64,000 bases of DNA from Corynebacterium rhinophilum (GTDB taxonomy: Bacteria; Actinomycetota; Actinomycetes; Mycobacteriales; Mycobacteriaceae), in the NCBI RefSeq assembly GCF_030227225.1, contig NZ_JASPHQ010000006.1, forward strand, positions 1-64,000, read 5' to 3'. A program made the translations under genes and the position numbers. Shown one piece after another: positions 1-64,000 of the stretch; within the stretch, counting starts at the first letter, position 1, and each line of letters begins with the position of its first letter. Below the pieces are notes generated by a model, which saw nothing but the letters and a program-made list of their open reading frames with translations, ran no database searches and was not told the DNA's origin.

Positions 1-216
1 TTAAGGCAACGCGAACAGAAAAGTTCGAATTAATGCAGCCAGAGCAAGGCTAACTACAGCATCAAGCGCATGGCACGCCTTTTGAAGGTGTCTCGGTCTG
101 GATACTACAAATGGGCCCATATGCAGCAGCAACGCCTATCCGGTAAAGATGATCGGACATCTTTTTACGATGATGTTGATCGCAAGATTCACCAGATCTG
201 GAAAGACTCCGACGAG

Positions 217-714
217 TGTCAGATGCGAGTTTTTGGTACCGGTGTTCTGGGGACTCGGTACTGCCGTGTTCTGGGTAGTTGGTACCGGGGCGGGACGACG
301 GAGTCGGCTCGGCTGATTGCTTTATTCGTCCGGTTCCATTGGGGAGGTGGCTTTGCGCATGTCAAAGTCTCCTATGCGGATTCGGAGGCCGCTATTAAGG
401 CAGTTTACGAGTGAGGGTCTGACCCCGGAAAGTGGACACGTCGGGGGTTAGACCCCACCCCAATGTATGTGTGATCTGCGTATAGCTAGCACCGCCAAGG
501 CACATCGCAAGGATCTGTTTGAAGTTAGCCACAACAATGAGCTTCTTCCAAGTAGAAGCTGCTGCGACACCAACGAATCGTGGTGTCGCCAACATCAACT
601 ATGAAAGAAAAACCCTTGCAGTACCAGGTAAGCGTAACCCTGGTACCAACTACGCAGACTCACGGTACCAACTACGCGGACTCACGGTACCAACTACCCC
701 AAATCCACAACGAG
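217..714. mobile_element. Unidentified ~498 bp insert within the IS3 transposase
   Basis: The transposase reading frame stops after ACGAG (212-216) and resumes after a second ACGAG (710-714). The intervening segment therefore looks like an insertion with a possible 5-bp target duplication. It has no convincing gene. The motif GTAGTTGGTACC at 275-286 lies inverted relative to GGTACCAACTAC at 642, 664 and 686, so both flanks carry copies of one short motif in opposite orientation. A sequence resembling an IS3-type end (TCTGACCCCGGAAAGTGGAC) lies near 418-437. It may be a non-autonomous element or a composite of IS scraps. Confidence 0.55.
642..697 (+). repeat. 22-bp tandem repeat, about 2.5 copies
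   Basis: The unit GGTACCAACTACGCRGACTCAC occurs at 642-663 and 664-685 with one difference, then a partial GGTACCAACTAC at 686-697. The inverse motif GTAGTTGGTACC lies at 275-286 in the same inserted segment. This fits reiterated recombinase-binding sites near the end of a small element, but the function is inferred. Confidence 0.8.
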
Positions 715-1433
715 GTCTATGGTACCCCGCGAATCACCGCAAACTCGCCGAGCGCTACCAGATCACCTTGAATCGCAAGACTGTGGCCAAGCGGATGCAC
801 CTGATGGGCATTGAAGGGATGTCACCGCGTGCCTTCGTCCCAGCGACAACGATCCAAGCCAAGCGTAAATCTGCTCTTTCTGACCTGGTCAAGCGCATGT
901 TTGATACTGGTGAGCTCAATCGAGTATGGATGTCGGACATTACCTACCTGCGCACCGGCGAGGGCTGGTTGTATTTGTGCGTGGTCCGCGATGGTCATTC
1001 CCGCAGGGTGCTGGGCTGGGCTATGGATAGCGTGCAAGACACACGTTTGGTCGAACGAGCACTGCGGATGGCGCATACGCTGCGTGGTGACGTTCCTGAC
1101 GGGCTGGTGTTTCACGCTGACCGGGGAACACAATTTACCAGTGAGCAGCTCTGGGAGGTGTGCCGCAACCTGGGCGTTGCTCAGTCTGTGGGGCGTACCG
1201 GGGTGTGTTTCGATAATGCGTTGGCTGAGTCGTTCTGGTCGACACTTAAGACCGAGTTCTACGACCGGAAGCGCTGGCCAACCCGCGATGTTGCGCGTCA
1301 GGTTGTGGCTTACTGGATTGTAGTGGTCTACAACCGTCGGCGTCGGCATTCCGCTCTCGGGATGGTAAGCCCTGTCGATTTCGAGAACCACGCCAGCCTA
1401 ACCACCAGCAGAAAAGAAATCGCTGCCTAACCA

Positions 1434-1694
1434 CTAGGTAGCTCTACTACGTGTCCACGATTTGCGGACAACCCCATGCGGGGCACGAGAGCGTGGCGCG
1501 ATGGCGTTGGCGCCACCAGCATCAAAGACGTTGAGGATCTGATAGACGCGCTGGCGTGAGATACCAAAACGCTGAGCCACTCTAGAGGGGCGGCGACCTT
1601 GTTTGCGGACTGCGTTGACGATGGCCATGTTGCGGTTCGGGCTATTCATAGTGTCAAACATGTCGCGACTGATGAGTAAAACATCACTCAACAC
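1434..1694 (-). pseudogene. IS481-like transposase, N-terminal HTH fragment
   Basis: Only the N-terminal DNA-binding part remains (up to 86 residues). It contains a helix-turn-helix (RPSRVAQRFGISRQRVYQIL) followed by GGANAIAPRSRAPHG. The layout matches the start of the IS481-type transposase elsewhere in this window, which has TQTEAAEHFNVSTRWIRTL and then GGIKALEPRSKRPHT. The whole DDE domain is missing; the fragment ends where the neighbouring IS3 gene ends. It is therefore a truncated relic and not a regulator, although a free-standing HTH protein cannot be strictly excluded. Confidence 0.65.
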
Positions 1695-1731
1695 GGCCAG
1701 GTAGCCTAAGCGTCAACTATGTCGCGACTGA
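1654..1731. repeat. Duplicated 19-bp IS481-type end motif
   Basis: TCAAACATGTCGCGACTGA at 1654-1672 and TCAACTATGTCGCGACTGA at 1713-1731 differ at two positions. They sit at the 5' end of the truncated IS481-like transposase. Reiterated TGTC-type motifs at an element end also occur beside the second IS481 copy in this window. Confidence 0.6.
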
Positions 1732-1842
1732 CCTGTCAACCATCACGACCACTTACCCAGGAACAGACTGTCAAATAAGTTATGAATTCAGACAGCTGTT
1801 GCCTACGAGATTAAGCCGTAATAATATATATTTTTGAGCGTT

Positions 1843-1871
1843 CTGACAATGATTTTGGGAAAAGATATACG
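1843..1871 (+). promoter_or_regulatory. Possible promoter of the secreted-protein island
   Basis: CTGACA at 1843-1848 and TATACG at 1866-1871 are separated by 17 bp, about 100 bp upstream of the 219-aa secreted protein. The surrounding 200 bp are notably AT-rich. The assignment rests only on sequence resemblance. Confidence 0.3.
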
Positions 1872-1972
1872 TTCGTTTACGTTTTCCCTCTTTCGCTTTC
1901 AAATTTGTCTACTGCATGCGATCTTAGAGGTGTCCGGATTTTCATCCATCTCCTCTCGAAAGGTTTAAGAGT

Positions 1973-2632
1973 ATGTATCGTCCCAAGAAATCTGCGCTTT
2001 TAGCGATGCTGATTACCGCAGCAACAGTTTTTGTTCCGGCTAATGCTGGTGCCGAGACTGTGACTGGCCCCGATGCATCGTCTCAGAATAATGAGTCTCC
2101 GTCTTCTGTGTCCTCAGTATTGCTCGAAAATGCAGATTCCTATGTTTCCCTACGAGGAGATCAATTCTCGGTTGATAGCGAGGCGGAAAGCGCTTTCTCC
2201 CAAAAAGATCTGCAGGAAATTGAAAATGAGGTAAAGGCTCAGAACGAAAAAATCAATGAGGCCAAGGCTGATAGCAACCTCGAGATGAAGGTAGCGGGAG
2301 ACTCGGTAACGTTCTGGGAAAAGGGACCGAAGATCTCGAGCTCTGATAACGATGACATTGATCCATACTTTCAAGAAGGCCGGAATGGAATTGAATTCCA
2401 TGGCACTACTGTAAGGCTGCTGATGTCCAAAACGACGATCAACCGTATGGGTAACGGTATTGCAATCGGTGGAATTTGGGTTCCCGAACCAGTAGTTTCC
2501 AAAATCCTAGCTACTGCAGGGGTTCTTGGTGGCGTTGCACCTGGTGGTATCTATGCCGACTTTGGTATTGCTTCGATTGTGACTGGCGCTATTATGCAGA
2601 CTGCAATTCCACAACGGGTTGGTTTCCAATAA
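1973..2632 (+). CDS. Secreted 219-aa protein with Gly-rich hydrophobic C-terminus (bacteriocin-like candidate)
   Basis: I do not recognise a named family. Residues 1-27 form a Sec signal peptide (basic start, hydrophobic core, ANA/AGA cleavage region), giving a mature protein of about 192 aa. Residues about 28-150 are polar, with an E/K/N-rich helical stretch (about 72-105) and an acidic SSSDNDDIDPYF. From about residue 150 the character changes: NGIEFHGTTVRLL, then MGNGIAIGGIWV, then a glycine-rich hydrophobic helix-like segment to the end. There are no cysteines. A GAAAGG Shine-Dalgarno precedes the ATG. It is followed by a 45-aa membrane protein and a secreted serine protease. The architecture resembles secreted proproteins that release a hydrophobic antimicrobial C-terminal peptide, such as protease-activated PAMP of Propionibacterium. 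That function is inference only. Confidence 0.75.
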   Translation: MYRPKKSALLAMLITAATVFVPANAGAETVTGPDASSQNNESPSSVSSVLLENADSYVSLRGDQFSVDSEAESAFSQKDLQEIENEVKAQNEKINEAKADSNLEMKVAGDSVTFWEKGPKISSSDNDDIDPYFQEGRNGIEFHGTTVRLLMSKTTINRMGNGIAIGGIWVPEPVVSKILATAGVLGGVAPGGIYADFGIASIVTGAIMQTAIPQRVGFQ

Positions 2633-2771
2633 ATTATCCCTGAACTAAGCACTAAGGGATTGGCGGTAGCGTGATTGGAATGTTGCCATACGGATGTCGC
2701 TGTATTGTTTAGATAATACTCAAAGAGAATCTTCCGGCTAGGAAGATTCAAGATGGTTGGGAGAGGAAATT

Positions 2772-2909
2772 ATGTGGAAAAAGCTGTTGGCCACTGTGGG
2801 TGTTCTTCTGATGGCGCTTTCCGTTTACGCTAAGTGGCCGTATGTCGTGACGATTGCTCTAGCAATTTTGGTCATTCTCCTCATATTTGTCCCCTATGGG
2901 AAGAAATAA
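2772..2909 (+). CDS. 45-aa small membrane protein (possible immunity partner)
   Basis: The frame encodes MWKKLLATVGVLLMALSVYA followed by KWPYVVTIALAILVILLIFV and PYGKK. That makes two closely spaced hydrophobic segments (about residues 5-19 and 24-40) with lysines at both ends. GAGAGGAAATT just before the ATG is a good ribosome binding site. The gene lies 139 bp after the secreted 219-aa protein and 7 bp before a strong hairpin terminator, so it is probably the last gene of that transcript. Tiny two-helix membrane proteins next to secreted peptides are often immunity proteins, but nothing in the sequence proves that here. It is too short for most automated callers. Confidence 0.6.
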   Translation: MWKKLLATVGVLLMALSVYAKWPYVVTIALAILVILLIFVPYGKK

Positions 2910-2915
2910 AACCTG

Positions 2916-2960
2916 AGAAGAGGTAGGACTTTAGATGTACCTACCTCTTCTTTATTTTTA
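2916..2960 (+). terminator. Rho-independent terminator after the 45-aa ORF
   Basis: AGAAGAGGTAGG (2916-2927) pairs perfectly with CCTACCTCTTCT (2940-2951) around a 12-nt loop, followed by the T-rich TTATTTTTA. It overlaps the 5' end of the longest open frame of the next gene, which argues against the upstream ATG at 2935. Confidence 0.85.
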
Positions 2961-2973
2961 TGAATTATTAATT

Positions 2974-3666
2974 ATGAAAAACGAAATCACTCCAATAATG
3001 AGCCGTGTAGTCCTCTTCTCTTTGGCTAGTGTATTGACAGCAGCCCCGGCTTCATCAGCATCTATTGCGCAGCAGCAGAATTCTGATCCTCTTTCATACA
3101 TAGAAAGTGGTGACGAGATACAGGTGGGCCCTCCTCAAGGGGCGGTGACATGTTCTGTAACTATCATTTCCCAACGACGGGCCTTAACTGCAGGTCACTG
3201 CGGCGAAAAAGCGGATGAGGTATATTCAAAAGGTAGGCGCATTGGAAGTGTTGGCGAAAATTACTTGTTGAGTAGCCAAGGATCGGATGTTTCAGAAATA
3301 CTTCTTGATTCCCCTACCAATTACGCTCTCCGAGTCGATAAAGTCAGTGATAAAGAAGTCGAAATCCCTTCCACTATTTTTACCAAAACGTTTCTTGGAG
3401 GGAGAATTCAGGGGACTATCGACGACAAGAACCTATATTGTGAGGGTGTTTCCCTAGCGGGGAGGAATTTCCAGGCGCGCACTCTTAAAGCTCAAATAGC
3501 TTCAATACCTGGGGATTCGGGTGCTCCTGTCTATAATTCTGCGGGGGAATTGGTAGCCCTTATTGAAGGTGGTAATGGTAAAGGTGATACTACTATTACG
3601 CCAATTTCCTTTCTAGAGAAAAGCGTTGAAGACTATCCGACTAATGATTGTAAAACAAATAAATAA
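2974..3666 (+). CDS. Secreted trypsin-like serine protease
   Basis: This is a chymotrypsin-fold (S1) protease of about 230 aa exported by a signal peptide (RVVLFSLASVLTAAPASSA). The catalytic triad is visible: His75 in LTAGHC, Asp105 in GSDVSEIL and Ser182 in IPGDSGAPV. Cys60 and Cys76 flank the His as in the usual disulfide. An in-frame ATG at 2935 lies inside the preceding terminator, so I place the start at 2974; ATG 2998 is an equally compact alternative, and neither has a strong Shine-Dalgarno. Because a terminator separates it from the 45-aa ORF, it needs read-through or its own promoter. Proximity to a secreted proprotein suggests a processing role, which is an inference. Confidence 0.85.
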   Translation: MKNEITPIMSRVVLFSLASVLTAAPASSASIAQQQNSDPLSYIESGDEIQVGPPQGAVTCSVTIISQRRALTAGHCGEKADEVYSKGRRIGSVGENYLLSSQGSDVSEILLDSPTNYALRVDKVSDKEVEIPSTIFTKTFLGGRIQGTIDDKNLYCEGVSLAGRNFQARTLKAQIASIPGDSGAPVYNSAGELVALIEGGNGKGDTTITPISFLEKSVEDYPTNDCKTNK

Positions 3667-3822
3667 ACTGTATCAATTTATTTTCTGGTCAAGTCCGATG
3701 GAGTGGTGTATCTGTCCTTTCTGAATCGGTGGTTCGGGGACAGTGTCAGGGTCGGTGTTGGGGTCCGGCTCGGGGTTGATGTTGGTTCAATTTGAAGCGT
3801 CCTGGGTTTGGTTCCGCTTCTT

Positions 3823-4699
3823 TTACGGCCCTGTGTTGATGGGCTGGGTGAGATAGTACTCGGTTTCTACTTCCAGTGGGGCGGCGTAGTCCAACGCCTC
3901 GTGAAGACGTTTGGTGTTCCACCAGTGTGTCCACCGCAGGGTTGCTAGCTCGACTTCTCCCACTGACGTCCACGGGCCTTGAAAATGGATAAGTTCAGCC
4001 TTGTAGAGACCGTTGACCGTCTCCGCGAGCGCGTTGTCATAGGAATCTCCGACTGTGCCAACACTCGGCCGGATCTCGGCTTCGGCCAAAGCAGTGGAGT
4101 ACTTCAGTGACACTCACTGACTTCCCCGATCACTGTGGTGCACTAGCTGGTCTCCATGGATTCGACCGGCAGTCGTTAATGCATGTTCCAGTGCCTCCCA
4201 TCGGCAGCGCATCGGTGCGCATCGTAGAGCGGGTGGCAACACCGACTATTTTGCTGCTGCAGACGTCAATGACAAATGCGGTGTACGCAAATCCTGAGAG
4301 GGTGCGAACATAGGTAATGTCGGCGACCCAAAGTCGCCCAGGTGCTGCTGCCCGGAAGTGTCGCTGCACAAGGTCCGGACGATGATCCGGAACTTTAGGG
4401 CTGATCGTGGTGACCGGGGTTTGTCCACGTCGTCGACCGGACACACCTGCAAGTTTCATCAGGCGTGCGGTCTTGTCGCGGCCGATATGAAAGCCTTCAC
4501 GGTTCATGGCGTGCCACATCTTGCGAATACCGTAGTCCGAGAAGTTTTCCGCATGGACGCGCTGTATCTTTGGGATGATAAGGCTATCGCTTAAGGCCCT
4601 GGCGCTTGGGGCGCGGGTGGTGGCTTTACGGTAGCCGCGGGAGGTAATGAATCCACGATCTGCTTGTTTCAGAACACGGCAGATGGCCCCGGGCCCCAA
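3823..4699 (-). pseudogene. IS3 copy A transposase OrfB, frameshifted
   Basis: The N-terminal two thirds reads GPGAICRVLKQADRGFITSR through [20 protein letters not shown], then loses frame at about 4190. The C-terminal part reappears as VGTVGDSYDNALAETVNGLY and ends in a normal IS3 tail. Between them, H-S-D-R-G-S-Q is followed directly by TGA where Tyr is expected. The two Asp and the Glu of the DDE triad are therefore all still encoded, but in separate frames. At least one frameshift and one nonsense mutation inactivate it. Confidence 0.85.
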
Positions 4700-5046
4700 A
4701 TTGCTCCTTGTACTCGTCGATGTAGGAGATCATCTGGTCGTGGGTCGGTCGAGTTCCGCTGCGAAAAAGCCGAAGCAGTCTTAAGAATCCCGTTTGCTCG
4801 TTTCAACTCGCGGTTTTCCCGGCGCAGACGCTTGAGCTCTTCTTCCATGGTTTCGCCATCTGTTGGTGTCGTCTGCTCATGGGCGAGGCTGTCGCGGTAC
4901 CAGGCGCGTAACGTGTAGTGGGACACGCCAAGGAGCTCAACGACTTCCTCGTACGCGCGTTGCCGTGAGCAGGACTCCAGACGGACCATCTCTAGGACTT
5001 GATGGACCGCCTTCTCCTTGAATTCGGCGGAATACTTTCTGGGCAT
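4669..5046 (-). pseudogene. IS3 copy A OrfA with altered 3' end
   Basis: The protein starts MPRKYSAEFKEKAV, carries a helix-turn-helix (LGVSHYTLRAWY) and a heptad-like coiled coil (EEELKRLRRENRELKRANGI), and reaches KTASAF. At that point only five T's occur where intact relatives would need six to continue FFAAELDRPTTR-stop. It therefore reads on in the wrong frame into the OrfB region. The element is thus defective in both genes. Confidence 0.75.
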
Positions 5047-5097
5047 AGTGCCAATCCTTCCTTAGCAGAGGTAGGAACTAAACCCAGGATGCTTCAA

Positions 5098-6404
<1,307 letters not shown>

Positions 6405-6501
6405 TCAGAACGCAGACAAACATAACCTGCCCCTGCACAGGGGCAGAGCTACGAATCCTGGGTGACCTCAAGCGGTACTGCTAACAACGTAATGGGCTCA
6501 T

Positions 6502-7077
6502 TTAGCGCTGTGGCGAGCTAGAACTCCGGATCGATTGCTCCACCAGATCGAGGACACGCTCCAGGCCATCCGTATCCCCTAAGGCGAGCCTATTAATAAA
6601 CCCATCCATGAAGGTTTCCAAATAGCACACCAGGGTATCTATATCCACGTCATCTCGAAGGCGGCCTTGCTCTGCGTTGGATGCGAGACGGGCGCGGATA
6701 GCCTCGTCACGAATGGACTGGTGTTCTTTCCACCGCGCGGCAAACGAGGGGTCAGTGCGCAGTAGAGAAGTGATCTCTAGACGCGTGGCAAGCCAATCGT
6801 GGCGTTCTGGGTGACGTAACATTTCACGCATGACCTCGACGAGGCCATTATTAGCCACTACTTCTGCCTGGCGTGCGGCATCTTCGCGGGCTAGGGAAAG
6901 AAATAGAGATTCCTTGTCCCCAAAGTGGTGAAAAATGGCGCCGCGTGATTTTCCGGTGGCTTGTTCTAAGAGGCGAACCGTCGCACCCTCATAGCCATGT
7001 TCGGCAAAGCAACGCCGCGCCCCAACGAGAATTTCGTGCCGCCGCCGATTTAACTCAGATTCACTCACGATTGGCAT
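6502..7077 (-). CDS. acnR: TetR-family repressor of aconitase, AcnR
   Basis: This 191-aa TetR regulator has an N-terminal HTH (about residues 10-55: EILVGARRCFAEHGYEGATV, then GAIFHHFGDKESLF) and an all-helical ligand domain. In Corynebacterium glutamicum the gene immediately downstream of acn encodes AcnR, which represses aconitase. The same arrangement here (194 bp after acn, same strand) and the sequence support the assignment. A strong hairpin between the genes probably attenuates read-through. An operator resembling the known AcnR site lies in the acn upstream region. The C-terminal tail is serine-rich (RSSSSPQR). Confidence 0.9.
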   Translation of the reverse strand: MPIVSESELNRRRHEILVGARRCFAEHGYEGATVRLLEQATGKSRGAIFHHFGDKESLFLSLAREDAARQAEVVANNGLVEVMREMLRHPERHDWLATRLEITSLLRTDPSFAARWKEHQSIRDEAIRARLASNAEQGRLRDDVDIDTLVCYLETFMDGFINRLALGDTDGLERVLDLVEQSIRSSSSPQR

Positions 7078-7158
7078 AGTGAGGTCGTCTCCTTTTAGGA
7101 ATGATTAATACTTCAAGTTAAGTATGTTCTGAAACGAACATAGAACGACAATAAAGAA

Positions 7159-7215
7159 ACGCGGGGCCGCAGAGCCCTCTACGGGAGAGAGCGGTGCGAC
7201 CCCGCGTCTTCAAGC
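7159..7215 (-). terminator. Terminator after acn
   Basis: On the minus strand ACGCGGGG pairs with CCCCGCGT (7200-7207 with 7159-7166) around a structured loop and is followed by TTCTTTATT. It lies between acn and acnR and would limit read-through. Confidence 0.75.
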
Positions 7216-7271
7216 TCAGCGACGAGCACTAAGCCCAAAAAGCTTAGTACTTTTCCGTCGCATTAAGTGGC

Positions 7272-10088
<2,817 letters not shown>

Positions 10089-10173
10089 AGGGAGCTCCAT
10101 TCCTTGTTGATAAACAGTCTGTTCTGTTTTGTACTCGCCGCCTGCTGGAGATGCGGGATAAGCAAAAGGTGCG

Positions 10174-10190
10174 CGACCACATAGTGGTCG
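10174..10190 (-). promoter_or_regulatory. Perfect hairpin in the acn upstream region
   Basis: CGACCAC and GTGGTCG form a 7-bp perfect inverted repeat with a 3-nt spacer, about 85 bp before the acn start. It could be a regulator site or a leader hairpin; I cannot match it to a known corynebacterial regulator. Confidence 0.35.
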
Positions 10191-10289
10191 AGACGAAGCC
10201 ATGGGGCCCGCAGTGCCAAAGACGGCAAAGAACGCGATGGTTCACCTATTTATTGTAGAGGTAAAAACCTTCCGTTGCTCCAATTGTAA

Positions 10290-10305
10290 CGGGACAAGCG
10301 TTCTG
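10290..10305 (-). promoter_or_regulatory. Candidate AcnR operator
   Basis: On the minus strand the sequence is CAGAACGCTTGTCCCG. The AcnR site described in C. glutamicum is an imperfect palindrome of the form CAGNACnnncGTACTG. The left half and spacer agree and the right half is degenerate. The site lies about 200 bp before the acn start. Confidence 0.5.
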
Positions 10306-10462
10306 TTTAAAGCTTTTTGCCGTACTCGGCGCGTTTACTGTGTAGGCGGCGGCGGTAACCTTTATCTTTAATGAAGAAAGACCAAGGAATATGCGCAAGG
10401 CATAACCCCCGATCTCGGGTGCACGAGCCCCGGCTATAATTAAGAAGAGGGAAGAGGATTGA

Positions 10463-10939
10463 ATGGTTCCGGGTGAAGTGGACGTCCCGCAGTTGGCTCA
10501 GCAGCTCAAGCAGGACGGCGTAGCTTATTCTGCACCCTCGCTGGAATCGGATGCTCAGCTAAATGCACACGTCGCCGAGCAACTGCGTGAGGGCGACGGG
10601 ATTGCCGTGGTCGATGTTTCTGTTTTCAAGGCCGCCGACGCGCGCGACATTGCACAAGAGCTTTATGATGCTACCAATCTGCACACCGTCATCGTGCAGA
10701 CCCCGCGCCATGTCTCCTCGGTTAGCGAGAACTATAGCCGCGCGGATATTGAATCTTCCCAAGCGCAATTAAGGCCAGGACTGAACCAAGTCGATCTTGT
10801 GCAGCAGTACTATGCAGGGCTTGAGCAAAGCAGCTTTCCGATGGTCGCCGTCGTCGCCGTCGTCGCCATACTCGCCCTCCTTTTCGGCGGCTTAAGTTAT
10901 TGGCGTGCCTCCCATCATCGCGAAATTCGGGATAAGTAG
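10463..10939 (+). CDS. Rv1476-family membrane protein
   Basis: This 158-aa protein is conserved beside aconitase in mycobacteria and corynebacteria (Rv1476 type, function unknown). Residues 1-120 are a soluble alpha/beta domain (VPQLAQQLKQDGVAYSAPSL, then GIAVVDVS and HTVIVQTP). One membrane segment follows at about 124-146 (FPMVAVVAVVAILALLFGGL) with a short basic tail. A GAAGAGG sequence precedes the ATG. It is transcribed divergently from acn. The next gene in this conserved neighbourhood is an NlpC/P60 hydrolase, here 1.7 kb away, which suggests an envelope role by context only. Confidence 0.8.
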   Translation: MVPGEVDVPQLAQQLKQDGVAYSAPSLESDAQLNAHVAEQLREGDGIAVVDVSVFKAADARDIAQELYDATNLHTVIVQTPRHVSSVSENYSRADIESSQAQLRPGLNQVDLVQQYYAGLEQSSFPMVAVVAVVAILALLFGGLSYWRASHHREIRDK

Positions 10940-12629
10940 CGGCCATTAAGGGGGCTCGATCTGGAGAGAGCGGACGCATCAAGGCGTCCAAGCGTATCCA
11001 ACTTCTAACTATGTTTGTTCGAAAAAGTAGAAGAAAATTTTCCGTTTTCGGCGCTCGGCGCGCCCCAAAACCATCCGTCGAAGCGAGCTAAATTTTACGG
11101 CTGCAAGAGCGTCGTGGCGCACCGCACCGAAGGAACTCGCGGTGCCTACCCTGAGATTTATGGAAAATGATGTTCAGACATTGGCGTAATCCATCGGTTC
11201 TTTATGGGCGGCCCTCGGGCGACTCCGGGTCGTTGCGAATGAAGAAAACTCCCATTGCCTAAAAGTGTCAGGGGAGCGGGGGAGGGGCAAAAGTAAAGGC
11301 TTAGTGGTTGATTTTCACTGGGGGAGTGGTTCTACTGCGGTGAAATGGCCCCGATTTGGCTGCAGCTCATGACGCACGGCCCTCGGAATATAAAAACTAA
11401 AGTGGCGAACATCACAATAACGGGTTGGTAACAAAATTATTGCAGGTTAGGTACGAATGTTGCGTCATGTGGTTTAACTTGACTCCACGTAATTAAGTGG
11501 AATGTGTGCGAAAAGGGCGTGTCGTGACGTATGGTTCGAGTGTCGACTCAAGAGACGTGAATATCTTCTTGAGTTCATGGGCTTAGCCTTGACGGTCAAT
11601 TGAAGATTCGCACGGGTATGTGGGGAAGCACGCCTCGCGGGAATCGAGGAATTGGCGGTTCTTGGAAGTCAATGAACCACGAGGGAACTCTCGAACGGGA
11701 GAGTAGAAAAACTTTTCACTTGAGCGATGACAATGTTCGAAAAATAAACATCAACCCACCTTCCTTAAAAGTGGTGAGACGAGTTCGCTAGAGCTCCATC
11801 GTGTGGGTATGCGGGTGTGGTTCTTTGTCGAGCCCTTCGATAGTGGATTCTCGGTCAAGCGGAATCCAGATACGAGGTTCGCTGAGAAGCGCAGTCGGGT
11901 ACGTGCAGAATGAGAGAATGAGGGAACCGGAATCACACTAGGGCCAGCATCGTGTGGCCTGTTCATGGTTTGTGGCCACTTGCCCTCGCACGAATGGGTA
12001 CACGCATAAAGCTGTACCTCCACTGCGCCGCGGCGAGTCGTGCCAAGGATCATAGGGCAGTTCTCACTGTGCCAAGCGCAGCGTGCGAAAGGGTCTGGAC
12101 TCTGCCAGCTACCTAAATTCACTGCACGTCACAAGTGGAGCTCGATGAAGATGCGCCAATCTGAGATTGGCACTGCGATGGGAGAGTTGTAAATGCTCCC
12201 AGTAGCGTTAGAGCGCTCACGTTCACAATGAACCGCGTAGGACACGTGGAGAAAATGCACCATCCTTGTCGCTGGTATGGGGAAATAGTAGCGATTGTTG
12301 GACAGCGTGACGTGAGGCTACTGAGCTCAAGCATCAGTTGCATAGAGCTTTAATTGACGTGCGCACTCCCTAGGTGAAGTCTCTACAATTTTCGGGCTCA
12401 TGTGCCATGTACATCCTGGGGCCGCGGGCTGCCAGGGCGATAACGCATACCCATAAGCCCATAAGCCTTTGGGTGTGAGCTATCGGATTCGGAATATCGC
12501 AAAGAAGACTCTGGGCTTGCTGCTGTGCGAAATGCGCAAGCTTCAGTGTCTCGGGCATTCCTATGCCCAAGTGCGGCACATTGCGTCCCATTCTTTAAAA
12601 GGGAGGTGGTCCAAACAAGGAGAATTCCA
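10940..12629. other. 1.7 kb region without a convincing gene
   Basis: No open frame here has a plausible start, ribosome binding site and protein-like composition; those present are short with low-complexity translations. Small inverted repeats occur: GCACCGC/GCGGTGC at 11119-11145 and ACTCTC/GAGAGT at 11687-11704. A GGTAACAAAATTATTGC stretch lies at about 11427-11443. I see no TPP, cobalamin or ydaO-type riboswitch core. It may hold promoters, a long leader of the NlpC/P60 gene, a non-coding RNA or a decayed gene. Confidence 0.6.
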
Positions 12630-14009
12630 GTGGCCACCATTCGTCTACCGCGCATCCGACATGTTCGTGCAACTATCGCTGCAGTCATAGGTGTCGCAGC
12701 GCTATCGCCCCTGACGTCCATCGCTCCTGCCGGAGCAGATGAGCTCCTCGATCCCACCCAGGCCGGTGCGGTTGAAGAAGTTCCAAGCACCGATGCAGAT
12801 GACTCCATTGCCCGCGCCGTATCCAACGTTGATGCTCAGCAGCGGGTAGATCAGCTGCGCCAGCTGCTCGACCAGGCGGAGGAGCAAGCGGCGGCCGCGA
12901 CGGAGCGCATCGCCCAGCTTTCGGCTGATCCTGCGGTTGCGGACGACGCGGCAGAGCTTGACCAAGCTTATGCTGAAAAGCGTGCAGCCGAATCGGCAAT
13001 GGTCGAGCACCGCCGCAACTTAGCCCAGCGGGAGGCTCAAATGAATGCCACCCGCAACTTCGCTGAGGCCTCTTTTGCCCACCAGCAGCAGGCGGTGGAA
13101 GTGACCCAGCAGGGCGACCTTCCAAAGGTACAAAATCAAGATAAAAACCTTGACTTTAGGGTAGGTGCGGATGCGCTTTCCGGCGATACCGTCAAGCCGC
13201 AAGGCTTGAATAAGGACAAGGCTCAAAACTTTACCGACGAGATTGTTCCGGATGAAACTGCGCTTCCTGAGGTGACGCACGATGACGCCGTCGTAGAGGG
13301 GCAGGCGGACGCGGCCACCCCGAAGGCGGAGTTCGGCACCGCACTTAATCAAGGAGCAACGCCGTCTTTTAACACGGTGGACTACGGTACCGGTTCCTCG
13401 GCATCGGATGTTATGGACATCGCAGGCGATCTCGCCGCAGCCGTTGATCAAGACGATATGCGGGCACTGATGGACGGATCTGCAGACCTGTTGGGCATTG
13501 GCAGCCCGAATACGGCGCCATCGGCAAGCACTGATCCTTCCGCCACCGGTCAAGGGCCTGGAGCGCCATCTAACCCTGCTCCGGGCAATAGCAGCCAGAT
13601 TGAGGCGGTGATCGCTCGCGCAGAATCTGTCATCGGAACCCCATACGTGTGGGGCGGTGGCGACAACAATGGCCCAACTGGCGGCCTCCGGGACGGCGGC
13701 ATCGCCGATAGCTTTGGTGACTACGGACGGAGCGGTTTTGATTGTTCTGGATTGACTAAGTACGCGTTCGCCGCGGCCGGCTTGGACCTTCCGCACTACT
13801 CCGGTGCGCAGTACCAAATGGGCAATAAGGTTTCGCGTGACAACTTGCAGCGCGGCGACCTCATCTTCTACGGCGCCGGCGGCAGCCAGCACGTTGCGAT
13901 CTACTTGGGCAATGACCAAATGATTGAGGCCCCGCAGTCTGGCCAGAATGTACAGGTCTCCCCAGTGCGCTGGGCTGGTGCGACTCCGGAGGTCGTGCGC
14001 CTTCTCTAA
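12630..14009 (+). CDS. Secreted NlpC/P60 peptidoglycan hydrolase (RipA-like)
   Basis: The protein (459 aa from GTG 12630) has a signal peptide at about residues 1-37 (ATIAAVIGVAALSPLTSIAP). A coiled-coil region spans about 65-115 (VDQLRQLLDQAEEQAAAATE), then a long low-complexity linker. The C-terminal NlpC/P60 domain (about 325-459) carries the catalytic Cys in GFDCSGLTKYAF and His in GSQHVAIYLG. It should cleave peptide stems (D-iGlu-mDAP bonds) during septation, as RipA-type enzymes do. I chose GTG because AAGGAG sits seven bases upstream and the longer frame lacks a signal sequence. Hairpins or promoters in the preceding 1.7 kb may control it. Confidence 0.9.
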   Translation: MATIRLPRIRHVRATIAAVIGVAALSPLTSIAPAGADELLDPTQAGAVEEVPSTDADDSIARAVSNVDAQQRVDQLRQLLDQAEEQAAAATERIAQLSADPAVADDAAELDQAYAEKRAAESAMVEHRRNLAQREAQMNATRNFAEASFAHQQQAVEVTQQGDLPKVQNQDKNLDFRVGADALSGDTVKPQGLNKDKAQNFTDEIVPDETALPEVTHDDAVVEGQADAATPKAEFGTALNQGATPSFNTVDYGTGSSASDVMDIAGDLAAAVDQDDMRALMDGSADLLGIGSPNTAPSASTDPSATGQGPGAPSNPAPGNSSQIEAVIARAESVIGTPYVWGGGDNNGPTGGLRDGGIADSFGDYGRSGFDCSGLTKYAFAAAGLDLPHYSGAQYQMGNKVSRDNLQRGDLIFYGAGGSQHVAIYLGNDQMIEAPQSGQNVQVSPVRWAGATPEVVRLL

Positions 14010-14028
14010 TTCTCAGCCTTGTGGTTGC

Positions 14029-14034
14029 TACTAT
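14029..14034 (+). promoter_or_regulatory. -10 element, leaderless ferrochelatase start
   Basis: TACTAT lies exactly 7 nt before the ATG at 14042, and no Shine-Dalgarno is present. Confidence 0.55.
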
Positions 14035-14041
14035 TTAGGGC

Positions 14042-15115
14042 ATGACTGACGCACAGCATCCTGCCCAAAATTTCGACGCCCTCCTCGTTCTTTCTTTCGG
14101 TGGCCCGGAAGGAAATGAGGAGGTCGTTCCGTTTTTAGAGAACGTGACGCGGGGCCGCGGAATTCCGCGCGAGCGCTTAGAAGTAGTGGGCGAGCATTAT
14201 TACCACTTTGACGGGGTAAGCCCGATCAACGGCCTGAACCGGGAGATTATCAGTAACGTCGAAGGCGAGCTGAAAAAACGCGGACATAATCTGCCGGTTT
14301 ATTTTGGCAATCGGAACTGGCACCCCTTTGCCACAGCTACCGCAGAGAAGATGGCGGAAGAAGGGATTCGCAGGGTGGCCGTCTTCGCCACCTCCGCTTG
14401 GGGTGGCTACTCGGCGTGCCGGCAATACGATGAAGACATTGCTGCGATGCGGCAACACCTTGCAGATAATGGTCTGCCAGAAATCGAGTTCACCAAGATT
14501 CGACAATTTTATGATCATCCCAAGTTCATCGCGGAGATGGCCGATGCCGTCGCCGAGGCCTGGCGGCGTATACCCGTCGAGAAAACGGGCAGCGCGCGCA
14601 TGCTGTTTACGGCCCACTCGGTGCCGAATGCACACGATAATGTCGGTGGTGCAGACGGGGACAAGAACCTTTATTCCCGGCAAGTAGCCGAAGCCTCCCG
14701 CTTAGTGGCCGAGCGCGTCGGAATTTCGGATTACGACTTGGTGTGGCAATCGCGCTCCGGTAACCCGAAGACGCCGTGGCTGGAGCCGGACATCGTTGAC
14801 CACACCACCGCACTTCATGAAAAAGACGGGGTAGGCGCCGTAGTGGTGTGCCCCATCGGTTTTATCTCCGATCACATGGAGGTCATCTGGGACTTGGACT
14901 CTGAACTGCAAGCTGCCGCCGATGAGATGGGAGTACAGGTCGAGCGCGCCCGTACCGCTGGCCCCTCCCAGCGGTTTGCGGACATGGTCGTGGATCTGGT
15001 GGAAGAACTCGAACAGGGGAAACCGTGGGAGACCAGCGGGAATGTCACCGTACAAGGGTGTACCACCAACGGCGCGCCCTGCGCTGCAGGCTGCTGCGAT
15101 ATTCGCGCCCACTAA
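14042..15115 (+). CDS. hemH: Coproporphyrin III ferrochelatase (HemH/CpfC)
   Basis: The enzyme inserts iron into coproporphyrin III in the Gram-positive haem pathway. The sequence starts [20 protein letters not shown] and contains the metal-site region [12 protein letters not shown] and the [14 protein letters not shown] motif. Its C-terminus [16 protein letters not shown] holds cysteines typical of actinobacterial ferrochelatases that bind a [2Fe-2S] cluster, together with an internal Cys. The 357-aa length is normal. It starts 33 bp after the NlpC/P60 gene but appears to have its own leaderless promoter. Confidence 0.95.
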
Positions 15116-15137
15116 AAGTACTCTGGGCGGGCCTGTT

Positions 15138-15911
15138 CTAGCGAGCGAATTCCGCTGCTGAATAAGCCACTGCCGTCATCCGCGCTTGCCGGATATGGCG
15201 CCATAAGCGGAGGAGCTGCGGATCGAGGCTGTGATCGTTGATCCTATCCGTGACGGTTTCGATGATCGCGGCAACGCGGTCCGCGCGAGCAAAGAGTTTC
15301 GCAGCCCGGGGCGGGGTGGCCGGTGGCAGGCCGGGCGTGTCATAAAAATCGCTCAGGGTCCCCACCGTGAGCCGGGGATTAGTCAGCGCGGTGGACTGGT
15401 AGCCGGTGACCGTAATGAGATCGGCGGATTCATCCGTCGCCTTAGTTAACAAGGCATCCGCTTCGCCGGGGCTCAGCCATGCCGGTGAAGGTAGCGGCTG
15501 ATCCTCACGAATCACCTGCCATGCCGTGTGAGCTCGATGGGGATGGGGGACAAGGACGAGCGAAACTTCCGGATCGTTGGTGCGCACAACGATGGCGCCC
15601 GCTGAACTTTGCGCGGCCGCACGGGCAGATTCTGATCCTGCGGGAAGCGCCGGCGCTTCACCCGGGCCAGATAAAATAAGCCGGAGAAGAGGCTCCCCGC
15701 CCGCGCCTGGCTGAGAAGTGAGCTCCTTCGTTTCGGCGCGCAGCAAGGCGAGCAAATCGATGAAGGGAGATTCATCCAAGCATTCGGGGCGCCCGCCCAG
15801 CTCTGTCAGGGCATCGAGCAGCTCATCTGTTGTCTCATGTCCCCACAACCACGCAGCTAGCCAGATGGCAGAGTTTTGGAGAGGGGACCAGACTTCGGCG
15901 CGCATATCCAT
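15138..15911 (-). CDS. Conserved hypothetical protein
   Basis: I do not recognise a family. The 257-aa protein starts MDMRAEVWSPLQNSAIWLAA; a TTG at 15920 would add three residues. It has a helical N-terminus, a central segment with beta-like stretches (AGAIVVRTNDPEVSLVLVPH, then SADLITVTGY) and a helical C-terminus rich in Arg (LLRLWRHIRQARMTAVAYSA). No signal peptide or membrane span is apparent. It sits between ferrochelatase and a divergent DUF3097 gene, an order consistent with other corynebacteria. The promoter overlaps that of the neighbour in the 33 bp between them. Confidence 0.75.
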   Translation of the reverse strand: MDMRAEVWSPLQNSAIWLAAWLWGHETTDELLDALTELGGRPECLDESPFIDLLALLRAETKELTSQPGAGGEPLLRLILSGPGEAPALPAGSESARAAAQSSAGAIVVRTNDPEVSLVLVPHPHRAHTAWQVIREDQPLPSPAWLSPGEADALLTKATDESADLITVTGYQSTALTNPRLTVGTLSDFYDTPGLPPATPPRAAKLFARADRVAAIIETVTDRINDHSLDPQLLRLWRHIRQARMTAVAYSAAEFAR

Positions 15912-15944
15912 GGCGAGCAAGTGTAGTAGATAGACTATCGGGCC

Positions 15945-16784
15945 ATGAGTTTAGATCCTTATGGCGGAGATATTTTTGCTGGGCACCGACGCAGCAAGCC
16001 CACCCAGTACCCAGAAGTGCCCGCAGAACCGGGCATGGTGGTAGAAGTGCGCGGTGATGACTTTGTGGGCGCCGTTTTAGGCGTGGATAAGACCGTCTTT
16101 GGTGAGGTCGTACGGCTAGAAGACCGCCACGGCGTCGAGCGAGTATTTAACCTCATTAAAGGCGGATTCTTGGTAGAAGGTCAGCCGGTAACGCTGACGA
16201 GGTATGTGCCCAAGCAAGCACCCCGCAAATCAAACTCGGGCTCTAGGCGTGTAGAAAACGTAGAGGCCAAGGTGGCAGCGCCATCACGCATTTGGGTCGA
16301 AGGCGTCCACGATGCCGCCATTGTGGAAAAGGTATGGGGGCACGATCTACGCGTAGAAGGCGTGGTCGTGGAATACCTGGAGGGCTTAGACAACCTCGAA
16401 GAAAGGCTCGCTGAATTTCAGCCTGGCCCCGGCCGCCGGGTCGGCGTGCTCGCGGACCACCTGGTCAAAGGGTCGAAAGAAACGCGAATGACCGAGTCTG
16501 TGGGGGAGCACGTTCTAGTCACCGGCCATCCCTTCGTGGATATTTGGGCTGCAGTAAAACCGCAACGGGTAGGCCTGCAAGCATGGCCGGAGGTACCGCG
16601 GGGTGAAGATTGGAAAACCGGAATCTGCCGCCGCGTGGGGTGGTCCGATCCCTCCGATGGGTGGCGCCACGTTTATAACGCGGTCCATTCCTTCAGGGAC
16701 TTAGACTCGAGCCTTATCGGGGCGGTCGAGCGCCTGGTGGATTTTGTGACCACGCCTGAACTGCGCAAATCAGACCTTGTCTAA
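15945..16784 (+). CDS. DUF3097 family protein
   Basis: The 279-aa protein begins MSLDPYGGDIFAGHRRSKPT and carries the conserved GMVVEVRGDDFVGAVLGVDK core, a basic linker (about 85-100) and a C-terminal domain with WVEGVHDAAIVEKVWGHDL and VGVLADHLVKGSKETR. The latter has a Toprim-like feel (acidic and Glu-rich, VEGVHD), but I do not assign a catalytic activity. The family is widespread in Actinobacteria and uncharacterised. TAGACT lies 8 nt before the ATG, so translation is probably leaderless. Confidence 0.85.
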   Translation: MSLDPYGGDIFAGHRRSKPTQYPEVPAEPGMVVEVRGDDFVGAVLGVDKTVFGEVVRLEDRHGVERVFNLIKGGFLVEGQPVTLTRYVPKQAPRKSNSGSRRVENVEAKVAAPSRIWVEGVHDAAIVEKVWGHDLRVEGVVVEYLEGLDNLEERLAEFQPGPGRRVGVLADHLVKGSKETRMTESVGEHVLVTGHPFVDIWAAVKPQRVGLQAWPEVPRGEDWKTGICRRVGWSDPSDGWRHVYNAVHSFRDLDSSLIGAVERLVDFVTTPELRKSDLV

Positions 16785-16810
16785 GCCCCAGTAAGCGACG
16801 CTTTCTCGGC

Positions 16811-17383
16811 TTAGGCTAGATTGGCGCGTTCAATGAGGTTGACCGCCAATTGCCACCCGGCCATCTCGGCGCTCCAGCCCGCGGCTTGCAGCCTTTGGGA
16901 CATCGCCTGTTTGGAAATTCCCAATTCTTCTGCGGCCTCATTTTGATTGAGCCCCGCCCTTACAAGGGAGGTTGCCTCGCGGCCCTCGATGGTGCGCTTA
17001 TTGAGCACGTATCCAATGAGCGCGAAGGCGGCGGCGATATCGCTCGCCTCCGCAGAACGGCCGCGCTTATTGAGCTTGGTGTAGACCTGCCCCATGCGCG
17101 CGGAATTTTTGAGCGCCGCGGTAGCCACGTGGCGCGCGCTTTCTTCGTCTGCCTGGTTGCCAGGGCTGATGCCGATGCCGATGGCCCAGTCGCCATCGGC
17201 AAGCAAGGCCATGACGACCTCACACACTGCGGTGGCGGAGTCGACCACGGCGCAAATATCCTCGACGCCAAGGACGTGAAACTCGCCGACGCCCTCGAGG
17301 GTGGATAGCGCGGCGGCCGAGCGCTGTACGAGCTCAGCGCGGCGCACGGAACGCCCACGGTAGCGGGCATGGACAGCGAGCAC
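16811..17383 (-). CDS. Putative DNA-binding protein with C-terminal HTH
   Basis: This 190-aa protein has an N-terminal alpha/beta domain (VHARYRGRSVRRAELVQRSA, then DWAIGIGISP). A C-terminal helix-turn-helix lies at about residues 143-167 (NQNEAAEELGISKQAMSQRL). The HTH resembles those of sigma-like or MarR-like proteins; no sensor cofactor motif is evident. It is the nearest gene upstream of a TVP38-type membrane protein on the same strand, 29 bp apart. Its role in transcription is inferred from the HTH alone. Confidence 0.75.
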   Translation of the reverse strand: MLAVHARYRGRSVRRAELVQRSAAALSTLEGVGEFHVLGVEDICAVVDSATAVCEVVMALLADGDWAIGIGISPGNQADEESARHVATAALKNSARMGQVYTKLNKRGRSAEASDIAAAFALIGYVLNKRTIEGREATSLVRAGLNQNEAAEELGISKQAMSQRLQAAGWSAEMAGWQLAVNLIERANLA

Positions 17384-17412
17384 GAGGATCCTCCTTTATT
17401 GCGAGCAGTTCG

Positions 17413-18153
17413 TTACAGTCTACCGCTTAACCTTGACTGGACGGGAGTTGGCAGGCGCGAATCGAGCACAAGCCCGCCGATACCGGCGAGGGTAAAGACG
17501 ATAAAGGCAACGATGATCCCGGGGCTGGCCGTGCCAGTAAGCGCATCGCCGAAAAAGACACCGATGACCGTGGTGGGAATCGAGCCGACCAACGTAGCGA
17601 CCGTAAAGTGCGAAACGCTGATGGGGGTAAGCGCGGCGACATAGTTGAGAAGGCTGAAGGGCACTCCCGCCACCATGCGCAGGGAAGCGATGGCCAGCCA
17701 ACCGCGCCGCTCCAGGTGGTTATTGATGGTATAAACCGCGGGATGGGCAAGATGCGGCCTCATCCATTCTCCGAGCAGGCGGCGCACAATCAGCAACGAT
17801 AATACGGCCGAGATGGTGAGCGCGAGCAGCGAGATAGCAAGGCCCTGCCAAGGGCCGAAAAGGATGCCCGCTGCAACCGTCCAGATGGTTCGAGGCAGGG
17901 GAAATTGCGTAAATGTGACATAACCTAGCGTGAAGGCGACCGGAAACCACGCGCCAAGGCGAGCGGCGGCGACTCGCATTTGGGAGAGGTCGGGAATGTC
18001 GAGCCAGATAAAAAGCGCAGCTCCAGCAAGTGCGAGCGCGATGATGAGTATCCAGCGTCGCGGTGACCACGCACGGATTGAGCCCCAAGCTGAGTGGGTG
18101 AGTTGAACGCAGAAGCTACCAAAGCTGCGTATCCAATCCCGGAAAGTGGTCAT
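17413..18153 (-). CDS. TVP38/TMEM64 (DedA-like) membrane protein
   Basis: The 246-aa integral membrane protein has about six hydrophobic segments. It shows the SNARE-associated/VTT-domain signature: FPLPRTIWTVAAGILFGPWQ near residue 85 and a later GVPFSLLNYVAALTPIS. This superfamily has been linked to lipid or undecaprenyl-phosphate flipping; the substrate here is unknown. I start it at ATG 18153 (MTTFRDWIRSFG); the longer frame to 18381 runs into the IS481 end repeats. TACGAT lies 8 nt upstream, so it is probably leaderless. Confidence 0.88.
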   Translation of the reverse strand: MTTFRDWIRSFGSFCVQLTHSAWGSIRAWSPRRWILIIALALAGAALFIWLDIPDLSQMRVAAARLGAWFPVAFTLGYVTFTQFPLPRTIWTVAAGILFGPWQGLAISLLALTISAVLSLLIVRRLLGEWMRPHLAHPAVYTINNHLERRGWLAIASLRMVAGVPFSLLNYVAALTPISVSHFTVATLVGSIPTTVIGVFFGDALTGTASPGIIVAFIVFTLAGIGGLVLDSRLPTPVQSRLSGRL

Positions 18154-18214
18154 GCGTTTGTATCGTAGTCGGCTCGGCCGGGCTGATAGAAAAGAGCTGT
18201 ACTTATAGAAAAAT

Positions 18215-18267
18215 CTCGAGACACCATAGGAACGATGTCTCGAGACTTCACAGCGTGCCCGGAGGGG
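18215..18267 (+). repeat. 53-bp direct repeat, left copy (IS481 right end plus tRNA-Leu tail)
   Basis: The sequence from CTCGAGACACCATAGGAACG through GCGTGCCCGGAGGGG is identical to 19644-19696. The first 32 bp correspond to the 3' end of the IS481 transposase gene and its terminal repeat. The last 21 bp correspond to the 3' end of tRNA-Leu and its flank. The repeat period is 1,429 bp. Confidence 0.9.
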
Positions 18268-18271
18268 TGTC

Positions 18272-18417
18272 TGGTTCCATGACATCGTTCCGCATGTCTC
18301 ATGAGATCGTTCCGGTTCGTCCTGCAAGAATGTCTCACCACATCGATCCGGCAGACAACCCATGGATGAAAAATGCCCCAACTGGGCAAAAAGGAATGTC
18401 TCGAGACATCGTTCCTA
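18272..18417 (+). repeat. Four imperfect ~22-bp repeats at the IS481 left end
   Basis: Units at about 18272-18293, 18294-18315, 18330-18351 and 18396-18417 share the pattern ATGTCTCnnnnnATCGTTCC. The last is the full palindromic form GTCTCGAGAC followed by ATCGTTCC. Reiterated sites at a transposon end usually bind transposase. Confidence 0.65.
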
Positions 18418-18429
18418 CATGCTGGACTG

Positions 18430-19658
18430 GTGGAAAAGAAGACTAAACCCGCCCCCAAAATCATCATTGAAACGATGCTCGCTGCCGGCATGACTCAGAC
18501 TGAAGCAGCTGAACATTTCAACGTCAGCACGCGATGGATTCGAACGCTACACAAACGCTACAAAGAAGGCGGAATAAAAGCCCTAGAACCGCGATCCAAA
18601 CGCCCTCACACCAACCCCAGAGCACTAAATAACAACCTCGTCGACCGGATCCTCCAACTACGCCAGGAGCTCATAAACCGCGGCACAGACGCCGGAGCAC
18701 ACACCATTGGCTGGCACCTCGAACGCGAAGGCATTAACCCCCTGCCAGCACCATCAACAATTCATCGAATACTCGCAAACAACGACCAGGTCACACCACA
18801 ACCCCAGAAGCGTCCTCGCAGCTCATGGATACGTTTTCAATCCGACCAACCCAATGAAACCTGGCAAATGGATTACAGTGATTGGACAATAGCCAGCCAC
18901 AAGCGTGTCGCCATCTTAACCATCCTCGATGACCATTCCCGCTTCATAATTTCCTGCCAAGCCTACGCCCAAGCCACGGTAGGAAACGTCCTCGAAAGCT
19001 TTACCCAAGCAGGTCACACACACGGCTACCCGCAGTCCACTCTCACCGACAATGGGCGAGCTTTTACTACCAACAGCGACCGCACTAAGCCAACCCGAAA
19101 CGGCTTCGAACAACTCCTAGTCGACCTAGGAATAGCTCAGAAAAATGGCAAACCGTACCACCCACAAACACAAGGAAAAGTAGAACGCTTCCACCACACA
19201 CTCAAAGTTGCCCTAGCAAACAAACCAGCAGCTCACAGTATCGAAGAACTCAACGAAGACCTAAAAGAAATCATTGAGTACTACAACTACAAACGCCCAC
19301 ACAGAGCACTACAACGCACCACGCCCGCAGAATCCTACAACGCGCTGCCTAAAGCAAAACCTGCCTTAATTAAAAATTCACATGACTTCCGGCTACGAAC
19401 CGACAAAGTAGGCAAAACGGCAAAACAACACTGCGCTGGCATGGCACACTACGCCGCCTCTACATCGGACGCCGATGGAGCGGATACCCCATCACAATGG
19501 TGTGCATCGACAATCGCATTGACATCAAAATAGCCGCCACTGGGGCACAAATCGCGGCCTACACACTAAACGACGACAAGGTCTACTACAGCCAAAAAGA
19601 CAACAAACTCCACGCCGCCCAGGGCACCACAAAAAAGAAAAGCCTCGAGACACCATAG
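18430..19658 (+). pseudogene. IS481-family transposase, frameshifted near the C-terminus
   Basis: The protein has an N-terminal HTH (MTQTEAAEHFNVSTRWIRTL), a second HTH region (NLVDRILQLRQELINRGTDA) and a DDE integrase core. The core shows Asp in WQMDYSDW, Asp in TLTDNGRAF and Glu in GKVERFHHTL. After VGK at about 19415 one A is missing from an A-run. The native C-terminus (NGKTTLRWHGTLRRLYIGRR and onward) is thus in another frame and would end at TAG 19656-19658, while the uncorrected frame ends at 19533. It may be a recent inactivation or an A-run slip. GTG at 18430 is the likely start. Confidence 0.8.
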
Positions 19659-19696
19659 GAACGATGTCTCGAGACTTCACAGCGTGCCCGGAGGGG
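19644..19696 (+). repeat. 53-bp direct repeat, right copy
   Basis: This is identical to 18215-18267. It spans the end of the transposase gene, the right terminal repeat and the 3' end of tRNA-Leu. Confidence 0.9.
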
Positions 19697-19770
19697 GACT
19701 TGAACCCCCACGTCCGTTAATAGGACACTAGCACCTCAAGCTAGCGCGTCTGCCATTCCGCCACCCGGGC
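19685..19770 (-). tRNA. tRNA-Leu (GAG)
   Basis: The minus strand folds as a type II tRNA. The acceptor GCCCGGG pairs with UCCGGGC (one G-U). The anticodon stem CTAGC/GCTAG encloses the loop TTGAGGT with anticodon GAG. A long variable arm (TGTCCTATTAACGGACG) and the T-arm GGGGGTTCAAGTCCCCC follow. Discriminator A is at 19685 and CCA is not encoded. An IS481 element begins 9 bp beyond the 3' end. Confidence 0.93.
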
Positions 19771-20008
19771 AGGGTGTTTACAACCTCTCGGTTGGGCACC
19801 CCGAAACTTTATCGTGTTCCGCTACCGGAATACAAATCGCCAGGTAAATCCTCATAAACCGCACGATTTCAAGGCGGGGAAATACATCCTTGTAACTTGG
19901 TAGGCCGCAGCGCCTAGATAGGAGCACGGCCTGACACCAGCCGCACGGTTGTGGGGTGAGTGGGAGGGGCATCGACAAGCGCGTGTGATCTGCGGTACAA
20001 AGGGGTAT

Positions 20009-20548
20009 ATGACTTCTTATGCAGATGACACTCGATTCCCCGGACCTGACCCCTACGCTCCGCTGCGCGATCTCCCCAGCTTCGGGCTGTCTTCTACCGA
20101 CTTGGTAGAAGGCGATGAGATCCCAGAAAAGCACCGTGCGCCGGAAAGCGTGTCCCCACAGCTGGCATGGTCCGGACTGCCGGAGGGAACCAAGTCTTTG
20201 GCGGTGACCTGCTTTGACCCAGATGCACCGACTGCCTCCGGTTTCTGGCACTGGGCCGCTTTTAATATCCCCACCGATGTCTCCGAGCTGCCCACCAATG
20301 CCGGCGCGGCAGAGGACCTTGGCATCGACGGTGTTGTTAGCCTGCGCAATGATTCCGGCAACCGTACCCATTTTGGTGCCAACCCACCGGCCGGCCACGC
20401 GCCGCACCGCTACCTCTACGCGGTCCACGCCGTAGACGTAGAAACCCTTGATATCGATCCGGATTCTTCCCCGACCGTCCTCGGCTTCAACCTGCACTTC
20501 CACGCATTGGGCCGGGCAATCCTTTGGGGCTGGTACGAGGCCAAGTAA
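20009..20548 (+). CDS. YbhB/YbcL (PEBP-like) family protein
   Basis: This 179-aa phosphatidylethanolamine-binding-like protein shows SPQLAWSGLPEGTKSLAVTC, the DPDAPTASGFWHWAAFNIP motif and PAGHAPHRYLYAVHAVD, all hallmarks of the family. Mycobacterium tuberculosis has the homologue Rv2140c in the same position next to pyrD. Ligand and function are unknown; the bacterial members bind small anionic ligands. I use ATG 20009 with AAAGGGG just upstream rather than the longer frame. The stop overlaps the next start (TAATG). Confidence 0.92.
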   Translation: MTSYADDTRFPGPDPYAPLRDLPSFGLSSTDLVEGDEIPEKHRAPESVSPQLAWSGLPEGTKSLAVTCFDPDAPTASGFWHWAAFNIPTDVSELPTNAGAAEDLGIDGVVSLRNDSGNRTHFGANPPAGHAPHRYLYAVHAVDVETLDIDPDSSPTVLGFNLHFHALGRAILWGWYEAK

Positions 20549-20940
20549 TGGCGAGTTCCGCTCCTAAAAATCCAGTGATCCCACCCGCAGCGCTGCGGGT
20601 GGGCGGCGCTTTTTTGGTCGTCGCTTTTGTGCTGGTCCTATTCGCCCTCATCTCCGTTTTTAGCGATGGATGGGGCGCACCCTTTGTCTGGACCTACAGC
20701 AACCTCGCGATCATTATCGCTGCGGTGATGGTGGGTGCATTCAGCACGATGAGCAAGGAGCATGCCGGTAGTCGCGCGCAGATTATCGCCCTGGCAGTGG
20801 CGGTGGCCTTGATCATTGCTAGCCGCTTTCTGCCGCAGCACGAACTTCTGATTCAGCAGCAGTATTGGCTGCTCTTTTATGCCGGCATGTCCGCCATCTG
20901 TGCCTTAATTTTGCGGCGCAGCGTCATGGCGACCTCTTAA
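20548..20940 (+). CDS. Small integral membrane protein, hypothetical
   Basis: The 130-aa protein begins MASSAPKNPVIPPAALRVGG and has four hydrophobic segments (about 22-44, 54-72, 82-98 and 106-122), with a basic loop near the second. It is translationally coupled to the PEBP-like gene: its ATG shares the A of the upstream TAA. I do not recognise a family. Confidence 0.75.
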   Translation: MASSAPKNPVIPPAALRVGGAFLVVAFVLVLFALISVFSDGWGAPFVWTYSNLAIIIAAVMVGAFSTMSKEHAGSRAQIIALAVAVALIIASRFLPQHELLIQQQYWLLFYAGMSAICALILRRSVMATS

Positions 20941-20956
20941 GCAGCCCTTCAAACAA

Positions 20957-20988
20957 GCAATGCCACGTGTTTATACACGTGGCATTGT
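20957..20988. terminator. Bidirectional terminator between convergent genes
   Basis: CAATGCCACGTGT and ACACGTGGCATTG form a 13-bp perfect stem with a TTAT loop. It lies between a plus-strand membrane gene and minus-strand pyrD, so it can serve both. Confidence 0.85.
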
Positions 20989-21004
20989 GCTATCTGGTGG
21001 GCTG

Positions 21005-22120
21005 CTAGTTTATCGCCTTCCACGGCAGATTGGAGCCTACGGCCTCAGAAATATTGTTCAGGCCATGGGCGCGAATTTGCTTGGCGATGCCCCTGTGAAT
21101 ATCCCGAATCCAGTCCGGACCACCGTAGATAAGGCCGGTATAGCCCTGGAGGAGGCTGGCACCGGCGGCAATCCGCTCCCACGCTTGCTCCGGGGTGGTA
21201 ATCCCGCCGACGGAAATCAGAACAAGCTGCGAGCCCACGCGCGCGTTAAGTCGGCGGAGCACCTCTAAGGAGCGCTCGGCCACGAGTGGGCCGGAAATTC
21301 CACCGGCGCCAAGGGCTTCTACCTCCGCGCGGGGAGTATTCAGTCCCTCGCGGGAGATGGTGGTATTGGTGGCGACGATGCCGGCAAGGCCCAGTTCCAC
21401 GGCGAGATCGGCGACGGCATCGACATCGGCATCCGATAGGTCCGGCGCGATTTTGACCATGACGGGGACATCGGTGGATTCTTGCACGGCGCGCAGGATG
21501 GGGCGCAGCGATTCGACCGCCTGCAGGTCACGCAACCCCGGAGTATTGGGGGAGGAGACATTGACCACCAGGTAGTCCGCCAGACCGCCTAAAACGGAAG
21601 CGGAGCGGCGGTAATCATCCACGGCGCGTTCGGCTGGGGTGACCTTGGTTTTGCCGATATTAATCCCGATGACGTCGTTGTACCGGCGCTTGCGCAGGTT
21701 TTCTGCCACGGCGGCCGCACCCTCATTATTAAAACCCATCCGGTTTAAGATGGCGGCATCTTCTTTGAGGCGGAAGAGGCGGGGAGTCGGGTTGCCCGGC
21801 TGCGCCTGCGCCGTGACGGTGCCCAGTTCGGCGTAGCCGAAACCAAGCGGCGACCAGGCATCGGCAGCCGCGGCGTTCTTATCAAAACCGGCCGCAAGGC
21901 CGAGCGGGCGCGGAAACGTGATCCCACACACGTCTTGTTTCAAGACTGGATCGTTGACCGGCAGGACGCGGCCGAGCGCGCGATTGGCGGGACCTGCCGC
22001 GTGCAGGCCGTGCAGCCCAGAATTGATAATGCCGTGGATGCGCTCGGGGCTTAAGCGAAACATCCCGCGCAGCGCCAGCTGATAGGCGCCTTTGCGCAGC
22101 GAATCGAAGGTCGAAACCAT
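21005..22120 (-). CDS. pyrD: Dihydroorotate dehydrogenase (quinone), class 2
   Basis: The FMN enzyme oxidises dihydroorotate to orotate in pyrimidine synthesis and passes electrons to the membrane quinone. The 371-aa protein has the class 2 N-terminal helical extension ([20 protein letters not shown]). It then shows [39 protein letters not shown], the Ser-type active-site region [17 protein letters not shown] and the FMN phosphate loop [20 protein letters not shown]. It begins 3 bp after the stop of lppL, so the two form an operon. Confidence 0.96.
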
Positions 22121-22123
22121 GGA

Positions 22124-23176
22124 TTAAGACTCCTTTGCCTTTGTCAGGTGTGGATCCGCCACGAACTGCAGCCCCTGGCCGGATGCGGAGGCAACCACGA
22201 TGGTGCCATTGGAAAGAGCGGAAATATTTTGGGCATCGGCAAGCGTGGCAAAATCGCCGCGGGATTCGGGAACGCCCTTGTCAATGGAATAGGCGTGCGC
22301 GATGTTGTTATCGGTGGTGGTAACCCACGCGAGCTCGCGCGAGTCATCCCAGGCCACCGCCCACGGGGTGCCATCGACCACGCCGTATTGGTGCAGGCGG
22401 ACGACGTCATCGGAAGTATAGACTGCGATCCGGCCGCCCTCGGTATCGGAGGCGAGCACGACGCCGTTATTACCCACCGCGATTTGGCCGACACCCTGGC
22501 CAGCACGCAACCGGCCGCCGGCGCGGTCATTGGGCCAATCGATATTCTGGATCGTGGAATCCGAACGCTGAATGCGCACAATCCCGTCATCGCCATCCGC
22601 ATTGGGAACGGCGAGCATCTGGTCCGATCCGGCCTCTACGGAGATTTCGCCGTCCCGCGTGCCATCCTTGTACCGGCCCACCACAGCGGAATCGTCTGCG
22701 GTGACAAAGACCTCGCCGGTCGAAATCTGGGTAGCGACGGTGACCTGGAAGTCCTCATCCATGTTGATTTCTTCCGGTGATTCCGGCGCAGAAGGATCGA
22801 TGAGCAAGACCTTGTCCTGGCAAGCCAAGACGAATCCAGATTCAGAAGAGCTTAAATCGCCGCAGGTGGAATCGATATCGATGCTCTTAGCCTTGTTGGC
22901 CCCAAAGTCATCCTGGCTGCCAATGCGCACCTGGTCTGCGGTGCGAACGGCAATCGTATCTTTTACCGCAGCCAGATCCGTAATGTCTTCATCGAAATCG
23001 ATGACCGTGCCGGCAGGATCGGTGTCACTGGGGGATGCGGCCGGGGTGGCGTTGCCCTTTACCGCGGTTTCGGGATCACCGCCTACGCCCACGGTGGAAT
23101 CGCAGGCGGCCAGCGCAGCAGTGGAGAGTGCTAGCAAGCTGGATAGTACGAGTGTGGAGCGGGATCGTGATTTCAC
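22124..23176 (-). CDS. lppL: Lipoprotein LppL-like, predicted beta-propeller
   Basis: A type II signal peptide ends in the lipobox LAAC (Cys25), so the 350-aa protein should be anchored on the outer face of the cytoplasmic membrane. A threonine/proline-rich linker follows, then repeated beta-strand units (FVLACQDKVLLID, then IAVGNNGVVLASDTEGGRIA, then TPWAVAWDDSRELAWVTTTD) that look like a six- or seven-bladed propeller. M. tuberculosis LppL (Rv2138) occupies the same place between pyrD and the uppP region. Function is unknown. Confidence 0.85.
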   Translation of the reverse strand: MKSRSRSTLVLSSLLALSTAALAACDSTVGVGGDPETAVKGNATPAASPSDTDPAGTVIDFDEDITDLAAVKDTIAVRTADQVRIGSQDDFGANKAKSIDIDSTCGDLSSSESGFVLACQDKVLLIDPSAPESPEEINMDEDFQVTVATQISTGEVFVTADDSAVVGRYKDGTRDGEISVEAGSDQMLAVPNADGDDGIVRIQRSDSTIQNIDWPNDRAGGRLRAGQGVGQIAVGNNGVVLASDTEGGRIAVYTSDDVVRLHQYGVVDGTPWAVAWDDSRELAWVTTTDNNIAHAYSIDKGVPESRGDFATLADAQNISALSNGTIVVASASGQGLQFVADPHLTKAKES

Positions 23177-23229
23177 GGATACTTATCCTAACAGCGCGCG
23201 TTGTGATTTCCCGAAGCCGTGCGCGACGG

Positions 23230-23235
23230 TAGTGT
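23230..23235 (+). promoter_or_regulatory. -10 element, leaderless uppP start
   Basis: TAGTGT lies exactly 7 nt before GTG 23243 and supports that start over the longer frame beginning at 23219. Confidence 0.5.
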
Positions 23236-23242
23236 ATGGCGG

Positions 23243-24097
23243 GTGATTTCTGATACCGCGACCGAAGCAGTTTCTTGGGCACAAGTTATCGTCTTATCCA
23301 TTGTGCAGGGCCTTACGGAGTTTCTCCCAGTAAGCTCCTCGGGGCACTTGCGCATTGTTTCTGAGCTCTTTTGGGGCAACGACGCAGGTGCTTCTTTTAC
23401 CGCCGTTATCCAGCTCGGCACCGAGCTTGCCGTGCTGGTCTATTTCGCCCCGATGATCTGGCAAATCTTATCCGGGTGGTTCCGTGGGTGGACCAATCCC
23501 GCCTCGCGCGGGCAGGACTGGCGCATGGGCTGGATGGTCATCGTCGGATCCATTCCCATCGGCGTCATCGGTTTGGTCTTTGAAGACGCCATTCGTGGGG
23601 CGCTGCGCAACCTGTGGATCACCGCCACGATGCTGATCGTCTTCTCCTTCGTCTTCATCGCCGCAGAGCGCGTCGGCTCCAAAAAGCGCGGTTTTGAGGA
23701 GCTGACGATGAAAGATGCCATCATCATGGGTCTGTGCCAGTGCTTGGCGTTGATTCCTGGCGTGTCGCGTTCGGGCGGCACCATTTCCGGTGGTCTTTTC
23801 TTGGGGCTCGATCGCGAGGTGGCCACGCGTTTTAGCTTCCTCTTGGCCATTCCGGCAGTACTGGCGTCGGGGCTTTTTTCGCTTCCCGATGCCTTCGCGC
23901 CCGAGGCCGGCCAAGCAGCTTCCGGTATCCAGCTGCTCGTCGGTACCGGCATCGCCTTTGCCTTGGGCTACGCCTCGATCGCGTGGTTGCTGAACTTCGT
24001 GGGTAACCACTCCTTTGCATGGTTTGCGGCCTACCGCATTCCCGTGGGCATTATCGTGATGATTCTGCTGGCCTTGGGAGTCCTACAGCCCATTTAA
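23243..24097 (+). CDS. uppP: Undecaprenyl-diphosphatase (BacA/UppP)
   Basis: The integral membrane enzyme recycles the lipid carrier for peptidoglycan by removing phosphate from undecaprenyl diphosphate. The two family signatures are present: [18 protein letters not shown] near the start and [20 protein letters not shown] in the middle. About eight membrane segments follow, giving 284 aa from GTG 23243. It is divergent from lppL and pyrD. The GTG assignment relies on the promoter spacing, so the start is less certain than the function. Confidence 0.93.
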
Positions 24098-24117
24098 ATC
24101 CACCCATAAAGAAGCGT

Positions 24118-24123
24118 TAGGAT
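24118..24123 (+). promoter_or_regulatory. -10 element, leaderless mshC start
   Basis: TAGGAT lies exactly 7 nt before ATG 24131. The spacer AGGTGCC is identical to that of fhs. Confidence 0.55.
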
Positions 24124-24130
24124 AGGTGCC

Positions 24131-25369
24131 ATGCATTCTTGGCCAACACCTTCTTTTAGCCCCGTTCCCGGCGATGCGGCACAGCTCTATCTCTACGATT
24201 CCGCGAATCAAACCAAGGCCCCCGTGCAGGTAAAGGGGGAGTCCGCCACCATGTACGTGTGCGGCATTACCCCGTATGATTCGACCCACTTGGGCCACGC
24301 AGCCACCTATCTCACTTTTGACCTGATTTACCGGCAGTTCTTGGATGCAGGCAAGAAGGTCAATTACGCGCAAAATATTACCGACGTCGATGACCCGCTC
24401 TTTGAGCGCGCAGAGCGCGACGGCGTTGATTGGCGCGAACTCGGCACCTCCCAGATTGACCTTTTCCGCTCCGATATGGAGCTTTTATCGGTCATTCCGC
24501 CGCAGCACTTTATTGGTGCCATGGAAGCAGTCGATGAGATCGTGGACATGGTGCAAAAACTATTGGATAACGGCGCCGCTTACGTGGTGGATGACCCGGA
24601 TTATCCCGATGTGTATGCCTCCATCGAAGCCACCGAGGAATTTGGTTATGAATCCAACTACTCGATGGAACAGATGCGGGAATTTTTTGCTGAGCGCGGA
24701 GGTGACCCCGACCGCCCAGGCAAGAAGCATCCCATGGATGCCTTGATTTGGCGCGCCCACCGCGAAGGTGAACCGGCGTGGGAGTCTCCCTTCGGTCCCG
24801 GCCGCCCCGGCTGGCACATCGAGTGCTCTGCCATCGCCACCAATTACTTGGGTAGCACCTTTGATATCCAGGGCGGCGGCAGCGATCTGAAGTTCCCGCA
24901 CCATGAATTCTCCGCCGCGCATGCAGAGGCCGCATTAGGTGTCGACCGCATGGCGCAGTTATATGTCCATACCGGAATGATCGGCCTGGACGGCGTAAAA
25001 ATGTCCAAGTCCCTGGGCAACCTTGTCTTCGTGCACAAGCTTGTGGAGCAGGGCGAGGATCCCTCTGCCATTCGCCTCGGCGTATTTTCCGGTCATTACC
25101 GCGCCGAGCGGGACTGGTCCGATGAGGTGCTCGACCAGGCCAAGAACCGCCTGGCCACTTGGCGCTCTGCCCTCGAAACCCCTGGGTCCCTGTCGGCTGC
25201 GGAGGGTGCGGTAGCGGGGCTTCGCCAAGCGCTTGCCGATGACCTCGATACCCCCACCGCGCTGCGCGCCATCGACGATTGGGCAGGCAATGACCGTGGC
25301 GAGGACGAGGAAGGTGCTGCAGAGTTGGTGCGTACAGCACTTAATTCGCTGCTCGGCGTGCAGGTCTAG
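24131..25369 (+). CDS. mshC: Mycothiol ligase MshC
   Basis: This 412-aa enzyme joins cysteine to glucosaminyl-inositol using ATP, a step in mycothiol synthesis, and is derived from class I cysteinyl-tRNA synthetase. The HIGH-type motif THLGHAATY (about 52-60) and KMSKS (290-294) are present. The zinc ligands Cys44, Cys232 and His257 can be seen in [18 protein letters not shown] and KFPHHEF. It lacks the tRNA-binding C-terminal domain of CysS, which separates the two families. Mycothiol is restricted to Actinobacteria. Confidence 0.96.
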
Positions 25370-25393
25370 CCAACTTAAGGCAATATCGACAGC

Positions 25394-25777
25394 ATGAGCA
25401 TTCGCGCAGATTTCCAACCCACCGTTGATGAGTTCATTGCTGATCTTAAGTCCTTTGCTACCGGCGATTACCTCAAGGACGAGGAAAAAGAGTTCTGGGA
25501 GGCACCGTTTGATGCGGCGGTGCTCCCAGAACTTAAAGGCCATCTCGAGCAGATGTTGGATGGGCTGGACGGTTTGCCAGATGATCCTGATGGCGGCCAG
25601 CTCGCCGCGGTATTGAATAAGACCGTGCAAAAAATCGCTACCTTTAATCGCAAACAGCATGATGCCGTGGTGGAGCCAGAGGAAAAGGAAGAAATCGCCG
25701 AGCTTATGTACAACGCTTCTGCGGCTACCGGTGCCGATGATGAGGCACTCTCACAGATCCCCGAGTTGGACTTCTAA
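25394..25777 (+). CDS. Small acidic hypothetical protein
   Basis: The 127-aa protein is acidic and predicted mostly helical (MSIRADFQPTVDEFIADLKS, then EEKEFWEAPFDAAVLPELKG), ending SQIPELDF. There is no signal peptide, membrane span or recognised motif. It starts 24 bp after mshC and may be cotranscribed. DUF-type conservation within Corynebacterium is likely but not verified. Confidence 0.7.
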   Translation: MSIRADFQPTVDEFIADLKSFATGDYLKDEEKEFWEAPFDAAVLPELKGHLEQMLDGLDGLPDDPDGGQLAAVLNKTVQKIATFNRKQHDAVVEPEEKEEIAELMYNASAATGADDEALSQIPELDF

Positions 25778-25903
25778 AAACCTTTACGGCTGCAGCCTAC
25801 TGTGGGTAAATTTCTACGGTGACGTTGATTGATCACCGCGCAGCGCGAATATTTCCTCCCCGTTGGGCCGTAGTTCTATGCCGGAAAAGCCGGTGGAGTG
25901 TGT

Positions 25904-26626
25904 ATGACCGCAGAAAGTGATTCCCAGCCTTTGTCCCGTCCCGCGGCGATTTTCTGGGATATGGATGGCACCTTGACCAACTCAGAGCCCTTGTGGGGTG
26001 AGGCGACGTACTATCTTTCGGAAGTGCTGGGCAAGCGCCTGACACCCAGGCAACGCATGGATACGGTCGGGGCTACCTTTCCTACGACGCTGCGCATTTG
26101 CGCTGATAATGCGGGAGTTTCCTTGGGCGAAGGCGACGTCGAAGCCTACCGGCGCAAGATGTTTGATTATGTGAAGACTCTTTTTGCTGGCCGCCTAGAA
26201 ATCTTTCCCGGAATCCCGGAGCTTTTAACTGCGCTGCACCAAGACGGCATGCCGATGATGGTCACGACGAATACGGATCGCGACGTCGCGGACGCAGCCA
26301 TCGCGGTAATAGGCCGGGAGTATTTCGTGGACACTATTTGCGGTGATGAAGTCCCCACCGGCAAGCCCGCTCCAGACATGTACTTGGAAGCGGCTTGGCG
26401 CCTTCAACTTGATCCAGCTCAGTGCCTCGTATTCGAAGACTCTCCGGCCGGTATGCGCGCGGCCGTTGCCGCGGGGTGCACCGTTATCGGTTTGCCCGAG
26501 GATGAAGGCGTGGAAGTACCGGAAGGGGTAGTGGAGATCTCCCGGCTGCGCGATTCTCGCTACCTTGCGGGCGCACGCCATGTAGATGTCTATGAATGGT
26601 TCCGGGCTATCCAGGAAATGAAATAA
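25904..26626 (+). CDS. HAD-family hydrolase (beta-phosphoglucomutase/phosphatase-like)
   Basis: The 240-aa protein carries the nucleophile motif FWDMDGTLTNSEPLWGE (Asp19, Asp21), motif II MVTTNTDRD, the Lys-containing GDEVPTGKPAPDMYLEAAWR and motif IV FEDSPAGMRAA. A helical cap lies between motifs I and II, as in the subfamily IA phosphatases. The substrate is unknown. ATG 25904 follows GGTGGAG; an upstream GTG at 25898 is possible. It lies immediately upstream of hisE. Confidence 0.9.
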   Translation: MTAESDSQPLSRPAAIFWDMDGTLTNSEPLWGEATYYLSEVLGKRLTPRQRMDTVGATFPTTLRICADNAGVSLGEGDVEAYRRKMFDYVKTLFAGRLEIFPGIPELLTALHQDGMPMMVTTNTDRDVADAAIAVIGREYFVDTICGDEVPTGKPAPDMYLEAAWRLQLDPAQCLVFEDSPAGMRAAVAAGCTVIGLPEDEGVEVPEGVVEISRLRDSRYLAGARHVDVYEWFRAIQEMK

Positions 26627-26669
26627 AACCCTTCGCATTGACCGCTTACCTGTGGAACAATAGGTAGCT

Positions 26670-26933
26670 GTGAAGGATTTTGAGACACTTTTTGCTGAGC
26701 TACTGAACAAAGCAGACCAGAAGCCCGAGGGCTCTGGGACCGTCCAGGCGTTGGAAGAAGGCGCCCATCATATTGGCAAAAAGATCATCGAAGAGGCAGG
26801 TGAAGTATGGATCGCCGCCGAATACCAGTCCGACGAGGAACTGGCGGAAGAAATGTCGCAGCTTATCTATTGGACGCAGGTCATGATGATCAAGCGCGGC
26901 CTGCGGCCTGAAGATATTTATAAATACCTATAA
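26670..26933 (+). CDS. hisE: Phosphoribosyl-ATP diphosphatase
   Basis: The 87-aa enzyme hydrolyses phosphoribosyl-ATP to phosphoribosyl-AMP in the second step of histidine synthesis. It belongs to the MazG-like all-alpha fold, with the metal-binding helix [20 protein letters not shown] and the partner [19 protein letters not shown]. The start is GTG 26670. hisG follows 43 bp downstream, the usual hisE-hisG pair of Corynebacterium separated from the main his cluster. Confidence 0.96.
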
Positions 26934-26976
26934 CTTGTTGCCCACCTGCGGTGGAGCAGACTTCCTGGAGAACAGC

Positions 26977-27822
26977 ATGATCAAAATTGCAGTACCAAAT
27001 AAAGGTTCCCTATCAGAAGCGGCTTTAGAAATCCTTGGTGAGGCCGGATACAAGGGACGCGGTCACTCCAAAACCCTAAATGTGGTGGATCTAGACAATG
27101 GGGTGGAATTTTTCTTCCTCCGCCCGAAGGATATCGCAATCTATGTCGCCCGCGGCGTGCTCGACCTCGGGATCACAGGGCGCGATTTGGCGCTCGATTC
27201 CAACGCCCAATTTAAAGAAGTCCTCTCACTTGGCTTCGGTGACTCAACATTCCGCTACGCCGCACCCCAAGGAGAAGGGTGGGATATCTCTCACCTTGAG
27301 GGCAAGCGCGTAGCAACGTCGTACCCGAATTTGGTCCGACAGGACTTGGCGGAGAAGGGGATTTCCGCCGATGTGATCCGTCTCGACGGCGCGGTGGAAA
27401 TATCCATCCACTTAGGTGTGGCCGATGCCATTGCCGATGTCGTGTCAACTGGTACTACGCTGCGACAGCAGGGTTTGGCACCCTTTGGTGAGCCCATCGT
27501 CAGCTCGGAAGCTGTCGTCATTAAACGCCACGATGCAGAGGTGACGCCGGAAGAGCAGGTTGTCTTGGGCCGCATCCAAGGTATTTTGCACGCTCGCACC
27601 TACCTCATGATCGATTACAACATCGCGGAAGAAAATCTGGACAAAGCAGCTGGTGTTACTCCGGGCCTGACTGGGCCGACGGTTTCACCGTTGGCGCGAC
27701 AGGACTGGGTGGCGGTGCGTGCGATGGTTCCGCAAAAGGAAGCCAACCAGATTATGGATCGACTTTCCCAACTCGGTGCGGAGGCAATTTTGGCTTCCGA
27801 TCTCCGTATTGCCCGCTTTTAG
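26977..27822 (+). CDS. hisG: ATP phosphoribosyltransferase (long form)
   Basis: The enzyme catalyses the committed first step of histidine synthesis from ATP and PRPP. The 281-aa length with a C-terminal ACT-like domain (about 205-281, [20 protein letters not shown]) marks the long form, which is feedback-inhibited by histidine without HisZ. The catalytic PRPP loop [19 protein letters not shown] is intact. I use [10 protein letters not shown] at 26977, preceded by TGGAGAA, rather than the longer frame. Confidence 0.96.
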
Positions 27823-27933
27823 GGGGAGTATTAAATTCTTGGTCGTCCCAACTGGGGCGAAACGTGGCTACCATTGGCGCTTGAGATTATTCACTCGGAC
27901 ATCATTCTCGACAGGCAAAGGAGCCGCGCCATC

Positions 27934-29493
27934 ATGGCAAAGTCGTCTAAGAAAGAAGAAAAAGACACTAAGTCTGCCGCAAAGCAAGCGGAGGATAAGC
28001 AGGAGGATAAGACCACCCATTCTGCACAGCAAAAGGTAGCTGAGCAGAAGAAACCAAAGACGTCGAGCAAAAACACTCGTACGGAAACCGACCTGATCGG
28101 TGATTTGGAAATTCCTGCTGACGCCTACTTTGGTGTCCACACCGTCCGCGCGATGGATAACTTCCAGATTTCCTACGTGACCATTAACACCATTCCGCAC
28201 TTCATCCGCGGCATGGTGAAGGTCAAGAAGGCCGCCGCGATGGCCAACCGTCGCCTGCACGTGCTGCCGAAGAAGAAGGCAGAGGCCATCATCTGGGCAT
28301 GTGACCAGATCTTGGACGAGGGTCGCTGCATGGACCAGTTCCCGCTCGATGTATTCCAAGGCGGTGCCGGCACCTCGTTGAACATGAACACCAATGAGGT
28401 CGTTGCCAACCTGGCACTTGAGCACTTGGGGGAGGAGAAGGGCTCCTACGACATCATCAACCCCAATGACGATGTCAACATGTCCCAGTCCACCAACGAC
28501 GCTTACCCAACTGGCTTCCGTCTGGGCCTGTACGCTGCCATCGATGACCTCATCGTGCGCATTGACAGCCTGCGTTCCGCATTCCAGGACAAGGGCAATG
28601 AGTTCCAAGACATCCTGAAGATGGGCCGTACCCAGCTGCAGGATGCCGTGCCCATGACTTTGGGCGATGAATTCAAGGGCTTTGCTAATAACCTGAACGA
28701 GGAGCAGGCCGTTCTGCGCGACGCACAGAGCCGTTTGCTGCAGATCAACCTCGGTGCAACCGCCATCGGCACCGGCGTTAACACTCCAGCCGGCTACCGT
28801 CACCAGGTAACCGCCGCCCTGTCTGAAGTCACCGGCTTGGAGATGAAGACTGCAAGCGACCTTATCGAGGCCACCTCTGACTGCGGTGCCTACGTCTTCT
28901 TGCACTCTGCCATCAAGCGCGCTGCCATGAAGCTCTCCAAGATCTGTAATGACTTGCGCCTGCTTTCCTCTGGCCCGCGCGCTGGCCTTGGCGAGATCAA
29001 TCTGCCCGCCCGCCAGGCAGGTTCCTCCATCATGCCGGGTAAGGTCAACCCAGTTATCCCAGAGGTTGTCAACCAGACCTGCTTCAAGATCTTCGGCAAT
29101 GACCACGTTGTGACCATGGCCGCAGAGGCTGGCCAGCTGCAGCTCAACGTGATGGAGCCGGTCATTGGTGAGGCACTGTTCCAGTCCATCCGCATCATGG
29201 GCAACGCGGTCGATGCGCTGCGTGAGAAGTGCGTCACCGGTATTACTGCCAACGCTGATGTGTGCCGCCAGTACGTGGAGAACTCCATCGGTATCGTTAC
29301 CTACTTGAACCCATTTATTGGCCACCACAACGGTGATGAGGTTGCAAAGGAATCCCTCAAGACCGGCAAGGGCGTCAAGGAACTCGTGCTGGAGAAGGGT
29401 TTACTTGATGAGGCAACGCTGAACAAGGTCCTGTCGGTAGAAAACCTGATGCACCCAGAATTTCGCGGTCAGCTTTTCCTCGATGACAACTAA
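27934..29493 (+). CDS. aspA: Aspartate ammonia-lyase with charged N-terminal extension
   Basis: Aspartase converts L-aspartate to fumarate and ammonia. The fumarase/aspartase signature [20 protein letters not shown] is present, with the substrate-binding [11 protein letters not shown] and [14 protein letters not shown]. The core begins at about residue 50 ([20 protein letters not shown]). Residues 1-50 are a Lys/Glu/Gln/Ser-rich tail absent from the approximately 478-aa enterobacterial enzyme. AAAGGAG precedes ATG 27934. A C4-dicarboxylate transporter follows, so the pair may run aspartate/fumarate exchange and succinate output under low oxygen. Confidence 0.95.
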
Positions 29494-29561
29494 GTAAAGT
29501 TCGCGAGCCGTAGTGCCGCATGAGGTGGGCGATGCCCATCCTCATGGAGGCGCCTACCATT

Positions 29562-29622
29562 CCGCACACACCGTGTTTTTCTTTTCCGTGGAAAGCGGAA
29601 AAGTATTCCATGGTGTGTGCGG
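29562..29622. other. Nested long hairpin between aspA and the C4-dicarboxylate transporter
   Basis: CCGCACACACC (29562-29572) pairs with GGTGTGTGCGG (29612-29622), and inside it CTTTTCCG (29581-29588) pairs with CGGAAAAG (29595-29602). No clean T-run follows, so it may be a mRNA-processing or stability structure rather than a simple terminator. The rest of the 360-bp gap (29494-29853) shows no gene. Confidence 0.6.
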
Positions 29623-29853
29623 TCTCTTGCGTGAATGCCTGACTGGTGTCTCACGGTTCCATAGTGCAGCGGCATGGAAATATACCGAACGGTTTATAAC
29701 GCGAGGTAGAACACATGTGGGAAGCAGCACAAACGGGCGGAATATGTAAATAAAGCAACATATTCAGGGCAAAATAGAAGTGTAAGGGTGGTCCACGACC
29801 GGCAGGCTAAGGCGGGTCCACCACGTGTAGTTGAGAACGTGTGGAGCGTATCC

Positions 29854-31161
29854 ATGGTTATTATTCATATTGTCATCGTTCTCGCGGCCATTATCCTGGG
29901 TGCGAGAATTGGGTCCATAGGCATCGGCATGGCCGGCGGCCTAGGCGTTCTCCTTTTGGGCGTTACGGGAGTTCCCGTAACCAGGGAAGACATTCCGTTC
30001 GACGTCATCGCCATTATTATGACGGTGATTGCGGCCATCGCCGCCATGCAAAAGGCCGGCGGCATGGACTATTTGGTTCACGTGGCCGAGAAGTTCCTGC
30101 GCAAAAACCCCAAAAAGATTACGTTTTACGCACCCATTGTGACCTGGTTGATGACGGTCTTGGCCGGTACCGGGCACACGTCCTTTTCCACGTTGCCGGT
30201 CATCGTAGAGGTGGCCAAGGAGGGCAAGGTTTGCCCGTCGCGCCCGCTATCTATCGCGGTTGTCGCTGCGCAGATGGGTATTTGTGCCTCGCCGATTTCT
30301 GCTGCAGTTGTCATCCTGGCTGGTCTGCTTGAGCCCATGGGGGTGGGGTACCTCCAGGTGCTCGGAGTGCTGATTCCAGCTACCTTCCTGTCCATCTTCC
30401 CGGCAGCTTGGCTTGCCAATAAGTTTGGCAAGGAACTAGAAGATGATCCTGTATACCAAGAGCGAAAGGCCCAAGGCCTAGTCAAAGAACCGATTGGTGC
30501 TAGTAAATATGAGCCAAAGGAAGGCGCTAAGTCTTCCGTAGTCATCTTCCTCATCGCCATCGTCGTCGTCATGGCGTGGGCTACCATTTCTTCCGAACAA
30601 GTTGGCCTGATTACGGATCCCACGTTGCCGCGCAATGAGGCAATCATGACCGTCATGCTCTCGGCCGCGACGATCATCGTCTTGAAAACCAAGATTCCGA
30701 CCGGCGACGTCCTCAATACTCCGGTATTTAAATCTGGTATGTCCGCCTGCATCTGTGTGCTGGGTGTTGCGTGGTTGGGAACCACCTTGATCAACCACTA
30801 TTTGGACGATATTCAAGCGCTGGCCGGCGACGTCATCGAAGCTTCGCCATGGTTGCTGGCAGTGGTGCTCTTCTTCGCCGCAGCCCTGCTGTACTCGCAG
30901 GCTGCTACCACTAAAGCGCTCATGCCCGCCGCATTGGCGCTAGGTGTTAACCCGGTTACCGCCGTGGCCGCATTCCCAGCAGTATCTGCTCTGTTCATCC
31001 TGCCGACGTACCCAACGTTGCTGGCAGCTGTCGAAATGGATGATACGGGCACGACCAAGATTGGCAAGGCCGTATTCAACCACCCATTCCTTATCCCCGG
31101 CGTGGTCAGCATCGTCGGTTCCGTGCTCCTTGGCTACGCACTCGGTGCGGTAATCATTTAG
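29854..31161 (+). CDS. Anaerobic C4-dicarboxylate transporter, DcuA/DcuB family
   Basis: The 435-aa membrane protein has about ten hydrophobic segments. It shows Dcu signatures (MVIIHIVIVLAAIILGARIG at the start, then GTGHTSFSTLPVIVEVAKE and SRPLSIAVVAAQMGICASPI). Dcu carriers exchange aspartate, malate or fumarate for succinate. Position directly after aspartase supports aspartate uptake coupled to succinate export. ATG 29854 follows GTGGAG; the frame could extend to GTG 29841 or further, but the earlier residues are hydrophilic and unlike the family. Confidence 0.9.
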   Translation: MVIIHIVIVLAAIILGARIGSIGIGMAGGLGVLLLGVTGVPVTREDIPFDVIAIIMTVIAAIAAMQKAGGMDYLVHVAEKFLRKNPKKITFYAPIVTWLMTVLAGTGHTSFSTLPVIVEVAKEGKVCPSRPLSIAVVAAQMGICASPISAAVVILAGLLEPMGVGYLQVLGVLIPATFLSIFPAAWLANKFGKELEDDPVYQERKAQGLVKEPIGASKYEPKEGAKSSVVIFLIAIVVVMAWATISSEQVGLITDPTLPRNEAIMTVMLSAATIIVLKTKIPTGDVLNTPVFKSGMSACICVLGVAWLGTTLINHYLDDIQALAGDVIEASPWLLAVVLFFAAALLYSQAATTKALMPAALALGVNPVTAVAAFPAVSALFILPTYPTLLAAVEMDDTGTTKIGKAVFNHPFLIPGVVSIVGSVLLGYALGAVII

Positions 31162-31185
31162 CGAGTCTTCGAACTCGAGGTCCTT

Positions 31186-31220
31186 GTGGCGTCTTCTCCG
31201 CGGAGAGGGCGCCACTTTTA
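31186..31220 (+). terminator. Terminator after the Dcu transporter
   Basis: GTGGCG (31186-31191) pairs with CGCCAC (31210-31215) around an inner TCTCCGCGGAGA palindrome, and TTTTA follows. Confidence 0.7.
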
Positions 31221-31297
31221 TGCGGAATCTTCACCAAAAGAAATGTTCTGCCTCACAGTTTATACCCCCATGCGACTTGGCTAATGTCAGAAATCGG

Positions 31298-31303
31298 TAG
31301 GGT
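31298..31303 (+). promoter_or_regulatory. -10 element, leaderless fhs start
   Basis: TAGGGT lies exactly 7 nt before ATG 31311, with spacer AGGTGCC as at mshC. Confidence 0.5.
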
Positions 31304-31310
31304 AGGTGCC

Positions 31311-32978
31311 ATGACTACGCAGCCATCCGATGTTGAAATCGCACAAGCCCATAACCTGCAGCCGATTGCGGAAATCGCAGACAAAGCAGGCATCCCCGAA
31401 GATGCAGTAATTCCTTTTGGTACCACAAAAGCCAAGGTGGATATCACTAAGGTGGACTACGCCAAGGATAAGCGCGGCAAGCTCGTGTTGGTGACAGGAG
31501 TGTCCCCAACACCTGCCGGGGAAGGAAAATCTACGGTGCTTATCGGCTTGACCGATGCGCTGGATCAGATCGGGAAGAAGGCCATCGTGGCGCTCCGTGA
31601 GCCATCCCAAGGCCCGGTAATGGGTATCAAGGGTGGTGCTGCGGGCGGCGGCTACGCCCAGATTGTGCCGATGGAGGATATCAACCTGCACTTCACCGGT
31701 GACTTCCACGCCATTGCCGCGGCTACGAATACGCTTGCGGCCATCATCGACAATCACATTCACCAGGGTAACCAGCTGGGCATCGACCCGCGCCGCGTGA
31801 CGTGGCAGCGCTGCGTTGACGTGAACGACCGCGCATTGCGCAATGTGGTGACCGGCCTCGGCGGATCGGCACACGGCGTGCCGGCAGAAACGGGCTTTAC
31901 CATTACAGCGGCCTCCGAGATCATGGCGATTTTGTGCTTGGCGACGAGCCTCGAAGACCTCAAGCAGCGGCTCGGCGATATTACCGTCGGGTTCACCTAT
32001 GACCAGCGGCCGGTGACCGCGCGCGAGCTCGATGCGGAAGGCGCGCTGACCGCGCTGATGCGCGATGCCTTGAACCCGAACCTCGTGCAAACCCTCGGCG
32101 GGGTGCCCGCACTCGTGCACGGTGGCCCCTTCGCCAATATCGCGCACGGCTGCAACTCCTTGCTGGCGACGCAGACTGCCCTGCAATTCGGCGATATCGT
32201 GCTGTCTGAGGCCGGCTTCGGCGCGGATCTCGGCGGCGAGAAGTTTATGGATATCAAGTCCCGGTTTGGTGACCTAGACGTGGCTGGCGCAGTGGTCGTG
32301 GCGACGATCCGCTCGCAGAAGTACAACGGGGGCGTTGCCAAGGATAAGCTCACCGAGGAAAATGTTGAGGCTCTGCAGAAGGGCATCGTCAACCTCGAGC
32401 GCCACGTAGAAAACCTGCGCAAGTTTGGTATCAAGCCCGTTGTCGCGCTGAACCTCTTCTGGTCCGATACGGAGGCGGAGCGCCAGTTCATGCGCGATTG
32501 GGCCAAGGACTTCGGCGTGGCCTTGGAAGAGGCCAACGTCTGGGCCGAAGGCGGAGCGGGAGCGACGAAGCTGGCCGAGACCTTGCTGGAGAACCTCGAG
32601 GGCGGCGCGCAGCAGCTCTATGATCCTGAAGAAGGCATCGAGGCCTCCATCGAGACCATCGCCCGCGAGATCTACCGCGCGGATCGCGTGGAATACGGCT
32701 CCAAGGCTGTGAAGGACTTGCAGTACATTAAGGACAATGGCTGGGATAAATTACCCGTGGTCATTTCCAAGACGCAGTATTCCTTCTCGGATGAAGCAAC
32801 CGCATTGGGCACTCCGGAAGGCCACACGTTGCACGTGCGCGAGCTACTGCCGCGCACCGGTTCCGGGTTTATCGTGGTGCTTACCGGCAACGTGATGACC
32901 ATGCCGGGCCTGCCCAAGAAGCCGGCGGCCAATAATATCGACGTCGCCGCCGATGGCACGGTATCCGGACTGTTCTAA
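31311..32978 (+). CDS. fhs: Formate--tetrahydrofolate ligase
   Basis: The enzyme makes 10-formyl-THF from formate, THF and ATP, feeding one-carbon units to purine and fMet synthesis. The 555-aa protein has the ATP loop SPTPAGEGKSTVLIGLTDAL and GPVMGIKGGAAGGGYAQIVP, and later VVALNLFWSDTEAE. Length and motifs are standard for the monofunctional bacterial enzyme. ATG 31284 would add nine residues, but the leaderless spacing favours 31311. A RecB-like gene converges from the right, 6 bp from its stop. Confidence 0.96.
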   Translation: MTTQPSDVEIAQAHNLQPIAEIADKAGIPEDAVIPFGTTKAKVDITKVDYAKDKRGKLVLVTGVSPTPAGEGKSTVLIGLTDALDQIGKKAIVALREPSQGPVMGIKGGAAGGGYAQIVPMEDINLHFTGDFHAIAAATNTLAAIIDNHIHQGNQLGIDPRRVTWQRCVDVNDRALRNVVTGLGGSAHGVPAETGFTITAASEIMAILCLATSLEDLKQRLGDITVGFTYDQRPVTARELDAEGALTALMRDALNPNLVQTLGGVPALVHGGPFANIAHGCNSLLATQTALQFGDIVLSEAGFGADLGGEKFMDIKSRFGDLDVAGAVVVATIRSQKYNGGVAKDKLTEENVEALQKGIVNLERHVENLRKFGIKPVVALNLFWSDTEAERQFMRDWAKDFGVALEEANVWAEGGAGATKLAETLLENLEGGAQQLYDPEEGIEASIETIAREIYRADRVEYGSKAVKDLQYIKDNGWDKLPVVISKTQYSFSDEATALGTPEGHTLHVRELLPRTGSGFIVVLTGNVMTMPGLPKKPAANNIDVAADGTVSGLF

Positions 32979-32984
32979 AAGGAG

Positions 32985-33806
32985 TTAATCCGCCGCGGAG
33001 CCCGGCCAACCCGGGTACTCCGGCGGCGTGCCGCCAAATTCGGGGCAGATCGCCTGATGCGCGCACCAATTACAGAGCTTGGAGCGTTTCGGGCGAAAAT
33101 CCCCGGCGCGCCCATCTGCCTCAATCTTGGCCCACAGCTGGCCTAGGTCGCGCTCGAAGTATTCGAGTTCCTCCTGGGTAGGGGCTAAAAACATCGAATC
33201 CAGCACCTTTAGATACATCAGCCGTAGCTGGTGGGGGATTGTTCCCAACAGGCGCCAATACACTAGGGCATAAAACCGCATCTGGAATTGGGCGCTGTGG
33301 GAAAAGCGCGGTGCTGGTTTCTTGCCCGTTTTATAATCCACGACGCGCACCTCGCCGGTGGGGGCGCGGTCCACGCGGTCAATAAACCCGCGCACGGGCA
33401 CGCCGTTGGGCAGAACCGTGTTGACATACATCTCGGTTTCTTGGCAGTCGAAGCCCTGCGGGTTTTCCATCTGGAAATAGCCTTTGAGCAGTTCGCGGGC
33501 GGCGACGAAGAAATCATACGTCTCGTCTTCGGGCACGAGCTCGAGCAATTCAGCGTCCTGTTCCGTCATCGCTGCCCAGCTTGGCTTAATCATCTTTACT
33601 GCGGCTGGGTAAGTGCGCTCTTCGCGCGGGAGTTTATGCGTTTCTTCTAGGACCGCGTGGACCAAGGTGCCCTTAACTTGGGCGATGGTCTTGGGCTCGG
33701 GAATCTTGTCGATGGCCCGAAAACGGTAGAGCAGAGGGCACTGCTGGTAGTCGGAGGCGCGCGAGGGCGACAGGGCAAGAGGGCGGGGAGTAGATGAAGT
33801 AGCCAT
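32985..33806 (-). CDS. RecB-like PD-(D/E)XK exonuclease with Fe-S cysteines
   Basis: The 273-aa protein is a single-domain relative of the RecB/AddB C-terminal nuclease and Cas4. It shows LSPSRASDYQQCPLLYRFRA, the nuclease core RGFIDRVDRAP and VRVVDYKTGKKPAPRFS (catalytic Asp and Lys), and a C-terminal CNWCAHQAICPEF. The first Cys (about residue 22) with the three C-terminal Cys fit a [4Fe-4S] cluster as in AddB and Cas4. No CRISPR array or cas gene is nearby, and actinobacteria commonly carry such a gene alone, so a general DNA-repair role is likely. Confidence 0.9.
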   Translation of the reverse strand: MATSSTPRPLALSPSRASDYQQCPLLYRFRAIDKIPEPKTIAQVKGTLVHAVLEETHKLPREERTYPAAVKMIKPSWAAMTEQDAELLELVPEDETYDFFVAARELLKGYFQMENPQGFDCQETEMYVNTVLPNGVPVRGFIDRVDRAPTGEVRVVDYKTGKKPAPRFSHSAQFQMRFYALVYWRLLGTIPHQLRLMYLKVLDSMFLAPTQEELEYFERDLGQLWAKIEADGRAGDFRPKRSKLCNWCAHQAICPEFGGTPPEYPGWPGSAAD

Positions 33807-33852
33807 GGTGTACCTAGCCTATCGCCGATAGTTTCGTGGCAAGCTAGAAGGT

Positions 33853-35106
33853 ATGAGTTATACCGATAAGTTCCTTGATTTCTTGGCGGCTTCGCCGTCG
33901 TCGTACCACGCCGCGCATGAGGTAGCGCGCCAGCTGCAAGAATTCGGTTTCCAGGTCCAGGATGAGCGCGAGGACTGGTCGGCGGCACCGGGCGGGCACG
34001 TGATGGTCCGCGGCGGCGCGGTTGCCGCGTGGTACGTGCCGGAAGGCGCCGATAAAAACTCCGGTTTCCGCGTTATCGGTTCGCATACTGATTCGCCGGG
34101 GCTGGCGCTTAAGCCCACGCCCGATTTTTCTGCTGCAGGCTGGCAGCAGGTCGCGGTAGAAATCTACGGCGGCGCCTTGCTGCACACGTGGTTTGACCGC
34201 GAACTTACCGTCGCCGGCCAAGTTGTGACCACGGATGGGCGCCAGCACTTGGTGAATACGGGCCCAGTTCTGCGCCTTCCTTCGTTAGCTATCCACCTGT
34301 ACCGCAAGGATGAGTTCAAACCGGACCGGCAAAAGCACATGCAGCCGGTCCTGACGGTGGGCGATGAAGATGCGTCGATCCTGCAGGTGGTGGGGGAGCA
34401 GGCGGGCATCGCCAAGCAGGATATTGCTTCCTTCAACCTGATTACGGCCGATGCCGCCCGAGGCGCGGTCTTTGGCGCGGGCGAAAAGTTTATCGCGGCT
34501 GGCCGCATGGATAACCTGTCTTCGGTGCACGCCTCGCTCGAGGCTATGCAAAGCGCTGCGCAGGACTATGACGGCTCAGATATTTTGGTCATGATGGCCT
34601 TTGACCACGAGGAAGTGGGCTCGAGCTCCCGCTATGGTGCCGCCGGGCCCATCCTGCAGGACGTGTTGACCCGCACTGCCCGCGCGCTGGGGGCCAATGA
34701 GGAAGAGCGATTCCAGATGTTCGCCCGCTCAAGCTGCGTGTCTGCCGATGCCGCGCACTCGGTGCACCCCAATTACACGGATAAGCACGATCCCACCCAC
34801 CAGCCGATCATTGGGCAGGGCCCAGTGACCAAGATCAATGGCAACCAGCGCTATGCCTCCGATGCGCAGACGATCGCGTTGTGGGAGACCGCGTGTGCCA
34901 CGGCTGGGGTTCCGGTGCAGCGTTTCGTGGGCAATAACGATGTACCGTGCGGATCGACCATCGGCCCCATTACCGCAACGCGGCTGGGCATCGACACCGT
35001 CGATGTGGGCGTGCCGATGCTATCGATGCACTCCGCGCGCGAGATGGTGGGCGAGCAGGACCAAATATGGCTCTCGCGGGCACTTGAGGCATACTTGAAG
35101 GGTTAG
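33853..35106 (+). CDS. M18 family aminopeptidase
   Basis: This 417-aa di-zinc aminopeptidase carries the M18 hallmarks: SPSSYHAAHEVARQLQEFGF, VIGSHTDSPGLALKPTPDF (His and Asp ligands), AAGRMDNLSSVHASLEAM, AFDHEEVGSSSRYGA (catalytic Glu) and a C-terminal VGVPMLSMHSAREMVGEQD (His ligand). It should release N-terminal residues, preferably acidic, in the cytoplasm. GAAGG precedes the ATG. It is divergent from the RecB-like gene and lies 28 bp before trmI. Confidence 0.93.
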   Translation: MSYTDKFLDFLAASPSSYHAAHEVARQLQEFGFQVQDEREDWSAAPGGHVMVRGGAVAAWYVPEGADKNSGFRVIGSHTDSPGLALKPTPDFSAAGWQQVAVEIYGGALLHTWFDRELTVAGQVVTTDGRQHLVNTGPVLRLPSLAIHLYRKDEFKPDRQKHMQPVLTVGDEDASILQVVGEQAGIAKQDIASFNLITADAARGAVFGAGEKFIAAGRMDNLSSVHASLEAMQSAAQDYDGSDILVMMAFDHEEVGSSSRYGAAGPILQDVLTRTARALGANEEERFQMFARSSCVSADAAHSVHPNYTDKHDPTHQPIIGQGPVTKINGNQRYASDAQTIALWETACATAGVPVQRFVGNNDVPCGSTIGPITATRLGIDTVDVGVPMLSMHSAREMVGEQDQIWLSRALEAYLKG

Positions 35107-35134
35107 TTCCCACAACCTCGAGGAGTTTTGCGGC

Positions 35135-35971
35135 ATGGCTTATTCTGGCCCCTTTTCCTATGGCGACCGCGTGCAGCTGACGGACGCCAAGCGTCGCCAC
35201 TACACGGTCATTTTGAAAGAAGGAGGCCAGTTTCATTCCCATAAAGGCATAATCAACCACGATGACATCGTGGGGATGGATGAAGGTTCCGTCATCGAGT
35301 CCACCTTGGGCTCGTCCTTCCTGCTCTTCCGCCACCTCATGGTGGATCACGTCCTCTCGATGCCGCGCGGCGCCGCCGTTATTTATCCCAAGGACGCCGC
35401 ACAGATTTTGGTCGAGGGCGATATTTTCATGGGCGCCCGCGTGCTTGAGGCTGGTGCGGGCTCCGGTGCCTTGTCGATGTCCCTCCTGCGCGCCGTGGGC
35501 CCCGAAGGCCACGTCTATTCCTACGAAATCCGTGAGGATCACTTGGAGTATGCGGTCGATAATGTCGAGGAATACTTTGGCAGCCGCCCCGAGTGGTGGT
35601 CGCCGCGCCTGGGGGATCTTGGCGATGTCACAGCCGAGGACCTAGGCGGCCCCGTTGACCGCATCATCTTGGACATGCTTGAGCCCTGGGAGAACTTGGA
35701 GACCGTACGCGATCTGTTGATCCCTGGCGGCGTGTTCATGACCTATGTGGCAACGGTCCCGCAGCTGATGAAGGTCATGGAGGGCATCCGCGAGCTGCAA
35801 TGCTTTACCGAGCCGAAGGCGTGGGAATCCCTGGTGCGTGAGTGGAAAGTAGAAGGCCTAGCCACCCGCCCGGAGCACCGCATGAACGCGCACACCGCAT
35901 TCCTTATTTGGACCAGGCGGCTTGCCGATGGCGTCACCCCGCCGCGCCCCCAGCGCCGCGCCCGCAAATAA
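35135..35971 (+). CDS. trmI: tRNA (adenine(58)-N1)-methyltransferase TrmI
   Basis: The SAM-dependent enzyme methylates A58 (and in some bacteria A57) in the T-loop of tRNAs. It has the N-terminal GPFSYGDRVQLTDAKRRHYT domain, PRGAAVIYPKDAAQILVEGD and the Rossmann motif VLEAGAGSGALSMSLLRAVG, followed by DRIILDMLEPWENLE. The 278-aa length is typical. In Actinobacteria this gene routinely precedes the proteasome-type ATPase, as here. Confidence 0.94.
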   Translation: MAYSGPFSYGDRVQLTDAKRRHYTVILKEGGQFHSHKGIINHDDIVGMDEGSVIESTLGSSFLLFRHLMVDHVLSMPRGAAVIYPKDAAQILVEGDIFMGARVLEAGAGSGALSMSLLRAVGPEGHVYSYEIREDHLEYAVDNVEEYFGSRPEWWSPRLGDLGDVTAEDLGGPVDRIILDMLEPWENLETVRDLLIPGGVFMTYVATVPQLMKVMEGIRELQCFTEPKAWESLVREWKVEGLATRPEHRMNAHTAFLIWTRRLADGVTPPRPQRRARK

Positions 35972-36040
35972 GGTGCACAGTTTTAAGTACACGGATGTAA
36001 TTAATTACTAAAGTGGCCTCGCTCATACCTTTTCGCGCGT

Positions 36041-36046
36041 TAAAGT
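36041..36046 (+). promoter_or_regulatory. -10 element, leaderless ARC start
   Basis: TAAAGT lies exactly 7 nt before ATG 36054. Confidence 0.55.
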
Positions 36047-36053
36047 GGTGTGC

Positions 36054-37634
36054 ATGGATGAAGCCACGGATAATAAGCGGCAACTCAGCCAGCTTGCTGC
36101 GCGCAATCAAAAGCTGGTGGAGCTATTACAGAAATCGCGCGCCGAGCTTGAGCAGTTATTTGCTGAGGTCAATGCACTTGCAGAGCCTGCCTCTACCTAT
36201 GGCGTCTTTTTGGCCTACTCGCCGCACCAAAGCGAGGTAGGCACCACGGCGGAGGTGTATACCAACGGCCGCGTCATGCAGCTCAAGGTCTCTCCCAACG
36301 TGGAGCCGGGAAGCCTGCAGGTGGGCCAACAGGTGCGGTTGGGAGATGGCTTCGTGGTCGTTGAAGGCTGCGCCCCCACGAGCACCGGCGAGCTTGCCAC
36401 CGTGGTCGAGCGCTTGGACCAGCGCCGGGCAGTCGTGGCTAATTCCGCGGGGGATAACCGCGTCGTTCTCCTCGCACAAGCGCTGCAAGAAAGCGTGCGC
36501 GCGGGCGAGGTCGTGCTGTTAGACACCAAGGCCTCCGTGGCCGTGGAAAAGGTGGATCAAGCAGAGGTATCCCAGCTCTCGCTGGAGGAAGTGCCAGATG
36601 TGCGCTACGAGGATATCGGCGGCCTAGACGAGCAAATTTCGCAGATCCGTGATTCCGTCGAGCTGCCCTTTATCCACCCAGAGCTCTACAGGGAATATGG
36701 CCTGCAACCACCCAAGGGCGTATTGCTTTATGGCCCACCCGGCTGCGGAAAGACGCTTATTGCTAAAGCAGTGGCGAACTCTTTGTCTACCCAAATGGGG
36801 GGAGACGGATCCAGCTACTTCCTCAATGTTAAGGGCCCAGAGCTGCTGAATAAGTACGTCGGCGAAACAGAACGCCGCATCCGGCTGATCTTTGAGCGCG
36901 CCCGCGAGCTCGCCCAGGCCAGCGCGGATCGCCCGGTGGTCATCTTCTTTGATGAGATGGAATCCATTTTCCGCACCCGCGGATCCGGGGTCTCGTCCGA
37001 TATGGAAACCACCGTCGTTCCACAGCTGCTAACGGAGCTCGACGGCGTGGAGGGCCTCAGCAATGTGGTCATCATCGGCGCCACCAATAGGGAAGAGCTC
37101 ATTGACCCCGCCATCATGCGCCCGGGTCGGCTGGATATGAAGGTGCGCATCAACCGCCCCACCAAGCGCGGTGCGCGGGAGATTTTCGCCCGCCACTTCG
37201 ATCCGTCCATTCCACATGTGGGTGATATTGACGAGCTCATTGGCGATGCCGTGGATGAGCTGTATAGCGATAGGCCGTTTGCGCAGCTGCACTTTAGCAA
37301 TGGGCAGCGCCAGGTCCTGCACTACCGGGATTTCGTCTCTGGCGCGATGATTGCCAATATTTTGGCCCGGGCTAAAAAGCTGGCCATCAAGGAAGCTTTA
37401 TCGCACCACGGGGCGGAGCGCGCCGTGGAGGAAGGCACTGGGGGCGTTGAAGGGGGCATCGGCAAGCAGCACCTGCGCGCAGCCATCGCCGCTGAGCAGG
37501 AGGAATCGGAATACATGCCCACCTCAACCAACCCCGAGGAATGGAGCAAGATTGTCTCCACGGATCACAGCGGTTCGCGCGTGACCAGTGTGGAACTTTT
37601 AAGCGGAAGGAGCTGTACGTGGCCCGCGTGCTAG
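36054..37634 (+). CDS. arc: AAA+ proteasome-type ATPase ARC (Mpa-like)
   Basis: ARC is the hexameric AAA+ unfoldase that recognises Pup-tagged proteins. Residues about 5-45 form the Pup-binding coiled coil ([20 protein letters not shown]). OB domains span about 46-180. The AAA module shows Walker A GPPGCGKT (227-234), Walker [11 protein letters not shown] and the arginine-finger region RPGRLDMKV. The C-terminus ends [14 protein letters not shown] and lacks the GQYL tail that docks Mpa on the 20S core, as expected where no 20S genes exist. Corynebacterial ARC is known to disassemble pupylated ferritin. It overlaps dop by 16 bp. Confidence 0.95.
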
Positions 37635-39163
37635 GAACGGAAACGGAATACGGTATTTCTACGCCGGATTCGCCGGAGGAATCCCCAATCATTACCTCGA
37701 CCCATGCGGTTGTGGCCTATGCCGCGCTGTATACGGGGGCGCGTTCGCGCTGGGATTTTGCGGAGGAACACCCCTTGCGGGACTCGCGCGGTTTCGATCT
37801 CAAGCGCTACGATACGGTTCCCGTGGTAGACCCCAATGCGGTGGGGGTAGCCAATGTTGTCACCCCGAGCGGGGCGCGGTTTTATGTGGACCACGCCCAC
37901 CCCGAGTATTCGGCTCCGGAGTGCACGAATGCTTGGGACGCAACGCTCTATGATGCCGCCGGCGATTTCACACTGCTGCAGGCCCGGGATGCCGTCGCGG
38001 AGCTAGCAGCACAGGGAAAGTCCGTCTTGGCGGACCGGCTGCCGTGCCCGCCGCTACGGTTGTATAAAAACAACGTCGATGGCAAGGGTGCCAGCTACGG
38101 TTCGCATGAAAATTATCAGTATGCCCGCAGCACCGATTTTTCGGTCATGGCCCAGGCGCTGATCCCCTTCTTCGTGGCCCGGCAGGTCGTCATTGGTGCT
38201 GGGCGCATGGGGCGCGGCGAGTTTGGGGAGGAACCGGGGTTCCAGATTTCCCAGCGTGCGGATTATATGGAGCAAGAAATTTCTCTGGAAACCACCCTCA
38301 ATCGCGGCATTATCAATACCCGCGATGAGCCCCATGCCATCCACGATGATTTTGGCCGCCTGCACGTCATCATTGGCGATGCGAATATGTCGCAGACCTC
38401 GACGCTGCTGAAATTGGGCATGACCTCGCTGGTGCTCGATGCCATTGAGGCGGGCACAGACTTTAGCGATCTGCGTTTGGCCGATGCCGTCGCGGAGGTT
38501 CCCCTGGTAAGCCGCGATCTTGAATTGCGCCACCGGCTCACGCTTGCCGATGGCCGCACGCTCACCGCCCTCGAGCTGCTCAACGAATACCGCCGCCGCC
38601 TGCAGCCGGAGACCGACGCCGATCGCAAGGTGCTGGCGGCCTGGGACGAGGCAGTAGAGCTGCTTGCCGATGACCCCCTCAAGGCCTCCCACCTCCTAGA
38701 TTGGGTGGCCAAGTACCGGTTGATCAAAAGCTACCTGGACCGCGGCATTGCCCCAGATGATCCCAAGCTGCGCCTCATCGACTTGCAATACGCGGAAATC
38801 GATCCGGAGAAGTCGCTGCACCATGCGCTGGTGCGCAAGGGCCAGATGCGCCAGCTCTTTAGCGCCGAAGATTTGCACCGCGCTGCGGCCGAGCCGCCCG
38901 CTGATACGCGGGCATATTTCCGCGGGCGCATAACGCAGAAATTCGGCGAAGATATCATCGCTGCCAGCTGGCAAAGCCTCACCCTGCGCCGTGGTGATAA
39001 GGACGGACACGCCCGAAACGGAGTCTGGGCCACCGTGGCCATGGATGATGCCCGCGGGCTCACCCGCGCGGACTGCGAAGACATCATCGATGGCGCAAGC
39101 AGCGTAGAAGAGTTGCTCGAAGGCCTTGCTGCCATCGGTATCCAGCCCGAGTATCGTAAGTAA
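37619..39163 (+). CDS. dop: Pup deamidase/depupylase Dop
   Basis: Dop converts the C-terminal Gln of Pup to Glu and removes Pup from substrates. The fold is glutamine-synthetase-like. The N-terminal metal/ATP motif is [14 protein letters not shown], followed by [40 protein letters not shown] and [23 protein letters not shown] 37619 is chosen because homologues begin VxRVxGTExEYG and GGAAGGA lies just upstream; it overlaps the 3' end of ARC. The 514-aa length is normal. Pup and PafA follow. Confidence 0.96.
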
Positions 39164-39194
39164 TGATCACCTAATACGACGAAAGGATGACATC

Positions 39195-39386
39195 GTGTCC
39201 AATTCGAATCGCCAGGTCACTAGCAATAACGGGGGAAATGACCCCGAGTCAGAGGAAGAATTTACCGCAACCCAGCTCAATATCAACACCTCTGGCACCG
39301 ATGACCTGCTAGATGAGATCGATGGCCTGCTAGAAAATAACGCGGAAGAATTCGTCCGCTCCTACGTCCAAAAGGGCGGACAGTAG
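39195..39386 (+). CDS. pup: Prokaryotic ubiquitin-like protein Pup
   Basis: The 63-aa intrinsically disordered protein tag is attached via its C-terminal residue to substrate lysines. It starts at GTG 39195 behind GAAAGGATG and ends in EEFVRSYVQKGGQ. The terminal Gln means Dop must deamidate it before PafA can ligate it. The helix-forming central segment TDDLLDEIDGLLENNAEEF binds the ARC coiled coil. pafA starts 2 bp after its stop. Confidence 0.97.
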   Translation: MSNSNRQVTSNNGGNDPESEEEFTATQLNINTSGTDDLLDEIDGLLENNAEEFVRSYVQKGGQ

Positions 39387-39388
39387 GC

Positions 39389-40804
39389 GTGGAATCCACC
39401 CGTCCCGTTTTTGCTCGGCGCATCATGGGTATCGAGACCGAATATGGCCTGTCCACGGCGACGCCGAAGAGCCAGCGGGCATTAAGCCCGGATGAGGTTG
39501 CGCGCGTGCTCTTCCGGCCGATCGTCGAAAAATACGCCTCGTCCAATATCTTCGCGACCAATGCCAGCCGCCTTTACCTCGACGTCGGCTCGCACCCAGA
39601 AGTAGCTACCGCCGAGTGCGATAGCCTTAGCCAGCTCATCGCCTATGAATGTGCCGGTGACCGGGTGATGAACCGCCTCGCGCTGCAAGCGGAAGATGCG
39701 TTGGCCGCAGAAGGAAACGAGCGGCCGGTCTACCTGTTTAAGAACAACGTGGATTCCGCCGGGCACTCCTTTGGCTGCCACGAGAATTACCTCATTAGCC
39801 GTCATATGGTGCTCAAAGATCTGGGCGTAGAGCTCTTACCCTTTTTGATTACCCGCCAACTTATCTGCGGGGCGGGAATGGTGCAGCCAGCCAAGGGCGA
39901 TCAACCCGCGCAATTCCTCTTATCCCAGCGCGCCGACCAGGTATGGGAGGGTGTCTCGTCTGCGACCACCCGTTCCCGGCCTATCATCAATACCCGCGAT
40001 GAGCCGCACGGGGATTCCAAGCGCTTCCGCCGGATGCATATCATCGTCGGCGATTCCAATATGGCAGAGCCCACCATCGCATTGAAGGTCGGCTCCACCC
40101 TGCTTATGTTAGAGATGCTGGAGGCAGGCTTCGAGCTGCCCGAGCTCGAGATCGCAGATCCAATCCACCACATTCGCACCATCGCGCGGGATCTGACTGG
40201 CTCTACGCCGCTGCCGCTTGTTAGCGGGGGAACCATTACGGCCCTAGAAGTCCAGCAGCAGCTTTGCGCGCGGGCGCGCGATTGGCTCGCTCACCGCGAA
40301 GATACCGGCACGCCCACGGCGGAATTGGAGCGTGTCGTTGACCTGTGGGAGCGCATCCTGCGCGCCATCGAGACCGGAGATTTCTCCGGCGTAAACCGCG
40401 AGATTGATTGGGTCATCAAGTTCGAGCTGCTCGAGCGCTACCGTTCCCGCCTAGGCGGTGACTGGGCGCATCCGAAACTTACGCAGGTTGATATGACCTA
40501 TCACGATATCCGGCCAGGGCGAGGTTTGTATGACGTGCTGCTGCGCCGCGGGATGATCGAGCGCTGGATTGAAGATGAAGACATCGAGCGTGCAGTATCG
40601 ACCGCGCCGCCGACCACGCGCGCGGCCTTGCGCGGCGCGTTCCTGACTGCCGCCGAAGACTGCGGCGCGCACGTGACCGTGGATTGGACGCGGCTGAAGG
40701 TCAACCGCCCCGAACCGCGCACCGAGGAGCTGCTGGACCCTTTTGCGTCCACCGATCCGCGCATTGAAGCATTGCTAGACTATATGCACGATAATCACGC
40801 CTAA
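39389..40804 (+). CDS. pafA: Pup--protein ligase PafA
   Basis: PafA uses ATP to activate the C-terminal Glu of Pup and join it to lysines. The 471-aa protein is homologous to Dop within the window and shares MGIETEYGLS, LYLDVGSHPEVATAECDS, LFKNNVDSAGHSFGCHENYL and [20 protein letters not shown]. It lacks the Dop loop, which fits ligase rather than depupylase. GTG start, translationally coupled to pup. Confidence 0.96.
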   Translation: MESTRPVFARRIMGIETEYGLSTATPKSQRALSPDEVARVLFRPIVEKYASSNIFATNASRLYLDVGSHPEVATAECDSLSQLIAYECAGDRVMNRLALQAEDALAAEGNERPVYLFKNNVDSAGHSFGCHENYLISRHMVLKDLGVELLPFLITRQLICGAGMVQPAKGDQPAQFLLSQRADQVWEGVSSATTRSRPIINTRDEPHGDSKRFRRMHIIVGDSNMAEPTIALKVGSTLLMLEMLEAGFELPELEIADPIHHIRTIARDLTGSTPLPLVSGGTITALEVQQQLCARARDWLAHREDTGTPTAELERVVDLWERILRAIETGDFSGVNREIDWVIKFELLERYRSRLGGDWAHPKLTQVDMTYHDIRPGRGLYDVLLRRGMIERWIEDEDIERAVSTAPPTTRAALRGAFLTAAEDCGAHVTVDWTRLKVNRPEPRTEELLDPFASTDPRIEALLDYMHDNHA

Positions 40805-40839
40805 GGCGTGCACATTGAGCACTGGGGAGAGTAGACAAC

Positions 40840-41826
40840 GTGGTGGCATCACGATCCACGCCGAGCCGGCAGGATGCGGCGGTAGAAAGGCTCACCAACC
40901 TATCCTTTGCGCTGCAAGGAGCGGCGAATTCGGGTGGTTCACCGGACCGATCCGCGGCGTGGATTCGCAGCCACGTCGCAGGCTATAACGATAAATCCGA
41001 CGAGGCTTTTACTAAGGCCCTGGCGCGCGATATCGCCACCTTGCAACGCGCCGGAGTCCCCATCGTGCACACCGGTGGGGAAGACGGCGCCTCGTACCGC
41101 CTCGACCAAAGCAATTACCAACTCCAGCCGGTGGAATTCTCACCGGAAGAAGCGATGGTGCTTGGCATCGCAGGGGGAGTGGGAACCCCTGGTGGATTGA
41201 GCGATTTCTCCCTGTCCGGATGGACCAAGATCGCCGCCTCGGGTGCCTCCCGGAACTTGGAGGGCGCCCCCGTCTATACCGCGGTCAATGACATCACCCG
41301 CCTTGCCCCCGAGGTGATCACTTTTGTTTTGGCCGCTGTGCGTAATAAAATCCGGATTACTTTTGCCTATCGCCCCCACCCAGCGGCAGAGACCGTGCGA
41401 CGCACCATGGATCCCTGGGGAGTGGTCAACCATCAAAGTCGCATCTATATCGTTGGCTTCGATGTTGACCGCGCCGCCCCGCGCGTCTTCCGGGCCTTAA
41501 GGCTTTCCGATATCAAAAGGTCGCACCAGCCGGCTGAGCACATCGAGCCGACGGTGGACATCGACAAGCTCGTCAAAGAGGCGCTACAACGCGGCGAAAA
41601 GGTGGATGCGACCTTGTATATTCCTGAAGGTCAAGCCCAAGAGCTAGAAAGCGCGGGGGAGCGCACCGCCGAAGGGACCGTAGTGCTTAGCGGGGTCCAG
41701 AAGGATTGGTTGGTGCGCACCGCCGCAGGCTATGCCCCAGAAGTAAAAGTGCTCGATCCCCCCGAGGTGTGCACTGACATCATTAACCTTTTGCGCGCAG
41801 CCGCCAACCACAACGGAGCTGAGTAA
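40840..41826 (+). CDS. pafB: WYL-domain transcriptional regulator PafB
   Basis: The 328-aa protein has an N-terminal winged HTH (about 10-75: RQDAAVERLTNLSFALQGAA, then FTKALARDIATLQRAGVPIV). A WYL domain follows from about 155 (RITFAYRPHPAAETVRRTMD), with a C-terminal extension (WCX). In mycobacteria PafB and PafC act together to activate the LexA/RecA-independent DNA-damage response with RNA polymerase. GTG 40840 is the annotated-type start. It overlaps neither neighbour; pafC starts 4 bp after its stop. Confidence 0.94.
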   Translation: MVASRSTPSRQDAAVERLTNLSFALQGAANSGGSPDRSAAWIRSHVAGYNDKSDEAFTKALARDIATLQRAGVPIVHTGGEDGASYRLDQSNYQLQPVEFSPEEAMVLGIAGGVGTPGGLSDFSLSGWTKIAASGASRNLEGAPVYTAVNDITRLAPEVITFVLAAVRNKIRITFAYRPHPAAETVRRTMDPWGVVNHQSRIYIVGFDVDRAAPRVFRALRLSDIKRSHQPAEHIEPTVDIDKLVKEALQRGEKVDATLYIPEGQAQELESAGERTAEGTVVLSGVQKDWLVRTAAGYAPEVKVLDPPEVCTDIINLLRAAANHNGAE

Positions 41827-41830
41827 ACCA

Positions 41831-42784
41831 ATGGCCGATGGATCTCATAAACTGCAAGCGCTCGTCCGGTCGCTGAACCTCATCCCGTACTTCCAAAACC
41901 ATCCGGATAAAACTCCGATGGAGGCAGCCGCGGATTTGGGGATGGACCCAGGGGAGCTGAAAGATGCCGTGGACCGCCTATTTTGCTCTGGGACCGGCCG
42001 CAATACCGAAGAGCTCATCGATCTCTCTTTCAGCTACCGCGATGGGGTCACCATCTACAATGACCAAGGCTTGGGGCAAGCATTGCGGCTTACGCCGACC
42101 GAGGCGGGCGCGCTCTTACTTACCCTTGAGTCCCTCGAGGCTATGCCCGGGCTATTAGATGCGCGGGCGATTAAGTCTGCCGCGGCGAAATTGCGCTCCA
42201 TTATGGATGAACGCACGCTGAGCATCTATGACACGTTATCGACGGTGGATCCGCAAGAATCCGACATCCAGGCAACCTTGAACCGCGGGCTTAATGAAAA
42301 ACGGCGCATCCGGATGCGCTATTGGAGTGCTTCATCTAATAAAGAAACCGAGCGCCTAGTTGATCCGGCCCGGATTTTCATCGTGGATGCCGAGCCCTAT
42401 CTCGCGGCGTGGGAAGAAGAAAAGCAAGGGCACAGGACCTTTCGTATTGACCGCATCAAGCATGCCGAGTTGACCGAGGAGACTGCTCATCCGCGCCTTA
42501 AAGAGCTGGATTTCGACGCTGCAGCACCCTTTAATTTAGGTACGGCGGATTCCGTGGAATTAATCATTCATGAAGAATTCACCTGGCTTGCAGAATACTA
42601 CGATATGCAACTAGGCAAGCGATTAGAAAACGGCACCATAGCTGCAACGATGCAGGTGGGGTCCGTTGATTGGCTGGTTCGTTTCGCCCTCGGGCAGGCC
42701 GATAGGTTACGCGTTATAGCCCCTCAATCTATTGTGAATCTCATTGCGGAACGCGGAAATGCCGCGTTGAAGGGCTATACTTAA
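41831..42784 (+). CDS. pafC: WYL-domain transcriptional regulator PafC
   Basis: The 317-aa partner of PafB has an N-terminal HTH-like region ([20 protein letters not shown], then [20 protein letters not shown]). The WYL domain follows from about 150 ([20 protein letters not shown], then [20 protein letters not shown]) with a WCX tail. It is homologous to PafB and in the same operon, with which it is thought to form a heterodimer or functional unit. Confidence 0.93.
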
Positions 42785-42897
42785 AATTCAGTTACTGCAC
42801 GCACATGCGTCTTAAAATTGCCTCGCGAATTTTCCCGCGAAGTCAGGGAACGCGGCGGCCATCTGGCGCAGGCAAAGAAGAACCGAAAGAGGATCTT

Positions 42898-43167
42898 ATG
42901 ACCTTAGGACCATTGGAAATCGGCCTGATTGTTCTCGTCATCATCTTGCTATTTGGCGCGAAGAAATTGCCGGATCTTGCTCGTTCCATGGGCCGCTCGA
43001 TGCGCATTTTCAAATCTGAGGTCAATGAAATGCAATCGGAGGACACCAAGCGCTCTGAGACCCAAGCTCAATTGAGCCAGAAGCGCCAGCAGTCCGATGA
43101 GGAGTTCTGGAACCGCCCAGATATGCAACCTGGCCACCAGCAGGGAAACTCTTCCTCCCAGAATTAA
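42898..43167 (+). CDS. tatA: Twin-arginine translocase subunit TatA
   Basis: The 89-aa Tat pore component has one N-terminal membrane segment ([20 protein letters not shown]), the FGxxKLPxLARSMG hinge, an amphipathic helix and a charged disordered tail. GAGGATCTT precedes the ATG; the longer frame from 42805 has no sensible start. With tatC 125 bp downstream it forms the Tat export unit for folded proteins. Confidence 0.96.
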
Positions 43168-43291
43168 CGCCTGCCAGCTAAAAAGGCGAACACGCTCTGC
43201 CTATGCACTCGTCGGCCGTATCGGAGACCGGCCCTCAGAAATCGAGTGGGCAGGGTAGTGTTCGCTCTTGTGCGTTGAAAGAGCCAAATTG

Positions 43292-44401
43292 ATGTCCTCA
43301 CATTCCAACCCTGCCGGTGAACACGGATCCCGCGTGCGCCGCAAGCGGCGAGGTTTTTCACGCAAGCCCAAGAACCCAACGGGCGAGATGACCTTAGTGC
43401 AGCACCTGCAAGAGCTGCGGCGAAGGATCATTATTTCCTTGCTTGCCTTGGTTATCGGCGCGATCATCGGTTTTATTTGGTACCAGCAGGCGCCCTTCCG
43501 GATTCCACCGCTGGGAGAAATCCTGCGCGAGCCTTATTGCTCATTGCCGGAAGATAAACGAGCCAACTTCAATAACGATGGCGAATGCCGCTTGCTTGCC
43601 ACCAGCCCCTTCGAGATGCTCATTTTGCGCCTGAAGGTCGGTGCGTTGGCAGGTACGGTTATTTCGTCCCCAGTATGGCTCTACCAGGTGTGGGCATTCA
43701 TCGTGCCAGGCCTGCATAAGAATGAGCGCCGCTACACCTTGAGCTTCGTCGTTGTGGCCGTCTCCCTCTTCCTGGCGGGTGCCATCTTGGCCTACTTCAT
43801 CTTGTCCGTGGGCTTGGAATTCCTCGTCGGCATTGGCGCTGAGTATCAAACCGCAGCATTAACTGGTGAGCGATACTTCTACTTCCTCTTGGCGCTCTTG
43901 CTCATCTTTGGCATCAGCTTCGAGATTCCGCTGTTAATCGTCTCGCTCAATCTCATCGGCGTCTTGGAATATAACCACGTTAAGGATAAGCGCCGCATCG
44001 TCATCGTCGTGGTGATGATCTTCGCCGCCTTCGTGACCCCAGGCCAAGATCCCTTCACGATGGTGGTATTGTCCGCCAGCCTGATGCTGCTTATCGAGAT
44101 TGCCTTCCAGTTCTGCCGCATTCACGACAAGCGCCTGAACCGGCAGCGTCCTGACTGGATGGATCTTGATGATGAATCCGCGTCTGCGCTAGACGAAAGC
44201 CCCACTGGTGTGGGCGGGCCCGCGCCTGTCGATGCCCCGTCGGGCGTATATGCCTCGCCTAAGCCTGCGGCAGCTGGGGCGTCATCGCAGACCGTCCGCA
44301 CGGAAAATCGGGCGTCGGATAGCACTTCCCAACGGGCTGAGGATCGCAAGGGTCCGCAGCGACCTACCGATGGAGGCGGCTTTTTCGACGATGTGCTTTA
44401 A
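43292..44401 (+). CDS. tatC: Twin-arginine translocase subunit TatC
   Basis: The 369-aa receptor subunit has six membrane spans, with MTLVQHLQELRRRIIISLLA at the start and FEMLILRLKVGALAGTVISS near the second. The conserved Glu region LLIFGISFEIPLLIVSLNLI is present. Compared with about 255 aa in E. coli it has a long basic N-terminal tail (RRKRRGFSRKPKNP) and a roughly 85-residue low-complexity, Ala/Pro/Ser-rich C-terminal tail, both usual in actinobacteria. It lies in the conserved pafC-tatA-tatC-helY order. Confidence 0.95.
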   Translation: MSSHSNPAGEHGSRVRRKRRGFSRKPKNPTGEMTLVQHLQELRRRIIISLLALVIGAIIGFIWYQQAPFRIPPLGEILREPYCSLPEDKRANFNNDGECRLLATSPFEMLILRLKVGALAGTVISSPVWLYQVWAFIVPGLHKNERRYTLSFVVVAVSLFLAGAILAYFILSVGLEFLVGIGAEYQTAALTGERYFYFLLALLLIFGISFEIPLLIVSLNLIGVLEYNHVKDKRRIVIVVVMIFAAFVTPGQDPFTMVVLSASLMLLIEIAFQFCRIHDKRLNRQRPDWMDLDDESASALDESPTGVGGPAPVDAPSGVYASPKPAAAGASSQTVRTENRASDSTSQRAEDRKGPQRPTDGGGFFDDVL

Positions 44402-44422
44402 GCACGGGTAGCCTTGTGAGAT

Positions 44423-47239
44423 ATGACTGAAACTCACCTGGATACCTTCGCCGCCGGCCTCCCATACCCCTTGGATGAGTTCCAGGTGCAGGGGTGTGAG
44501 GCGGTAGAAAATGGCCAAGGGGTGCTCGTCTGCGCCCCAACTGGTGCAGGTAAAACCGTAGTTGGCGAGTTCGCCGTTTCTTTGGCCTTAAGCCGCGGCA
44601 CGAAGTGCTTTTATACCACCCCGATTAAGGCGCTGAGCAACCAGAAATACCACGACCTCGTCGCTGAGCACGGCGAGGATGCCGTCGGCCTGCTTACTGG
44701 CGATGTCTCCATCAACTCGGATGCCGAAATCGTGGTGATGACCACTGAGGTGCTGCGCAATATGATCTACGCGGATTCTCCCGCGCTGGATAGACTTACT
44801 CACGTGGTCATGGATGAAATCCACTTCCTTGCGGATGCCTCCCGCGGCGCGGTCTGGGAAGAGGTCATCTTGAACTTGGCGGACCACGTATCCATCATTG
44901 GGCTGTCTGCCACCGTGTCCAATTCCGAGGAATTCGGTGAATGGCTCACCACGGTCCGCGGCGATACCTCTGTCATTGTGACCGAACACCGGCCGGTCCC
45001 ACTTGATCAATGGATGATGCTGGGCCGCAAGATTTACCCGCTCTTTGAGCCGGGATCCGGCGGCCAGGTCAATTCCGAATTAGAGCGCCGCATTCAACGC
45101 TTGGAGGCAGGCGATAGCGATGATGGGCACGCGGACTATAAATCCGGCAAGGGTTTTCGCGCGAGGGCGCGCCACAAGGGCGGCGGGCGCAGCGAATTTC
45201 ATGGTAAAGCGGGCGGGCGTTCCGGTTCCTCCCGGCCGCAAGATCGCTACCGCCCCTTAGGACGCCCTGAGGTGCTGAAGGTGCTGCAATCGCAAGATAT
45301 GCTGCCCGCGATTACCTTCATCTTTTCCCGCGCCGGTTGCGATGGCGCGCTCTATCAGTGCCTGCGCAGCAGGATGGTGCTGACGACACAAGAGGAAGCA
45401 GAAGAGATCAAGGCCATCGCCGATGCCGGCGTTGAGGGCATTCCGGAAGAAGACCTGCAGGTCCTGGATTTCCGGCGGTGGCGCGAAGCGCTCTCGCGCG
45501 GTTTTGCCGCCCACCACGCAGGAATGTTGCCGGCTTTTCGCCACATCGTAGAAGATCTCTTCGTCCGCGGTTTGGTACGCGCGGTATTTGCTACCGAAAC
45601 CCTTGCCTTGGGCATTAATATGCCAGCGCGCACTGTGGTGCTCGAGAAGTTGATTAAGTTCAATGGCGAAGCACACGTGGATCTCACGCCAGGCCAATAC
45701 ACGCAGCTGACCGGGCGCGCCGGCCGGCGCGGAATCGATACCCTGGGCAACGCGGTCGTGCAGTGGGCACCGGCGATGGATCCGCGATTTGTCGCGGGTT
45801 TGGCATCGACGCGCACGTATCCGCTCATTTCTACGTTTGCGCCGGGCTATAACATGGCCATCAACCTGCTGGGCATGCTCGGCTTTGAGGACTCGCTGCG
45901 GCTACTGGAAAAGTCTTTCGCGCAGTTCCAGGCCGATGGTTCCGTGGTGGAAGAAACCCGCGAATTAGAGCGCGCGGAGCATCGCGTGCGCGAATTGCGT
46001 GAGCAGCTTGATGATGCCGTGGATGCCCTCGCACCACCAGCCAAGGACGGCGAGGATCCCGCCGAGGTGCTCATGGATTATATCCGGCTGCGCCGCGAGT
46101 TGACGGCGGAAGAAAAGCAATCCAAGGTCGATAAGGAACACCAGCGCACCCAGGAAGTAGTCGCGGTGCTAGCCCGCCTGCAATTGGGCGATGTCATCGC
46201 GCTTGCCGGAAAGAAGCGCCCCACTCTTGCCGCGGTGGTCACCCCGGCCAACCAGACTGAGGATCCTCGCCCGTGGGTGACCACGGAATCTGGGTGGTCA
46301 GGGCGCATCGATGCCACTGGTATTAGCAATCCGCCGATTCAACTGGGCCGTATTAAGATCCCGAAGCCGGTGCGGAAGAATCCGCAGCGCAATACCAAGT
46401 ACATCCAGGATGTCTTCCACCGCGAAAAGTTTGACCGCCCAAAGCGAATGAAATCGAAGCCACGTCTGCGACCAAATAAGCGGGTAGGCGAGTTGCGCGA
46501 TGCCATTCGCGAGCACCCTGCACACGACTGGCCCGCCACCGACAGGGAGCAACTGGCCGGCGTGGCGCAGAAGTTGGCGCGCCGCGAGCGCGACCTCGAA
46601 AAGCTGCAGGCCAAGGTGAATAAGGCGACCGATACATTGGGCCGAACCTTTGAACGCATCGTGGATCTGCTCGCGGAGATGGACTATGTCGAGTTCTCTG
46701 GTGCCGGCAATGATCGCACGCCGGTCATCACTGAGGAAGGCGAGCGCCTGGCAAAGATTCATAGCGAATCTGATCTTCTCGTTGCCCAATGCCTGAAGCG
46801 AGGCATTTGGGATGAGCTGGATCCGGCGGAATTGGCCGGCGTTGCATCTCTGTGCTGCTTTGAAAATAGGAAGGCCACTGGGGGCCAGCCGGAGGCGGCA
46901 ACGGATCGCATGGCCGATGCCATGAATGCGACCTGGCGCATCTATACCGAGCTCGGCGCCGATGAACGCCGCCACCGCCTGCCCCCAACGCGCGAGCCTG
47001 AAGCCGGATTTGCACTAGCCATTCACCAGTGGGCGGCGGGTGCGCCCTTGGGCTATTGCATGGCGGCGGCCAATGAAGCGGGCGCGGAGCTTACTCCCGG
47101 TGACTTCGTGCGGTGGTGCCGCCAAGTTGTGGACCTCCTGCAGCAAATCGCCAAGACTGGCTACGATGGCCAGATTCAGCGCAACGCGCGCCGCGCAATC
47201 GACGCCATCCAGCGCGGGGTCGTCGCGATCGGGGCTTAA
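44423..47239 (+). CDS. helY: Ski2-like DEAD/DEAH-box RNA helicase (HelY)
   Basis: The 938-aa helicase has motif I APTGAGKTVVGEFAVSLALS (about 35-54), the DEIH box in VVMDEIHFLAD, motif III GLSATVSNSEEFGEW and motif VI QLTGRAGRRGIDTLG. It ends in a C-terminal DSHCT-type helical domain. The Mtr4/Ski2 family remodels RNA; the HelY substrate in actinobacteria is unknown. A Gly/Arg/Ser-rich insertion lies at about 245-280. TAGCCT lies 8 nt before ATG, so it may be leaderless. Confidence 0.93.
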   Translation: MTETHLDTFAAGLPYPLDEFQVQGCEAVENGQGVLVCAPTGAGKTVVGEFAVSLALSRGTKCFYTTPIKALSNQKYHDLVAEHGEDAVGLLTGDVSINSDAEIVVMTTEVLRNMIYADSPALDRLTHVVMDEIHFLADASRGAVWEEVILNLADHVSIIGLSATVSNSEEFGEWLTTVRGDTSVIVTEHRPVPLDQWMMLGRKIYPLFEPGSGGQVNSELERRIQRLEAGDSDDGHADYKSGKGFRARARHKGGGRSEFHGKAGGRSGSSRPQDRYRPLGRPEVLKVLQSQDMLPAITFIFSRAGCDGALYQCLRSRMVLTTQEEAEEIKAIADAGVEGIPEEDLQVLDFRRWREALSRGFAAHHAGMLPAFRHIVEDLFVRGLVRAVFATETLALGINMPARTVVLEKLIKFNGEAHVDLTPGQYTQLTGRAGRRGIDTLGNAVVQWAPAMDPRFVAGLASTRTYPLISTFAPGYNMAINLLGMLGFEDSLRLLEKSFAQFQADGSVVEETRELERAEHRVRELREQLDDAVDALAPPAKDGEDPAEVLMDYIRLRRELTAEEKQSKVDKEHQRTQEVVAVLARLQLGDVIALAGKKRPTLAAVVTPANQTEDPRPWVTTESGWSGRIDATGISNPPIQLGRIKIPKPVRKNPQRNTKYIQDVFHREKFDRPKRMKSKPRLRPNKRVGELRDAIREHPAHDWPATDREQLAGVAQKLARRERDLEKLQAKVNKATDTLGRTFERIVDLLAEMDYVEFSGAGNDRTPVITEEGERLAKIHSESDLLVAQCLKRGIWDELDPAELAGVASLCCFENRKATGGQPEAATDRMADAMNATWRIYTELGADERRHRLPPTREPEAGFALAIHQWAAGAPLGYCMAAANEAGAELTPGDFVRWCRQVVDLLQQIAKTGYDGQIQRNARRAIDAIQRGVVAIGA

Positions 47240-47261
47240 GCTAGCCCGTCCTACTGGCTAG

Positions 47262-47267
47262 TAGACT
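47262..47267 (+). promoter_or_regulatory. -10 element, leaderless M24 peptidase start
   Basis: TAGACT lies exactly 7 nt before ATG 47275. Confidence 0.55.
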
Positions 47268-47274
47268 GTGGGGC

Positions 47275-48396
47275 ATGACTACTCAGGCTTTTTCTCCCGA
47301 AGTATATTCGCGCCGGCTCTCGGCAGCGCAGGAAGCGGCCGCCCAGCAGGGCATTGACCTTTTGCTGATTGGCACCGGCCCTGATTTTGCCTACCTGACC
47401 GGTTCGTGGGTATCGTCCCACGAACGCCTGACGGTGTTAGCCGTTCCCCAAAGCGGTACGCCGTGGATAGTCTCGCCGAATACGGATATTACGGATATTA
47501 AATCGGCGCCCGTCGGCAAGCTCGATGTGGAACTGCGCGGGTGGAATGACGGCGATAATCCCTACGAGCTCGCCCTCAAGGGCGCTGCGCCGATCAAGAA
47601 GGTCGCGCTGGGACAATCCCTGACGGCAGACCATATTCTGCAGTTCCAGGCGCGCGTGCCCGAGGCGGATTATGTCCTTGCCACCTACGCGCTCGCGGAG
47701 CTTTTCACCCGCAAGGATGAGGCGGAAATCGCGGAGCTGCGCAAGGCCGGCCAGGCTATCGACGCCGTGCACGCCCAGGTTCCTGAGCTCCTGCAGCCCG
47801 GCCGCACCGAGGCCGAGGTAGCGCATGAACTGGAAAAGCTCATCCTCAAAGAGCATTCCATCATTGACTTCGTCATCGTGGGTTCCGGCCCGAATGGCGC
47901 CAATCCGCACCACAGCTTCTCCGACCGGAAGCTGGCAGCGGGAGAGCCCGTCGTCGTGGATCTCGGGGGTACCTTGCCCTCCGGCTATCACTCCGATTGC
48001 ACCCGCACCTACGTCGTAGGCGGCGATCTCAGCCAGGCGCCGCAGGACTTCCAGGACGCTTATGCGGTGCTTTACGATGCCCAAGCGGCCGCCCGCGCCG
48101 CCGCCAAGCCCGGCAGCACGGCTGAAGAAATCGACGGGATTGCGAGGAAGGCTATTGCCGATGCCGGCTGGGGCGATAAATTCGTCCACCGCACCGGCCA
48201 CGGAATTGGTCTCTCGACCCACGAAGAGCCCTTCATCATGGAGGGAAATGACCTAGCGCTGGAAGAGGGCATGGCCTTTTCCATTGAGCCAGGCATTTAC
48301 CTAGAAGGCCAGTGGGGCATGCGTCTAGAAGACATCGTGGTACTTACCAAGGATGGCTACGAGTCCCTCAACGTCGTTGAACGCGAAGTGCGCTAA
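47275..48396 (+). CDS. M24-family Xaa-Pro peptidase
   Basis: The 373-aa protein has an N-terminal creatinase-type domain (about 1-130) and a pita-bread metallopeptidase domain. Metal ligands are visible: Asp in VVVDLGGTLPSGYHSDCTRT (two Asp), His in HRTGHGIGLSTHEEPF, Glu in FSIEPGIYL and Glu in MRLEDIVVL. It should cleave Xaa-Pro bonds in peptides (aminopeptidase P or prolidase type; the two cannot be told apart here). A reductase gene starts at the next base after its stop. Confidence 0.92.
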   Translation: MTTQAFSPEVYSRRLSAAQEAAAQQGIDLLLIGTGPDFAYLTGSWVSSHERLTVLAVPQSGTPWIVSPNTDITDIKSAPVGKLDVELRGWNDGDNPYELALKGAAPIKKVALGQSLTADHILQFQARVPEADYVLATYALAELFTRKDEAEIAELRKAGQAIDAVHAQVPELLQPGRTEAEVAHELEKLILKEHSIIDFVIVGSGPNGANPHHSFSDRKLAAGEPVVVDLGGTLPSGYHSDCTRTYVVGGDLSQAPQDFQDAYAVLYDAQAAARAAAKPGSTAEEIDGIARKAIADAGWGDKFVHRTGHGIGLSTHEEPFIMEGNDLALEEGMAFSIEPGIYLEGQWGMRLEDIVVLTKDGYESLNVVEREVR

Positions 48397-49143
48397 GTGG
48401 CTGGCGTACTGATCCTGGGCGGGCGCAGCGATATCGGCGGCGAAATCGCCCGACGCGTGGCCCGCGGTAACGACATCGTCCTCGCCGCGCGCGGGACGCA
48501 CGGGCTGGAGGAGCTTACCGCCCAGCTTAAGGCCGCAGGTGCACGCAGCGTCCACCAGCTGTCCTTTGATGCGGAGGATTTCTCCCACCACCGCCGGATC
48601 TTTGCCGAGGCCAAGGAACGCGTCGGCGCCATCGAGCTGACTGTGGTCGCCTTCGGAATCCTAGGGGATCAAGATAAGGCGGAAACTGATCCGTCCCACG
48701 CAGCACAAATTGCCACCATCGACTACACCGCCCAGGTCTCCGTGCTCACGGTGGCGGCGCAGTCGATGCCGCGCGGCCATATCGTGGCCTTTTCCTCCAT
48801 CGCTGGGTGGCGAGCCCGTCGCGCCAATTATGTCTACGGTTCCACCAAGGCTGGGCTGGATGCTTTGTGCCAGGGCCTTGCGGACAGACTGCACGGCAGT
48901 GGGCTCGGGCTGATTACCGCGCGCCCCGGGTTCGTCATTGGGTCCATGACCCAGGGGATGACACCGGCCCCACTATCGGTGCGGCCAGGCGATGTCGCCG
49001 ATGCCGTCGTTGCCTGCATAGACAACGACGACCGCCGCGGTCAGGCGCGCAGCCACACCCTGTGGATCCCGAAGGCCCTGCAAGCCTTGGCCTGGGTCAT
49101 GCGGTTGGTGCCCCGGCCCGTGTGGCGGCATATGCCGCGTTAG
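48397..49143 (+). CDS. DprE2-like short-chain dehydrogenase/reductase
   Basis: The 248-aa SDR has a nucleotide-binding start (VLILGGRSDIGGEIARRVAR) and the catalytic YGSTK in NYVYGSTKAGLDALCQGL. Motifs VVAFGILGDQD, IDYTAQVSVLTVAAQSM and RPGFVIGSMTQGM closely recall DprE2, the NADH-dependent reductase of decaprenylphosphoryl-arabinose synthesis. No dprE1 oxidase partner is in the window, so this is more likely a paralogue with a related sugar-lipid or unknown substrate. GTG 48397 directly follows the M24 peptidase stop, indicating coupling. Its stop overlaps the convergent gene by 4 bp. Confidence 0.85.
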   Translation: MAGVLILGGRSDIGGEIARRVARGNDIVLAARGTHGLEELTAQLKAAGARSVHQLSFDAEDFSHHRRIFAEAKERVGAIELTVVAFGILGDQDKAETDPSHAAQIATIDYTAQVSVLTVAAQSMPRGHIVAFSSIAGWRARRANYVYGSTKAGLDALCQGLADRLHGSGLGLITARPGFVIGSMTQGMTPAPLSVRPGDVADAVVACIDNDDRRGQARSHTLWIPKALQALAWVMRLVPRPVWRHMPR

Positions 49144-49997
49144 TCGGCCTCGCCGTCCCGCAGCAGGGGCGAATTGATATCAAAGATGAAACCGCGCGGG
49201 GCGAGCACGCGGAGGACGACCTCGGCATCGCCCTCTGCGATGTCGTGAAAGACTAAGCCTCCCCACGGGGTGACCGTGATGTCCACCTCGAGCTGGCCGA
49301 TAAGCTGCGCGAACTGCGCCGGGATGGCGCCTTGGTAGACCCCCGCACCAAGGTCGACCACGCCTTCTGCCTGGTGCTCATCCAACCAGCCAATGGGCCC
49401 TGGCTCCGCGGCGAGTTCCGCACCAGCCGCCTCAGTACCTTTCGCTTCGGTGCCCTTCGCCCCAGTGCCTTTTGCTTCGGTACTCCTCGCCTCGGTGCGC
49501 AAGGCACCGAGGCGCTGGAGATGGGCTGCGGCATCGGCAAGCGAGAGGCCCGCGGTCGGGCTGTTGGTGGCGGGGGAATGGGTGATGTTTAAGGTGGCAT
49601 CGTCAAGCAGCCGCATGCTGACCTGCGCGGCAGAAACCGGCAGATCGTCGGCGTCAGTGGTAATCGCGAGCGACTCCAAGCCCGGCTGTTCGGTATTCAG
49701 GTGCGCGGTCAGCTGGCGCGCGGCCTGCTGCGCCGCGGGAGCAAGGGGAGAGGCCAGCACGGGAATGTGGAAGCTTAGCAGCTCTAATTTATCCAGCTCC
49801 GCCGCAAGCTGGGCCTTGTCTGTAACTCCCCGCAACTCGATGGCGGAATTGGGGCGAATATAAACGCTGCCATCGGCCCAGTGCGCCGCGCAATAACCCA
49901 AATGGATCCAATCATTAGGGCTGGTAAAACCGCCCACAACGTGCAGGCGCAGGCAGGTGCCGGACTCGGGATGCTGGAAAAATTTGGGGTAATGCAT
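49140..49997 (-). CDS. CobG/sulfite-reductase-like protein, reduced form
   Basis: The 285-aa protein has ferredoxin-like nitrite/sulfite reductase half-domains. An N-terminal one reads LRLHVVGGFTSPNDWIHLGY, ADGSVYIRPNSAIELRGVTD, and a C-terminal one reads EGVVDLGAGVYQGAIPAQFA, QLEVDITVTPWGGLVFHD. This pattern is seen in precorrin-3B synthase (CobG). The Cys cluster that binds [4Fe-4S]/siroheme is missing: only two Cys occur. A redox reaction is therefore doubtful. A GTEAK-type five-residue repeat (about residues 167-188) sits in the linker. Assignment to the CobG family is tentative. Confidence 0.6.
   Translation of the reverse strand: MHYPKFFQHPESGTCLRLHVVGGFTSPNDWIHLGYCAAHWADGSVYIRPNSAIELRGVTDKAQLAAELDKLELLSFHIPVLASPLAPAAQQAARQLTAHLNTEQPGLESLAITTDADDLPVSAAQVSMRLLDDATLNITHSPATNSPTAGLSLADAAAHLQRLGALRTEARSTEAKGTGAKGTEAKGTEAAGAELAAEPGPIGWLDEHQAEGVVDLGAGVYQGAIPAQFAQLIGQLEVDITVTPWGGLVFHDIAEGDAEVVLRVLAPRGFIFDINSPLLRDGEAD
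49423..49498 (-). repeat. 15-bp tandem repeat inside the CobG-like gene
   Basis: About four to five imperfect copies of a 15-bp unit encode GTEAK/STEAK/GTGAK in the linker between the two half-domains. The period is a multiple of three, so copy number can vary without breaking the frame. Confidence 0.7.
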
Positions 49998-50071
49998 AGC
50001 TTGCCAGTGTAGCCGGTGAGAAGCCCTGCGCCGGGATCGAGTGTTGCCAGCATATCGTCAGCTTTGCTCGT

Positions 50072-50077
50072 TAAACT
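50072..50077 (+). promoter_or_regulatory. -10 element, leaderless FxsA start
   Basis: TAAACT lies exactly 7 nt before ATG 50085. Confidence 0.55.
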
Positions 50078-50084
50078 GGAAGCT

Positions 50085-50696
50085 ATGCCGTTTTTATATC
50101 TCGTCCTCTATATGCTGGCGGAAACCCTAGCGTTTTGGTCCGTCGCCGAGTGGATTGGCGTCTTTTGGGCGCTCATTGCCCTGTTCATCACCATGTTCTT
50201 TGGAATGTCCATCGCTGGCATCGAGGTGCGCCGGTTGATGGGAAAACAAGTAGAGCAGGCTGGTGACGGGACCTACTACGTCCGCGATAACGATATGGGC
50301 AAAACCGCCGGGAATGTGGGCCTCACCCTGGCCGGTGGCATGCTGCTGTCCCTGCCCGGATTTTTGACTAGTTTTATGGGGATCCTGCTCATCTTCGCCC
50401 CAACGCGGTCGCTCTTTCGAAAGTTTATGGCCGTATCCATCTACCGCAAGGTAGAGAAGATGGGTGTGCGCATCTACGAGGCATCGCCCATGGCACAGCA
50501 GCACGATAGCTATGGCAATTTTGGATCCTTTGGGCAGGCCTCGGGGCAATCTTTTGGACAGGCTTTTGGGCAACCGTCTGGTCAGAGCGACTCCCACGAG
50601 GTAATCGACGAGGAAGAGCTGCGCAACTGGTCCGAGAACCTAGATCCTGATGACTTCGGTCCCCGCGGCGATGATAATTCGCAGGGTGGAAAATAA
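50085..50696 (+). CDS. FxsA family membrane protein
   Basis: The 203-aa protein has three or four hydrophobic segments and the FxsA-type core: PFLYLVLYMLAETLAFWSVA, then GKTAGNVGLTLAGGMLLSLP and PGFLTSFMGILLIFAPTR. A Gly/Gln/Phe-rich repeat (FGQASGQSFGQAFGQPSGQ, about residues 150-168) precedes an acidic tail. The role of FxsA is unclear; overexpression in E. coli relieves phage T7 exclusion. ATG 50085 is supported by the leaderless promoter. lnt follows with no gap. Confidence 0.88.
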   Translation: MPFLYLVLYMLAETLAFWSVAEWIGVFWALIALFITMFFGMSIAGIEVRRLMGKQVEQAGDGTYYVRDNDMGKTAGNVGLTLAGGMLLSLPGFLTSFMGILLIFAPTRSLFRKFMAVSIYRKVEKMGVRIYEASPMAQQHDSYGNFGSFGQASGQSFGQAFGQPSGQSDSHEVIDEEELRNWSENLDPDDFGPRGDDNSQGGK

Positions 50697-52214
50697 GTGG
50701 CCGTATTTTCCGCCCGCTTGGTCATAGCGGGCATATCTGGTGCGCTGACCTTTACCGCTGTTGAGCCGCGCGGCTGGTGGTGGGGCGCGATTATTGGCAT
50801 CGCCCTGCTGTATGTGAGCCTGATGCCGTGGCGTGAGCGGCAGGTGCGCGGATCCTTAGGCGCCCTGTTGGCGGTGACACACGGGCTGATTCTGTACCTG
50901 CTGAGCCTGCCCTGGATTGGCGAGTTGGTGGGGACCATGCCCTATGCGGCGCTTGCTATCTGGCTTTCGGTATATGCGGTCCTTTTAGGGATATTCGGGG
51001 CCGCTGTGGCGCGGTGGCGATACGGATTCCTGGTCTTTCCCTTCGTGTACCTCGCCGTAGAGGTCCTGCGTTCCTCGGTTCCCTTCGGCGGCTTCCCTTG
51101 GGTCAAACTGGCGTGGGGACAAATTGAAGGGCCCTTAGCCAATCTCGCGCCGTGGGGCGGGACCTCACTGATCACGGTGGCAACGGCATTGTGTGCCTGC
51201 GGCCTTGCCGGTTTATTGCTGCGCGGTGGACGGGTAAAGATCGCCGCTGGCGCCGCCCTTATTTTTCCGCTCATCGTGGGACTCGCGGCCGGGCGCGGCA
51301 TCGATCCCGCAGATACCAAAGTGGGAGATACCAAGGTGGCGGCCATCCAAGGAAACGTGCCGCGCAGCGGTTTGGACTTCGCTGGGCAGCGTCGCGCGGT
51401 CCTGAATAACCACGTCCAGGAAACAGAGAAGCTCGCGCGCCGCGAAGACGATATAGATCTGGTGATCTGGCCGGAAAATTCTTCCGATATCGATCCTTTC
51501 CGCGATGGCGAAGCAGCCCAGGCCATTAGCGGTGCCGTCGATGCCATCGACGCTCCCGTGTTGGTCGGTACCGCCACCCGCGATGAGGTGGGCGCGCGCA
51601 ATACCATGCAAGTCTTTACCCCCGGCCACGGTGTGGGCGATCACCACCATAAGAAGTACCTGCAACCGTTCGGTGAGACCATGCCCATGCGGGACTTCTT
51701 CGCGCATTTCTCTGACTACGTTGACCTTGCTGGTGATTTCAAGGCAGGGGACGGGCCCGGTGTGGTCTCCATGAATTCCGTCGCGGTAGGTGTGGCGACC
51801 TGTTATGAGGTCTCCTTCGATAATGCCTTCCACGAATCCATCAAAAACGGCGCGCAGATTCTGACGACGCCAACCAATAACGCAACATTCGGCTTTTCCG
51901 ATATGACGTACCAGCAGCTGGCCATGAGCAGGCTGCGCGCGCTTGAAACCGACCGCGCCGTCGTGGTTGCAGCCACCTCCGGGGTCTCCGCACTCGTGCA
52001 CCCAGATGGTAGCGTGAGCCAATCCACGGAGCTTTTTGAGCCCGCGGCACTGGTAGAAAGCCTACCGCTGAAATCCGGTGAAACATTTTCGGTGCGCTAC
52101 GGTTCGCTCATGCAGTGGCTGATGGTTATTATTGGTACCGTCTGCGCACTCATTGCCGTGCGTACCAACCGATTGGGTCGTACACCTCGCGGTGTCGGCG
52201 CTAAAGAAAAGTAG
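50697..52214 (+). CDS. lnt: Apolipoprotein N-acyltransferase Lnt
   Basis: Lnt adds the third acyl chain to lipoproteins in the membrane. The 505-aa protein has about six to seven membrane segments and a nitrilase-fold domain. The triad is visible: Glu in LVIWPENSSDIDP, Lys in HHHKKYLQPFGE and Cys in VGVATCYEVSF. A GTG start immediately follows the fxsA stop. In mycobacteria Lnt is often fused to the polyprenol-mannose synthase; here they are adjacent but separate, 14 bp apart. Confidence 0.94.
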   Translation: MAVFSARLVIAGISGALTFTAVEPRGWWWGAIIGIALLYVSLMPWRERQVRGSLGALLAVTHGLILYLLSLPWIGELVGTMPYAALAIWLSVYAVLLGIFGAAVARWRYGFLVFPFVYLAVEVLRSSVPFGGFPWVKLAWGQIEGPLANLAPWGGTSLITVATALCACGLAGLLLRGGRVKIAAGAALIFPLIVGLAAGRGIDPADTKVGDTKVAAIQGNVPRSGLDFAGQRRAVLNNHVQETEKLARREDDIDLVIWPENSSDIDPFRDGEAAQAISGAVDAIDAPVLVGTATRDEVGARNTMQVFTPGHGVGDHHHKKYLQPFGETMPMRDFFAHFSDYVDLAGDFKAGDGPGVVSMNSVAVGVATCYEVSFDNAFHESIKNGAQILTTPTNNATFGFSDMTYQQLAMSRLRALETDRAVVVAATSGVSALVHPDGSVSQSTELFEPAALVESLPLKSGETFSVRYGSLMQWLMVIIGTVCALIAVRTNRLGRTPRGVGAKEK

Positions 52215-52228
52215 GAGCATTAATTACT

Positions 52229-53128
52229 GTGAGCACTCTTGATTCTGCGACGCTGGTTATCATCCCAACGTATAACGAGATTGAAAACCTTCCCCTGATT
52301 ACCGGCCGCGTCCGCGAGGCGCTGCCAGAGGTTCACATCCTCGTTGTGGATGATAATTCCCCCGACGGCACCGGCGAGAAAGCCGATGCTTTCGCAGCAG
52401 AAGATGACCACATTCACGTGCTGCACCGCGAGGGCAAGGGCGGCCTCTTGGGCGCTTATATCGCAGGCTTTGAATGGGGCCTGGAGCGCGACTACCAGGT
52501 CCTTTGTGAAATGGATGCTGATGGCTCCCACGCCCCAGAACAGCTGCACCTGCTGCTGGAAGAGATTGACAAGGGCGCTGACCTCGTTATCGGTTCCCGC
52601 TACGTGCCGGGTGGCGAGACCGTCAACTGGCCGGCATCCCGCGAGTACCTGTCCCGCTTGGGCAACCTCTACATCTCTTTCGCGCTCGGTACCGACCTGT
52701 CCGATATGACCGCCGGCTACCGCGCCTTCCGCCGCGAACTCTTGGAAGACATTGACTTTGATGAGCTGTCTAAGGCCGGTTACATCTTCCAGGTGGACCT
52801 GGCCTTCCGCGCAGTCAAGGCTGGATACGATATCCGCGAGGTGCCCATTACCTTCACCGAGCGCGAGTACGGCGAGTCCAAGCTTGACGGTTCCTTTGTC
52901 AAGGACTCTCTCTTCGAGGTAACCAAGTGGGGCGTAGCCCACCGCGCGGAGCAGGTGAAAGATTTTGTCGGCGAGATGTCCAAGCTGGCGGACCACGAGG
53001 TCAAACACGGCTCCGTTCACAATGCTGGCCAGAAGGCCCGCAACGGTGTGGGCTGGGCCACCAATTTGGCCAATGAGCTGGGATACTTGGTCAAGCACCA
53101 GGTGGGCCAGCTGACCAAGAAGAAATAA
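52229..53128 (+). CDS. ppm1: Polyprenol monophosphomannose synthase Ppm1
   Basis: This family 2 glycosyltransferase makes polyprenyl-phosphate-mannose from GDP-mannose, the donor for lipoglycan and protein O-mannosylation outside the membrane. The GT-A signatures are VVIPTYNE-type IIPTYNEIENLPLI, VVDDNSPDGTGEKADA and the DXD-like EMDADGSHAPEQL; REYGESKLDGS follows. There is no C-terminal membrane domain, so it depends on membrane partners, and Lnt next door fills that role in related species. It has a charged helical C-terminal tail beyond about residue 240. GTG start. Confidence 0.95.
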   Translation: MSTLDSATLVIIPTYNEIENLPLITGRVREALPEVHILVVDDNSPDGTGEKADAFAAEDDHIHVLHREGKGGLLGAYIAGFEWGLERDYQVLCEMDADGSHAPEQLHLLLEEIDKGADLVIGSRYVPGGETVNWPASREYLSRLGNLYISFALGTDLSDMTAGYRAFRRELLEDIDFDELSKAGYIFQVDLAFRAVKAGYDIREVPITFTEREYGESKLDGSFVKDSLFEVTKWGVAHRAEQVKDFVGEMSKLADHEVKHGSVHNAGQKARNGVGWATNLANELGYLVKHQVGQLTKKK

Positions 53129-53142
53129 CCTAGGCAGCTAAA

Positions 53143-53184
53143 AAGCCCGTACCCCGTGCCAATATGGCGCCAGGGTACGGGCTT
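53143..53184. terminator. Bidirectional terminator between ppm1 and rbpA
   Basis: AAGCCCGTACCC (53143-53154) pairs with GGGTACGGGCTT (53173-53184). The stem is flanked by A- and T-rich runs on both sides and separates convergent genes. Confidence 0.85.
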
Positions 53185-53205
53185 AAATTAATTCCGCTTG
53201 AGCCT

Positions 53206-53583
53206 TTAAGACTTCTTCTGCTGTTCTTGCTCCTTGAGGAGGCGAGCAGCGGTCCGACGGCGGGAGCGCAGGTGGTTAATGCGCTCTTCCAAAAGCTCAT
53301 CGAGTTCCTCGATGGAACGGCGCTCCCGCAGCATATCCCAGTGGGTGCGAGGTGGCTTGATGGGCTTAGCTTCCACGCCTTCGCCCTCTACGAGGTGGCC
53401 CAGTTTGCCATTCTTGCACATCCATTCTTCAGGGATTTCTGCCTCATGTGCAAAGGGCACCTCATAAATTTCACCATCGTCCGTGCGGTATTTCACCATC
53501 TGGCGCGGTGCGAGGTCGTGGTCGCGGTCAGTTTCGTAGCTGACTGCGCCCATACGGCTGCCACGGAGTACGCGATCTGCCAT
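53206..53583 (-). CDS. rbpA: RNA polymerase-binding protein RbpA
   Basis: The 125-aa transcription factor binds RNA polymerase and the group I/II sigma factor to stabilise open complexes in Actinobacteria. It shows MADRVLRGSRMGAVSYETDR, the basic DLAPRQMVKYRT linker, a FEVPFAHEAEIPEEWMCKNG-like zinc-ribbon remnant (here EVPFAHEAEIPEEWMCKNG) and the sigma-interacting tail THWDMLRERRSIEELDELLE. A SigH-type promoter precedes it, matching its stress regulation in relatives. Confidence 0.95.
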   Translation of the reverse strand: MADRVLRGSRMGAVSYETDRDHDLAPRQMVKYRTDDGEIYEVPFAHEAEIPEEWMCKNGKLGHLVEGEGVEAKPIKPPRTHWDMLRERRSIEELDELLEERINHLRSRRRTAARLLKEQEQQKKS

Positions 53584-53651
53584 GCAACATCATCCTTTTC
53601 AAAGAGATCCCTGATTGACGGCGATAGTTTCGCCTAAGAGCTATTTATTAT

Positions 53652-53677
53652 AACGAACACCCACGCGGTATTGTTCC
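53652..53677 (-). promoter_or_regulatory. SigH-type promoter of rbpA
   Basis: On the minus strand GGGAACAA (core GGAA) and GTTATA (core GTT) are separated by 19 nt, fitting the SigH/SigR consensus of GGAA-N18-20-GTT. The start of transcription would lie about 60 nt before the rbpA ATG. Confidence 0.65.
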
Positions 53678-53697
53678 CAGCCCGCCGTTTAATGGAC

Positions 53698-53703
53698 TAA
53701 AGT
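53698..53703 (+). promoter_or_regulatory. -10 element, leaderless start of zinc-binding gene
   Basis: TAAAGT lies exactly 7 nt before GTG 53711 and decides that start over GTG 53702. Confidence 0.55.
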
Positions 53704-53710
53704 GTATCTA

Positions 53711-54052
53711 GTGATCCGTACAGCTAGTCGTGAAAGCAATGTCGGTTCCTGCCAATGGTGTGGAAAGGATATTGACCAAGGCGGTAGGGGACGACCACGT
53801 AAGTTTTGCAGCGCCTCGTGCAAACAGCGTGCTTATGAACAAAGAAACAATGTTAGTGGCACGGATATTCCTGCCGATGCAGTAATCTTAAGCCCAGATA
53901 AAGTGCAAGGTTTGCGCGACGGCCTTTTTGAATTGCGGTGTTCCGCAGAAGACATTCAAACCGCCGCAGAAGAAGGCGCGAGCGCGGAAGAGCTTTCCAG
54001 TCTGTGTGAGGAGCTTATTTCGCTGGCTCGGCGTTTAGAAGGACTTCGATAG
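53711..54052 (+). CDS. Small zinc-binding-type protein
   Basis: The 113-aa protein has four cysteines (14, 17, 33, 37) in a C-X2-C...C-X3-C arrangement within SCQWCGKDID...RPRKFCSASCKQRA, a zinc-finger layout like those of CGNR or MYM-type fingers. A basic patch (GRGRPRK) between the pairs suggests nucleic acid binding. The C-terminal half is helical and acidic (LRDGLFELRCSAEDIQTAAE). I do not recognise a named family. It is divergent from rbpA and lies 3 bp upstream of the YceI gene. Confidence 0.78.
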   Translation: MIRTASRESNVGSCQWCGKDIDQGGRGRPRKFCSASCKQRAYEQRNNVSGTDIPADAVILSPDKVQGLRDGLFELRCSAEDIQTAAEEGASAEELSSLCEELISLARRLEGLR

Positions 54053-54055
54053 TAG

Positions 54056-54757
54056 ATGAAAAAGCTTTTTTATAACCGGAAACTCGTCGTTTCCATCTTC
54101 GTGGTTTTAATCCTCGTGCTTACCGCCGTAGCGATCGGCCCGATTGTGTACTCGCTTTTCAAAAGCGGCGGCGTCAAGACGGAGCCCGTGACTGCCGATG
54201 GTGCCAAGGCAGCCTCAACGCCGCTCGACGGCTCCTGGTCCGTGGCCAAGGGCCGCGCCGATAACCACACCTCGGTGGGCTTTACCTTCGACGAGGTTCT
54301 ACCGGCGGAAAGGACGTCCACCTCTGGATCGACCACGGAGGTTACCGGCCAGGCGGAGATTTCCAATTCCACGCTGGAATCCGCCACCACTACGGTCAAT
54401 ATGGATGCCCTCACCACGGACAAGAAGGTCCGCGACCAAAACATGAAGTCCAAGCTCTTTAAGACTTCAGACTTCCCAGAGTCTTCCTTCACACTTACTA
54501 AGCCCGCCTCGCTTGCCGATGTCCCCGAAGACGGCACCATCGGCTCCGTTAAGCTCACTGGTGACCTCACGATCAAGGATAAAACGCAGGAAATCACCCA
54601 CGAGTTCGATGTCCTGCGCGACGGTGACGATATCGTCATTGGCGGAGACGTTCCGATCAACCGCCTGGACTACAACGTGGAGACGCCAGACATGCTGGCG
54701 GCAAAGGTTGCCGAGGACGGCGAGATCAACCTGCGCATCTCCTTGAATAAGGACTAG
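54056..54757 (+). CDS. YceI-family lipid-binding-like protein, membrane-anchored
   Basis: The 233-aa protein has an N-terminal membrane anchor (LVVSIFVVLILVLTAVAIGP, about 10-30). A YceI lipocalin-like beta barrel follows: PLDGSWSVAKGRADNHTSVG, AEISNSTLESATTTVNMDAL, DFPESSFTLTKPASL and INRLDYNVETPDM. YceI proteins bind polyisoprenoids; anchoring on the outer face of the membrane is typical in Corynebacterium. It lies in a tight three-gene group with the zinc-binding gene and a 54-aa membrane protein. Confidence 0.88.
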   Translation: MKKLFYNRKLVVSIFVVLILVLTAVAIGPIVYSLFKSGGVKTEPVTADGAKAASTPLDGSWSVAKGRADNHTSVGFTFDEVLPAERTSTSGSTTEVTGQAEISNSTLESATTTVNMDALTTDKKVRDQNMKSKLFKTSDFPESSFTLTKPASLADVPEDGTIGSVKLTGDLTIKDKTQEITHEFDVLRDGDDIVIGGDVPINRLDYNVETPDMLAAKVAEDGEINLRISLNKD

Positions 54758-54760
54758 ACC

Positions 54761-54925
54761 GTGAATTCTCGACGTTTAATTTCCGTACTGTGGTTCCGCC
54801 TCGTAGTCGTCATAGCTTTCTCGATTTTCGTCGCGGTTCAACAGATGTGGCTAGTCACGGCGTTTGCAGCATTGCTAGCCGTATTAACCATCTGGCAGCT
54901 GTGGAGCGCCTACAAAAACCAATAA
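54761..54925 (+). CDS. 54-aa small membrane protein
   Basis: GTG 54761, 3 bp after the YceI stop, opens a frame MNSRRLISVLWFRLVVVIAF...LWSAYKNQ. Two hydrophobic segments (about 12-25 and 29-46) with basic ends suggest a hairpin membrane protein. The tight spacing implies translational coupling to the YceI gene. There is no recognised family. Confidence 0.55.
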   Translation: MNSRRLISVLWFRLVVVIAFSIFVAVQQMWLVTAFAALLAVLTIWQLWSAYKNQ

Positions 54926-55552
54926 TGTTCCTCTTGTTTTAACGTCACTGTGACTAAATGCCGGGGTATAAGCCCATCTGGGCCCAATGGCAGGAAAGGC
55001 CCGCCTGAAGCGAATCTGCGCCCAATCGGATGTCCGATCCGTCCGAGGTTGTGGCGTGCCGCTTGTCAGGCACCCCACACGAGCCTCGCCGAAACGAATT
55101 CTCAAGCACGGCTCACTTCAAGTGATTCAAACTCTGGCCGCTGAGGAGCCGGGCCAACTTGGCCACAGAACCTTCGAGTCTCTCAAGGTCTTAGCGCGCG
55201 CCAACAGGTGGGCTAGCCAAGCCCCGGACCGAATCCACGAGCCTAAGGGATTATGCTCAAACCACCCTCAACTTAACCTCCATATCTCCATTATTGTCCG
55301 ATAATGTACATTATGTCATTTTAGATCCATGAACGCCCCTCCCATCGTGCCAAGGCCTTTCATCCAAGAATGGCAAAGCCACTCCGGGCGCAGTTTGTTC
55401 CAAATTTACAAATAGTGCCCTTCGAAACGCCCAAATCGGCTCACTATTTGCAAAAACGCATCACGCCATGCCATCGCATCACGCCAGCAGGCCATGCCAG
55501 CAAGCCACGCCGGCACACGACACCAAACGTGCACCGCCGAAAGCCAACACAT
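54926..55552. other. 627-bp gap with a palindrome and short repeats
   Basis: There is no convincing gene. ATAATGTACATTAT at 55301-55314 is a perfect 14-bp palindrome of the type bound by dimeric repressors, about 250 bp before the DyP peroxidase. At 55460-55510 the motifs CATCACGCCA and CCATGCCA/GCCACGCC recur in degenerate form. Frames reading through this stretch have unusual Pro/His/Thr-rich translations. Confidence 0.5.
55301..55314. promoter_or_regulatory. 14-bp palindrome, possible operator
   Basis: ATAATGTACATTAT is perfectly symmetrical in an AT-rich stretch upstream of the DyP peroxidase gene. The cognate regulator is unknown. Confidence 0.4.
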
Positions 55553-56470
55553 ATGCTGGAACTCATGACTATTCAACGCGTTGTCACTAAGCCTTCCCGC
55601 GCTGCCCTGTTCCTGGTCTTGGACATTGCGGAAGGCGGCGAGCAAGCCACTCGGGACATGCTCTCCGCATTTGGCGATACCTTCAAATCCGTCAATTTCC
55701 GCCACAATGAGGGCGAGCTGTATACGGTCGTTGGCATCGGTGCGTCCATGTGGCCACGCCTCACCAGCGCTCCCCGGCCGGACAAGCTCAAGGAGTTCGA
55801 GCCGCTCGAGGGCGCGTACAAGGCGCCTTCCACGCCCGGCGATATTCTGCTGCATTTCCGCGCGAATACTTATGACCTCTGCCACGAGATGGCGCGCCAG
55901 GTCTTGCGTCAGCTGGGCGATGCAGCCACCGTCATCGATGAGACCCAGGGGTTCAAGTACTTGGACCAGCGCGATCTCCTGGGCTTTGTGGACGGCACCG
56001 CTAATCCCCTCCCCGAGGAAGCCCTAGAGGCAGTGCTGCTTGCCGATGACGCCGATTATCCCCGCGGCTCCTACGTCACTGTGCAAAAATACACGCATGA
56101 CCTAGATAAGTGGAGCGGCATCAGCACCGAAGAGCAAGAACGCGTTATCGGGCGCACCAAGGCCGATGACGTGGAGCTCGATGAGGATGCGCAGCCATCA
56201 AATTCCCACGTGGCTCTCAATGACCTCGAGGAAGATATCTACCGCGAGAACATGGTCTTTGGTTCCTTTGCCGCAGGTGAGATGGGTACTTACTTCATCG
56301 GATATGCCAAGGACCCAGAAGATATCAACGAGCGTTTGCGCAATATGTTCATCGGCGATCCCGAAGGCAATTATGACCGAATCCTGGACTTCTCCACGGC
56401 CCTGACTGGAACGAACTTTTTCGTCCCGAGCGTCGATTTGCTAGACGGATTCGACGAGCTTCCGCACTAA
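55553..56470 (+). CDS. DyP-type haem peroxidase (cytosolic, B-type)
   Basis: The 305-aa protein shows the DyP motif GFVDGTANP (about 144-152) with the catalytic Asp, the proximal haem His in PSNSHVALNDL (about 219) and the distal Arg in YRENMVFGSFAAGEMG. There is no Tat signal, so it is cytosolic or encapsulin-loaded as B-type DyPs often are; no encapsulin gene is nearby. ATG 55553 or ATG 55565 (GGAACTC upstream) are both plausible starts. The longer frame to 55370 is low-complexity and rejected. Confidence 0.9.
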   Translation: MLELMTIQRVVTKPSRAALFLVLDIAEGGEQATRDMLSAFGDTFKSVNFRHNEGELYTVVGIGASMWPRLTSAPRPDKLKEFEPLEGAYKAPSTPGDILLHFRANTYDLCHEMARQVLRQLGDAATVIDETQGFKYLDQRDLLGFVDGTANPLPEEALEAVLLADDADYPRGSYVTVQKYTHDLDKWSGISTEEQERVIGRTKADDVELDEDAQPSNSHVALNDLEEDIYRENMVFGSFAAGEMGTYFIGYAKDPEDINERLRNMFIGDPEGNYDRILDFSTALTGTNFFVPSVDLLDGFDELPH

Positions 56471-56484
56471 AAGCACTAGAAAGC

Positions 56485-57798
56485 CTAACGGCGCCCGCCG
56501 CGATTGCGGTGGGTCAGGCCGAATTGGACGGAATCGATCATTCCGAGGGACATGAGCGCCTCGCGAAGTGCGAATTGGAAGGTCCATAACCTGCGGAAAA
56601 CCGGATCAAAGCCGGCAGCGGCGGCCTCGCGAAGGTGCCCATCAAAAAAGGATCGCTGCTGGCGCAGGGATTCAATATAGTGGCTGCCCACGTGCGTTTC
56701 GGACACGATGCGCAGGTGAGAGTTCTTATCTACGAGCCGGTGCACGTCCATAGTCAGCGGATAGTCGAGTCCTGGCCAGATATAGGCCCGCATGGCCTGC
56801 AAGGATGCTCGGGCAGCCTCCGACATGGACTCGGTGGCCACGATCGATTGAAAAGCCGCCCGACCGTTTGCGGTAAGGAATCGGTCGAGGACTCGGATAT
56901 AGGCCTTGCGCTCTCGCGGGCTTAATTGCTCGAACTTTTCCACGCTGATGATCGCATCGTAGTGCCCGCGCCATTGCTTCGGGCTCGGAACAGAATCCGG
57001 AATCCGCTCTACGTGGATAGAGCCCTCCGTTCCGGCGAAGACAAGCGCCTCGCGCATCTGGGTGATTTGTTCAACATCGCTGGTCAGGACATCGACAGTG
57101 GCGCGGCGTTTGGTAGCGCGGATCGCAGCCTGCATTCCGGCCGCGGGATAGACCAGAAGGTGGGTGCCGGCGCCGGTGCGGGTGGCATCGAGAAGCCAAT
57201 CCGCCGCCCTACGCTGCGCCTCGCCCAAGTCATCCCGGTCTACGTTGGTGGGTTCGCTCACCGTGGTGACATCGACAAAGTGGCTCTTCGGTTCCCTGCC
57301 GCCGGCCTTTGGACTAAAGCTTTCGACCGTTTCCCGGATCGTCGTCGGCACGCCGCTGGAGAAGATCCCACCAACGTGGCTTAGACCATCGCCAGCATAG
57401 AGGCGCACTAGGTCGAGAGGCAGCTCCCCTGGCTCAGAATCGCGCACGCTTACCCCTTGCGGTTTGGGAAGATACCCCACCTGCAGGAGTTTGCCTAAAA
57501 CTTTCACTAATTGGGTGGAGGATGAGACGGTCCACTCGCCTGCCATATAGCTTTCGGCGAAGCCTAACCATCCGGTGGCGGCGATTCGCTCGAATAATGC
57601 ATCGTGGCCTACCTTCAAATCGGGGCCGCCAGCAGCATCGAGTTCCAGTTCCAAGCCGGCATTATCGCAGGCCTTGGCGAATTCTGCCTCGGCCCGACGG
57701 GATTTTAGCGCCGCCCAGCGCTGCGATGGCACGGTCGCAATATTGGGCCATGCCTCCGCGTCGATGGAGCGTAGATGCTCGGGGGTGGAAAAACTCAT
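56485..57798 (-). CDS. CFA-synthase-like SAM methyltransferase
   Basis: The 437-aa protein resembles cyclopropane/methyl fatty acid synthases. It has an N-terminal helical region (LFERIAATGWLGFAESYMAG), a methyltransferase core and the C-terminal WPGLDYPLTMDVHRLVDKNS region, ending in a basic tail. The SAM motif I, normally GCGWG-like, reads LLVYPAAGMQAAIRAT, so it is degenerate, and the usual catalytic Cys is not evident. It may modify mycolic or other fatty acids, or have lost activity. ATG 57798 (MSFSTPEHLRSID) is chosen over the longer frame. Confidence 0.8.
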   Translation of the reverse strand: MSFSTPEHLRSIDAEAWPNIATVPSQRWAALKSRRAEAEFAKACDNAGLELELDAAGGPDLKVGHDALFERIAATGWLGFAESYMAGEWTVSSSTQLVKVLGKLLQVGYLPKPQGVSVRDSEPGELPLDLVRLYAGDGLSHVGGIFSSGVPTTIRETVESFSPKAGGREPKSHFVDVTTVSEPTNVDRDDLGEAQRRAADWLLDATRTGAGTHLLVYPAAGMQAAIRATKRRATVDVLTSDVEQITQMREALVFAGTEGSIHVERIPDSVPSPKQWRGHYDAIISVEKFEQLSPRERKAYIRVLDRFLTANGRAAFQSIVATESMSEAARASLQAMRAYIWPGLDYPLTMDVHRLVDKNSHLRIVSETHVGSHYIESLRQQRSFFDGHLREAAAAGFDPVFRRLWTFQFALREALMSLGMIDSVQFGLTHRNRGGRR

Positions 57799-57928
57799 GG
57801 TTTGGGGAGCGCTCCTGGGTGCAAGGGTCACGGTTGCGCTTATTTTAGCTAGATTCTGAGCGGTTTCGGTTAAGGCGCTCCGCATGAAAGGAAACCTGAA
57901 ACGCATGTAAATGGGTATCAAGTATGCA

Positions 57929-57940
57929 CGTTATGTAACG
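57929..57940. promoter_or_regulatory. Palindrome before the ndh promoter
   Basis: CGTTATGTAACG is an inverted repeat with a 2-nt spacer. A TACACTATACG promoter-like segment follows at 57948-57958, so the site is positioned to act as an operator for ndh. Confidence 0.35.
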
Positions 57941-57999
57941 AGCGTTTACACTATACGGGTACTTAAATAAGCTTTCTCGAGGAAGGTCGCATTAATTCC

Positions 58000-59355
58000 A
58001 TGACTGATACCCCTTATCGTCCAAACGGAAGCCGTCACCACGTCGTCGTGGTTGGCGGTGGATTCGGCGGTCTTAACACTGTGAAGAAGTTGAAGAACGC
58101 CGATGTTGAGATCACCCTCATCGATAAGAAGAACCACCACCTGTTCCAGCCAATGCTCTACCAGGTGGCTACCGGCATGATTTCCGCTGGTGAGGTTGCC
58201 CCCTCGACCCGCCAGCTGCTGCGCAACCAGGATAATGTGGACTTTGTCAACGGCAACGTGACCGACATTAACCTGGAGGACCAGACGGTTACCGCCGAGC
58301 TCGATGACTTTTCGCGCACCTACTCCTACGACTCCCTCGTGGTTGCCGCTGGTTCCAGCCAGTCGTACTTTGGCAATGACCACTTCGCGGAGTTTGCCCC
58401 TGGCATGAAGACCTTGGATGATGCCCTAGAGCTGCGTTCCCGCATCATTTCCGCCTTCGAAAAAGCTGAGCTTACCGATGACCCCGCTGAGCGCGAGCGC
58501 CTCCTCACCTTCATCATCGTCGGTGCCGGCCCAACCGGTGTGGAGCTCACCGGCCAGATCGCTGAGTTGGCTAACCGCACGCTTAGCGATGTCTACTCCA
58601 CCTACGGCACCTCCGCCGCAAAGATTTACCTGCTCGACGGTGCGCCGCAGGTGCTCCCGCCGTTTGGCAAGCGCCTCGGCCGCCGTGCCCAGCGCACTTT
58701 GGAGAAGGAAGGCGTCAACGTTCGCCTGAACGCCATGGTGACCAACGTCAACGAAGACTCCGTGACCTACAAGAACATGAAGACCGAGGAAGAGGTCACC
58801 CTCGAGGGCGCGACCAAGATCTGGTCCGCTGGTGTTTCCGCTTCCCCACTGGGCAAGATGGTCGCTGACCAGGCCGGAGTCGAGGCTGACCGCGCGGGCC
58901 GCGTTTCCGTCAATGATGACATGACCGTTGGTGACTTCAACAACGTCTACATCATCGGTGACATGATGTCCCTGAACCGCCTGCCGGGCTTGGCACAGGT
59001 GGCAATTCAGGGTGGCGAGCACGTCGCCAAGCTCATCGAGACCAAGGTGGACGAGGAGTCCACGGCCGATGAAAAGGAACCTTTCGAGTACTTCGACAAG
59101 GGCTCGATGGCCATCGTGACCCGCTTCAATGCCGTTGTGAAGCTGGGCAAGACCGAATTCTCCGGCTTCCCGGGCTGGTTGGCATGGCTGGCCTTGCACC
59201 TGACCTACGTCGTTGGTCTACGCAGCCGCTTGGCCGTATTGGTCAACTGGGCGGCTAATATCCTCTCCCGCAACCGCGGCAACTTGGAGATTACTACCCA
59301 GCAGCGCATCGCCCGCAACCTCATCGATGAGGCAGAAGAAGAGAAGAAGAACTAA
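58000..59355 (+). CDS. ndh: Type II NADH dehydrogenase
   Basis: This single-subunit, non-proton-pumping flavoenzyme passes electrons from NADH to menaquinone at the membrane. The 451-aa protein has the FAD motif VVVGGGFGGLNTVKKLKN, the NADH motif FIIVGAGPTGVELTGQIAEL and the GDMMSLNRLPGLAQVAIQGG flavin site. C-terminal amphipathic helices (FPGWLAWLALHLTYVVGLRS) anchor it to the membrane. It is the main NADH oxidase of Corynebacterium, which usually lacks complex I. The 5' leader contains GAGGAAGG 21-28 nt before the ATG. Confidence 0.95.
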   Translation: MTDTPYRPNGSRHHVVVVGGGFGGLNTVKKLKNADVEITLIDKKNHHLFQPMLYQVATGMISAGEVAPSTRQLLRNQDNVDFVNGNVTDINLEDQTVTAELDDFSRTYSYDSLVVAAGSSQSYFGNDHFAEFAPGMKTLDDALELRSRIISAFEKAELTDDPAERERLLTFIIVGAGPTGVELTGQIAELANRTLSDVYSTYGTSAAKIYLLDGAPQVLPPFGKRLGRRAQRTLEKEGVNVRLNAMVTNVNEDSVTYKNMKTEEEVTLEGATKIWSAGVSASPLGKMVADQAGVEADRAGRVSVNDDMTVGDFNNVYIIGDMMSLNRLPGLAQVAIQGGEHVAKLIETKVDEESTADEKEPFEYFDKGSMAIVTRFNAVVKLGKTEFSGFPGWLAWLALHLTYVVGLRSRLAVLVNWAANILSRNRGNLEITTQQRIARNLIDEAEEEKKN

Positions 59356-59462
59356 ATTCTCCTCGGCACCAGCCGCTGTCCTACTACCCCGCTATGGGGC
59401 TGTGGGCGGCGGCTTTTGTGGTTTTCGTTCCTATTTTCCCATTTTTGTTAGGCTTGGGCATT

Positions 59463-59541
59463 ACAACATGGGGTGCCACGCAGTGGCTGAGATACACCCA
59501 TTGAACCTGCTCTCAGTTAGAACTAGCGAAGGGATTGTTGT
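59463..59541 (+). promoter_or_regulatory. TPP riboswitch overlapping the thiM start
   Basis: The conserved THI-box elements occur in order: GGGGTGCC, GGCTGAGA, ACCC, TTGAACCTG, and CAGTTAGAACTAGCGAAGGGA. The closing helix P1 is ACAACA (59463-59468) with TGTTGT (59536-59541), which covers the first two bases of the GTG start codon and lies next to the GAAGGGA Shine-Dalgarno. Binding TPP should therefore block ribosome access directly. Confidence 0.93.
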
Positions 59542-60364
59542 GGATTGTTCATTTCTCCGTGCCCACGATGCGGTGCGCGATACCGCTCCACTTATTCAGT
59601 GCTTGACCAATAAGGTCGTCAGCAATATTTCTGCCAATGCACTGTTGGCCATCGGCGCCAGCCCGGCAATGGTAGATACCCCAGATGAGTCGCAAGATTT
59701 TGCGAAGATCGCCAGCGGTGTGCTTATCAATTGCGGAACCCCGAATTCCGAGCAATACGCCGGCATGCGAGAGGCAATCGCCGGTGCGACCGCGGCTGGA
59801 AACCCGTGGGTCCTCGATCCCGTTGGCGCGGGTGGTCTGCAGAAGCGCACCGAGTTCATGCATGAAGTCTTGCCGCAGCGACCGACGGCGATTCGCGGCA
59901 ATGCCTCCGAGATCATAGCCTTGGCCGGAACCGGAGCCGGCGGGCGCGGCGTGGAGTCCACCGATGGCGTGGAGGCGGCTCTGGAACCAGCGCTCAAACT
60001 GTCCCGCGATACTGGAGCCGTAATTGCCGTGTCTGGTCCCACGGATCTCATCGTGCAGGCAGGCGAAACGCCGCGTGCGGTAAGCCTCGAGTCTGGACAC
60101 CCGATGCTGCAAAACGTCATCGGCACGGGTTGTTCGCTGGGCGCCATCTGCGCGGCTTACCTGGCAGCGTGGGAGGATCCATTCACAGCGATCATCGCAG
60201 CGCATGCGCATGTGGGGGCCGCAGGCAGCGTTGCCGCGGAGAAATCCACGGCGCCCGGCTCCTTTGCGGTTGCTTGGCTCGATGCGCTGCATGAGCTGTC
60301 CACCGATGGGATCGAGGAGCGCATCTCTGCCTCCGAGATCGCAGACATTGCGGGGCTGTCATGA
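59540..60364 (+). CDS. thiM: Hydroxyethylthiazole kinase ThiM
   Basis: ThiM phosphorylates the thiazole alcohol to recycle it into thiamine. The 274-aa protein shows LTNKVVSNISANALLAIGAS, PWVLDPVGAGG and the kinase-type NVIGTGCSLGAICAAYLAAW. The GTG start (59540) is supported by GAAGGGA and the riboswitch; longer frames would cross the riboswitch. thiE overlaps its end by 4 bp. Confidence 0.96.
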   Translation: MDCSFLRAHDAVRDTAPLIQCLTNKVVSNISANALLAIGASPAMVDTPDESQDFAKIASGVLINCGTPNSEQYAGMREAIAGATAAGNPWVLDPVGAGGLQKRTEFMHEVLPQRPTAIRGNASEIIALAGTGAGGRGVESTDGVEAALEPALKLSRDTGAVIAVSGPTDLIVQAGETPRAVSLESGHPMLQNVIGTGCSLGAICAAYLAAWEDPFTAIIAAHAHVGAAGSVAAEKSTAPGSFAVAWLDALHELSTDGIEERISASEIADIAGLS

Positions 60365-60990
60365 GCATCGATTGGACGCTGTATCTCATTACCGATCCTG
60401 AGCTCGCCGGCGGGCGGGACAAGGTCGTTCCCATCGTGCAAGAGGCGGTACGCGGCGGAGCTACCGTCGTGCAATTGCGCGATAAGGAGGCCAGCGACGA
60501 GGAGATCGAGGCTACCGCCCGCGAACTCATGAAGGTCTTGGGCGATGTACCGCTTTTTATCAATGACCGTGTCGAGGTAGCGGCCAAGGTAGGCTGCCAC
60601 CTGCACATTGGCCAAAACGATATGGATTTTAACCAAGCACGGGAGCTGCTTGGCCCCGATAAGCTCATCGGGCTTTCGGTGGGCACGCGGGAAGAGCTGG
60701 ACGCCATTGACCCGCAGGAGGCCCCCGATGTCATTGGCATCGGCCCGGTTCACTCGACGGCGACCAAGAAGAATGCGCCAGCGGGAATCGGTGCCGAGGC
60801 CGCCAGGCGCCTTGCCACCGCGGCGCGCGAACGCGGCATCGAGTCCGTCGCCATCGGCGGCATCAAGGCACACAATGCCCACGAACTTTCCGGAAGCGAC
60901 TTCGCAGGGATCTGCGTGGTCAGCGACATCATGGCTGCCGATGACCCGGCAGCGGCAGCACACAACCTAAAGGAGGCCTACTGTGGCTAA
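60361..60990 (+). CDS. thiE: Thiamine-phosphate synthase ThiE
   Basis: ThiE joins the pyrimidine diphosphate and thiazole phosphate to make thiamine phosphate. The 209-aa TIM barrel shows YLITDPE, TVVQLRDKEASDEEI, FINDRVEVAAKVGCHLHIGQ, IGIGPVHSTATKKNAPAGIG and AIGGIKAHNA. It overlaps thiM (ATGA) and thiD by 8 bp. Confidence 0.97.
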   Translation: MSIDWTLYLITDPELAGGRDKVVPIVQEAVRGGATVVQLRDKEASDEEIEATARELMKVLGDVPLFINDRVEVAAKVGCHLHIGQNDMDFNQARELLGPDKLIGLSVGTREELDAIDPQEAPDVIGIGPVHSTATKKNAPAGIGAEAARRLATAARERGIESVAIGGIKAHNAHELSGSDFAGICVVSDIMAADDPAAAAHNLKEAYCG

Positions 60991-62518
60991 AGGAACCTAC
61001 CCCCGTATTCTCTCGATTGCTGGAACGGATCCCACAGGCGGAGCCGGCATCCAGGCCGATCTGAAGTCCATCGCCGCCGCGGGCGGGTATGGAATGAGCG
61101 TGGTTACCGCGCTGGTGGCCCAAAATACCCAGGGCGTGCGCAGCGTCCACGTCCCGCCGCTGGATTTCCTGCAAGAGCAGCTGGATTCGGTCCGCGAGGA
61201 CGTAGACATCGACGCGATCAAGATCGGCATGCTTGCCGATGCCCCCATCACCGACCTCGTATCCACGTTCCTCGACCAGATCGACCCGTCCGTCCCTGTG
61301 GTCTTGGACCCGGTCATGGTGGCCACCAGTGGCGACCGCCTCTTGGACCCCGCGGCGGAAAAGGCGGTGCGCGAGCTGTGTTCCCGAGCTGATGTCATCA
61401 CGCCCAACCTCAAGGAGCTGGCCGTCCTGACGCAGACGGAGGAAGCCACGGATTTGGACCGTGCCATCGAGGTGGCTAAGACGTGGGCCGCTGAGGCGAA
61501 TACGGCGGTCATCGTCAAGGGCGGGCACCTTGACTCGGCGATTGCCGATAACGCCGTGGTCACCCCCGATGGCAAGGTGCACCGCGTGGAATCGGCTCGA
61601 GTGCAGACCAAGAATACCCACGGCACGGGCTGCTCCCTCTCCTCTGCCCTAGCAACGCGGCTTGGCGCAGGCGATGAAGTCGCCGCCGCCCTAGAGTGGT
61701 CCACGGACTGGCTGCACGAGGCGATCGCCAATGCGGATGCGCTGGCCGTCGGCAAAGGCAGCGGGCCGGTAGACCACCTGCACCGCTCGCAGCGCTTGAT
61801 GCGGGCTGCGTCCTCGGTACCGCTTCCTCACTTGTCCGGGCCATTGGAAGAGGTAGAAAATGCCGATCAGCCGCGAGTAGCGGCCGCTGGCCCGTACACG
61901 CAGCGCCTGTGGAATATAGCCGCGGAGTACTGGGAGCAGGTAAAGGCACTACCCTTTATTCAGAAGCTGGGGTCCGGGGCACTTGCCAACGATGCTTTCA
62001 GCTTCTACCTCGATCAGGATTCGCAATACCTGGCGTCCTACTCGAAGGCCTTGGCTCGCCTGGCCAGCCAAGCGCCCGATACCGCACAGCAATTGCATTG
62101 GGCGCAGGGCGCCTACGAATGCCTCGCGGAGGAGGCTGAACTGCACCGCGGATGGTTGAAGGATTCTGCTACTACGGCGCCGTCGCGGGTCACCAGTGCC
62201 TATACGGATTTTCTCATCCGCAGCACGCACACGGATGATTATGCGGTTGGCATCGCGGCGGTACTTCCCTGCTACTGGCTCTATGCAGAGGTAGGCCTGC
62301 ACTTGGCGGAATTCGACTCGCCCGATCACCCCTACCATGCCTGGTTGGAGGTCTACGGCGGGGAAGATTTCCTCGCCGGGGTGCGCGAGAGCATCAAGAT
62401 TGTGGAGGAAACTTTAGAAAAGGCGGATGAGGCCACTCGGACCCGTGCCGAGCGCGCCTTTATCAGCGCCAGCATCCACGAGGTCGATTTCTTCGACCAA
62501 GCGGACCGGCGCTTTTAA
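60983..62518 (+). CDS. thiD: ThiD-TenA bifunctional thiamine synthesis/salvage protein
   Basis: Residues about 1-265 form the HMP/HMP-phosphate kinase: LSIAGTDPTGGAGIQADLKS, VLDPVMVATSGD and NTHGTGCSLSSALATRLGAG. Residues about 300-511 form a TenA/thiaminase II domain with FIQKLGSGALANDAFSFYLD, the conserved Cys in VLPCYWLYAEVG and a C-terminal helical bundle. The fusion couples pyrimidine salvage, where TenA hydrolyses aminopyrimidine breakdown products, to phosphorylation. In many bacteria the parts are separate genes. It overlaps thiE. Confidence 0.96.
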   Translation: MAKGTYPRILSIAGTDPTGGAGIQADLKSIAAAGGYGMSVVTALVAQNTQGVRSVHVPPLDFLQEQLDSVREDVDIDAIKIGMLADAPITDLVSTFLDQIDPSVPVVLDPVMVATSGDRLLDPAAEKAVRELCSRADVITPNLKELAVLTQTEEATDLDRAIEVAKTWAAEANTAVIVKGGHLDSAIADNAVVTPDGKVHRVESARVQTKNTHGTGCSLSSALATRLGAGDEVAAALEWSTDWLHEAIANADALAVGKGSGPVDHLHRSQRLMRAASSVPLPHLSGPLEEVENADQPRVAAAGPYTQRLWNIAAEYWEQVKALPFIQKLGSGALANDAFSFYLDQDSQYLASYSKALARLASQAPDTAQQLHWAQGAYECLAEEAELHRGWLKDSATTAPSRVTSAYTDFLIRSTHTDDYAVGIAAVLPCYWLYAEVGLHLAEFDSPDHPYHAWLEVYGGEDFLAGVRESIKIVEETLEKADEATRTRAERAFISASIHEVDFFDQADRRF

Positions 62519-62523
62519 GGGTT

Positions 62524-63126
62524 TTAAGCCAATAGGTCCGCGCCAGGCCTAGAAAGTACGGCGACCAAGAAGGTGGAATGCTCCGAAAACAGCTTCATGT
62601 CCCAAGAAGAGAATGTGAAGTCAACGCGGTAGCCCACCTTCTGCGCCATATCGAGGAAGTCCTGGAAATCCCAACCGCGGCCTTCCCCAAAGCCAGTGAC
62701 GAAGCGCCCGCCGGGGGTCAGAGAGTTAAAAATATTTCGCAGGGCTTCCTCGCGGCCGTCCACGGCCAAAAAGCCCATGACGTTTCCCGCAGAAACAGCG
62801 AGGTCAAAGGGTCCTTCAGGAACCTCTTCCGTGCACAGGTCCCCGACGAACCATTCGCCTTCCGGGAAATCATGTTCGGCGTGTTCGAGCAAAATGGGAT
62901 CTACGTCGATGCCCACCACGCTGTGTCCGCGGCGCAGCAATTCCCCGCCGACGCGGCCGGTTCCACAGCCGGCGTCGAGGATGGTGGAATTGCGTTCCAC
63001 CATGGCATCGACAAGCCGGGCCTCCCCATGAATGTCTTTGCCCTGCGCCTCAAGCATCTTCCATTTGCGGGCGAAATTATGGGAGTGGGCGGGATTGGCT
63101 TCGGTAACTTCTTTCCACGTAGGCAT
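62524..63126 (-). CDS. Class I SAM-dependent methyltransferase
   Basis: The 200-aa protein has motif I STILDAGCGTGRVGGELLRR, motif II GIDVDPILLEHAEHDFP and a later FDLAVSAGNVMGFLAVDGRE. The substrate is unknown. I use ATG 63126 (MPTWKEVTEANPAHSHNF) because TATAAT lies exactly 7 nt upstream, so translation is leaderless. It converges with thiD, 5 bp from its stop. Confidence 0.88.
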   Translation of the reverse strand: MPTWKEVTEANPAHSHNFARKWKMLEAQGKDIHGEARLVDAMVERNSTILDAGCGTGRVGGELLRRGHSVVGIDVDPILLEHAEHDFPEGEWFVGDLCTEEVPEGPFDLAVSAGNVMGFLAVDGREEALRNIFNSLTPGGRFVTGFGEGRGWDFQDFLDMAQKVGYRVDFTFSSWDMKLFSEHSTFLVAVLSRPGADLLA

Positions 63127-63133
63127 AGATTCG

Positions 63134-63139
63134 ATTATA
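63134..63139 (-). promoter_or_regulatory. -10 element, leaderless methyltransferase start
   Basis: On the minus strand TATAAT lies exactly 7 nt before the ATG at 63126. Confidence 0.6.
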
Positions 63140-63242
63140 TTACCCACCGTCGGTGTAAGCTTTACCCGCTGCTTAAAACGTGGCCCGTTTTACTACTTGA
63201 TTGCGTTACTATCCGCACTACCGTGCAAAGGAGGCTGAAACG

Positions 63243-64000
63243 ATGCCGTCCGTACCCACGCCCTTTAGGGGCCGAAAGAAACCCACGCCTCCTAGTCAGC
63301 CTTCCTTCCCACCGGTTCCCGCGGAACGCGCCATCGAGCACTGCCGCGTCTTCGTCGATGGTGAGGCCCTACCCGGCGAGTATTCCGCGCATTCCGCCCT
63401 GGAAACCGTGGCGGAATATGGCCGCGGGTTTGTCTGGGTGGGCCTGCATGAGCCCTATGAATCCCAGATGACGAAGATCGCTTCGCAATTTGGCATCCAC
63501 GAGCTCATCGTGGAAGACGCCGTTATGGCCCACCAGCGACCGAAGCTGGAGCGCTACGATGACCAGCTCTTTGTGGTGGCGCGCTCGGTGAATTACCGCG
63601 ACCACGATGAGGTAAAAGATAAGCGCCAGATCATTTCCACGGGCGAAATTCAGATGATTATGGGCTCTAACTTCATCATCACCGTCCGCCACGGTGCAAA
63701 GCTGCCCAACTTGGCCTACACAGTTGAAGACGAGCAGGACTTGGTGGAGCTCGGCCCCGTCGCCATGGCCTGGAAGATCCTGGACATGATGGTGGACCGC
63801 TACTCTGAGGTCGCGCGCCTAATTAGCGATGAAGTCGATGAACTCGAAGAGGAAATCTTTACCCCGAACCTCAAATTCGATGTCGACCGCATATACATGT
63901 TCAAGCGCGAAGTCTTGGAGATGAAGCACGCCATTTATCCGCTGTCTGCGGCGCTAAAGGCAATGGTCTCGGATCACAAGGATCTCATCTCCAAACAGAT
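63243..64000 (+). CDS. corA: CorA-family magnesium/divalent cation transporter, truncated by the window end
   Basis: The gene starts at ATG 63243 behind AAGGAGGCTGAAACG and runs off the right edge. The visible 252 residues are the cytoplasmic N-terminal domain: a Pro-rich start (RGRKKPTPPSQPSFPP), RVFVDGEALPGEYSAHSALE, GRGFVWVGLHEPYESQM, the conserved ELIVEDAV and IITVRHGA, then the long stalk helix (EVARLISDEVDELEEEIF). The membrane part with the GMN motif lies beyond the window. Confidence 0.93.
   Translation, partial: MPSVPTPFRGRKKPTPPSQPSFPPVPAERAIEHCRVFVDGEALPGEYSAHSALETVAEYGRGFVWVGLHEPYESQMTKIASQFGIHELIVEDAVMAHQRPKLERYDDQLFVVARSVNYRDHDEVKDKRQIISTGEIQMIMGSNFIITVRHGAKLPNLAYTVEDEQDLVELGPVAMAWKILDMMVDRYSEVARLISDEVDELEEEIFTPNLKFDVDRIYMFKREVLEMKHAIYPLSAALKAMVSDHKDLISKQ

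Follow-up and report, generated by a model that had tools for sequence, protein, structure and literature searches.

The window, the whole stretch of 64,000 nucleotides analysed here from Corynebacterium rhinophilum (genome G000), carried three genes between positions 1973 and 3666. All three were on the + strand in the ORF listing, as the first-pass annotation had read them. They code for a secreted bacteriocin-like protein, a small membrane protein and a secreted serine protease. The features of the locus were:

519..1430, + strand: IS3-type transposase OrfB-like ORF (rve), left flank
1434..1694, − strand: helix-turn-helix fragment (HTH_28), left flank, probably derived from a transposon
1973..2632, + strand: gene for a 219-aa bacteriocin-like protein, predicted to be Sec-exported, with a predicted mature mass of ~20.4 kDa and pI of 4.4 (computed from residue 27 onward)
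1973..2047, + strand: predicted signal peptide, residues 1–25 (ANA) or to residue 27 (AGA)
2321..2377, + strand: acidic loop, residues 117–135 (KGPKISSSDNDDIDPYFQE), a candidate cleavage zone
2378..2629, + strand: conserved C-terminal domain, residues 136–219 (SKTT ... GIWVPEP ... SKILAT ... PGG ... Q-end)
2633..2771, + strand: 139-nt spacer, aligning with G180 and three toxin-deleted loci
2772..2909, + strand: 45-aa two-helix membrane protein, proposed immunity protein; its gene is nested in a 50-aa frame starting at 2757 in the ORF listing
2906..2961, + strand: terminator-like hairpin behind the two-gene unit, core stem about 2915–2952, T-rich tail
2974..3666, + strand: secreted chymotrypsin-fold serine protease (H75, D105, S182), alternative start 2998, ORF from 2935
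3823..5046, − strand: broken IS3-type transposase, right flank, in three ORF pieces (rve_3, HTH_21/rve, HTH_Tnp_1)
5145..6385, + strand: second broken IS-like transposase, of which one piece (5752–6075) was tested and gave rve

The genes lay, as proposed earlier, in an AT-rich island between insertion sequence relics. The G + C content was 44.1% in 1775–3700 and 58.3% in 6500–64000, where none of the 1112 sliding windows of equal length was equally low. Transposase/integrase pieces flanked the three-gene stretch on the left and on the right. The start of the window is the end of contig C65, from a 92-contig assembly, and the left context stops there. Since this 106 kb contig also carries a TetR regulator and a 976-aa ORF read as an aconitase, the locus looks chromosomal. 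The neighbouring ORFs tested were the protease and insertion sequence pieces, with no modification enzyme among them.

The 219-aa protein had the anatomy first described for it: a signal-peptide-like N-terminus ending in ANA/AGA (read from the sequence), an acidic polar middle, no cysteine and 12 glycines within residues 145–219. No Pfam or NCBIfam model scored above its cut-off, and there was no Pfam match even at E ≤ 1. In an AlphaFold model made from 22 sequences (mean pLDDT 69.6, pTM 0.64), residues 46–219 formed one alpha/beta unit and residues 1–45 had very low confidence; weaker stretches were 121–140 (63 and 69), 181–190 (66) and 201–210 (65). The model had no credible structural match in PDB or BFVD. 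Because residues 46–219 were modelled as one unit, the prediction is that the hydrophobic C-terminal segment belongs to the folded protein and is not a free tail. The middle, formerly taken for a disposable pro-region, does not look like one. It is conserved, with N91 and G136 invariant, like G192 and Q219, in an alignment of 16 sequences (A3), and it is predicted with moderate confidence to fold together with the C-terminal part. In a closer alignment of seven sequences (A5), the stretch GxGVxIGGIWVPEPVVSKILATxG was mostly invariant.

A single-sequence search of 5.8 billion proteins with the 219-aa query gave 19 matches, of which roughly half were near-identical variants. With a profile as query, at least 35 family proteins were recovered among 7996 scored candidates, those sharing most words. 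Members were found in Corynebacterium, Bifidobacterium, Listeria, Lactobacillaceae, Weissella, Lactococcus, Mammaliicoccus and Oscillospiraceae, partly on plasmids. Outside Corynebacterium, the relatives from genomes belonged to Bifidobacterium, Lactobacillaceae and Oscillospiraceae; plasmid-borne relatives came from Mammaliicoccus, Weissella, Listeria, Lactobacillus, Lactococcus and C. efficiens (pCE3). The Mammaliicoccus plasmid was 2.3 kb long and had one further annotated ORF, of 299 aa. Among 242 Corynebacterium genomes the family profile matched 10, and among 396 Actinomycetota genomes two, one being the window genome. The gene was absent from G153, a genome of the same species. A match in G008 (L027, E 9e-4) was judged to be due to chance and was dropped. 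In L023 (G137:C10) and L034 the family gene is probably broken, since it is split over two overlapping frames; the two-helix partner was open in both. No member with assayed activity was found in the family, and a title-level search found no publication on such a Corynebacterium protein, although reports could be missed because the family is nameless.

The loci of G035 (L021) and G231 (L074) were 99.9% identical across 11 kb. These genomes are separate entries in a collection that is said to contain a single genome for each species, and their identity suggests very close kin or recent transfer. Two Listeria plasmids, pj1-0208 (L030, L. monocytogenes) and pLIS5 (L014, L. seeligeri), bear the family pair, with a two-helix partner of 66–68 aa; both pairs are annotated as hypothetical or not at all. 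Enterococcus made up 58 of the 77 plasmid records matched by the family protein P0015. The Enterococcus matches listed aligned only with the first ~80 residues of P0015, mainly the signal peptide. The E. faecalis locus L019, which shares mainly the signal peptide with P0015, was kept out of profile A3; the C-terminal part of its ORF (L019:2043-2684) differs from that of P0015. A metagenomic protein, P0037, joined a near-cut-off N-terminal Helveticin_J fragment to the C-terminal part of the 219-aa family; it may be either a genuine fusion or a chimera of the assembly.

The second gene had been noted as a tiny two-helix membrane protein that could be an immunity factor. Its 45-aa product had two hydrophobic segments. 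A two-helix ORF of 40–80 aa immediately downstream on the same strand was found at 18 of the 21 family loci and for 5 of 179 control ORFs, by criteria chosen after several loci had been seen and with some loci being close kin (L021 and L074, 99.9% identical). The 21 loci comprised 10 from Corynebacterium and 11 others, with G137 and G167/G097 included and C. efficiens counted through a short downstream piece (L029). At the three remaining loci the two-helix ORF was on the other strand (L012, L033) or ~670 nt downstream (L084). Within Corynebacterium, an ORF of this kind with 45–56 aa followed within 130 nt in G180, G035, G231, G011, G137, G167, G097 and pCE3. The partner had 56 aa in Weissella, 68 aa in L. 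seeligeri, 66 aa in L. monocytogenes, 59 aa in Lactococcus, 60 aa in Lactobacillus, and 55 and 71 aa in the Oscillospiraceae frames. In a Lactobacillaceae MAG the frame measured 97 aa when read from the first start, and 79 aa with the start that fits the pairing criteria. With the 45-aa protein as query, the counterparts in G011 and G035 were matched weakly and those in G167 and G097 not at all, and the wider pairing argument is therefore one of position and topology. We propose that the 45-aa protein is the immunity protein of the pair. One of the five control matches, L083, was weakly homologous to it (E 0.004). Another lay in the window itself, where a YceI-domain protein (54056-54757, + strand) had a 54-aa two-helix ORF 4 nt downstream.

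Five Corynebacterium genomes (G168, G101, G186, G012 and G057) had lost the mature 219-aa protein. In all of them the equivalent of 1900–2046 was fused directly to the equivalent of 2603–2963, an in-frame deletion with a shared junction at the end of the signal peptide. The upstream region, signal peptide, toxin end, spacer, membrane gene and hairpin were retained. The toxin remnant in G168 was the signal peptide plus LSRRVGFQ, and the other four had a stop at the last codon. The shared junction and the synteny of the five loci, at 86–98% DNA identity, indicate a single deletion event that was kept through divergence. The 45-aa gene was open from its own start in four of the five (G101, G186, G012 and G057, 73–76% identity), in keeping with an immunity factor. 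In G168 a length difference near the start put the equivalent ATG out of frame with the body, which was open within a longer frame that has a different start; the membrane gene of this genome may therefore be in decay. G100 had an orphan copy of the 45-aa gene, at which no bacteriocin remnant was found. Weak 45-aa matches in G045, G067 and G001 were excluded from the orphans, and G187 (E 2e-6) was also left out.

Between the window and G180, dN/dS was 0.35 for residues 1–144 of the bacteriocin, 1.00 for residues 145–219, 0.40 for the immunity gene and 0.24 for the protease, a contrast drawn from two sequences with few changes. The whole bacteriocin had a dN/dS of 0.58 in this pair, against the 0.24 of the protease. 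Amino acid changes were concentrated in residues 145–219, as compared to 27–144, relative to three close relatives, P0007 (10/75 and 4/118, p 0.019), P0008 (17/75 and 5/118, p 0.0001) and P0009 (18/75 and 9/118, p 0.002); relative to P0011 there was no significant C-terminal excess (26/75 and 29/118, p 0.14). The four comparisons are non-independent, with the same positions recurring. For the membrane gene, dN/dS was 0.29–0.59 between the window or G180 and the toxin-deleted lineage. It exceeded 1 in two pairs with 2–3 synonymous changes, G101–G168 (1.12) and G186–G168 (1.72), and G101 and G186 differed by one nonsynonymous and one synonymous change. Because the changes within the lineage are few and the pairs with G168 have dN/dS >1, ongoing selection on the orphan membrane gene is not proven.

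The spread of the family, the near-constant pairing, the loss of the toxin with an open membrane gene and the patchiness argue for a bacteriocin with its immunity protein. We consider it likely that the locus is a mobile bacteriocin-immunity cassette, which a protease accompanies in some Corynebacterium lineages. We infer killing, immunity, target and cleavage as follows. The 219-aa protein would be exported by Sec and lose its signal peptide after residue 25–27, giving a mature acidic protein of ~20 kDa, in which the conserved glycine-rich C-terminal domain (136–219) would do the damage. Most likely, as dysgalacticin is reported to do, it would engage a membrane protein of close competitors and disturb the membrane. 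In the producer membrane, the 45-aa two-helix protein would block the damage step. In some Corynebacterium lineages the secreted serine protease, travelling with the pair, would have the bacteriocin as its extracellular substrate, with the acidic loop (residues 117–135) as the most plausible site of action. Judged from sequence, the two genes appear to represent an uncharacterised bacteriocin and immunity pair that occurs in several other bacterial groups too.

Class III bacteriocins are described as unmodified and larger than 10 kDa in the part of PMC4786598 available, and the 219-aa protein, with its signal-peptide-like start and ~20.4 kDa mature form, agrees with this class in size and secretion. 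Dysgalacticin and streptococcin A-M57 are non-lytic class III bacteriocins with the glucose/mannose PTS as target. According to the available part of PMC8308785, dysgalacticin (dysA/dysI, Streptococcus dysgalactiae subsp. equisimilis) is made as a 220-aa precursor with a Sec leader of ~28 aa, has 21.5 kDa, and is plasmid-borne with an adjacent gene for a membrane-associated immunity factor. By these descriptions, the protein in the window (219 aa, ~20.4 kDa) resembles it in size, layout and pairing, and by position and topology the adjacent small membrane gene at 18 of 21 loci takes the place of the immunity factor. The excerpted text of PMC5702455 has dysI transcribed with copG-repB, whereas in the window the membrane gene comes immediately after the toxin gene. 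The available text of PMC8308785 and PMC5702455 does not mention a protease, and the window has a linked one. Dysgalacticin is plasmid-encoded; the window locus looks chromosomal, though many of its relatives are plasmid-borne. There were no Streptococcus records among the plasmid matches of the family, and the comparison with dysgalacticin was one of size, layout and pairing. The SdpC/SdpI system of Bacillus subtilis combines a Sec-exported precursor, hydrophobic in its C-terminal part, with an immunity protein in the membrane. The window pair is alike in these respects. It differs in that the 45-aa protein was below the cut-off of Pfam SdpI (10.2 bits, cut-off 28.2), the 219-aa protein had no Pfam match and the tested neighbours were insertion sequence pieces.

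The earlier reading of the third gene as a secreted trypsin-like protease with an intact triad was confirmed. The protein belongs to the S1 chymotrypsin-fold proteases, with 30.5 bits against Pfam Trypsin (cut-off 20.6) and with H75, D105 and S182, which we take to be the His-Asp-Ser triad. Its structural model (pLDDT 64.5, from five sequences) had a chymotrypsin fold, the L5 protease being the best structural match (E 1.7e-9). As read from the sequence, the pocket residue before the active serine appears not to be the Asp of trypsin. The fold and the triad are common to the L5 protease, alpha-lytic protease and streptogrisin, but the window protease appears to represent a narrow subfamily. 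Solved structures were matched weakly in sequence (viral capsid proteases best, E 0.0017; streptogrisin B, 0.008), and a search of 5.8 billion sequences, of limited sensitivity, gave four homologues at E ≤ 0.001. A start at 2998 or 2974 appears likelier than one at 2935, because 2935 falls inside the hairpin; G180 has no conserved counterpart of the ATG at 2974, and the first listed start of its protease corresponds to 2998. The hairpin between the second and third genes was strong (z = −7.7), closes the two-gene unit, and lies in a region alignable with G180 and three toxin-deleted loci. A pattern scan with a loop limit of 8 did not list it.

Protease matches at E ≤ 1e-5 were present in 9 of 201 Corynebacterium genomes. 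The strong ones (G000, G180 and G035) were all at bacteriocin loci, and G231, found later, also carries the protease. All three genes thus occur together in G180, G035 and G231 as well as in the window, so the refuting condition named in the first-pass annotation, a complete lack of co-occurrence in other genomes, does not apply. In G035 the linkage was retained at 39–40% identity in both proteins, with stretches without DNA similarity. At the divergent locus of G023 (profile E 3.7e-8), a non-orthologous secreted trypsin-fold protease adjoined on the opposite strand. As the nine genomes tested had merely 2–7 matches each to either trypsin-fold model, we estimate chance adjacency at about 1% per locus. 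No homologue of the window protease was found in the fetched stretches of G011, G137, G167 and G097. The G167 and G097 loci had a trypsin-fold gene ~3.9 kb away, which we take for a core gene, since one of similar rank and size was present in all nine genomes. Outside Corynebacterium, none of the 11 family loci had a trypsin-fold gene nearby: seven whole plasmids were without any, and four genomes had two matches each, outside the fetched flanks. That the protease is a linked partner of the pair is therefore partly supported, with the linkage in the window, G180 and G035/G231 and the analogue in G023 on one side, and the intervening hairpin and the loci outside the genus on the other.

The first-pass annotation had proposed a three-part system, in which the protease could release the C-terminal peptide of the precursor. 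In the form weighed here, a dedicated protease would cut the precursor, and the active peptide would consist of its last ~84 residues. The protease linkage, the low chance of the G023 adjacency and the four homologues in the global search favor this, as does the acidic, lower-confidence loop ahead of the C-terminal domain, which was common to the protease-linked proteins of the window, G180 and G035 (the G023 protein was left out of this alignment). Because of this loop, maturation of the 219-aa protein by the linked protease is possible. However, a similar loop was present in P0008, P0009, P0011 and P0013, which were compared as proteins only; being common to relatives, it leaves room for the protease link to reflect descent only. 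Together with the four Corynebacterium loci and the 11 loci outside the genus that have no such protease, the hairpin between the genes and the joint folding of residues 46–219 in the model, this makes the three-part system doubtful. The toxin-immunity part of the earlier proposal was thus upheld by pairing and toxin loss, and the three-gene processing part in some points only. The wider claim, of an unnamed bacteriocin superfamily in Actinomycetota and Bacillota in which the cassette protease cuts the acidic loop to free an 84-residue membrane-active domain and the 45-aa protein protects, is rather doubtful as a whole.

A parallel for such processing is PAMP of Propionibacterium jensenii, which the accessible part of PMC5756557 describes as a secreted 198-aa precursor with a 27-aa signal and a C-terminal active part. 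The same source has it activated extracellularly by proteases, an added protease such as proteinase K being sufficient. In PAMP the protease was added, whereas in the window locus a protease gene is linked, and the fragment would have ~84 aa, predicted inside one folded domain. The parallel is limited to the proteolytic step, which is a proposal for the window locus.

Alternatively, the protease may be a second weapon or shield, which destroys rival bacteriocins or frees nutrients and is linked because cassettes collect competition genes. It is set apart from the two-gene unit by the hairpin, and is more constrained than the bacteriocin. The linkage persists in G035 despite the divergence of both proteins and of the surrounding DNA, and G023 has an unrelated protease in the same place, which makes this alternative unlikely. 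It is quite improbable that the pair is non-antibacterial, with the secreted protein acting at the surface or in signalling and the small membrane protein serving it as anchor, export aid or sensor. In favor of this reading, the antibacterial role is a prediction from sequence, the moderate-confidence model has no fold match and the orphan membrane gene of G168 may be in decay. Against it, four genomes lost the secreted protein but have an open membrane gene, carriage is on plasmids and patchy, and changes concentrate in the C-terminal domain.

The proposed bacteriocin-immunity cassette gives a testable two-gene definition, the conserved C-terminal domain plus the two-helix partner. It covers a bacteriocin family that ranges over corynebacteria, Listeria and lactic acid bacteria and is called hypothetical in the annotations examined. 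With the relatives that have the membrane gene but no toxin, both the immunity role and cheater dynamics can be tested directly. Through the linked protease, the extracellular activation of a large bacteriocin can be put to the test as well; if the cassette protease does activate the toxin, the locus would encode a large bacteriocin together with an activator of its own that works outside the cell.

Further small membrane genes of this kind were seen elsewhere. A decayed second copy of the 45-aa gene, with 43% identity and two stops, was found in the window genome (G000:C15:24122-24241, L080) and in G153 (G153:C32:25434-25553, L082). Plasmid pCE3 had another two-helix homologue of the 45-aa protein (L026:257-373, − strand; 44% over 39 residues). 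In L031, a 254-aa ORF (2055-2819, − strand) lay ~1 kb away from the gene of the Lactobacillaceae family member. Its product had a hydrophobic N-terminus and matched no Pfam model at E ≤ 0.01, and a two-helix ORF of 64 aa came after it; the two may form another bacteriocin-immunity pair.
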